From positions 1-32,965 of the forward strand of contig SVOA01000018.1 in the NCBI GenBank assembly GCA_015066635.1: a DNA stretch of 32,965 bases, read 5' to 3'. Positions 1 through 32,965 of this stretch are shown one piece after another. A model generated the notes under the pieces. The model was given only the letters and a program-made list of their open reading frames with translations, did not search any database and had not been told where the DNA came from. The translations under genes were made by a program, and so were the position numbers. Origin of the DNA: Oscillospiraceae bacterium (GTDB lineage Bacteria; Bacillota; Clostridia; Oscillospirales; Acutalibacteraceae). Each line of letters opens with the position of its first letter. Position 1 is the first letter of the stretch.

Positions 1-64
1 GCTTTTCCTTACAAATCAAGCGGTTATTCTTACCGCATTTTAACGGCATTCTGCTTTTTCGCAT
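1..64 (-). CDS. Partial ORF running off the left edge, unknown
   Basis: Reading leftwards from an ATG at 62-64, 21 codons are open to the window edge, giving a basic, Cys-containing N-terminus (MRKSRMPLKCGKNNRLICKE). A good Shine-Dalgarno (AAGGGAG on the minus strand, 70-76) lies 5 nt upstream, which is the main reason to list it. The product is not recognisable and the fragment is too short to prove coding. It could be the first gene of the mobile or accessory segment continuing to the left. Confidence 0.35.
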   Translation of the reverse strand, partial: MRKSRMPLKCGKNNRLICKEK

Positions 65-94
65 AATAACTCCCTTATCCGTGAGTCCAAGCAT

Positions 95-144
95 CGCCTG
101 AAGGCGTCTTGTTTCGGCAAGCCGAAAGAACGGGCAGAAGCCCG
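95..144. repeat. Three tandem short hairpins
   Basis: Three perfect inverted repeats follow one another: CGCC-TGAA-GGCG (95-106), TTTCGGC-AA-GCCGAAA (112-127) and CGGGC-AGAA-GCCCG (131-144). They sit between the partial leftward ORF and the K+ channel gene. None is followed by a T-run, so they are not ordinary intrinsic terminators. Nothing else recognisable is seen in 145-275 except the ribosome binding site of the next gene. A transfer origin, structured leader or phage/plasmid signal are possibilities only. Confidence 0.6.
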
Positions 145-275
145 AGCCCACTTTGATAAGTCCGACTATTGGTACAAAGCATTATTTTAAGCCAAATTCA
201 GGTTGTAAAAGCGGTTAGAATATGGTAAAATTAGAACGATTTAAATGCTATTATTTACCGCAAAGGATTTGTAAA

Positions 276-995
276 ATGAAACGAGATAAGATTTATTCGT
301 TAATAGATGGCGATGTTGGAACAAACAAACTAAGCCCTGTATACGATTATTTTATGATGGTAATCATAATAATCAGTTTAATTCCACTTGCCTTCAAAAC
401 AAAAACAATTGCATTCGACATTATCGATGCTGTCACAGTTACAGTTTTTATTATCGACTATATACTACGTTTTATTACTGCTGACAAACACCTAGAAAAA
501 GGAGCATTATCGTTTTTGCTTTATCCGATAACTCCATTAGCTATAGTCGATTTGATTTCAATCTTACCGAGCCTATCCATTCTGTCTTCGGGTTTTAGAA
601 TATTCAAACTGTTTAGACTGTTCAGAACTTTTAGAGTTTTCAAAGCATTCAAAATGCTCAGATACAGCAAGAGTGTAATTATAATTTTGAATGTTATTAA
701 AAAACAAAAGACAGCATTAATTGCGGTTCTAAGTTTTGCAATTGGTTACATTCTTATCGCTTCATTAGTTGTTTTTAATGTTGAACCTGATACATTCAAT
801 AGCTTTTTTGATGCGATTTACTGGGCGACCGTAAGCTTAACTACCGTTGGGTACGGAGATATTTATCCTATTTCATCAGCAGGTAGAATTGTTACAATGG
901 TTTCAAGTTTTATAGGCATAGCTATTGTTGCATTGCCGTCTGGCATTTTAACAGCCGGATATATGAACGAAATAAAGAATAGCGATGACGAATAA
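276..995 (+). CDS. Voltage-gated potassium channel-like ion transporter
   Basis: A 239-residue six-helix membrane protein of the ion transport (Kv/KvAP-like) superfamily. The pore loop carries the K+ selectivity filter TVGYGD near residues 190-195, followed by the last helix (S6). The fourth helix has arginine or lysine at about every third position (FRIFKLFRLFRTFRVFK), the voltage-sensor pattern. It should conduct K+ across the cytoplasmic membrane; gating is inferred from homology. An in-frame ATG exists at 222, but the ATG at 276 is preferred because AAAGGA (263-268) lies about 7 nt upstream and the family N-terminus begins about here. Codon use is much more AT-rich than in the genes after 2500, suggesting acquired DNA. 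The next gene starts 17 nt after the stop. Confidence 0.85.
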   Translation: MKRDKIYSLIDGDVGTNKLSPVYDYFMMVIIIISLIPLAFKTKTIAFDIIDAVTVTVFIIDYILRFITADKHLEKGALSFLLYPITPLAIVDLISILPSLSILSSGFRIFKLFRLFRTFRVFKAFKMLRYSKSVIIILNVIKKQKTALIAVLSFAIGYILIASLVVFNVEPDTFNSFFDAIYWATVSLTTVGYGDIYPISSAGRIVTMVSSFIGIAIVALPSGILTAGYMNEIKNSDDE

Positions 996-1012
996 ATCTT
1001 TTGGAGGTATTT

Positions 1013-2155
1013 ATGAAAGTTGGTTATAGAAAGCCAAGTGTTAAAAAATCAATAAAAGCTCGGACAACAGGAAAGATGAAAAGGAAAGTCAAAAAAGCCG
1101 TTAATCCTTTCTATGGAAAAAAGGGTATGGGATATATTAAAGATCCTAAAAGAGCTGTTAAGAATAAGGTTTACCATAAGACAACCTTCGGTACAAACGA
1201 TGTTGTTCGTGCTGTGAGCGGAGCGCATAATTCCTCTTCAAGAAAAGCATCGAATACGGACTTAAACACAAATAATATAAATCCAATAGTATATTCCTGT
1301 ATTACAATTTTCCTTGGTATATTTGGAGTTCATAGGTTTATTAACGGGCAAATAGGAATGGGCATATTATATTTGTTTACCGGAGGATTGCTAGGAATTG
1401 GCTGGATTATCGATTCGGTTAAATCAATCATTGTTGCTGTAAAAAGTTGTAAAACAATCCGTGCTGACGATGTTTTTGTTTCACAACCAAGAGCAGAAAG
1501 CTTTGCTCCACTGGTATCTCAAACAAATAGTACGGATGCCAAGCTTTTAGATTCAATAATTGTTAATGGCATAGATTATGATAGGAGATACATATACAGG
1601 AACATTATGATTGTCGGTATGCAATATCACGGAAATGTATCATTGTCATTAAATGATAAATTAACGCTTGAACTTGAACAAGATAATCAATACGATAATC
1701 ATGCAATTAAGGTTTTGGTAAAAAGAGATAATTGGGTGCATATTGGTTATGTCGCTAAAGAATTATCATGCAGAGATGTAATATATGATTATCTTAAAAG
1801 AGGTGACGTTGTAAGGGCTATAGTTGACAACGCTGAAAAATGCACAATGACTGTCGGGTTGTATAAAGAAGCATATAATTATGAAAACTATTATTCAAAA
1901 CAAACTCCAATTAAAAGTTTTAGCATAAGCTTTAAGGATATGTATGAGGACGACTTTGTTGTTGGAGAAGAAGTGGAATATGAGTACGATTCTCTTGAGG
2001 ACAAGGAGTTTATAGTTGTTGGCAGTGAACAAAAGCGAATACCAAAAAGTGTAGAAGATATTGTTGACGATACTTCTATAATCATGTTTATTACTTCGGT
2101 AAACGAAACGGATTCTGGCGTGTCGGTTAAAGTGTCAATCTTTGAAAGAGAGTAA
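1013..2155 (+). CDS. TM2-HIRAN domain membrane protein
   Basis: A 380-residue protein of three parts. Residues 1-70 are strongly basic (Lys/Arg-rich, with the stretch NPFYGKKGMG). Residues about 88-141 form a TM2 domain: two hydrophobic helices around the typical LGIFGVHRF turn and a second helix ending in GIGWIIDSV. Residues about 199-271 read as a HIRAN domain (GMQYHGN, then DNQYDNHAIKV, then HIGYVAKEL). HIRAN domains in SWI/SNF-type enzymes bind DNA ends; in a membrane protein the role is unknown. The start is the ATG at 1013, 5 nt after GGAGG (1003-1007), not the TTG at 1001. It is AT-rich like its neighbour and probably co-transcribed with it. Confidence 0.7.
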   Translation: MKVGYRKPSVKKSIKARTTGKMKRKVKKAVNPFYGKKGMGYIKDPKRAVKNKVYHKTTFGTNDVVRAVSGAHNSSSRKASNTDLNTNNINPIVYSCITIFLGIFGVHRFINGQIGMGILYLFTGGLLGIGWIIDSVKSIIVAVKSCKTIRADDVFVSQPRAESFAPLVSQTNSTDAKLLDSIIVNGIDYDRRYIYRNIMIVGMQYHGNVSLSLNDKLTLELEQDNQYDNHAIKVLVKRDNWVHIGYVAKELSCRDVIYDYLKRGDVVRAIVDNAEKCTMTVGLYKEAYNYENYYSKQTPIKSFSISFKDMYEDDFVVGEEVEYEYDSLEDKEFIVVGSEQKRIPKSVEDIVDDTSIIMFITSVNETDSGVSVKVSIFERE

Positions 2156-2180
2156 AAGAATAACCGTTGCGACTCGTCTG

Positions 2181-2199
2181 CAGTTTGTGCAGTAAACTG
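2181..2199. repeat. Small hairpin downstream of the TM2-HIRAN gene
   Basis: CAGTTT (2181-2186) and AAACTG (2194-2199) can pair around a 7-nt loop, 26 nt after the TM2-HIRAN stop. No T-run follows, so it is at best a weak transcription or mRNA end. The rest of 2156-2287 shows no gene I can support. Confidence 0.3.
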
Positions 2200-2287
2200 T
2201 GGTCAATTGAGATAAACCGTGTGCAATCGTGTATGCGACAAGTCCCGACAAACAAAAGCGCATAGCGAAAAAGCCCGATTTTAAGGC

Positions 2288-2319
2288 AAAAAAAGAGCAG
2301 GCTCAAAGCCTGCTTTTTT
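2288..2319. terminator. Bidirectional intrinsic terminator of tRNA-Leu
   Basis: An 8-bp perfect stem, AGCAGGCT (2296-2303) and AGCCTGCT (2307-2314), has a 3-nt loop. An A-run lies on the left and a T-run on the right, so it can stop transcription in both directions. On the minus strand it directly follows the CCA end of the tRNA. Confidence 0.85.
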
Positions 2320-2402
2320 GGTGCGGAAGACGGGACTTGAACCCGTACGGAGTTACCACACGCCCCTCAAACGTGCGCGTCTGCCGATTCCGCCACTTCC
2401 GC
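2319..2402 (-). tRNA. tRNA-Leu (anticodon GAG)
   Basis: On the minus strand the acceptor halves GCGGAAG (2402-2396) and CTTCCGC (2329-2323) pair perfectly. They are followed by discriminator A and an encoded CCA (2321-2319). The anticodon stem CACGT/GCGTG encloses the loop TTGAGGG with anticodon GAG, which reads CUC/CUU leucine codons. The long variable arm (TGGTAACTCCGTA region) and the T-loop GGTTCAAGTCCC fit a class II leucine tRNA. The 3' end faces the AT-rich segment to the left, a common attachment site for integrating elements. Confidence 0.95.
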
Positions 2403-2435
2403 AAGTGTCTGCCGCCGTTTTCTGCGGCAAATGGA

Positions 2436-2464
2436 ATTATAGCAAATATATATTGCGATGTCAA
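2436..2464 (-). promoter_or_regulatory. Consensus sigma-70 promoter of tRNA-Leu
   Basis: On the minus strand, TTGACA (2464-2459) and TATAAT (2441-2436) are separated by exactly 17 bp, both hexamers being perfect consensus. The -10 element ends 34 nt before the mature 5' end of tRNA-Leu, leaving a short leader for processing. Confidence 0.9.
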
Positions 2465-2520
2465 TATATTTTTTTAAAAAATTCGTATTTGCTTCGGCAA
2501 CACGGCGCTTTAACAAAATC

Positions 2521-4482
2521 TTAATTCTGTTTATTAAAGGAAAGAATCAGAATTTCAAACGGCTTCAGCTCCAATTCGACTGTGTCGCCGCAGGAATACG
2601 ATTCGCACAGGTCGTGTTCGTCCCCGAAAACACGCTCGGCTTTAAATTCCCCGCCTGTGCTGAGAAAACCGATTTTTCCGTCAAGAATCAAGTCGAATTC
2701 CGCTTTTGAATCAGAGGGGTTTCTTATCGCGGCGATACCTCTGCCGTCATCGGTAAACGAGCAAAATGCGTATGGCTTGCCCGCGTCGGGGTTCTGCCCC
2801 GTGAAAACGGCATTTTTGAGAATTCTGTAGTTTTCCTTTTGCCATTTTATTGCCCTGCTGAGAATTTTCCACTTTTCGTCGTTCATTATCGAACAGCTTA
2901 AATGGAGTTCGTTTAAACTCTGACCTCTGCAGGCGCAGAACATCAGATATTTTTCAAAATCTGCGTCGCTGTACTGAATTTTTGCGCTTTTGCCGTAAAT
3001 GGGTTCGTGGTTGTATATGCGGCAAAGCGGGACACGGCATTTGCGCCTTGTCAGTAACTCAAAGTAGCGGGAGTCGCGGTAACTGATTTCGGCGTCGGCC
3101 TGACTCTGTCCCTTGTATGCGTCGGAAAAACCGATGTCGCTGCTGTTTTGAAGCCATACGGAATTGACATACTGAAACCACCACGGCGAGGGGTTGACGT
3201 AGCAGGTCATATTTAGCCAGATGTCTTTACCCTGCGAAGCTCTGAGAGCGCGAAGCGACTTGAAAATCTCTGTCCAGCCCTCCCACATTTCGGTTAAGGC
3301 ATACATACCGTTGTGCCCGCCGACAATATGGCTGTGTCTTTTTTTGCTGCAGGGTTTAAGGCAGAAGCCGTCCAGCTTGAGGTAACTCAAATCAAGTCTT
3401 GAAACCGTTTCAAGCAGGAATTTTTTTGCGTTTTGCCGATAAGTTCTGTCCGCAATACAGATGTCGTGCGAAAGGGAATTGTATGCGCCGAGTTTTTTTC
3501 TCTGCATACGCTTTGCGAAGGTCTTCTGATAATTGTATCCGCCCCTCGGCCCGAACCACAGACCGAGAGATGAACCGAGCTTTTTTGTTAGCTCGGAAAC
3601 CTCCGCCAGTTCGCTCGGAAATTTTGCGTTGAAACTCCAGAACGGCGCTTTATAGTCGTTCCAACCGTCATCCACCGTATAGGCGTTCGGCTTCGGAATT
3701 CCGTTTTTTTCAAACGCTTCTGCAACCTCGCAGAAGGCTTTTTGTATTGTGCCCTCTGTTATGTCAAGCATACCGTCATACCAACTGTTATACTGAAGGC
3801 GGTATGAGCAGGGCAGGGATATGCTGTCGATATACTTAAAAAACGCCGTGCGCAAATCATACGCTTTTTTGCTGCGAGCACCGCCTGCTACGGACACGGG
3901 GCTTTCGGAAACCTCAGGAAACGCTTTGCCCGAGAAGTACTTTACCGCGCCGATACCGTCGGAAATGCTGTTCTCGGTTGCAGGGAATTCGCTGCCGAAA
4001 AAGAAACTGTCTGCATAAAACGGCTGTCCGAGAGAAAAATGGTAGCCGCAAAGTTCGTTCCCGTCTATATCCTGCGGAGAAAAGTCGCAGGAAACGGCAT
4101 TGCTCAGGTCAAGATACTCGGGGATAATGCAGTCAATTCTGCGCTTTTTGCCGTCGGAGAAAAAAACCTGTTTCTTTACTGCAAGGTCATCTGACGAGGC
4201 ACGGTAACAGACGGAAACTTCAAGTCCGTCATAGGGCTCAAATTTAACCGTCAGTTCGGAATCTGTGCGCTTTACCTCAGATACGGTAAGCTCATCCGAC
4301 GAAATCCGGCTGCCGTCGGTAAATAAAAAGATAAATTCCCGACTGTCTTTGCCGGGAAATAAATCTTCGCCCGATTGCAGACCGCGGAAATGAGAGGTAC
4401 TGAGCTTTCCGTCGGTTACATTAAGGTATCTCTGTATAGTTTCGCTTTCAATTACATAAATCATATTATCAGAATAATACAA
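2521..4482 (-). CDS. GH36 alpha-galactosidase-like glycoside hydrolase
   Basis: A 653-residue protein of the GH36/melibiase superfamily, expected to hydrolyse alpha-galactosides (melibiose or raffinose type) in the cytoplasm; no signal peptide is seen. An N-terminal beta-rich domain precedes a (beta/alpha)8 barrel beginning near YNSWYDG (231-237). Barrel motifs are YTVDDGWNDY (268-277), LGLWFGPRGG (306-315), YLKLDGF (367-373; D371 is the likely nucleophile) and LQNSSDIGF (444-452; D449 is the likely acid/base). Assignments are by family analogy, and other alpha-glycosidic substrates are possible. The start overlaps the upstream lipoprotein gene by 14 bp. No clear ribosome binding site is visible, so translational coupling is likely; an ATG at residue 7 is an alternative start. 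Confidence 0.85.
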   Translation of the reverse strand: MYYSDNMIYVIESETIQRYLNVTDGKLSTSHFRGLQSGEDLFPGKDSREFIFLFTDGSRISSDELTVSEVKRTDSELTVKFEPYDGLEVSVCYRASSDDLAVKKQVFFSDGKKRRIDCIIPEYLDLSNAVSCDFSPQDIDGNELCGYHFSLGQPFYADSFFFGSEFPATENSISDGIGAVKYFSGKAFPEVSESPVSVAGGARSKKAYDLRTAFFKYIDSISLPCSYRLQYNSWYDGMLDITEGTIQKAFCEVAEAFEKNGIPKPNAYTVDDGWNDYKAPFWSFNAKFPSELAEVSELTKKLGSSLGLWFGPRGGYNYQKTFAKRMQRKKLGAYNSLSHDICIADRTYRQNAKKFLLETVSRLDLSYLKLDGFCLKPCSKKRHSHIVGGHNGMYALTEMWEGWTEIFKSLRALRASQGKDIWLNMTCYVNPSPWWFQYVNSVWLQNSSDIGFSDAYKGQSQADAEISYRDSRYFELLTRRKCRVPLCRIYNHEPIYGKSAKIQYSDADFEKYLMFCACRGQSLNELHLSCSIMNDEKWKILSRAIKWQKENYRILKNAVFTGQNPDAGKPYAFCSFTDDGRGIAAIRNPSDSKAEFDLILDGKIGFLSTGGEFKAERVFGDEHDLCESYSCGDTVELELKPFEILILSFNKQN

Positions 4483-5476
4483 GGTTTTTCATGTTTTCGG
4501 GGGCATAAATACCGAATTCGTTTGACGCCGCCTTATTCATAAATATAGTCAGTTCAAGGTCGGAAGCAACGGGAAGCTGTGAGATTTTCTCTCCCTGCAT
4601 TACCTTATCGGCAAGCTCTGCCGCCGCCTTTGAAATATCCTCGTTTGAGGTGCATATACACATCAGCGCGCCCTTGCTGACCGCATACTGTGTGCTTGCA
4701 ATAACGGGCTTTGAATTTGCCGTGCACAGCTCAATTATCTCGGAAATATTATCTCTTATGAGCGCGTCGTCGGGAACGTATAAAGCGTCAACCCTCGACG
4801 AAAGAGTGTTAACTGCCGAGATGAGAGCGTTCTCGTTTTCTGCGCCCATAAGCTCAACGCTGTATGTGCTGTCGGAAAACAGCTTCTGCGCATTTTCGCA
4901 GAATTCCTTTGAACTCTCATCCGTGCTGTCATATACAATGCCGAGTGAATGGAGCTTCGGTGCCGAAATCTGCATTACCGGAATAAGCGCCTCAAAGGAA
5001 TTTGCAAACACCGAGCCCGTCATATTGCCTCCGGGAACCTCTGCGGTATCGGCAAGTCCCGCTTTTACGGGGTCGCGGACTCCGATAAAAATACAGGGAG
5101 CCGTGAGCTTTGCCGCCTTTGCCGCTTTTGCCGCGGCTTCGCCTACGGCTACAACAAGGTCATAGCTTTTATCCTGAAGTTCTGCGGCGTTCTTTGCAAG
5201 CGCTTCGCTGTCGCCGTCAGCGTTTTTGACATCAAATTTCATTTTTATTTCGTCATAGCCGAGCAGTCTCATACGAGCCGTAAAGGCATTTCTGATTTCG
5301 CTCGTATCGGAATTGTTGTCAAGCTGCAGAAATACTGCACTGTAGTTTTTGTCGCTGTCGTGAGGACTGGTCGAGGACGGCTCGTCGGTGCCGCCTTTTT
5401 TGGTGCCGCACGAACACATCAAAACAGTCAGTACAAGGCAAACTGCAACGGTAATAATTTTAGCTGTCTTTTTCAT
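4469..5476 (-). CDS. TrpX-type ABC substrate-binding lipoprotein
   Basis: A 335-residue extracellular lipoprotein resembling the ABC_sub_bind (PF04392, TrpX/YtfQ-like) family, which captures a small ligand for import. The N-terminus MKKTAKIITVAVCLVLTVLM is followed by CSCG, a lipoprotein signal with Cys23 as probable lipidation site and a Ser/Thr/Asp-rich linker. The mature part has family features such as the early DAxVAVGEAAAKAAK-like segment, APCIFIGVRDPVKAGL and a PDDALIRDN motif. The ATG at 5476 is chosen because GGAAGG lies 6 nt upstream and the signal peptide starts there; an in-frame ATG at 5542 would sit inside the promoter. No permease or ATPase gene is adjacent, which is unusual, since these usually form three-gene operons. 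It overlaps the GH36 gene, suggesting a joint role. Confidence 0.8.
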   Translation of the reverse strand: MKKTAKIITVAVCLVLTVLMCSCGTKKGGTDEPSSTSPHDSDKNYSAVFLQLDNNSDTSEIRNAFTARMRLLGYDEIKMKFDVKNADGDSEALAKNAAELQDKSYDLVVAVGEAAAKAAKAAKLTAPCIFIGVRDPVKAGLADTAEVPGGNMTGSVFANSFEALIPVMQISAPKLHSLGIVYDSTDESSKEFCENAQKLFSDSTYSVELMGAENENALISAVNTLSSRVDALYVPDDALIRDNISEIIELCTANSKPVIASTQYAVSKGALMCICTSNEDISKAAAELADKVMQGEKISQLPVASDLELTIFMNKAASNEFGIYAPENMKNLVLF

Positions 5477-5512
5477 TTTGCGCCTTCCGTTTTTAATAAT
5501 AAGATGTGTAGT

Positions 5513-5542
5513 ATTATATAACACCCGAAGGGAGTTAGTCAA
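5513..5542 (-). promoter_or_regulatory. Promoter of the lipoprotein-GH36 unit
   Basis: On the minus strand TTGACT (5542-5537) is followed after 18 bp by TATAAT (5518-5513). The start codon at 5476 lies 37 nt downstream of the -10. This places the longer in-frame ATG (5542) within the -35 and rules it out. Confidence 0.8.
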
Positions 5543-5571
5543 GGAAAGTTAATTCATATTTATATGTTTTG

Positions 5572-5592
5572 ATTACAATACAGTATTGTAAT
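5572..5592. promoter_or_regulatory. 21-bp perfect palindrome, probable operator
   Basis: The half-site ATTACAATAC (5572-5581) is repeated exactly inverted as GTATTGTAAT (5583-5592) around a single A. It covers the -35 hexamer of the yhhN-like promoter (5586-5591), where a bound dimeric regulator would block RNA polymerase. It also lies 30 bp behind the -35 of the divergent lipoprotein promoter. The TACA/TGTA arrangement recalls operators of winged-helix repressors, but no regulator gene is nearby to name it. Confidence 0.7.
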
Positions 5593-5614
5593 ATCTGACA
5601 GAATAATGTATAAT
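5586..5614 (+). promoter_or_regulatory. Promoter of the yhhN-like/mscS unit
   Basis: TTGTAA (5586-5591), a 17-bp spacer and TATAAT (5609-5614) lie 35 nt before the ATG at 5649. The -35 is embedded in the palindrome at 5572-5592. Confidence 0.75.
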
Positions 5615-5648
5615 ATTTCTGTATTAAATTCAGGAAAGAGGTTTGGAA

Positions 5649-6362
5649 ATGGCAGGAACTCATTATTATGTGATTGCTCTGACGGCGGGAATTATTCTGA
5701 CTTTTGTCTTTCTCATACTCAGAGTTAAAAAAGGCGGCTTTTTCGGACTGTTTTCAAAAACGGTTGCAAGCGTTGCGTTTATCGTAACCGCAATTACCGC
5801 CGCAAACGAAAAGAGGGCTATTCTTGAGTTTTCGCTGTTTATGATTCTGGGCTTTATGTTCGGAATGCTCGGCGATATATGGCTCGACCTTAAATGGATT
5901 TATGTTGAGGAGAAGGACTATTTCCTGTATGCGGGCTTTATTTCTTTCCTTGTCGGACACATTTTCTTTGTTTCGGCTATCGTGCACAATTCTCCGTGGA
6001 CGGTTCAGTCGGTCATAATCGCAGTTGCGGGTGCCGTTGCCATAGCGACCATAGCCGTACTGCTTGAAAAGCCGATGAAACTTGAGTACGGCAAATTCAA
6101 GCCCATAGTTTTCCTGTATTCGACAACTCTTTCTCTGACGCTGACCTCATCTGCGGTTACGGCGTTTATAACGGGCTTTGAAACTGCGTGGGTAGTAATG
6201 ACCATAGGCGCAGCGCTGTTCCTTTTCTCGGACCTCGTGCTTTCGGGTATGTACTTTGCAAAGGAACAGAATAAAAACACCCCTGTAAATGTCGTTATAA
6301 ACCACACTCTTTACTATGCGGCGCAGTTTATTCTTGCGAGCGCAATACATTTCGTTAAGTAA
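5649..6362 (+). CDS. YhhN/TMEM86-like integral membrane protein (lysoplasmalogenase family)
   Basis: A 237-residue protein of about eight membrane helices resembling the YhhN family (PF07947). Eukaryotic members (TMEM86) and some bacterial members hydrolyse the vinyl-ether bond of lysoplasmalogens. Family-like motifs are MLGDIWLDLKWI around residues 74-85 (conserved GD) and FLVGHIFFVSA around 101-111 (conserved GH), probably lining the active site. Plasmalogens occur in anaerobic Clostridia, which fits the enzyme role, but activity is inferred. The start is the ATG at 5649, 7 nt after AGGAAAGAGG (5632-5641); the TTG at 5643 is too close to that site. It is followed 14 nt later by mscS and probably co-transcribed. 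Confidence 0.7.
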   Translation: MAGTHYYVIALTAGIILTFVFLILRVKKGGFFGLFSKTVASVAFIVTAITAANEKRAILEFSLFMILGFMFGMLGDIWLDLKWIYVEEKDYFLYAGFISFLVGHIFFVSAIVHNSPWTVQSVIIAVAGAVAIATIAVLLEKPMKLEYGKFKPIVFLYSTTLSLTLTSSAVTAFITGFETAWVVMTIGAALFLFSDLVLSGMYFAKEQNKNTPVNVVINHTLYYAAQFILASAIHFVK

Positions 6363-6376
6363 TTTAAGGAGAAAAA

Positions 6377-7186
6377 ATGACTTTTAAAGAAGTTCTCGAT
6401 TATTCCGTCGGTTCGCTTACCGTGGGCAAGATTCTTGTCGCGGTGATAACCTTTGTTGTCGGATATATTGTAATTAAACTGATTACCGGCGCGGTCAACA
6501 AACTTATTGAGAAAACCTCTCTCGACGGGACGCTTCAGAAATACCTGAAGCTTGCCGTCAAGCTGATTCTTTTCTTTATACTTACGGTTATGACGGTTGA
6601 CGCGCTGGGCATTTCCCCGACAAGCCTGATAGCCGCTTTCTCGGTGCTCGGTCTTGCCGCGTCATTAGCAGTTCAGGACACGCTGTCAAATGTCGCGAAC
6701 GGAATTATGCTGCTCGTTTCCAAGCCTTTCCGCAACGGCAATTTTGTCGAGATAGACGGCGAGAGCGGTACGGTGGCATCCATAAGCCTTGTTCACACCA
6801 AGCTTGTAACCATTGATAACAAAATGGTCTTTGTGCCTAACAGTAAGGTTACTGCGGGGAAAGTCATCAACTACACCGCACAGCAGAGAAGAAGGGTTGA
6901 CCTTGAAATTTCGGCGTCTTACGACTCGCCGATTGACATCGTAAGAGCGGCACTGCTTGAAGCCGTTAAGGCGTCGGAGCTTTTCCTTGAAGTTCCCGAG
7001 AAGCCCTTTGCCGCGGTTATGTCCTATGATGACAGCAGTATAAGATATGTCGTCAGGGCGTGGACAGACACAAAAAAATACTGGCCCGCTTATTTTGCAC
7101 TTACGGAAAACATCAAAAAGGAATTTGATAAGGCGGGGGTTGAGATGACCTATAACCATATCAATGTCCATATGATAGAGAAATAA
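6377..7186 (+). CDS. MscS-family mechanosensitive ion channel
   Basis: A 269-residue small-conductance mechanosensitive channel that opens under membrane tension to release solutes on hypo-osmotic shock. Two N-terminal helices (about 16-38 and 55-80) precede the pore helix TM3, rich in Ala/Gly (AAFSVLGLAASLAVQDTLSNVANGI, about 86-110). The beta domain follows, with KPFRNGNFVEIDGESGTV and FVPNSKV, typical of PF00924, and then an alpha/beta C-terminal domain. The length is normal for YnaI/MscS-type channels without extra domains. AAGGAG (6366-6371) precedes the ATG by 5 nt. It is the second gene after the yhhN-like gene and ends at a weak terminator. Confidence 0.9.
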   Translation: MTFKEVLDYSVGSLTVGKILVAVITFVVGYIVIKLITGAVNKLIEKTSLDGTLQKYLKLAVKLILFFILTVMTVDALGISPTSLIAAFSVLGLAASLAVQDTLSNVANGIMLLVSKPFRNGNFVEIDGESGTVASISLVHTKLVTIDNKMVFVPNSKVTAGKVINYTAQQRRRVDLEISASYDSPIDIVRAALLEAVKASELFLEVPEKPFAAVMSYDDSSIRYVVRAWTDTKKYWPAYFALTENIKKEFDKAGVEMTYNHINVHMIEK

Positions 7187-7192
7187 TTGCAG

Positions 7193-7217
7193 GGCAGAAG
7201 AAATTCTGCCTTGTTTT
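7193..7217 (+). terminator. Intrinsic terminator-like hairpin after mscS
   Basis: GGCAGAA (7193-7199) and TTCTGCC (7204-7210) form a 7-bp stem with a GAAA loop, followed by TTGTTTT. It is positioned 7 nt after the mscS stop. Confidence 0.65.
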
Positions 7218-7252
7218 GTACCTTGAAAGGGACTTTGGTACCCTCGGACGGT

Positions 7253-7281
7253 TTGTGCAAAAACGCATTTAACGGTATAAT
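7253..7281 (+). promoter_or_regulatory. Probable rmuC promoter
   Basis: TTGTGC (7253-7258), a 17-bp spacer and a perfect TATAAT (7276-7281), 37 nt before the rmuC ATG. The -35 is weak. Confidence 0.55.
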
Positions 7282-7317
7282 ATCCTCAATTATGAAAGGA
7301 ACAGGAGAATAGAATCA

Positions 7318-8664
7318 ATGAGCGATTATATAATTATAGGACTGCTGGCATTGTGCACGGTAATCGGAATAATAGCCGTAATTCTGCTTTTCTCACTTAA
7401 AAAGGGCAGGGATAATCAGGAGCTTTTAAACTCCGTAGGGCTTATTACCGACAGAGTGAATAATATGTCGAGCGATATACAGAACAACTTTGCGTTAAAC
7501 CGCCGTGAAATGACCGAGGGCATAAAAGCTCAGAGGGAAGAGATTAAAAACTCGCTTGACTCAATGAATGAAAAGATGCAGAGAATGAATGAGCTGAGCC
7601 TTAAAAGCAGAATAGCGCTCAGTGAAACCGTCAACAAACAGCTTACGAGCATTATGGAGAAAAATGCCGAGCAGAATCAGACGCAAACCAAGATAATCGA
7701 GGAAAGCATAAATAAAATGCAGCTCTCCAACGAAAAGAAGCTTGACGAGATGCGCGCCACGGTTGATGAGAAGCTGACCTCAACGCTTACCAAAAGGCTT
7801 GACTCGTCCTTTAAGACCGTATCCGAACAGCTGGAGAATTTATATAAATCTCTCGGCGAGATGAAGGAGCTTTCAACGGGAGTTACCACCAATGTAACCT
7901 CGTTAAACAGAATTCTTACAAACGTCAAGGCGAGAGGCACCTGGGCAGAAGTTCAGCTGCAGGGCATACTCGACCAGACAATTCCCAATATGTATGAGAG
8001 GAATATAGCGACAGGCGACAGTCCGACGGAGAGAGTGGAGTTTGCCATCAAAATTCCCTCGGGCGAGAATTCAAAGGAATTCGTCTATCTTCCCGTTGAT
8101 TCAAAGTTCCCTGCGGAGGACTATATCAGACTTTGCGACGCCGCCGATATTGCGGACGCCGAGGGAGTTCAGAAGGCGAGAAAGGCGCTTGAGGACAGAG
8201 TCGAGGCAGAGGCAAAGCTGATTACAAAATATATTTCCGTACCTAAGACTACGCCGTTTGCGATTATGTATCTTGCGACAGAGGGACTTTATGCGGAAAT
8301 AGCGTCCTCAAGGACGGGACTTCCCGAGAGACTTCAGCAGAAGTACAATATAATGATAGCGGGTCCCACCACAATTACGGCGTTGCTCAATTCTCTGTCA
8401 ATGGGCTTCAAGACGGTTGCAATAAACGAAAAGGCAAACGAGGTCAGACTTATACTTGAGGCGACAAAGGCGCAGTATGTAACCTTTACGACGGTACTTG
8501 AGAAGGCAAAGCGCAAAATCGACGAGGCAGGGCGCACGCTCGACGATGCTCAGCACAGAAATTCGATTATTAACAAAAAGCTTAAAAGTATCGAGGATAT
8601 GGATTCGGATGAGTCGGACAGCTTGCTCGGAATTGAGGGCTTTACCGACACCGACGCAGAGTAA
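7318..8664 (+). CDS. rmuC: DNA recombination protein RmuC
   Basis: A 448-residue RmuC protein, implicated in limiting inversions between short repeats and presumed to be a nuclease. An N-terminal membrane helix (about 4-26, IIIGLLALCTVIGIIAVILL) is followed by a long coiled-coil region (about 30-190) rich in Glu, Gln, Lys and Asn. The conserved RmuC domain follows (about 190-430), with KARGTWAEVQLQGIL, LPVDSKFP, TPFAIMYLATEGLYAE, AGPTTITALLNSL and the C-terminal coil. The order and motifs are standard. CAGGAGA (7302-7308) lies about 9 nt before the ATG. It is a single-gene unit with its own promoter and a strong terminator. Confidence 0.93.
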   Translation: MSDYIIIGLLALCTVIGIIAVILLFSLKKGRDNQELLNSVGLITDRVNNMSSDIQNNFALNRREMTEGIKAQREEIKNSLDSMNEKMQRMNELSLKSRIALSETVNKQLTSIMEKNAEQNQTQTKIIEESINKMQLSNEKKLDEMRATVDEKLTSTLTKRLDSSFKTVSEQLENLYKSLGEMKELSTGVTTNVTSLNRILTNVKARGTWAEVQLQGILDQTIPNMYERNIATGDSPTERVEFAIKIPSGENSKEFVYLPVDSKFPAEDYIRLCDAADIADAEGVQKARKALEDRVEAEAKLITKYISVPKTTPFAIMYLATEGLYAEIASSRTGLPERLQQKYNIMIAGPTTITALLNSLSMGFKTVAINEKANEVRLILEATKAQYVTFTTVLEKAKRKIDEAGRTLDDAQHRNSIINKKLKSIEDMDSDESDSLLGIEGFTDTDAE

Positions 8665-8678
8665 AATTTTACAGTTTA

Positions 8679-8705
8679 AAGCCGTTCGGAAGAACGGCTT
8701 TTTTT
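8679..8705 (+). terminator. rmuC intrinsic terminator
   Basis: AAGCCGTTC (8679-8687) pairs perfectly with GAACGGCTT (8692-8700) around a GGAA loop, followed by TTTTT. It lies 14 nt after the rmuC stop. Confidence 0.9.
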
Positions 8706-8741
8706 GCTGCCGAAACAGGGAATAATATATTTGATAAAATA

Positions 8742-8770
8742 TTGACAAAGTCTTAAATAAGACATATAAT
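8742..8770 (+). promoter_or_regulatory. Perfect consensus promoter of hydEGF
   Basis: TTGACA (8742-8747), 17 bp and TATAAT (8765-8770), both perfect. The leader to the hydE ATG is only about 40 nt. No operator-like palindrome is seen, so expression may be strong and constitutive. Confidence 0.9.
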
Positions 8771-8816
8771 ATCAAATTGAAAAAGCAAAAAATATGTTCA
8801 AACAGCAGTTTTTGAT

Positions 8817-9866
8817 ATGGATAAAAAAGTAAATGAACTGATTTTAAAACTTAATGAAACCCATAGTCTGACAGAAGCGGAATATGAAACCCTGATTATC
8901 GGCAGAGGATATTTCGCAGGCGATATGCTGAGAAAACTTGCCGTAAAAACGAGAAAGGAAATATATTCCGATACCGTTTTTATCAGAGGGCTTATTGAGA
9001 TCAGTAATTTCTGTAAAAATGACTGTCTGTACTGCGGTATCAGAAGGAGTAATTCCGCCTGCAAACGTTACAGACTTTCCGATGATGATATTCTTGCCTG
9101 CGTTGACGAGGGATATTCGCTCGGCTTTCGGACATTTGTGCTTCAGGGCGGAGAGGACGCGCATTTTACGGACGACAGACTGTGCGGTATAATTAACGCG
9201 ATTAAGTCAGGACATCCCGACTGTGCCGTAACTCTTTCGCTCGGAGAGAGGACAAAGGAAAGTTACAGAAGGCTTTTTGAGGCGGGCGCCGACAGATACT
9301 TGCTTCGCCACGAAACTGCGGATAAGGTGCATTATGAGAAGCTTCATCCCGCGGAAATGTCCTTTGAGCACCGTATGCAATGTCTTGAGTGGCTTCGGGA
9401 AATCGGCTATCAGGTCGGTTGCGGCTTTATGGTAGGTTCTCCGCATCAGACGGCATCGTCGCTCGCGAAGGACCTGAAATTCATAGAGAGTTTTTCTCCG
9501 GATATGTGCGGCATAGGACCTTTTATTCCGCACAGCGCCACGCCGTTTGCAGGGTGCGACGCGGGTACGGTTGAATTAACCTGCTATCTGCTGTCGGTAA
9601 TAAGACTTATTAAGCCGAATATACTGCTTCCTGCTACGACGGCTCTCGGAACAGTTCATCATAACGGCAGGGAAAAAGGAATTGAGTCGGGCGCAAACGT
9701 AATTATGCCGAATCTTTCCCCGTTAAGCGTAAGAAAAAAATATGAGCTTTACGACAACAAAATATGTACGGGAGAGGAATCGGCGCAATGCGTTCAATGT
9801 ATTAAGGCAAGAATGGAAAGAATCGGTTACACGGTAGTAACCGACCGCGGAGATATTAAAAAATAA
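8817..9866 (+). CDS. hydE: [FeFe] hydrogenase H-cluster radical SAM maturase HydE
   Basis: A 349-residue radical SAM enzyme that helps build the organometallic diiron subcluster of [FeFe] hydrogenase, acting on the product of HydG. The cluster motif is Cys66-x3-Cys70-x2-Cys73 (FCKNDCLYCG), preceded by the strand VFIRGLIEISN typical of the BioB/HydE group. Later motifs are VLQGGED, RHETAD and GFMVGSPHQT, and an MPNLSP segment near the C-terminus. The length is normal. The ATG at 8817 matches the family N-terminus, but no Shine-Dalgarno is visible before it, which is odd under so strong a promoter. It is the first gene of hydE-hydG-hydF; no hydrogenase structural gene is in the window. Confidence 0.92.
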   Translation: MDKKVNELILKLNETHSLTEAEYETLIIGRGYFAGDMLRKLAVKTRKEIYSDTVFIRGLIEISNFCKNDCLYCGIRRSNSACKRYRLSDDDILACVDEGYSLGFRTFVLQGGEDAHFTDDRLCGIINAIKSGHPDCAVTLSLGERTKESYRRLFEAGADRYLLRHETADKVHYEKLHPAEMSFEHRMQCLEWLREIGYQVGCGFMVGSPHQTASSLAKDLKFIESFSPDMCGIGPFIPHSATPFAGCDAGTVELTCYLLSVIRLIKPNILLPATTALGTVHHNGREKGIESGANVIMPNLSPLSVRKKYELYDNKICTGEESAQCVQCIKARMERIGYTVVTDRGDIKK

Positions 9867-9887
9867 CAGATAAAGGAAGAAAAGAAA

Positions 9888-11336
9888 ATGGCAGTTTACA
9901 ACCCAAAATCATTAAAGGCGGAGGAATTCATCAACGATGAGGAAATCCGTGCAACTCTTGAATATGCAGAGGCAAACAAAAACAATGTCGAGCTTATAGA
10001 CAGTATTCTTGAGAAAGCAAGACCCGTAAAAACAGACAGAGGATGTGTCTGCTCGGGACTAACGCACAGAGAGGCTTCGGTACTGCTCGCGTGCGAAATT
10101 CCCGAAAAAATCGAAAAGATGTATGAGATAGCAGAGGAAATAAAGCTCGCATTTTACGGCAACAGAATAGTTATCTTTGCACCGCTTTATCTCTCAAATT
10201 ACTGCGTTAACGGCTGTCTTTACTGTCCCTATCATTTAAAGAATAAGCATATTCCCCGTAAAAAGCTTACTCAGGAGGAGGTAAAGGCGGAGGTTATCGC
10301 CCTTCAGGATATGGGACATAAGCGCCTTGCCATTGAAGCAGGCGAGGACCCCGTAAACAACCCCATTGAGTATATACTCGACTGTATTAAGACGATTTAC
10401 AGCGTTCATCATAAGAACGGCGACATCAGGCGCGTAAATGTAAATATAGCCGCTACAACGGTTGAGAACTACCGTAAACTCAAGGAGGCCGGAATCGGCA
10501 CATATATTCTTTTTCAGGAAACCTATCATAAGGAAAGCTATTTGAAGCTTCATCCCACGGGACCGAAGCACGATTACGACTATCATACCGAAGCTATGGA
10601 CAGAGCCATGGAAGGCGGTATTGACGACGTTGGCTTAGGAGTTCTTTTCGGACTTGAAATGTATAAGTACGAGTTTGCGGGACTTATTATGCACGCCGAG
10701 CACCTTGAGGCAGTTCACGGCGTAGGACCGCACACGATAAGCGTGCCGAGAGTAAAGAGAGCGGATGACATTGACCCCGATGCCTTTGACAACTCCATTT
10801 CAGATGAGATATTTGAAAAAATTGCCGCCTGTATAAGAATAGCGGTTCCGTACACGGGTATGATTATATCGACAAGGGAAACCGAAGAGGTACGTTCAAA
10901 GATGCTTAAAATCGGCATCTCTCAGGTTTCGGGAGGTTCGAGAACCTCTGTCGGCGGCTACACCGAGAAGGAAAGACCGCACGATACCGAGCAGTTTGAT
11001 GTTTCCGACCAGAGAACTCTTGACGAGGTTGTGCGCTGGCTTATGGAGAACGGGCATATTCCGTCATTCTGTACCGCCTGTTACAGAGCGGGCAGAACAG
11101 GCGACAGATTTATGAGTCTCTGCAAGTCGGGACAGATACTTAACTGCTGTCATCCCAACGCGCTTATGACTCTTACGGAATACCTTGAAGACTACGCCTC
11201 GGATGAAACCAAGGCGGTCGGTTATAAAATGGTTGAGGAGGAGCTTGAGCGTATTCCCAACCCCAAGGTTAAGGAAACCGCAAAGCAGAATATTGAGGAC
11301 ATCAAGGCGTCAAACAGACGCGACTTCAGATTTTAA
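9888..11336 (+). CDS. hydG: [FeFe] hydrogenase H-cluster radical SAM maturase HydG
   Basis: A 482-residue radical SAM tyrosine lyase that splits tyrosine into p-cresol and dehydroglycine and yields the CO and cyanide ligands of the H-cluster as an Fe(CO)2(CN) synthon. The radical SAM cluster motif is Cys106-x3-Cys110-x2-Cys113 (YCVNGCLYCPYH). The auxiliary cluster Cys motif in the C-terminal part is present (FCTACYR, C395 and C398, then C412). This distinguishes it from ThiH, which lacks the second cluster. AAGGAAGAAAAGAAA precedes the ATG. It starts 21 nt after hydE and is followed 3 nt later by hydF, a compact maturation operon. Confidence 0.95.
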   Translation: MAVYNPKSLKAEEFINDEEIRATLEYAEANKNNVELIDSILEKARPVKTDRGCVCSGLTHREASVLLACEIPEKIEKMYEIAEEIKLAFYGNRIVIFAPLYLSNYCVNGCLYCPYHLKNKHIPRKKLTQEEVKAEVIALQDMGHKRLAIEAGEDPVNNPIEYILDCIKTIYSVHHKNGDIRRVNVNIAATTVENYRKLKEAGIGTYILFQETYHKESYLKLHPTGPKHDYDYHTEAMDRAMEGGIDDVGLGVLFGLEMYKYEFAGLIMHAEHLEAVHGVGPHTISVPRVKRADDIDPDAFDNSISDEIFEKIAACIRIAVPYTGMIISTRETEEVRSKMLKIGISQVSGGSRTSVGGYTEKERPHDTEQFDVSDQRTLDEVVRWLMENGHIPSFCTACYRAGRTGDRFMSLCKSGQILNCCHPNALMTLTEYLEDYASDETKAVGYKMVEEELERIPNPKVKETAKQNIEDIKASNRRDFRF

Positions 11337-11339
11337 ATT

Positions 11340-12545
11340 ATGGCAAACTTAAATGAAACTGCTTCGGCACAGAGAATTCATATCAGCTTTTTCGGACTGC
11401 GCAACGCCGGTAAGTCGAGCGTTGTAAATGCAGTTACCTCACAGCAGCTTTCCGTTGTTTCCGAGGTTAAAGGCACTACAACCGACCCCGTAAAAAAAGC
11501 CATGGAACTGCTCCCTCTCGGACCGGTTGTCATAATTGACACGCCCGGTATTGACGATGAAGGGGAGCTCGGAGCTCTGCGCGTAAAGAAGGCAAAGGAA
11601 ATACTTGCAAAGACGGATGTCGCCGTGCTTGTAACAGATGTAACACGAGGTATGACCGATACCGACAGAGAGTTGATTTCGTCATTTGAGGACAGAAATA
11701 TTCCTTATATTATCGCCTTTAATAAATGCGATTTGGCTTGTGCACCCGAAACGGCAGTGGAAAACTCCGTTGCGGTAAGCGCAAAGACGGGCGAGGGAAT
11801 AAATGACCTAAAGCTCAGAATTGCCTCGCTCGGAAAACAGACGGAAAAGGAAAAATATATTATTGCCGACCTGACAGATGACGGGGATACGGTAATTCTT
11901 GTAATTCCGATAGACGCCTCGGCGCCGAAGGGCAGAATAATACTTCCTCAGCAGCAGGTGTTAAGAGAACTGCTTGACTTTCACAGAAATATTATATGCT
12001 GTCAGCCCGAGGAGCTTCCTTCGGTAATTGAGGGGTTAAAAAACAAACCGCGGCTTACGGTAACCGATTCTCAGGCTTTCCCGTTTGTCGCAAAGGTTAC
12101 GCCTTCAGAAATTAAGCTAACTTCATTTTCAATTCTCTTTGCACGGTACAAGGGAAGCCTGGAGGAGCTTGTCAGGGGAGCAAAGGCGCTCTCGGAACTG
12201 AAGGACGGCGACCGCGTGCTTATCAGCGAGGGCTGTACCCATCACAGACAGTGCGAGGATATAGGCACGGTAAAAATGCCGAGGATGATAAGCGAATATT
12301 CCCACGCAGATTTGAAATTTGATTTCACGTCGGGCGGAGATTATCCCGATAATCTGTCGGAATATAAAATCAACGTCCATTGCGGCGGCTGTATGCTTAA
12401 CGAAAGAGAAATGCAGAACCGTATCAGGCTTTCCCTTCGGAATTCCGTGCCGATAGTCAACTACGGCGTTGCAATAGCGCAGATGAACGGGATACTTAAA
12501 AGAAGTCTTGAGCCCTTCCCTGAAATACTGAAAATACTCGATTGA
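11340..12545 (+). CDS. hydF: [FeFe] hydrogenase H-cluster maturation GTPase HydF
   Basis: A 401-residue scaffold GTPase that receives the diiron precursor and delivers it to apo-hydrogenase. The N-terminal G domain has the P-loop GLRNAGKSS (19-27), the switch/G3 motif DTPG (67-70) and the base-specificity motif NKCD (128-131). The C-terminal cluster-binding domain keeps the diagnostic residues: Cys299-Thr-His301 and His347-Cys348-Gly-Gly-Cys351. All three functional parts are therefore intact. The start is 3 nt after the hydG stop, implying translational coupling. A large stem terminator ends the operon. Confidence 0.94.
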   Translation: MANLNETASAQRIHISFFGLRNAGKSSVVNAVTSQQLSVVSEVKGTTTDPVKKAMELLPLGPVVIIDTPGIDDEGELGALRVKKAKEILAKTDVAVLVTDVTRGMTDTDRELISSFEDRNIPYIIAFNKCDLACAPETAVENSVAVSAKTGEGINDLKLRIASLGKQTEKEKYIIADLTDDGDTVILVIPIDASAPKGRIILPQQQVLRELLDFHRNIICCQPEELPSVIEGLKNKPRLTVTDSQAFPFVAKVTPSEIKLTSFSILFARYKGSLEELVRGAKALSELKDGDRVLISEGCTHHRQCEDIGTVKMPRMISEYSHADLKFDFTSGGDYPDNLSEYKINVHCGGCMLNEREMQNRIRLSLRNSVPIVNYGVAIAQMNGILKRSLEPFPEILKILD

Positions 12546-12550
12546 TAAAA

Positions 12551-12606
12551 AACGCAGACAATAGGATTCAGCTCTCTTTAGCTGTTACCGTGTCTGCGTT
12601 CTTTTT
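12551..12606. terminator. Bidirectional terminator between hydF and the DUF6514-like gene
   Basis: AACGCAGACA (12551-12560) pairs with TGTCTGCGTT (12591-12600). The 30-nt loop contains a second small hairpin, CAGCT (12569-12573) with AGCTG (12580-12584). T-runs lie on the right and A-runs on the left, so it serves both convergent genes. Confidence 0.85.
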
Positions 12607-12607
12607 A

Positions 12608-12838
12608 TTATAAATGTTTAGTCAGCACCGTGCTTTTCTCCGTGATAAAATCAAAGACGGCATCTCCGAAGTGCAGAGAGTCAAGCCCGCTTTCTTCAAT
12701 CAGCGTCTGCAATTCCTTTACCTCGCGCCTGTCAAAGCTGATGTCAAAAAACGCCTCGCCGTCAGGGGAAATCAACCCGTAGCAGGTCAGCTTTTTGCTG
12801 TCATATTCAAATGAGGTTGAGGTAAGCGCACACTTCAT
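12608..12838 (-). CDS. Small DUF6514-like protein
   Basis: A 76-residue acidic protein resembling the DUF6514 family of small clostridial proteins, judged by a beta-strand start (FEYDSKKLTCYGLIS) and the stretch DISFDRREVKELQTLIEESGLDSLHFGDAVFDFI. The function of the family is unknown to me. AGAGGC lies about 8 nt upstream of the ATG. It has its own promoter and lies convergent to hydF and divergent from the macro-domain gene. The family assignment is from memory and moderate; the coding call is firmer because promoter, ribosome site and terminator all fit. Confidence 0.65.
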   Translation of the reverse strand: MKCALTSTSFEYDSKKLTCYGLISPDGEAFFDISFDRREVKELQTLIEESGLDSLHFGDAVFDFITEKSTVLTKHL

Positions 12839-12873
12839 AATACTGCCTCTTTTTTAAATAACGTCTCCAATTA

Positions 12874-12890
12874 TGTTACTTATTGTAACA
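12874..12890. promoter_or_regulatory. Inverted repeat over the -10 of the DUF6514-like gene
   Basis: TGTTAC (12874-12879) and GTAACA (12885-12890) flank TTATT. The right arm overlaps the minus-strand -10 (12887-12882), so a bound protein would repress that promoter. Alternatively it is a chance AT-rich repeat. Confidence 0.4.
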
Positions 12891-12910
12891 TTTTATTTTG
12901 CAAAAATCAA
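12882..12910 (-). promoter_or_regulatory. Promoter of the DUF6514-like gene
   Basis: On the minus strand TTGATT (12910-12905), 17 bp and TACAAT (12887-12882), 44 nt before the ATG at 12838. Confidence 0.6.
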
Positions 12911-12936
12911 CATCATTTTTAAAATTCGTTACGAAA

Positions 12937-12965
12937 TTGAGATTTCGGAACTTTTGTGATATAAT
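12937..12965 (+). promoter_or_regulatory. Promoter of the macro-domain gene
   Basis: TTGAGA (12937-12942), 17 bp and TATAAT (12960-12965), 28 nt before the ATG at 12994. It excludes the longer frame beginning at 12898. Confidence 0.8.
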
Positions 12966-12993
12966 ATATATATTAAAGAACGGAGGCGGTATT

Positions 12994-14019
12994 ATGCCGA
13001 TTAGTTTTATAAGACAGGATATTACAAAGGTCAAATGCGACGCCATAGTCAATGCGGCGAATTCCACGCTGCTTGGCGGCGGAGGTGTTGACGGCGCTAT
13101 TCACAGAGCCGCGGGACCCGAACTTCTTAAAGAGTGCCGTACTCTCGGTGGATGTGAGACAGGCGAGGCAAAAATCACGGGGGCATATAATCTTCCCTGC
13201 AAATATGTTATACATACCGTAGGACCTATTTGGGACGGCGGCGCTTACGGGGAGAAGCAAAAGCTTGAAAGCTGTTACCGTAATTCTCTGCGCCTTGCTG
13301 TTGAGAATAACTGTGAGAGCGTGGCTTTTCCGTTGATTTCGTCGGGAGTTTACGGATACCCTAAGGACAGAGCGCTTGAGGTTGCCGTCAGCACGGTAAG
13401 TGATTTTTTAAAAGAACACGAGCTGACGGTTTATATAGTTTTCTTTGACAGCAAGTCCTTTGAAATAGGCGCGGGGCTTGTACGCGATATTCAGAGTTAT
13501 ATAGACGATAACTATGTTGATATTGCAAAGCAGAAGGAGTTTTATGTTACGGGTATTTCTCCGCGTGAACGCAGGTCGGCTATCATATCTGCCGAAAGAA
13601 GCATGGGTAGTACCGAAGCAGATGAAGAACTGTGCGAAAGCGTTGACTACGGCGATATAGGCGAGCTCGTAAACAACATAGACGAGAGCTTTTCACAGAT
13701 GCTTCTGCGCAAAATTGACGAAAAGGGTATGACCGATTCCGAGTGCTACAAGAGAGCGAATATCGACCGCAAGCTCTTTTCTAAAATCAGAAACGATATG
13801 CTGTATAAGCCGAGAAAAACCACGGCTCTTGCTTTTGCAATAGCGCTTGAACTGAGTCTTGAGGATACAAAAAGTCTGCTCGAAAAGGCGGGCTATGCCC
13901 TGTCCCGAAGCAATAAATTTGACGTTATAGTCGAGTATTTTATAAGGCATAAGAATTATAATATATTTGAGATTAACGAGGCGCTGTTCTATTTTGACCA
14001 GTCGCTTTTAGGCGTATAA
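12994..14019 (+). CDS. Macro domain protein with C-terminal helical (HTH-like) domain
   Basis: A 341-residue protein. Residues 1-170 are a macro domain, which binds or hydrolyses ADP-ribose derivatives: [18 protein letters not shown] (20-37) with the catalytic-type Asn, and the phosphate loop SSGVYGYP (116-123). Residues about 170-230 are a charged linker. Residues about 234-341 are helical ([20 protein letters not shown], then [33 protein letters not shown]) and look like an XRE-like helix-turn-helix. The protein might sense an ADP-ribose-type ligand and regulate, or simply be a hydrolase with an accessory domain. The ATG at 12994 follows GGAGG (12982-12986) by 7 nt. The vWA gene lies 106 nt downstream, same strand. 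Confidence 0.85.
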
Positions 14020-14063
14020 AAAATGTCGCCTTTAAGGCGACCAAAATACCTATAAGATTTTTT

Positions 14064-14111
14064 ATAATGTGCTTGCAGGGTTGAGAAAACCCGAAAGCAC
14101 ATTATATTTTT
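14064..14111 (+). terminator. Long hairpin with T-run just before the vWA ribosome binding site
   Basis: An 11-bp outer stem, ATAATGTGCTT (14064-14074) with AAGCACATTAT (14095-14105), encloses a second 5-bp stem, GGGTT (14078-14082) with AACCC (14088-14092). It is followed by ATTTTT. The GGAGG of the vWA gene begins right after the T-run at 14113. It is either the terminator of the macro gene or an attenuator controlling the vWA gene. Confidence 0.65.
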
Positions 14112-14125
14112 CGGAGGTATTTACT

Positions 14126-14788
14126 ATGAAGGAAAAGATTAACAACAACATCACGGAGCTTGTATTTGTAATTGACCGCTCGGGCTCAATGTCGGGTCTT
14201 GAGAGCGACACGGTAGGCGGCTTTAATTCGCTTATCGCAAAGCAGAAAAAAGAGGAGGGCAAATGTCTTGTTACGACAATACTGTTTGACGACAAGTCGG
14301 AAACCCTTCACGACAGAATTGACATTTCCGAAATCGGCAAAATGACCGAGAAGGAATATTTCGTCAGAGGCTGCACGGCACTCATTGACGCTCTCGGCGG
14401 CGCGGTAAAGCATATCTCGAAGATTCACAAATACGCCCGTAAGGAGGACGTTCCCGCAAACACAATGTTTGTTGTAATCACAGACGGTATGGAAAACGCA
14501 AGCCATATCTACACAAGCGACGAGGTCAAAAAAATGGTAAGCGAAAAGCAGGAAATCGGCTGGGAGTTCCTGTTTATCGGAGCCAATATTGACGCGGTTG
14601 AGACGGCAGGAAGATGCGGAATCGACCCACGCGGAGCCGTTGACTATATTGCGGACAGCAAGGGAACGGACGTGGTTTATGATTCTGTTTGCTGCGCGGT
14701 TTCGTCCGTAAGAAAGCACGGCTCAGTTGAAAAAGACTGGGGCAGCGCGATTAAAAAGGACTATAAGTCCAGAAAATCGGGCAAGTAA
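14126..14788 (+). CDS. von Willebrand factor A (VWA) domain protein
   Basis: A 220-residue single-domain, apparently cytoplasmic VWA protein. The metal-ion-dependent adhesion site is complete: DRSGS (17-21), Thr84 in RGCTALIDALG, and Asp120 in VVITDGMEN. Such stand-alone VWA proteins act as Mg2+-dependent protein-binding modules, often with ATPases or ADP-ribose/tellurium-resistance type partners; the partner here is unknown. The ATG at 14126 is taken because GGAGG (14113-14117) is 8 nt upstream; a frame from 14069 would begin inside the hairpin. Its neighbour is a macro-domain gene on the same strand, suggesting a shared process. No signal peptide or membrane helix is seen. Confidence 0.85.
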   Translation: MKEKINNNITELVFVIDRSGSMSGLESDTVGGFNSLIAKQKKEEGKCLVTTILFDDKSETLHDRIDISEIGKMTEKEYFVRGCTALIDALGGAVKHISKIHKYARKEDVPANTMFVVITDGMENASHIYTSDEVKKMVSEKQEIGWEFLFIGANIDAVETAGRCGIDPRGAVDYIADSKGTDVVYDSVCCAVSSVRKHGSVEKDWGSAIKKDYKSRKSGK

Positions 14789-14827
14789 AATGAAATACGG
14801 GCGGCAACAGGCCGTCAGCCCAACAAA

Positions 14828-14853
14828 AAAAGCTCCCTTTTCAGGGAGCTTTT
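14828..14853. terminator. Bidirectional terminator between vWA and DUF4037 genes
   Basis: AAAAGCTCCCT (14828-14838) pairs with AGGGAGCTTTT (14843-14853) around TTTC. A-run and T-run flanks serve both convergent units. Confidence 0.88.
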
Positions 14854-14861
14854 AATATTCT

Positions 14862-15803
14862 TTACACAGCCGAAAAGATATTGAGATTTCGTATTTCGCT
14901 GTCCTTTATAAAGTCATTTACCGAATATGCGTGCTTTTCAAGGTCGCCGCAGACCGCCTTTGTGATTTCTTCCTTCTGAAGCTCGTCAATAATCATTGAG
15001 GCAATATCCTCGATAATGAAATATTTTGTTTCGGCGGTTTGTAACGAATTGTCGCTCGTTATGAGAAACTCAAAACTGTCGGCAAGCGAAGAGAGCAGGG
15101 GGAGAGTGCGCAGCATTCTGAAACTCCATTTGTAGTACGGCATATACGCGCGGTTGAGCAGAAATACCGTCCTCATACCCGCTTCTGCGAATTTCACAAC
15201 TGCAAGCTGTGCCGCGCCCTGCTCGCCGTGGTCAAGACAGCGTTTAAAGTTATACTGCCCTGCCTGAGCCATAACGATAAGGTTGCCCGCGAGTTTCTTT
15301 AAGCGTATATCCTCGGGCATATTGAGAATTTTGTTTCTTATGAGCGTAAATGCACCGCAGTCATCACGGAAAATCTCTCCGTTTGTGGCTTCCGAGAGAT
15401 AGAACTCGTCAATGGTAAGCCACTCTGCTGAGCTTAAATCTCCCGTGGGAGAGCCGACCTTTTCGGTGTAAAAATCAGACATCCTTATTACGCCGTGCCT
15501 GTTGCCGCCTGCAGGACTGAGAATACTTCTTTTAAGTCCCATATATTCCTTGGGAAGCTTTGAATACGCTCTCTCAAGCTGAAACGCCGTCTGTCTGTCG
15601 ATTATATCCTCGTCGGGAAGAAACATACAGAAGCCCGCCTCAAAGTCGTGGTCCTTTGAGATTTCATCGTCAAAGCCGTAGCACTCAGAGCCCGAGCCGA
15701 CAAGTCCGACCGCAATAAGTCCCTCATACTCGGGGAACTGCTCATGAAGCATCGGCGCTCCGAATTCGTTATAGAAGCTTCTGCAGATTTCAAGTCCTTT
15801 CAT
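14862..15803 (-). CDS. DUF4037 nucleotidyltransferase-fold protein
   Basis: A 313-residue protein with an N-terminal nucleotidyltransferase (NT) fold. GSGSECYGFDDEISKDHDFE (37-56) contains the GS loop and the paired acidic residues D45/D46 and D51/D53 that would bind Mg2+-NTP. The remaining two thirds is helical and matches DUF4037, as judged by DFYTEKVGSP and IRNKILNMPEDIRLKKLAGNL. It probably transfers a nucleotide to an unknown acceptor. Its start overlaps the upstream TPR gene by 14 bp, implying coupled translation and physical partnership. It is the last gene of the unit, ending at a shared terminator. Confidence 0.8.
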   Translation of the reverse strand: MKGLEICRSFYNEFGAPMLHEQFPEYEGLIAVGLVGSGSECYGFDDEISKDHDFEAGFCMFLPDEDIIDRQTAFQLERAYSKLPKEYMGLKRSILSPAGGNRHGVIRMSDFYTEKVGSPTGDLSSAEWLTIDEFYLSEATNGEIFRDDCGAFTLIRNKILNMPEDIRLKKLAGNLIVMAQAGQYNFKRCLDHGEQGAAQLAVVKFAEAGMRTVFLLNRAYMPYYKWSFRMLRTLPLLSSLADSFEFLITSDNSLQTAETKYFIIEDIASMIIDELQKEEITKAVCGDLEKHAYSVNDFIKDSEIRNLNIFSAV

Positions 15804-16632
15804 ATATTTCCCTTGCCCTTTCGTTCAATTCCTCGGAGAAGGCAAACCAGCCGTAATAAAGGAAGGTCGGCGCGCACTTCTCACATACAAATGCATAGTA
15901 GCCGTTCCTGTCAAGGGACGGGGTGTTGAGCAGATTTTCTGCCTTTTCAAGAGCAGAGTTTATTTCTTCTGCCGCCTTTTCAAGTCCGTCTCTCGCCTCA
16001 TAGAGATTTGCGAGGTTGAGATAGGTTATCGCCTCGTCAAGCTCTCCGTTTTCGGCGGCGGACATAATCTTAACCGCTTTGCGGTAGCAGTCAAGCGCCT
16101 CGCCGTAACGCCCGAGGTCGGTAAGCGTAAGCCCCATATTATTGTAAAGTCCCGCGAATTTGGTGTCGCTTGCGTCAAGCCTTTTTGCGTATGCCTCCTC
16201 GGCTTTGCGGAAAAGATCTATTGACTTTTCGGGTTCGCCGAAAGCCTTTAATACGGTTGCCGCGTTCAGATGTGTGGTGCCGTATATTTCGGTGCCATCA
16301 AGCGAAAGAACATCAAGCAGTGACAGCGCATTATTAAGCGCCTCATACGCCTCGTCCTTTTTTGAGAGCTTTCTGAAAAGTCCCATCATCTCGTTTCTGA
16401 TGAGCAGCTCTCCCTCTTTGTCGTTGCCGAACTGTGCTTCCGTAAGCCAGAATTTAAGATGCCTTTCAGCACCTTCGTAATCGTTGTGCGAAAAGTATTC
16501 GTCAAGTCTTGCGAGCATTCTGCCTGCGTCGATACGGCTTACGGGTTTATCGTCCCTGCCGTTTGCGTCCATACACAAAAGGCATCTCGGCTCCTCATAA
16601 TCATCTCTGTCGAGATATGTTTTGTCTGACAT
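15790..16632 (-). CDS. Tetratricopeptide repeat protein
   Basis: A 280-residue soluble protein made of helical TPR repeats. Clear units are seen around residues 104-215, e.g. THLNAATVLKAFGEPEKSIDLF, then NNMGLTLTDLGRYGEALDCYRKAV, then TYLNLANLYEARDGLEKAAEEI. The N-terminus has a CLLCMD segment. TPR arrays bind other proteins, and overlap with the DUF4037 gene makes that product the likely partner. GGAGAGG lies upstream of the ATG at 16632, and that ATG shares one base with the stop of the preceding 156-residue gene. Confidence 0.82.
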   Translation of the reverse strand: MSDKTYLDRDDYEEPRCLLCMDANGRDDKPVSRIDAGRMLARLDEYFSHNDYEGAERHLKFWLTEAQFGNDKEGELLIRNEMMGLFRKLSKKDEAYEALNNALSLLDVLSLDGTEIYGTTHLNAATVLKAFGEPEKSIDLFRKAEEAYAKRLDASDTKFAGLYNNMGLTLTDLGRYGEALDCYRKAVKIMSAAENGELDEAITYLNLANLYEARDGLEKAAEEINSALEKAENLLNTPSLDRNGYYAFVCEKCAPTFLYYGWFAFSEELNERAREIYERT

Positions 16633-17102
16633 TATCTGACCACCTCTCCATCATAAAAAAAGAGCGGTGAAATATATTCAAAAGATGCATCTACACTGCA
16701 ACTTCCGTCGATAGGCATACAATAAGCCGTTAAAGCATCTTTAATCTTTTCAATTATTTCTTCATTAGTAATCTTCGCGTTATCAGAAGCCTTCAATCTT
16801 CTCGGTACTTTGATATCCGTGATTTTCCAAGTGAGGGAAATACCGGTGGAATAATTACCGGTGCCTTTCCTAAATGTTTCTAAAAGCAAAGGCACATCGT
16901 TTATTATGAAATAGAAATACAAAGGCATATCAGTGCCATATGATCCATCTCCACCTGCACCAAGTAAAAAACTTTTGTTATCCCTATCAATTGTGCCTAT
17001 TTCGTATGTTAGCAGTCTCCTCCTTGTTACATAATTGTGGAAGCCAAACTTATTAAGATACTCCTTATCTTTTTCAGACAATGTTACTTTTTTGTAAGAC
17101 AT
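16632..17102 (-). CDS. Unrecognised 156-residue protein, first gene of the TPR-DUF4037 unit
   Basis: I do not recognise a family. The protein begins with a charged helix (MSYKKVTLSEKDKEYLNKFGFHNY) and continues with a beta-rich part (LLTYEIGTIDRDNKSFLLGAGG, MPLYFYFIINDVPLLLE). It ends in a mixed segment with Cys and Asp (YCMPIDGSCSVDASFEY). There is no signal peptide or membrane helix. AAAGGAG lies 7 nt before the ATG at 17102. Its codons are clearly more AT-rich than those of the two downstream genes, suggesting recent insertion. It shares one base (stop/ATG) with the TPR gene, so co-expression is near certain. Confidence 0.7.
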   Translation of the reverse strand: MSYKKVTLSEKDKEYLNKFGFHNYVTRRRLLTYEIGTIDRDNKSFLLGAGGDGSYGTDMPLYFYFIINDVPLLLETFRKGTGNYSTGISLTWKITDIKVPRRLKASDNAKITNEEIIEKIKDALTAYCMPIDGSCSVDASFEYISPLFFYDGEVVR

Positions 17103-17217
17103 AACTAACTCCTTTTTGTTATTTTTCTTTTAAGCTGTTTTTAAAATACTCTGTTAACTGTGCCGTATTTTCATAAAGTAATTGTAACATATATTTTTAA
17201 AGTAATAAAGAATTTTA

Positions 17218-17246
17218 TTGCCATTAAGCTTAAAAAGTATTAAAAT
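17218..17246 (+). promoter_or_regulatory. Promoter of trmO
   Basis: TTGCCA (17218-17223), 17 bp and TAAAAT (17241-17246). The transcript should begin about 17253, so the upstream in-frame TTG at 17218 cannot be the start of trmO. Confidence 0.65.
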
Positions 17247-17268
17247 AATTGCGAAAGGCGGAATTGTT

Positions 17269-17979
17269 TTGGCGCAGATAATAGAAATAACCCCGATAGG
17301 CAAAGTCTGTACCGACTTTGGCTCAAAATTCGGGATACCCAGACAGAGCGGACTCATAGAGGAGCTGAAGGGAAAAATAGTTTTTGAAAAGGAATACAGA
17401 CGCTCAGAGGCGTTCAGAGGGCTTGAGGACTTCTCGCATATTTGGGTGCTTTGGCAGTTTTCTGAAAATGCCGATAAGCAGTGGAGCCCTACCGTAAGAC
17501 CTCCGAGACTCGGAGGCAACAGACGTGTCGGCGTTTTTGCCTCGCGCTCGCCGTTCCGTCCGAATTCCATAGGCATATCCTGCGTCAGACTTGACAAAAT
17601 CGAAACCGATACTACCGACGGACCTGTTCTGTATGTGTCGGGAGTTGATATGCTCGACGGCACGCCCGTTATTGACATAAAGCCGTATATACCCCTTGCC
17701 GATTCAAAACCCGAGGCAACGGAGGGTTATACCGCCGACACAAAGAAATACACGGCAAATGTAAAATATATAAACGGCACAGATAAAAAATTCCCCGAGG
17801 ACAGACTCGGGCTTTTGACAGAGATACTCGGGAATGACCCGAGACCTTCGTATAAAAACGTCGCGGAGGAAAGCTACGGAATAAACTTTGCGGGGTACAA
17901 TATAATATTTACCGCAAAAGGCACGGACATTACCGTTACGGAGATAGAGAAAGGCGAATTCAATGGCACATCCGATTAA
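17269..17979 (+). CDS. trmO: tRNA (t6A37)-methyltransferase TrmO (TsaA family)
   Basis: A 236-residue SAM-dependent methyltransferase that converts t6A37 to m6t6A37 in tRNA-Thr. The family signature is present: FSHIWVLWQF (55-64), then RPPRLGGNRRVGVFASRSPF (77-96), then RPNSIG. The D-G-TPV-DIKPY motif sits in the second half, and a C-terminal extension typical of longer TsaA proteins follows. A TTG start at 17269 is proposed because AAAGGCGG (17254-17261) is 7 nt upstream and the promoter lies just before. An unusual short leader of about 16 nt results. The downstream gene overlaps by 17 bp. Confidence 0.88.
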   Translation: MAQIIEITPIGKVCTDFGSKFGIPRQSGLIEELKGKIVFEKEYRRSEAFRGLEDFSHIWVLWQFSENADKQWSPTVRPPRLGGNRRVGVFASRSPFRPNSIGISCVRLDKIETDTTDGPVLYVSGVDMLDGTPVIDIKPYIPLADSKPEATEGYTADTKKYTANVKYINGTDKKFPEDRLGLLTEILGNDPRPSYKNVAEESYGINFAGYNIIFTAKGTDITVTEIEKGEFNGTSD

Positions 17980-18502
17980 GCATTTTGTTACAATAACAAA
18001 TCACAGACACGCGGTCATAAGGCACTGCTTCAAGGCGGGAATAGGCTTTCAGGGGCTCAGACACGATTTGTCAAAGTATATGCCTTCGGAATTTATAAAC
18101 GGAGCAAAATTCTATGACGGGTCGAGAAGTCCCAACGAGCTTGAAAGACTTGAAAACGGCTATTCAGCCGCATGGCTTCATCACAAGGGCAGAAACAAGC
18201 ACCATTTTGAATACTGGAACGACTATAACCCGATTATCAAAAAATATGCTCCCGTCAAGATGCCCGTAAATTATGTTATAGAGATGTTCTGCGACCGTGT
18301 CGCCGCGAGCAAGATTTATCAGAAGGATAAATATACCGACGCCCATCCGATAGACTATTTCGAGAGGGGACGGGACAAGAGAGTTATACACGAGGAAACC
18401 TCGGCTTTGCTCGAAAAGCTTCTTAAAATGCTTCGCGACGAGGGAGAGGACAAGACCTTTGAGTATATAAGAAACGAACTGCGCAATAAAAAAGACTATT
18501 AA
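17963..18502 (+). CDS. DUF5662-like protein
   Basis: A 179-residue protein resembling DUF5662, sometimes labelled catalase in databases without support. It is rich in His and acidic residues in conserved-looking spots: HDLSKY (33-38), HHKGRNKHHFEYW (72-84), and a C-terminal EMFCDRVAASK and FERGRDKRVIH. The pattern suggests a metal-binding, all-helical enzyme of the HD type, but this is inference. GAAAGGCG within trmO precedes the ATG. It overlaps trmO by 17 bp and ends before a strong terminator. Confidence 0.7.
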   Translation: MAHPIKHFVTITNHRHAVIRHCFKAGIGFQGLRHDLSKYMPSEFINGAKFYDGSRSPNELERLENGYSAAWLHHKGRNKHHFEYWNDYNPIIKKYAPVKMPVNYVIEMFCDRVAASKIYQKDKYTDAHPIDYFERGRDKRVIHEETSALLEKLLKMLRDEGEDKTFEYIRNELRNKKDY

Positions 18503-18553
18503 ACGCCTGCGAAATACGGGCAGATATTACCGTTATCACAGCGGATAAAAAAT

Positions 18554-18580
18554 AAAAAGCCGTCACAGACGGCTTTTTTT
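18554..18580. terminator. Bidirectional terminator between DUF5662 and maf genes
   Basis: AAGCCGTC (18557-18564) and GACGGCTT (18568-18575) form the stem with loop ACA, flanked by A- and T-runs. It overlaps the last codons of maf on the other strand. Confidence 0.88.
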
Positions 18581-19148
18581 ATTTGTGTTTTATTCCGAAT
18601 TCCTCAAGCACTCTTGAAAGCTCGGCTATCGGGAGACCGACAACATTGTTGTAGTCGCCGTGAATTTCCTTTACAAGCAGAGCGCCTTTACCCTGAATTC
18701 CGTAAGCGCCTGCCTTGTCCATTGGCTCTCCCGTGTCAACATATTCCGTGATTTCTTCGGCTTTAAGAGGATAGAAGATAACTTCCGTGCAGACGGAAAA
18801 GACCTTTTCCTTTGCGCCCTGCCTTACGCAGACGCCGGTATAAACCCTGTGCGTTTTGCCCGAAAGCTCCGTGAGCATTTTAACCGCGTCGGTTTTGTCT
18901 TTTGGCTTGCCGAGTATTCTGCCGTCAAGCACAACAACGGTGTCCGCCGAGATAACCGTTTCCCCGTTCTCTGCGGATACGGCATTTCCCTTGAGGCGCG
19001 CAAGATACATAACCGCCTTTTCGGGAGAGATATTGTCGGGCAGGGTTTCGTCTGCGTCGGCAACCCTTACCGTGAAATCGTAACCGGCGTTTTCCATTAT
19101 TTCCCGTCTCCTCGGAGAGGCGGACGCGAGAATAATTTTACTGCTCAT
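18579..19148 (-). CDS. maf: Maf family nucleotide pyrophosphatase
   Basis: A 189-residue Maf/YhdE protein that hydrolyses dTTP, UTP and modified pyrimidine nucleotides to monophosphates, a house-cleaning activity, historically linked to septum formation. Family motifs are LASASPRRREIM (7-18), the catalytic-type SADTVVVLDG (67-76), GKPKD and GKTHRVYTG, then AGAYGIQGKG and DYNNVVGLPI near the end. The length is normal. It overlaps the Nudix gene by 11 bp and is the last gene of the murL-murD-nudix-maf unit. Confidence 0.93.
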   Translation of the reverse strand: MSSKIILASASPRRREIMENAGYDFTVRVADADETLPDNISPEKAVMYLARLKGNAVSAENGETVISADTVVVLDGRILGKPKDKTDAVKMLTELSGKTHRVYTGVCVRQGAKEKVFSVCTEVIFYPLKAEEITEYVDTGEPMDKAGAYGIQGKGALLVKEIHGDYNNVVGLPIAELSRVLEEFGIKHK

Positions 19149-19689
19149 CTTTTTCTCCGTAAACTCTGTAATATGTTTTTACTATCCCGACCTGAGTCTT
19201 ACTGTCGCGGATTTCGTTATTCATTACCATTTTAAATGCCTCTTTAAGAGGAATTCTCTTTACCTCAAGGAATTCATCCTCATCAAGCTCCTGCGAACCG
19301 AAGTGAAGCGAACGGGCAAGATACATATGAATTATCTCTCCGCAGTAGCCGGGCGTGGGATAGAGTTTGCCGAGTTCCTCATACTCGTCGGCAACGGCGC
19401 CCGTTTCTTCACGGAGTTCGCGCTTGCCTGCCTCAAAAGGGTCCTCGCCGTATTCGAGTTTGCCTGCGGGAAGCTCGGGGACGATTTCAAAATAGGGATA
19501 ACGGAACTGCTCTACAAAAAGCAATTCGTTTTTGTCCGTCAGCGCCGCAATACAGACACCTCCGGGATGCTCAACAACCTCGCGCTTTGCCGTACTTCCG
19601 TCGGGAAGCAGAGCGTCGTCAACACGCAGGTTTACAATTTTGCCCTTATATTTATATTCCTGTTTAACAGGCTTTTCCGTCATATCCAT
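19138..19689 (-). CDS. Nudix hydrolase, ADP-ribose pyrophosphatase type
   Basis: A 183-residue NudF-like Nudix enzyme, probably cleaving ADP-ribose to AMP and ribose 5-phosphate. The Nudix box is complete: Gly-x5-Glu-x7-REL-REET-GA, spanning GKLEYGEDPFEAGKRELREE and TGA. Upstream is the family motif FVEQFRYPYFEIVPELPAG. Two Met codons (residues 1 and 3) could start; GGAG lies just before within the end of murD. The gene starts 2 nt after the murD stop. The window's macro-domain protein might also act on ADP-ribose, but the two genes are not linked. Confidence 0.9.
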   Translation of the reverse strand: MDMTEKPVKQEYKYKGKIVNLRVDDALLPDGSTAKREVVEHPGGVCIAALTDKNELLFVEQFRYPYFEIVPELPAGKLEYGEDPFEAGKRELREETGAVADEYEELGKLYPTPGYCGEIIHMYLARSLHFGSQELDEDEFLEVKRIPLKEAFKMVMNNEIRDSKTQVGIVKTYYRVYGEKDEQ

Positions 19690-19690
19690 A

Positions 19691-20983
19691 TTATTCTCCG
19701 AGTTCTCTTACAAGTGTTTTATAGTGTCTGCCCTTTTCCTCAAAATTCTTATAGACATTGTAGCTTGACGCGGCAGGGGATAATAGACAAATTTTATCTA
19801 AACCCGTGATTTCGTATGCCTTCCTTACAGCGTCCTCCAAATCTTCAGCGGGGTAAACCGTCTTGGAGGTGCCGGCTTCCTGCATCAGCTTTATGATGCT
19901 GTGTCCCGTTTCGGGAGTGCCGATAATATTTCTGACGGGACATTTGCAGAGCCAGTCGGCAAATTCCGTGTAGTCGAGACCTCTGTCCTTGCCGCCGATT
20001 ATAAGCGTATCTACCTTCCCGAGCGCTTCAACCGCGCACTCAACCGCGTGAGGAATTGTCGCAATACAGTCGTTATAGAAGGTTATTCCCTTAAAGGTGC
20101 CTACCTTTTCCATACGGTGCTCAATGCCCTCAAAACCGTTGACGCCCTTTTCACAGGCGGAGTCGGAGGCGCCGAAGTATTTTGCCGCATTGTATGCGAA
20201 CAGCACGTCCTGGCGGTTGTGCCTGCCGAGAAGATGGTCATTGTTTATTTCAAACGGAAGGGCGTCCTCAACCGAAACGCCGAGTGGCTTTGATTTAAGC
20301 GAAGCAAGGTCTATATACTCCGAAACGCCCTGGTCCCCGTTATAGATGAATAATCCATTTTCCTTCTGATAACGGACTATATTGAGCTTTGCATTGACGT
20401 AGCCCGTGAAACCGCCCTTGTAGTGGTCAAGATGTTCCTCGTATATATTTGTAAGTATCGCAACATCGGGCGAAGCGTGCGTAAACTCAAGCTGATGTGA
20501 GGACATCTCGATAACGGCTGCCGTGTCGGGCGTAATGCTGTCGAGCGCGCTGAATACGGGTATTCCGATATTGCCGATAAGTCTTGCGTCAAAGCCTGCC
20601 GCGCGAAGCATTTCATAGGTGAGAGTTGATGTGGTTGTCTTGCCTTTGGAGCCCGTTATACCGACCTTTTTGCAGTCGGCAAAGCGCAGAAACATATCGA
20701 CCTGACAGCTGACCTCCGTACTCTCCCTGACATCAACCTGCTTTAAAGAAATGCCGGGGCTTTTCATAACCAGTTCAAAGTCGTTTAAACAGTCAAGATA
20801 GTTTTCTCCGTAGATAAAGTCAACGTTTGAATCGTCAAGCGAAATATTATTCTTATCCGCAACGGTCAGTTTTTTATCGGGCAGATAAGTTCTTATATAT
20901 TCATAGGTTGACTGTCCCTCTCTGCCGAAACCGAGCAGAAGCACGGACTTGTCTTTAAAGTATTCAATTATCCTCGGCAACAT
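19691..20983 (-). CDS. murD: UDP-N-acetylmuramoyl-L-alanine--glutamate ligase MurD (possibly MurD2 type)
   Basis: A 430-residue Mur ligase that adds glutamate to UDP-MurNAc-L-Ala in peptidoglycan precursor synthesis. The N-terminal Rossmann-like domain has VLLLGFGREGQST (14-26), the central domain has the ATP loop GITGSKGKTTTS (108-119) and EMSSHQLE, then LTNIYEEHLDHY. The C-terminal domain has the ADP-side motif IIGGKDRGLDY. Because a murL-like gene overlaps its start by 20 bp, the substrate may be L-Glu (MurD2 chemistry) rather than D-Glu; the sequence alone does not settle this. The Nudix gene follows directly. Confidence 0.9.
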   Translation of the reverse strand: MLPRIIEYFKDKSVLLLGFGREGQSTYEYIRTYLPDKKLTVADKNNISLDDSNVDFIYGENYLDCLNDFELVMKSPGISLKQVDVRESTEVSCQVDMFLRFADCKKVGITGSKGKTTTSTLTYEMLRAAGFDARLIGNIGIPVFSALDSITPDTAAVIEMSSHQLEFTHASPDVAILTNIYEEHLDHYKGGFTGYVNAKLNIVRYQKENGLFIYNGDQGVSEYIDLASLKSKPLGVSVEDALPFEINNDHLLGRHNRQDVLFAYNAAKYFGASDSACEKGVNGFEGIEHRMEKVGTFKGITFYNDCIATIPHAVECAVEALGKVDTLIIGGKDRGLDYTEFADWLCKCPVRNIIGTPETGHSIIKLMQEAGTSKTVYPAEDLEDAVRKAYEITGLDKICLLSPAASSYNVYKNFEEKGRHYKTLVRELGE

Positions 20984-22349
20984 TTTTATACATCTCCATT
21001 ACGGCGAAAACAAAGTCCTCGGGGACGTTGTTAAGCGCATTGTATTCTTTTAGTAAATTTTTATCTATCTTGTTTTTATCGTATTTTTTGTCAAAGCGTT
21101 TGCAGAGCAGGGGAAGCTCTCTGCCCTCGCTTTTGAATCTCTCACAGATCTCGTTTACCGCATAGGCGAACTCCGCCTTTGTACCGACACACTCAAACGG
21201 TTTCAGCTCGGTAAAGCCCGCAAGTCCGTCAAAGTCTGCCTGCATATCGGGGTCGTCAAGCATATCGTTTGAGAATATTTCGCAAAGTCTTCCGTAGTCG
21301 CAGAAGGGCGCAAGTATGGTAAAAACGAAAAGACATTTGGCACATTTACCGCACCACACATTTGTCTTGCTGCCCCTGTTGCAGCTTCTGAAACTGTCGT
21401 GAAATTCGGGCAGACGCGAAAACATTTTGGCTATCTGCAATTCCGAGAACGGGCGGAGAATACTGAAATACTCGATTCCGTCAAAGATGTTTCTTCTGAT
21501 ATAAACGCCGAAATCGTTTTCAAACTCAAAGGACTTTGAGTACTGATGGTTGATATTCTCGCCCTCAATATTTGATTCATTGGCGCTTGACTCGTTTGAA
21601 AGTATAATATTGTCCGCACCGATAAGGTATGCGCAGTAGAGAGACAGAAATGCAACTATGGCTGAGAACGGGGTATGACCGTTGAGGAAACCCTCCGAAT
21701 TCAAGCTTAGTAAATTTTTGTCTATAGTCCTGTAGACCTTTACAATATCGTCTTTTCCGTATCCTGCGGCAAGCACCGTGTCTGTCCTTGCCGGCTGGTC
21801 ATTTACTGTAAAAAATCTGTTTTTGCCTGCAAAATCCTTTAAAAGAGCCGCGGTAACGCAACTGTCCTTGCCGCCGCCTACGGGGATAAGGTTAAGTTCA
21901 CGGCTGTTGTATTTCTCGGGATGCAGATGTGAGTGAAGCTCCTCGTTTGAAACAATCTTCATAAACGAGTCTTCATCCGTCTTAATCGAATTTATGTAGA
22001 AAAACTCCGACAGTCCGCCGAAATACAGTTTTTTCCACCAGTTGACATTGCGCTCGCAGAGATAACCGCACTCAACGTTTACGGTTTCGGGGCAGGCGCA
22101 TTTCCAATAGCTTATAAGCTCGACCATACCGAGATTAAAGATGATTTTTTTTGCGGTTTCGCTGTCAAAGGGGTTAGCAAGCTCAAGGTTGGATATATCA
22201 ATATACGTCGAGGGTCTGAAGTGCGTAAGTCCCTCGATTTCAAAGTCGAATTCAATATCAATACGGCTGTCGCTTTTTTCAAGACGGAAGCCGTGATAAT
22301 AAAAATTTCTGTACTGCTCGCGCAGAGAGGTAAATGTTTTCTTTTCCAC
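20964..22349 (-). CDS. murL: MurL-like UDP-MurNAc-L-Ala-L-Glu epimerase
   Basis: A 461-residue protein resembling MurL (EC 5.1.1.23), which uses ATP to epimerise the terminal L-Glu of UDP-MurNAc-L-Ala-L-Glu to D-Glu. Evidence seen: an N-terminal half with NLGMVELISYWKCACPE, the PP-loop-type ATP site PVGGGKDSC (156-164), a segment SNESSANESN, and a conserved Cys cluster WCGKCAKC (332-339: C333, C336, C339). The overlap with murD supports the role. A GTG start at 22349 is chosen because AGGAG lies 7 nt upstream; the longer frame starts inside the -35. A PP-loop enzyme of other function is the alternative. Confidence 0.75.
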   Translation of the reverse strand: MEKKTFTSLREQYRNFYYHGFRLEKSDSRIDIEFDFEIEGLTHFRPSTYIDISNLELANPFDSETAKKIIFNLGMVELISYWKCACPETVNVECGYLCERNVNWWKKLYFGGLSEFFYINSIKTDEDSFMKIVSNEELHSHLHPEKYNSRELNLIPVGGGKDSCVTAALLKDFAGKNRFFTVNDQPARTDTVLAAGYGKDDIVKVYRTIDKNLLSLNSEGFLNGHTPFSAIVAFLSLYCAYLIGADNIILSNESSANESNIEGENINHQYSKSFEFENDFGVYIRRNIFDGIEYFSILRPFSELQIAKMFSRLPEFHDSFRSCNRGSKTNVWCGKCAKCLFVFTILAPFCDYGRLCEIFSNDMLDDPDMQADFDGLAGFTELKPFECVGTKAEFAYAVNEICERFKSEGRELPLLCKRFDKKYDKNKIDKNLLKEYNALNNVPEDFVFAVMEMYKNVAEDN

Positions 22350-22371
22350 AAAATCACTCCTGACTGTGTTT

Positions 22372-22400
22372 ATTATACTTTGCACGGACAAAAAAATCAA
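22372..22400 (-). promoter_or_regulatory. Promoter of the murL-murD-nudix-maf unit
   Basis: On the minus strand TTGATT (22400-22395), 17 bp and TATAAT (22377-22372), 23 nt before the GTG start at 22349. The divergent dockerin gene promoter lies 26 bp away. Confidence 0.8.
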
Positions 22401-22425
22401 GGCGAAGTCGGTCTTAATATTAAAG

Positions 22426-22455
22426 TTGACAGTTATATTGATAATATTATATAAT
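22426..22455 (+). promoter_or_regulatory. Promoter of the dockerin-transglutaminase gene
   Basis: A perfect TTGACA (22426-22431), 18 bp and TATAAT (22450-22455), 40 nt before the ATG at 22495. Confidence 0.8.
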
Positions 22456-22494
22456 TAAACACACGAAAATTATCTTTCCGTAAGGGGAATACCG

Positions 22495-24018
22495 ATGAGA
22501 AACAGAACGAGAAATTTTATATGCGTATTGCTGGCTGTTGTACTGATTCTGCCCGTTATGTCGCTTTGTTCATACGCCGACGACGGGGAGATTACCTACC
22601 ACAGTTCCGGCATTATTTATAATATAAATCACTTTCCCGACGATGAGGTTTATATACCGAATTTGCCCGTAACGGCGAGACAGTTTTATTCAAACAATTC
22701 ATCCGACAGTTACAGATTCTTTAACACCCTGAATTCCGCGCAGAAGTGTATTTACAACTCCGTAAAAAATACCAGAGCAGGTCTTGACGCATCAAAAAAC
22801 GTCAGCGCGCTCGGTATGGACCCCGAGAGTACGGCGGTAATTACCGTTGAGTTTAACTCGTCGAGAAATCTGCCGTCAAGCAGCTCGTCCGAGCTTGAAA
22901 AGAATATTACAATCAGCGTATGCGCGGCGCTTTCCGCACTTCTCGAGGACTATCCCGAGTATTTCTGGCTCGGCGCTTTCGGCTATAATTACGGTTCCTC
23001 GACAAGCAGCGGCACATATTACCTTGCGTCGCTGACTATATATATGACGGTTGCATATTCGGGTTACCGTAACTGGACTACCGTCAACAGCTGTTACGAG
23101 GAGCTTCTGAACTGCGTTTCTGCTTTTGAAGTGAAGGGCACGAGCAGGTATGCGAAGGTAAAGTCAATTCACGACGGTATAATTGCTATGGCGGAGTACG
23201 ACCCGAATTACGACAATGCCAACGCCAACCCATACGCTCACGAGCCGACGGGAATTTTCTTTGCGCCGCACTATGCGGTCTGCGAGGGATATGCCGAGGC
23301 ATTCAAACTGCTTTGCGACAGAGAGGGGATACCCTGCATAAATGTTGTCGGTCTCGGCTCGGGCGGACCTCACAAGTGGAACTATGTCAAAATGGATGAC
23401 GGATACTGGTACGGTCTTGACGCGACATGGGACGACCAGAGCATAGGAACGGTGTATGACTTTTTCCTTACAGGTTCGGAAAGCCGCGACGCACACTTCG
23501 GCGGCTACGCTTTCAACTCAGAGCAGAACCACGTTCCCACGGGCACTAACTTTGCCGTTGACTTCGCTCTGACATATCCCGTAATCAATACGGTTTCCTA
23601 CAGCTCGGGACTTACCGATGTCGATACGGACGCGACATTCAATAACGCAAAGCTGATGATGTTTATACAGAAAAACGCAGTTCTTGGCAGTGAATTCTAT
23701 ACGGTGAACGACCACAGCTTTTACCCCGATGACCACACGGTTACGGTTAACGGAATCACTACGGGAGGCAGCGTAACCGTTAACAATAACATATCGGGCT
23801 TAAGGACTTACGGCGTTGTGCGGTGGGGAGACGTTGACTCCTCAAACACGGTTGACGGGGCAGACTATGAGACTGTTTTAAGAACGGCCGCCGCGGATAA
23901 CGTTATTTCCGACCCTCTGCAGCTTGCGGCGGGAGACCTCAATGAGGACGGAGTTATTGACGGCTTTGACGCGGTGTATCTCGATTTGTATATAAATGAC
24001 GCGATTGAGAAGTATTAA
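22495..24018 (+). CDS. Secreted transglutaminase-like protein with C-terminal dockerin
   Basis: A 507-residue exported protein. The signal peptide (residues 1-28, cleavage after SYA) precedes a serine-rich N-terminal region, then a transglutaminase/protease-like core with the catalytic triad Cys263 (VCEGYAEAF), His293 (GPHKWNYVKM) and Asp309 (WYGLDATWDD). A linker rich in Thr/Val and a type I dockerin (about 445-503) follow, the dockerin having two Ca2+ loops: DVDSSNTVDGADY and DLNEDGVIDGFD. The dockerin should attach it to a cohesin scaffold or a surface protein. The core may be a cysteine protease or amidase acting on peptides or peptidoglycan. AAGGGGA lies 6 nt before the ATG. It is divergent from murL. 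Confidence 0.88.
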   Translation: MRNRTRNFICVLLAVVLILPVMSLCSYADDGEITYHSSGIIYNINHFPDDEVYIPNLPVTARQFYSNNSSDSYRFFNTLNSAQKCIYNSVKNTRAGLDASKNVSALGMDPESTAVITVEFNSSRNLPSSSSSELEKNITISVCAALSALLEDYPEYFWLGAFGYNYGSSTSSGTYYLASLTIYMTVAYSGYRNWTTVNSCYEELLNCVSAFEVKGTSRYAKVKSIHDGIIAMAEYDPNYDNANANPYAHEPTGIFFAPHYAVCEGYAEAFKLLCDREGIPCINVVGLGSGGPHKWNYVKMDDGYWYGLDATWDDQSIGTVYDFFLTGSESRDAHFGGYAFNSEQNHVPTGTNFAVDFALTYPVINTVSYSSGLTDVDTDATFNNAKLMMFIQKNAVLGSEFYTVNDHSFYPDDHTVTVNGITTGGSVTVNNNISGLRTYGVVRWGDVDSSNTVDGADYETVLRTAAADNVISDPLQLAAGDLNEDGVIDGFDAVYLDLYINDAIEKY

Positions 24019-24036
24019 AATTCATATAACAAACGG

Positions 24037-24063
24037 ACAGACCGAAAAATTATTTCGGTCTGT
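24037..24063 (+). terminator. Terminator-like hairpin after the dockerin gene
   Basis: ACAGACCGAAA (24037-24047) pairs with TTTCGGTCTGT (24053-24063) around AATTA, an 11-bp perfect stem 18 nt after the stop. The following TATACTTG has no strong T-run, so termination may be partial. Confidence 0.6.
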
Positions 24064-24068
24064 TATAC

Positions 24069-24097
24069 TTGTTATTTATTACTATATATGATATAAT
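24069..24097 (+). promoter_or_regulatory. Probable promoter of the membrane-anchored protein gene
   Basis: TTGTTA (24069-24074), 17 bp and TATAAT (24092-24097), 40 nt before the ATG at 24138. Confidence 0.6.
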
Positions 24098-24137
24098 TTG
24101 TTATCTATGAAAATATATCTTTTCGGAGGTTTTGAAT

Positions 24138-24992
24138 ATGGCAGACGAAATTGTCCGTTTTGAGGATAATCAGCCCGAAACAAAAAACAAAAGAGGCGCC
24201 AAAAAAGAAAAACGCTGGGCTTTCCCGCTGGGACTGCTTATTGCGGTGCTTACCGTTGTGGGACTTGTTACGGTTATCACGGCGGGTATCGGCGGAGTTA
24301 AAACGGCGGTTGACAGGGCAAAGCACGTTGACGATTACAACACTATGCTCGTTCCCGTTGTAATGAACGACCCCGATATGTTCGACGATATTACAAAGGC
24401 GGATATGAACCAGCTTCTTGACATCTCGATATGGTCAATACTTAAAAGTAATCTTTCGCCTGACTCGTATCAGTATTCCGAGGGTAATATGATTATTCCC
24501 GAGGAGGACGTTTCGGCGGAATTCGCAAAGCTTTTCGGCACGGAAATCACTCCCTCGCATTCAACTGTTACGGGTTACGGATACGATTTTGAATACAACG
24601 CGGCAGAGAAGCATTATATCATCCCTCTTACGGGAATTGAGCCCACCTATACTCCGAAGGTGGTTGATGTTGACAAAAAGGGCAATACCCGTGTGCTGAC
24701 GGTTGCGTATCTTGCAAGCGCAGGCTGGGCGCAGTCATCCGACGGCAAAATGGTTGCTCCCGAGCCCGAGAAATATGTCAAAATCACTCTGCGTGAGAAC
24801 GAAACGGGTTACTATATAAGCGCAATGCAGATGGCATCTGCTCCCGAAACGGCAACTACACAGCCGAGCGCAGAGCCCGAAACAACCACTGAACCCGAAA
24901 CCGAGGCTCTCACGGAGGCTCCGTCCGAGGAAACACCTGCAGAGACCGAGGCTCCTGCGGGCGAAGAAAATCAGACAGCGATAGCAGAATAA
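24138..24992 (+). CDS. Single-pass membrane protein with acidic Pro/Thr/Glu-rich tail, unknown
   Basis: A 284-residue protein without a family I recognise. A short charged N-terminus (ENQPETKNKRGAKKEKR-like) is followed by one transmembrane helix (about 29-52, FPLGLLIAVLTVVGLVTVIT), then a soluble extracellular domain of about 180 residues with mixed strands. The final 50 residues are a low-complexity ETTTEPETEALTEAPSEE-type repeat, typical of a wall-spanning spacer. There is no sorting LPXTG motif. GGAGG (24125-24129) lies 8 nt before the ATG at 24138, better placed than for the TTG at 24132. rpe follows 10 nt later. Confidence 0.7.
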   Translation: MADEIVRFEDNQPETKNKRGAKKEKRWAFPLGLLIAVLTVVGLVTVITAGIGGVKTAVDRAKHVDDYNTMLVPVVMNDPDMFDDITKADMNQLLDISIWSILKSNLSPDSYQYSEGNMIIPEEDVSAEFAKLFGTEITPSHSTVTGYGYDFEYNAAEKHYIIPLTGIEPTYTPKVVDVDKKGNTRVLTVAYLASAGWAQSSDGKMVAPEPEKYVKITLRENETGYYISAMQMASAPETATTQPSAEPETTTEPETEALTEAPSEETPAETEAPAGEENQTAIAE

Positions 24993-25002
24993 GGAAGATA
25001 AA

Positions 25003-25659
25003 ATGATTAAGATTTCACCTTCAATATTATCAAGCGATTACAGCATACTCGGCGCAGAACTCAAAAGGATGGAGGACTGCGGTGCTGATATGCTTCACAT
25101 TGACGTTATGGACGGGCACTTTGTGCCGAATATCACTCTCGGCGCGCCGATAGTCAAGTGTATAAGAAAGTCAAGTTCGCTTCCGTTTGACGTGCATCTT
25201 ATGATAAGCGACCCGTATAAATATATACCTGATTTTGCAAAGGCGGGCTCAGACATCATAACCTTCCACTATGAGGCGGACAGCGATATTGACGAAACCA
25301 TTGATTTAATTCACTCTTTGGGCAAAAAGGCGGGACTTTCGATAAAGCCGAAGACACCTGCAGAGGTTGTGTTCCCTTATCTTGACAAGCTTGAAATGGT
25401 GCTTGTTATGACCGTCGAACCCGGCTTCGGAGGTCAGTCATTTATGGCGGATATGATGCCCAAGGTCAGCGCCGTAAGAGCGGAAGCAGAAAAAAGAGGA
25501 CTTGACACGGACATACAGGTTGACGGCGGAATAAGCGGCTCGACCATAGGTATTGCCGCTAAGGCGGGTGCCAACGTCTTTGTGTCCGGAAACGCTATTT
25601 TCTCGTCAGATGACGCGGCTGCAACAATAAGCGAATTCAAAGCCATAGCAGGGGAGTAA
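25003..25659 (+). CDS. rpe: Ribulose-phosphate 3-epimerase
   Basis: A 218-residue TIM-barrel enzyme interconverting D-ribulose 5-phosphate and D-xylulose 5-phosphate in the pentose phosphate pathway. The metal-site motifs are LHIDVMDGHFVPN (31-43) with His32 and Asp34, then DVHLM with His65. The catalytic acid lies in QVDGGIS (about 172-178) and the phosphate loop in MTVEPGFGGQ and the C-terminal SGNAIF. The length is normal. AAGGAAGATAAA precedes the ATG. Its 3' end overlaps the convergent MecA-like gene by 23 bp. Confidence 0.95.
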   Translation: MIKISPSILSSDYSILGAELKRMEDCGADMLHIDVMDGHFVPNITLGAPIVKCIRKSSSLPFDVHLMISDPYKYIPDFAKAGSDIITFHYEADSDIDETIDLIHSLGKKAGLSIKPKTPAEVVFPYLDKLEMVLVMTVEPGFGGQSFMADMMPKVSAVRAEAEKRGLDTDIQVDGGISGSTIGIAAKAGANVFVSGNAIFSSDDAAATISEFKAIAGE

Positions 25660-26152
25660 GCTCTGTTAAGACGGTACTGTGCTCAAGTATGACAAGACTT
25701 TGAATTTCTGAAACAGCCGCGGCCGTACCGAATTCGGAAAGCATGGTTTTTAGATAATTATTATCTAAAATTCCTTTTATCAGGACAAGCTTTTTTCCGT
25801 TTACTTCGCAGTAAACTGCCGAGCGTATGCTTTGACGTTTTGGCTTCAGCGCTTCGCATATTCCGAAAAGGCAGTCGGCTTTTTCAACGCTTACCGAAAG
25901 CAACGCTCTTTTGCGGCGGTAAAGGTATCGGGGCATTATTCTGACGGCTAAAAACGCCGAGCCGTCCGCAGAGGTAAAGCACTCGACGGCAACCCTCACA
26001 TTTCCCGTTACAGGCGGTTTTGAGTACGCTGTAAGCTCGCGCGCAAGTCTGCGAATGCCCGACGCGTCCATACGGTCAATTCCGTAATCGGCTGTGTCGC
26101 GGCTGCTTAATTCGGCTATAATAAAGCGACTGCTGTTTATATGTATTCTCAT
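25637..26152 (-). CDS. Divergent MecA-like adaptor protein
   Basis: A 171-residue protein with resemblance to MecA/YpbH, the adaptors that deliver substrates to ClpCP and regulate competence. An N-terminal segment (MRIHINSSRFIIAELSSRDTADYGID) recalls the MecA N-terminal domain. The C-terminal half (GKKLVLIKGILDNNYLKTML, then SEFGTAAAVSE, then LEHSTVL) recalls the last strand-helix unit of MecA. Between them lies a shorter, basic stretch than usual (MPRYLYRRKR) in place of an acidic linker. The ATG at 26152 is preferred over one at 26218 because the family N-terminus starts there, though the Shine-Dalgarno GAAAGG is a distant 12 nt away. The call could be wrong. Confidence 0.5.
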   Translation of the reverse strand: MRIHINSSRFIIAELSSRDTADYGIDRMDASGIRRLARELTAYSKPPVTGNVRVAVECFTSADGSAFLAVRIMPRYLYRRKRALLSVSVEKADCLFGICEALKPKRQSIRSAVYCEVNGKKLVLIKGILDNNYLKTMLSEFGTAAAVSEIQSLVILEHSTVLTELTPLLWL

Positions 26153-26248
26153 ATCGGCTTTTTGCCTTTCAATAAAGATTATATAAATAATTTTAAAATT
26201 CCCGACTAAGCATTTCAATAAATAAATTATGGAAACAGAGGTGGTATT

Positions 26249-27307
26249 TTGAGCAAGGAAAATAAAAAATCCTCTCCCGTTTCTCTGAGCGAGGAGGAAC
26301 AGCTTGAAATAAAAAACACCCGTAAATATATGCTTGATTTACTGGTTATATCCGTTGCGCCTGCAGTTATGGCGTGCTACTATCACGGGCTTAGAGCTTT
26401 GCTTTTAATCGCGCTCGGTATTGTCAGCGCCGCGGTCTGCGAGAAGGCTGCCGCAAAGCTTTATAAAATGAAATCTTATCTTACCGACCTTTCGGCGGTT
26501 ACGCTTGGCATGGTTATAGCTCTGTGCCTGTCGGCTTCGTCCCCGTGGTGGCTCGTTGTTACGGCTGTAAGCTTTGCCGTGTTTGCGGTCAAGATGCCCT
26601 TCGGCGGAAACGTCAATTCAATGTTTTCTCCCGTGGCTGCCGCAGTCGCGTTTGTAAGCATCTGCTGCCGCGAGGTAATGTTCTCATATCCCGCAGTCGG
26701 CGCAGGGCTTAAAACGGCGGTATTCGGAAGTGAGGACTATGTTGCGGGTGAATCTGTTGCCGATATGCTCTTAAAGGGTAATTCTATAGGAAACAGCATA
26801 ATAAACTACATTGATATACTCATAGGAAACGTGCCCGGACCAATGGGCGCGGTTTGTGTGCTGGCGCTTTTAGGCGGACTGATTTATCTTGTAATCAGAC
26901 GTCCGAAAACAGCCGTTATTTCACTTTGCTATTTTGCGTCTTGCGCGGCGGTTGCGCTCATATTCCCGAGAGTAACTACGGGAAGGCTGATTTCCGTGTT
27001 TATGGAGCTGAGTTCGGGACTGCTGTTTATCGGCGGACTTGTAATGCTCTCCAACGAGAGAATTGCTCCCGAAAAGCTTTCGGCAAGAATTCTTTACGGA
27101 ATCTGCGCCGGACTTGCAGTAATGACGGTACGGCACATAAGCTCATTTGAGGACAGCACGGCGTTTGTAATTCTGATTATGAATTCCGCGGCGCCCCTGT
27201 TTGACAAAATTCCGAAAATGAAACTCGGCAAAAAGAAAAACGAAAAAATCGAGATAGAAATAATCAGAGATACTTCCACGGAGAACGGAGGTGCTGTAAA
27301 TGGCTGA
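26249..27307 (+). CDS. RnfD/NqrB-like membrane protein with degenerate flavin site
   Basis: A 352-residue multi-helix membrane protein of the RnfD family, which in working Rnf complexes carries covalent FMN in an ion-translocating ferredoxin:NAD+ oxidoreductase. Family motifs seen: DLSAVTLGMVIALCLSASSPWW (80-101) and the NxxFxPxxAxxAF loop (GGNVNSMFSPVAAAVAF, 119-135). The flavinylation motif D-x-x-S-G-A-T is replaced by D163-Y-V-A-G-E-S169, so the acceptor Thr is a Ser in an altered context. A TTG start follows AGAGGTGG (26237-26244). The RnfE-like gene overlaps by 8 bp; no RnfC or RnfG gene is adjacent. Electron transfer is doubtful. Confidence 0.82.
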   Translation: MSKENKKSSPVSLSEEEQLEIKNTRKYMLDLLVISVAPAVMACYYHGLRALLLIALGIVSAAVCEKAAAKLYKMKSYLTDLSAVTLGMVIALCLSASSPWWLVVTAVSFAVFAVKMPFGGNVNSMFSPVAAAVAFVSICCREVMFSYPAVGAGLKTAVFGSEDYVAGESVADMLLKGNSIGNSIINYIDILIGNVPGPMGAVCVLALLGGLIYLVIRRPKTAVISLCYFASCAAVALIFPRVTTGRLISVFMELSSGLLFIGGLVMLSNERIAPEKLSARILYGICAGLAVMTVRHISSFEDSTAFVILIMNSAAPLFDKIPKMKLGKKKNEKIEIEIIRDTSTENGGAVNG

Positions 27308-28361
27308 CGGCACTATCAGAGAGGGCATCAGAAACAGTGCCCTTATCAAGAATCCCGTTTTATTTGAGGCGATAGGCATAGCGCCCGTCGTCGCCATGGC
27401 TGTATCTGTAAAAACGGCAATAATGCTTTCCGTTATTTCAACGGCGGAGCTTATTATCATTGAAAGCTTTACCTGTCTTTGTTTAAAGAAAATCAAGCAT
27501 TGGTTCAGAGTGCTTATCTATGCGCTTTTCGGCGTATTTATAAACGTGCCTCTGTTTATGTTCTTTACAAAGATAGCGCCCAACGAAACGGCAAACGTCA
27601 GCATATTTATACCTCTTATTGCGGTCAACTCTCTTGTGGCTCTGCACTGTGAGAGGGTAGCGGTCAGAAAGAACTTAAAGGATACTCTTGTTGACGCGGT
27701 TTCCGCAAGCGTGGGATATGTCTTTATTGTATTTGTTACGGCAATTATCAGAGAGATACTCGGCAGCGGTACCTTTTACGGTTACAGTCTTAAACTTCCC
27801 GTCAGGCTTTCGGGACTGTTGCTTCCCTTCGGAGGTTTTCTTCTGCTCGGCTTTATTGCCGCGCTTTTCAAGAGGATAATCAAAAAGGGCTATCCCGACG
27901 AGAATCCCGAGGCGGCGTTTAATCTGTCGGAGATTTCGGATACTCATATGGAGAATATCAGAGATATAATTTCCGAAGGCAATAATCCGTTTGACGAATT
28001 ATTTGCAGACAGTAAATCTGACATATATTACGAGCCGGAGGATATAGTTTCGGAAAAGCCTGCGGTTAAAAAGAAAGAAAAAACCAAAAAGGAAAGACGC
28101 TCCGTGAAAAAGACGGAGGACGTTCCCGAGATACAGAAAACAACTCTTGTCAATAACGAGAATATTGAGATTTATACCGTTGAGGGAAGCACCGCGGAAA
28201 CAGAAAAGCCCGCGACACACGCAAGGTATGAATCGGAGTTTGACGATATTCTCAATGAACTTGAAAATTTCAAAAAGGGAAAAGAGCAGGACGCCTCAGC
28301 CGAGGATGAAGCGCCTGCCGCGGAAAACAACGAGCCTCAGAAGGAGGGTGACGGAGAATGA
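27300..28361 (+). CDS. RnfE/NqrD-like membrane protein lacking cluster cysteines, with long cytosolic tail
   Basis: A 353-residue protein. Residues 1-200 are an Rnf-Nqr family (PF02508) membrane domain related to RnfE: NPVLFEAIGIAPVVAM (18-33), then IPLIAVNS (104-111), then IREILGSGTFYG. In functional RnfE/NqrD the first motif is LGxCP and the second VNC, cysteines that bind an intramembrane [2Fe-2S]. Here they are Ala28 and Ser111. Residues about 205-353 are an added hydrophilic tail rich in Lys and Glu (VKKKEKTKKERRSVKK), absent from normal RnfE of about 200-230 residues. It overlaps the D-like gene by 8 bp and the A-like gene by 4 bp. Confidence 0.83.
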   Translation: MADGTIREGIRNSALIKNPVLFEAIGIAPVVAMAVSVKTAIMLSVISTAELIIIESFTCLCLKKIKHWFRVLIYALFGVFINVPLFMFFTKIAPNETANVSIFIPLIAVNSLVALHCERVAVRKNLKDTLVDAVSASVGYVFIVFVTAIIREILGSGTFYGYSLKLPVRLSGLLLPFGGFLLLGFIAALFKRIIKKGYPDENPEAAFNLSEISDTHMENIRDIISEGNNPFDELFADSKSDIYYEPEDIVSEKPAVKKKEKTKKERRSVKKTEDVPEIQKTTLVNNENIEIYTVEGSTAETEKPATHARYESEFDDILNELENFKKGKEQDASAEDEAPAAENNEPQKEGDGE

Positions 28362-28939
28362 GAATTATAACAGAACTTTTACTCGCAGCCGTCTATGCCC
28401 TCGTACTGCAGAATTTTATCTTTACGGGAGGCTACGGAGCAAGCGAAGCGATAAGGATGGCGGCAAAGCCCAAACAGCTTTACGTTATGAGCTTCTTTAT
28501 CACGGTCTTTTCGACATCCGCTTCCGTTATCTGCGTCATACTTGAGCAGATAAGACGGGTACGAATGCTCGGTATTATAGGGCACGCAATTATCTTTATA
28601 CTTGTGCTTGCGTTTGTATATATTATCGCGCTTATAGTGATAGTTTACGGTTTGAAAGCTAAACAGAGAACCCGCAGAAGGCTCGGAATTGCGGCTTTCA
28701 ACACGCTTGTTCTTGCAGTTCCCTTCCTTAACTACAGGGCAGGCTTCTCAGTACCGGAGGCGATAGGTTCGGGCATAGGCTCGGGACTTGCGTTCGCGCT
28801 TGCCGCCTTCTTAATAAATCTCGGGCTTCAGAGACTTCAGAAAAGCGATATTCCCGACGCCTTCAAGGGCACGCCGGCGATATTTATCTATGTTGCCATG
28901 CTGTCGCTCGGATTTGCAGGCATTCTCGGAACACTATAA
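28358..28939 (+). CDS. RnfA/NqrE-like membrane protein lacking cluster cysteines
   Basis: A 193-residue protein with about six helices and the normal length of RnfA. The C-terminal signature (DIPDAFKGTPAIFIYVAMLS then LGFAGILG, 164-191) is strongly RnfA-like, and LVLQNFIF (16-22) matches the start of the family. The first cluster cysteine position (LGxCPF in functional RnfA) reads YGASE, near Ser29. The second (TNC) reads FNT (114-116). The only Cys, C59, is elsewhere. ATGA overlap (4 bp) with the E-like gene implies coupled translation. It probably forms an inverted pseudo-symmetric pair with the E-like protein, as in Rnf, but without the [2Fe-2S] cluster. Confidence 0.83.
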   Translation: MRIITELLLAAVYALVLQNFIFTGGYGASEAIRMAAKPKQLYVMSFFITVFSTSASVICVILEQIRRVRMLGIIGHAIIFILVLAFVYIIALIVIVYGLKAKQRTRRRLGIAAFNTLVLAVPFLNYRAGFSVPEAIGSGIGSGLAFALAAFLINLGLQRLQKSDIPDAFKGTPAIFIYVAMLSLGFAGILGTL

Positions 28940-28960
28940 TTTTATTTAAAGGGCAGAAAA

Positions 28961-30133
28961 ATGCTATTTCAGAACAACGGCAAACAGCCGAGAAAAAGAA
29001 GTTATTACCCGTTTTCAAAGAATTATCCGACAAAGACGGGCAATACCTATGAAATCGGCGAAAGCAGGACAAAGAGAAAAAGAGAAGAGCGCAACAGAGT
29101 GATATTTTATGTTTCGCTCATCTTTTTGTTTGCTCTTGTGTTTGTAATTGCCTGTGTTTCGCTGACTCTTTCAAGGCGCCCGATACAGCTTAACAATACG
29201 GGCAAGGCCGCGCAGTACGACGGCAAACTGAAAGCGCTCTGTCTGCCTGACGACGCGCTCGGCGGAGGAATCGCATATACTCTTTTCAAGGGCGAGCTTA
29301 CGGATATTAAGGCAAATGCGGTAGTTATAGATTTCAAGACCGACGACGGAATGCTTCACTACAATTCCTTAAATGAGGATGCTCTGAGCATAGGGGCGTG
29401 CGCAACAGTTTACGGTAATGCAAATAACGTAATTCACGCTCTTAAAGATGACGGCTACAAAATAATTGCAAGAGTTCACTGCTTTAAAGACCCTCTTGCG
29501 GCGTCTGTGATTAACGGCGCTGCCGTAAAGGAAGCCGACGGGGAAACTGTCTGGCTCGACAACAGCGCGCAGAAGGACGGAAATCCCTGGCTCAACCCCT
29601 TCTCAGACAAGGCGAAAGAATATCTGTACGGAATTATATCCGAGTGCGTTAAGACGGGTGCGGACGTCGTGCTGCTTGACAGCGTATGCTTCCCCGATTC
29701 GTCCAGAGTTTCGGGTGCGGTATTTCCGGGAGAGGAAACGGAAACACAGAGCCGTAATACCGCGCTTCACAACTTCGTCAGCGAGGCGGCAAGCCTTTGC
29801 GGAGACATACCTCTTGCGCTTTACCTTAACTGCGACAGTGCGCTTAACGGCAACGATATGCTCTATGCCGGCTCAATGTTTGACAGCGAAGCGATTTTCG
29901 ACGCGGTGGATTTCAGAAACAGCGCAGTTGACGGCGAAATAAAAATTGACAGCACGGTATATATGAAGGACGAAATTAACGAGGGACTTTGTATAGGAAA
30001 AAGCGTCCCGATCTTAAAGGAAAAGCTTGACGATAACTTCTCGTCAAAGGCGATTATCCCGATTATCAGCGATAAGGAATATATAGAGATGCTGCAGAAT
30101 CTCGGCATTGAGAATTATATCCTCGTAAAATAA
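28961..30133 (+). CDS. Membrane-anchored DUF4015 glycoside hydrolase-like protein
   Basis: A 390-residue protein with a basic cytosolic N-terminus, one transmembrane helix (about 47-69) and an extracellular TIM barrel resembling PF13200 (putative glycosyl hydrolase, DUF4015). Motifs: NAVVIDFKTDDGMLHY, IARVHCFKDPLAA, a WLNPFSDKAKEYL segment and GADVVLLDSVCFPD. The last stands where typical members have FDxIRFP, so one active-site position is altered. It may act on cell-wall or capsule polysaccharide. AAAGGG lies before the ATG, and it begins 21 nt after the RnfA-like stop, suggesting one transcript. A strong terminator ends the unit. Confidence 0.78.
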   Translation: MLFQNNGKQPRKRSYYPFSKNYPTKTGNTYEIGESRTKRKREERNRVIFYVSLIFLFALVFVIACVSLTLSRRPIQLNNTGKAAQYDGKLKALCLPDDALGGGIAYTLFKGELTDIKANAVVIDFKTDDGMLHYNSLNEDALSIGACATVYGNANNVIHALKDDGYKIIARVHCFKDPLAASVINGAAVKEADGETVWLDNSAQKDGNPWLNPFSDKAKEYLYGIISECVKTGADVVLLDSVCFPDSSRVSGAVFPGEETETQSRNTALHNFVSEAASLCGDIPLALYLNCDSALNGNDMLYAGSMFDSEAIFDAVDFRNSAVDGEIKIDSTVYMKDEINEGLCIGKSVPILKEKLDDNFSSKAIIPIISDKEYIEMLQNLGIENYILVK

Positions 30134-30152
30134 GCACATTAAAAAAAGACAC

Positions 30153-30184
30153 AAAAATCCCCGCTTATGTAAGCGGGGATTTTT
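30153..30184. terminator. Strong bidirectional terminator
   Basis: AAAAATCCCCGCTT (30153-30166) pairs perfectly with AAGCGGGGATTTTT (30171-30184) around ATGT, a 14-bp stem. It serves the DUF4015 gene and the convergent LRR gene. Confidence 0.92.
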
Positions 30185-30195
30185 ATTATGCTGTT

Positions 30196-31488
30196 TTATT
30201 CCATCGGCATACGCTCGGCAGAATAATTGCGGTCTATTGTTTTCTTAAACAGCAGATAGTCGTATTTCGGACACCACTGACTGCCTATAGTACCGTTTTT
30301 GAAGCTTTCCTCAGAGGCTGCAATATTCATCTGAGTAATGCCCTTTAATTCCTTACCGTCCTTGTAAACCGAGTCCCAGAAGGCGTGATGTCCTATATAG
30401 GTAACGCCTGCGGGAATATACATATAGCTTAAACCTCTGTCTCTTGTAAATGCGTCAGAGCCGATTTTTTCAAGTTTCTCGGGAAGTGAGAGATACAGAG
30501 CGCCGAGAAGCGGCTTAGCGTCGGGATAACGTGTTTGCGCCATACCCTCCTCTGAAGGAACATACGAATAAATGTTGTGCATATTTCCGCAGTCAAAGAA
30601 AGCGAGAGTGCCTATTTCTTTAAGACTGTCAGGGAGGTAATATGTATCAATATTCGCATAGTTAAAGCAGAGGGGACCTATGGTTTCAACGGTTGAGGGA
30701 ACGACATAGGTTCTGACCTTTTCGTTGTATTCGTTAAAGAACGCCTCGTCGTATTTCTCCGTTGTGCCCCAGAGTTCTTCCATGGGATTACCGTTATCGT
30801 CAACAAGATTTGTATAGCCGTATTCGCTGCGAAGGTACTTGTCGTGGTCTATGGGATAGCAGATAAGCACCGTTTTATCCTTGTTGTAAAGAACGCCGTC
30901 AACGTCACAGTAATTCGGGTTGTTCTCGTCAACATAAATGCACTGGAGCGCCCAGCAGGAATAAAATGCCTTGCAGTCAATATCCGTAACCGAAGCGCCG
31001 ATATTGATAACCCTGAGGGTGCTGTCGCAGTTGAAAGCATATTCGTGGATGGTTGTTACCTTCCTGTCGCTGTCGTAGGTAAGGAAGTCCGTATTGATTT
31101 CATCCTCGTTTTCCGCACCGCCTGCAATCAGAGCTCCTGCCTCAATTTTTGAGTTGTCTATTTCGGCAACGTTCTCAACATCAAAGGTCAGGATAAGTCC
31201 GTTATTTGAGAACTGAACGAGTTCATATCCGCTGTCAATCTGCTTGTAATCGAGTTTGCCCGTGTTGAGCAGAGCGCGTACCGAGAAGTACAGGGACAGA
31301 AGAACTGCTATTGAAATAAATATTATGAATATTGCCTTTTTGCCTCTCGCGTTATCGTATGAAACGCCGATTTTGGGAGGCGCCAGACCTTCTATCTGGT
31401 ATGTCCAAATTTCGTCCTCGGGTATGTCGAGAATTACTTCTTCAGCTTCTGCCTTGGTCTTTGACTTTTTAGTCTTTTCTTTTTTCAT
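30196..31488 (-). CDS. Membrane-anchored BspA-type leucine-rich repeat protein
   Basis: A 430-residue protein. Residues 1-50 are cytosolic, Lys/Glu-rich (MKKEKTKKSKTKAEAEEV). One transmembrane helix covers about 52-72 (AIFIIFISIAVLLSLYFSV). The exterior part carries LRR_5 repeats (about 144-400), e.g. VTTIHEYAFNCDSTLRVINI, then VTDIDCKAFYSCWALQCIYV and IGTLAFFDCGNMHNIY, a fold used for adhesion or protein binding. Start at 31488: AAGGGGGT lies about 7 nt upstream, and the in-frame ATG at 31524 would overlap the MFS gene. It follows the transporter gene by 13 nt, likely one unit. Confidence 0.83.
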   Translation of the reverse strand: MKKEKTKKSKTKAEAEEVILDIPEDEIWTYQIEGLAPPKIGVSYDNARGKKAIFIIFISIAVLLSLYFSVRALLNTGKLDYKQIDSGYELVQFSNNGLILTFDVENVAEIDNSKIEAGALIAGGAENEDEINTDFLTYDSDRKVTTIHEYAFNCDSTLRVINIGASVTDIDCKAFYSCWALQCIYVDENNPNYCDVDGVLYNKDKTVLICYPIDHDKYLRSEYGYTNLVDDNGNPMEELWGTTEKYDEAFFNEYNEKVRTYVVPSTVETIGPLCFNYANIDTYYLPDSLKEIGTLAFFDCGNMHNIYSYVPSEEGMAQTRYPDAKPLLGALYLSLPEKLEKIGSDAFTRDRGLSYMYIPAGVTYIGHHAFWDSVYKDGKELKGITQMNIAASEESFKNGTIGSQWCPKYDYLLFKKTIDRNYSAERMPME

Positions 31489-31501
31489 TCTCTGCACCCC
31501 C

Positions 31502-32956
31502 TTAGCCTGTAAATGAACCGGCAACAGATTCGCCTTTTTCCTCAGCCTGCTTCTCGGTTACCTCTGCACGGCGTTTGAGAACCTGAATAACCTTGTTCTG
31601 CTTTGACGAGTCGTAATCCCAGAAGAAGTACGGTATAGTCATCAGCAGGAAGCCTGCAATATCGAACAGAATCGGTATAACTATTATCTTGACTCTTGAC
31701 ATATCGACAAACAGGACATCCCAGTTGGAGTTGAATCCGAATTTCAGCAGCAGTATCGGTATGATAAGACCGACAACAGCGGTAATCGGGCCGGTAATCC
31801 AGCCGAAAATTCCCGAGAATGCTTCAAGGCGTTCGCCCGACAGATACATCTGATAGTCGTTGATGCGTATATCCATATCATGACCGACAGCGGTCGGAAC
31901 AGTATGAGTAGCTTCAAGGAAGAACAGAACGATAAGACAGATAATACCGCAAAGCTGAACGTTGTCGCCGCAGAGCAGTATTGCCGCAACGACTATCGAC
32001 CAGCCGACTGCGCGTGAAATCTGATAGAAAATCATTATCTGTTTATATGTAAATCTTTTGATAAAATACGGTGTAAAGAAATCGGGCGGAGTACCCGCAA
32101 ACGAAACCGCCGAAACGATGAGTCCGTAAGCAAGACCGCTCAGACGGAAGGTGTAAAGATAAAGGACCGTTGTGAATGCGAGCATTCCGTTACCCAGCGA
32201 GTCAATCAAGCCGACAATGGTAAGCACCCACTTGTACTTGTTTCGCATAACGCCGAAAATTCCGTCCCAGAATTTAATCTGAACTTTCTCCTCAAGAGGC
32301 GGTTGCGGGATTCTCTCTTTGATTCTGCTGGCAAAAATCATTGTCAGCGTTGCAAAGCCGATAAAGATTATCGGGATAACATATCTGTAAACGTTTATGT
32401 CCGCCCACTCGTCTCTCGTAAAGCCTATTGCTATCGGAATTACAATAACCATCAGAGAGTTGAGAATATGCGAGAGCTTTATAGGATATGTTCTGATAAG
32501 AATTCTCTCCTGCATATTCGGGCTGATGTTCTGCGCGCAGTTTTCAAGGCAGTTACCGAAGGCGTAGAGGTTGTATATTGCAAACAGAAGGTTCGCTATC
32601 CAAACTCTTGTAACCTCGTCCTTTATTGCGTAAACAGGGAGCCAGCCTATAAGCACAACCATTATGCACTTGGGAACAACATCGCTGTAAAGGAAGTATT
32701 TATATCTTCCGAATTTGGGTATTAACTTCTTGCGCCAGAAAATTCCTCTCGAGCCTGCCCAGCCGTTCCACAGAATGTGCGTACCGAGAATTTTTATTGA
32801 TGATGCCGCCGACAGACCTCTGATTGAGTTGAGAGATGCGACCAGCCAGTTATTCGGGTTAAGGAACGGTTCAAAGTTAAACAGAATCAGGAAAATACCG
32901 ATTATCATTGAAAAGAAATAAACGGTATAGAGTTTCCTCTCCGTTTTCTTGGGCAT
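31502..32956 (-). CDS. MFS transporter, GPH-like (possibly truncated at the window edge)
   Basis: At least 484 residues with about 12 transmembrane helices, resembling the MFS/GPH (glycoside-pentoside-hexuronide:cation symporter) group. The N-terminal half ends in a cytosolic loop with RIKERIPQPPLEEK. Other helices include IVGLIDSLGNGMLAFTTVLY and VSAVSFAGTPPDFF. The C-terminus is a charged Lys/Glu tail. The substrate is not deducible; the LRR protein gene lies 13 nt downstream. The ATG at 32956 has only 9 bases before the window edge, and the frame stays open upstream (Leu-Gly-Phe), so the true start may lie outside. Confidence 0.78.
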   Translation of the reverse strand: MPKKTERKLYTVYFFSMIIGIFLILFNFEPFLNPNNWLVASLNSIRGLSAASSIKILGTHILWNGWAGSRGIFWRKKLIPKFGRYKYFLYSDVVPKCIMVVLIGWLPVYAIKDEVTRVWIANLLFAIYNLYAFGNCLENCAQNISPNMQERILIRTYPIKLSHILNSLMVIVIPIAIGFTRDEWADINVYRYVIPIIFIGFATLTMIFASRIKERIPQPPLEEKVQIKFWDGIFGVMRNKYKWVLTIVGLIDSLGNGMLAFTTVLYLYTFRLSGLAYGLIVSAVSFAGTPPDFFTPYFIKRFTYKQIMIFYQISRAVGWSIVVAAILLCGDNVQLCGIICLIVLFFLEATHTVPTAVGHDMDIRINDYQMYLSGERLEAFSGIFGWITGPITAVVGLIIPILLLKFGFNSNWDVLFVDMSRVKIIVIPILFDIAGFLLMTIPYFFWDYDSSKQNKVIQVLKRRAEVTEKQAEEKGESVAGSFTG

Positions 32957-32965
32957 AAAGCCAAG

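Follow-up and report, generated by a model that had tools for sequence, protein, structure and literature searches.

Analysis of the window, meaning the whole 32,965-nucleotide stretch of DNA that was studied (contig 9 of a 1.73 Mb genome that is 97% complete, from a bacterial group living in the gut), showed three overlapping genes for membrane proteins of the Rnf/Nqr type. The first (26249..27307, + strand) encodes an RnfD/NqrB-like subunit of 352 aa and begins with a TTG codon at 26249 preceded by AGAGGTGG. The second (27300..28361, +) encodes an RnfE/NqrD-like subunit of 353 aa, made up of a core of six transmembrane (TM) segments and a charged C-terminal tail of about 155 residues, and the third (28358..28939, +) an RnfA/NqrE-like subunit of 193 aa. 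The D-like and E-like genes overlap by 8 bp and the E-like and A-like genes by 4 bp, and all three frames are intact. A first reading, made from the sequence only, had described the locus as overlapping, intact RnfD-, RnfE- and RnfA-like genes; this was borne out by the reading frames and by Pfam scores, all above the cut-off (D-like, PF03116, 187 bits; E-like and A-like, PF02508, 96 and 64 bits). The E-like and A-like proteins also aligned to solved RnfE/NqrD and RnfA chains. Homology of the three proteins to the RnfD, RnfE and RnfA subunits and the corresponding fold are retained.

A gene for a membrane-anchored DUF4015 protein, a putative glycosyl hydrolase, lies 21 bp 3' of the A-like gene (28961..30133, +) and is followed by a terminator-like hairpin with a 16-bp stem (30151..30186; listed on the − strand by the scan, the stem being palindromic). 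The DUF4015 gene and the D-E-A trio probably form one operon. Upstream are rpe, encoding ribulose-phosphate 3-epimerase (25003..25659, +), the gene that most consistently precedes the complex, and, before rpe, a gene for a single-TM protein of unknown family (24132..24992, +) that is conserved in some genomes of the genus. A MecA-like adaptor gene (25637..26155, −) separates rpe from the D-like gene; it had no Pfam match in the window, while two of its relatives matched PF05389 at 59 and 66 bits. It is a frequent, inconstant neighbour and was rejected as a core partner, being missing from many relatives. Inspection of the window neighbourhood also agreed with the first reading that RnfB, RnfC and RnfG are absent beside the trio. 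Farther away, at 8817-12545, three adjoining genes resemble hydE, hydG and hydF of [FeFe]-hydrogenase maturation, as named by eye from the sequence.

The four positions expected to bind the [2Fe-2S] cluster of RnfA and RnfE had been reported as non-Cys, and this proved exact on alignment: Ala28 and Ser111 in the E-like protein and Ser29 and Thr116 in the A-like protein (Cys 0/4). The D-like protein was likewise found to carry DYVAGES, as had been claimed, where an SGAT-type flavinylation motif is expected, and its flavin-site Arg is replaced by Val. A second, complete set was sought in the same genome and found on contig C36 as a canonical rnfCDGEAB operon, in which all four ligand Cys are present. 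Its D, E and A copies scored 312, 236 and 251 bits against the NCBIfam models, compared to 145.8, 64.9 and 45.7 bits for the window proteins, which miss the rnfD, rnfE and rnfA cut-offs of 207, 213 and 229 bits. A search of the window genome for FMN_bind returned one gene only, inside the canonical operon, and none with the trio. An ApbE gene is present in the genome.

Related genomes were searched for the same Cys-less trio, which was present in the genus of the window and in other families. An A-like relative was found in 35 of the 36 genus genomes, window included, with identities of 48–79% among the remaining 34, of which one is truncated at a contig end. The only genome without it, G016, has a completeness of 81%. 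In 34 of the 35 trio-bearing genomes the same search also recovered a canonical RnfA. The DUF4015 gene lay 3' of the trio in 34/35, the remaining one being a cut contig. Outside the genus, the order rpe-C-D-E-A without B and G occurred in other genera of families f1, f25 and f5, rpe-D-E-A in f23 and in parts of f1 and f25, and C-D-E-A without rpe in f7. The 57 complexes that were scored included a C-like subunit in 15 cases and an adjoining rpe in 55, and all nine f25 genomes examined that have two D genes carried one canonical and one rpe-linked copy. The wider family is a C-D-E-A set without B and G, and the lineage of the window has lost C. In a g36 genome (L122, 5418-6191) a lipoprotein-like gene is located between the D-like and E-like genes.

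The DUF4015 gene was ruled out as an obligate partner, since it was present in only 46 of 80 named loci and absent from 34, some of the loci being cut by contig ends; the DUF4015-less loci have other genes 3' of the complex. At those of L176-L219 that are without DUF4015, an amylase-like protein of ~620 aa, so named by guess from the sequence, is often encoded next after the A-like gene. An order-wide search at a fixed threshold matched 47 of 395 genomes, a rough figure that includes five f7 genomes (one canonical) and one of f20 and misses G021 and G022, which are known members. G054, of family f20, carries a lone, very divergent pair of RnfC-like and RnfD-like genes (L261, 5931-8173) with no adjoining E or A. 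Outside the order, no match above 300 bits was obtained among 393 genomes of the class (best 268 bits); the bit score is only a guide here, as genomes of genus g7 (f7) score like canonical ones yet have lost the sites, and members elsewhere may be hidden.

The loss of cofactor sites extended to these relatives. In the 57 complexes in which both A and E could be scored (window included), none of the four ligand Cys was present in 27 and one in 30, compared to all four in 15 of 16 canonical complexes and two in the other. Among the named relatives, A site 1 was never Cys and A site 2 was Thr in 80/80, while E site 1 was Cys in 57/79 and E site 2 in 0/79 (one a gap). The flavinylation motif pattern was found in 0/57 and 0/78 D proteins vs. 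15/16 canonical ones, and the Arg of the FMN pocket (Arg130) was gone from D in 57/57. At the D Thr column, the 57 complexes had Ser in 45 cases and Thr in one; this column was left unused for the 80 named relatives, in which it was shifted by the alignment. L078, which has A only at a contig end, was counted for A and left out for D and E. That the redox cofactor sites had been lost, as originally proposed, holds for the trio in the window and does not hold for the family as a whole, in which the C-like subunit of relatives keeps two [4Fe-4S] motifs. All eight [4Fe-4S] Cys were present in 15/15 C-like proteins and the GGAGFP (FMN/NADH) motif in 0/15, and the FMN-binding Pfam domain was below the cut-off in three of five scanned proteins, compared to 173 bits for canonical C. 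The C counts exclude an RnfC-like gene of L136 (14984-16315), which may be PduS-like and is found near microcompartment-type genes (11467-16315) at a distance of a few kb from the complex, all names being guessed from sequence.

Selection on the trio was estimated from ten within-genus pairs, in which dN/dS was 0.04–0.21 for D, E and A vs. 0.04–0.12 for rpe, indicating purifying selection on all three subunits; the lowest dN of the three belonged to A in eight pairs. Because the cofactor losses recur in 57 complexes and go together with low dN/dS, they are not attributable to chance. The view that these genes are not pseudogenes thus stands on intact frames, presence in 35/36 genus genomes and dN/dS far below 1. 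A decaying paralogue or an assembly artefact, as the short E frame (134 aa) of G057 (L073) might hint, is hardly credible for a trio that is shared by the genus (with one copy contig-cut) and by other families, is held under such selection, and is separated from canonical D with good support. This separation was 100/100 in a D tree containing 10 of the 35 genus D rows; in a second tree, with g7 and more rows added and 6/35 of the genus, the clade received 99/95 and the g7 D grouped with canonical D at 93/73. Forcing the g7 D into the other clade was not rejected (p-AU 0.206), so that these sequences are compatible with one origin of all Cys-less forms or with more.

In five genomes a single E/A pair, with 0/4 ligand Cys, was found: G196 (99% complete, 2 contigs) and the g7 genomes G041, G064, G078 and G117. 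RnfG/FMN_bind was not found in any of the five. The g7 gene order was C-D-E-A-DUF4015 in 4/4; this operon, at 5532-11145 of L260 in G041 and also in L266-L268, is the sole Rnf-type set of its genome. The g7 D proteins have Asn at the Thr site (4/4) and Lys at the pocket Arg, their C proteins are without GGAGFP and have two CxxCxxCxxxC motifs (4/4), and their E proteins keep the Arg/Glu pair of RnfE. ApbE was not found in the four g7 genomes. G105, from the sister genus g75, has a canonical C-D-G-E-A set with four Cys, the D Thr, GGAGFP and ApbE. These genomes bear on the idea that the trio is a spare set mixing with the canonical RnfB, RnfC and RnfG of the same cell, as the complete canonical operon of the window genome would allow. 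Such a hybrid would still be missing the [2Fe-2S] relay in the membrane, D, E and A are already encoded within the canonical operon, and the five genomes have neither another E/A pair nor RnfG; rescue is ruled out in them, in line with the first reading, which complementation from elsewhere would have refuted, and mixing in general is very improbable.

The clusters kept in C raise a different alternative, a shortened redox path from the [4Fe-4S] centres of C to flavin carried by D, either riboflavin bound non-covalently or FMN linked to Ser, and on to an extracellular acceptor. The C-like proteins carry both cluster motifs throughout (15/15, and 4/4 in g7), although the lineage of the window has no C at all and no RnfG-like acceptor was found in the five genomes just described. 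The D Thr is mostly replaced by Ser (45/57), so that a Ser-linked flavin in D-like proteins is conceivable, if unlikely; ApbE is able to use Ser in other proteins (PMC10979944). The ApbE gene of the window genome adds to this, as does that of G196, so that a Ser-linked flavin is conceivable in the latter too; in g7, by contrast, ApbE is missing and the D site is Asn, and the pocket Arg130 is absent from every complex. The riboflavin-site residues Asn124 and Asp248 were present in 16/22 and 14/22 D proteins outside the genus, which would suit non-covalent binding, compared to 0/35 and 4/35 in the lineage of the window. On balance, the shortened path appears improbable.

The U-shaped electron path described for Rnf (PMC12174285, PMC11889175) cannot run in a set that has neither RnfB nor RnfG nor a cluster in the membrane. 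Selection, the site losses and the five genomes together uphold the proposal of the sequence-only reading that a membrane complex derived from Rnf has been retained for work that is not canonical ferredoxin:NAD electron transfer; the tasks which that reading suggested, ion or small-molecule transport or the assembly of surface polymers, are candidate ones. The Asn preceding each second ligand was conserved in 57/58 A and 54/57 E proteins, and Asn115 is kept in the A-like protein of the window. Arg70 and Glu118 of the E-like protein correspond to R67 and E115 of Acetobacterium woodii RnfE, a pair that takes part in Na+ binding and of which the R67A exchange stops growth on H2 + CO2 (PMC11889175); each residue is kept in 35/35 genus proteins, window included, and in 18/22 (Arg) and 11/22 (Glu) complexes outside the genus. 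Several RnfA residues were lost: E88 was kept in 0/35 genus and 1/23 other proteins, K32 in 0/35 and 3/23, T111 in 0/58, and the A-side gate L22 in 0/35 and 9/23. The loss of E88, K32, T111 and the gate Leu in the genus argues against the Na+ mechanism having simply been inherited unchanged.

The half-helix core of RnfA/E has been likened to Na+/solute symporters (PMC12174285), and E and A would here keep the pseudo-symmetric dimer with broken half-helices. We infer that an A/E dimer retaining alternating access minus the electron is the most economical reading. The trio may then be the membrane core of an Rnf-derived C-D-E-A lineage that acts as a cation-coupled alternating-access transporter tied to the cell envelope, to which we assign a probability of about 0.4. 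In the change from pump to transporter, the A/E pore of Rnf would have been kept and the [2Fe-2S] cluster, the D flavin, G and B discarded; D would serve as a scaffold or a second pore. A link to the envelope is suggested by the neighbouring DUF4015 gene: its glycosidase-like product would act there, and the work of the complex would be coupled to the envelope. DUF4015 also occurs fused to a YkyA/PdcF domain, relatives of which act with peptidoglycan deacetylases (PMC12700454). In relatives with C, this subunit, which has two [4Fe-4S] motifs and no FMN/NADH motif, would be placed at the cytosolic side of the membrane in a regulatory or structural role, and in the lineage of the window the E tail may stand in for the lost C. 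A more specific version, in which a non-redox transporter works with the DUF4015 envelope enzyme and its fuller form is gated by the NADH-less [4Fe-4S] C-like subunit as an iron-sulfur-sensing transporter, is rather doubtful.

The E tail (27885-28358 in the window), with a helix modelled at residues 309-334, is also relevant to a serious rival of the transporter, in which D-E-A moves nothing. It would instead be a membrane platform on which envelope enzymes, DUF4015 among them, are anchored or activated, as is a cytosolic partner, by way of the C-like subunit or the tail. E-like tails vary widely, and a short segment of acidic, amphipathic character, e.g., YxSEFDDILxEL, closes many of them and is frequent in the C-less lineage; to judge from these motifs, such ends suggest a cytosolic binding partner. 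Co-encoded DUF4015 in several families would fit an anchoring role, and NqrA provides a precedent as an RnfC descendant without cofactors whose structural role was kept (PMC4014512). A mere anchor would nevertheless have no use for the conserved half-helix Asn residues, and A, which is purely a membrane subunit, is the best conserved (48–79% identity in the genus; lowest dN in 8/10 pairs). We regard the scaffold as unlikely, though to be taken seriously beside the transporter.

Compared to known systems, the set shares homologous D, E and A with the Rnf complex (RnfCDGEAB; A. woodii, 9eri; Clostridium tetanomorphum, 7zc6). It differs from it in the absence of B and G, in the loss of the [2Fe-2S] ligands, the D flavin motif and the FMN/NADH motif of C, and in the NCBIfam cut-offs missed by the window proteins; in the window set RnfC is absent in addition to RnfB, and where a C-like subunit occurs (15/57 complexes) it is without that motif. 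Na+-NQR (NqrABCDEF) has a homologous membrane core and, in NqrA, a C-type subunit that lost its cofactors and stayed (PMC4014512). In that complex the cluster of NqrD/E and the flavins of NqrB/C are retained, whereas here the reverse is seen, with Fe-S motifs kept in C and the membrane-core sites lost: the NqrD/E ligands and the NqrB flavin Thr, which fall in the same columns, are missing from the window set. Two-subunit Nqr/Rnf-like systems likewise have an RnfD-like protein without the flavinylation Thr, but in them D is fused to a NAD-binding domain (PF00175) and has an FMN-bind protein as its partner (PMC8238504, PMC10979944); the window D has PF03116 only, and the sole FMN_bind gene of its genome belongs to the canonical operon. 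RsxABCDGE of Escherichia coli is an Rnf homologue with a task other than energy conservation, but one that is still electron transfer. No complex of this kind is mentioned in the available sections of a 2025 review (PMC12174285), of a study on the origin of Nqr (PMC4014512) and of two surveys of flavinylation (PMC8238504, PMC10979944). A search of open-licence PMC literature for Rnf with DUF4015, or for Cys-lacking RnfA/D/E in Ruminococc-, found no description, so that within this literature the initial impression of a system of a kind not yet described was sustained.

Whether Na+ passes Rnf and Nqr via A/E or via D, and whether the conformational switch needs the electron, is debated (PMC12174285, PMC11889175). 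A core that is selected for without its cluster ligands and without the flavin motif of D is a natural test object for this switch, and transport of ions or solutes by it would mean that the switch needs no electron. Annotation by homology is misleading for such sets. The C and D proteins of G041 pass the NCBIfam rnfC and rnfD cut-offs (295 vs. 246 and 296 vs. 207 bits) with their cofactor motifs lost, and automatic annotation would therefore name the set Rnf. Since these proteins score as RnfC and RnfD despite the lost motifs, predictions of energy conservation may be wrong for bacteria like G041.
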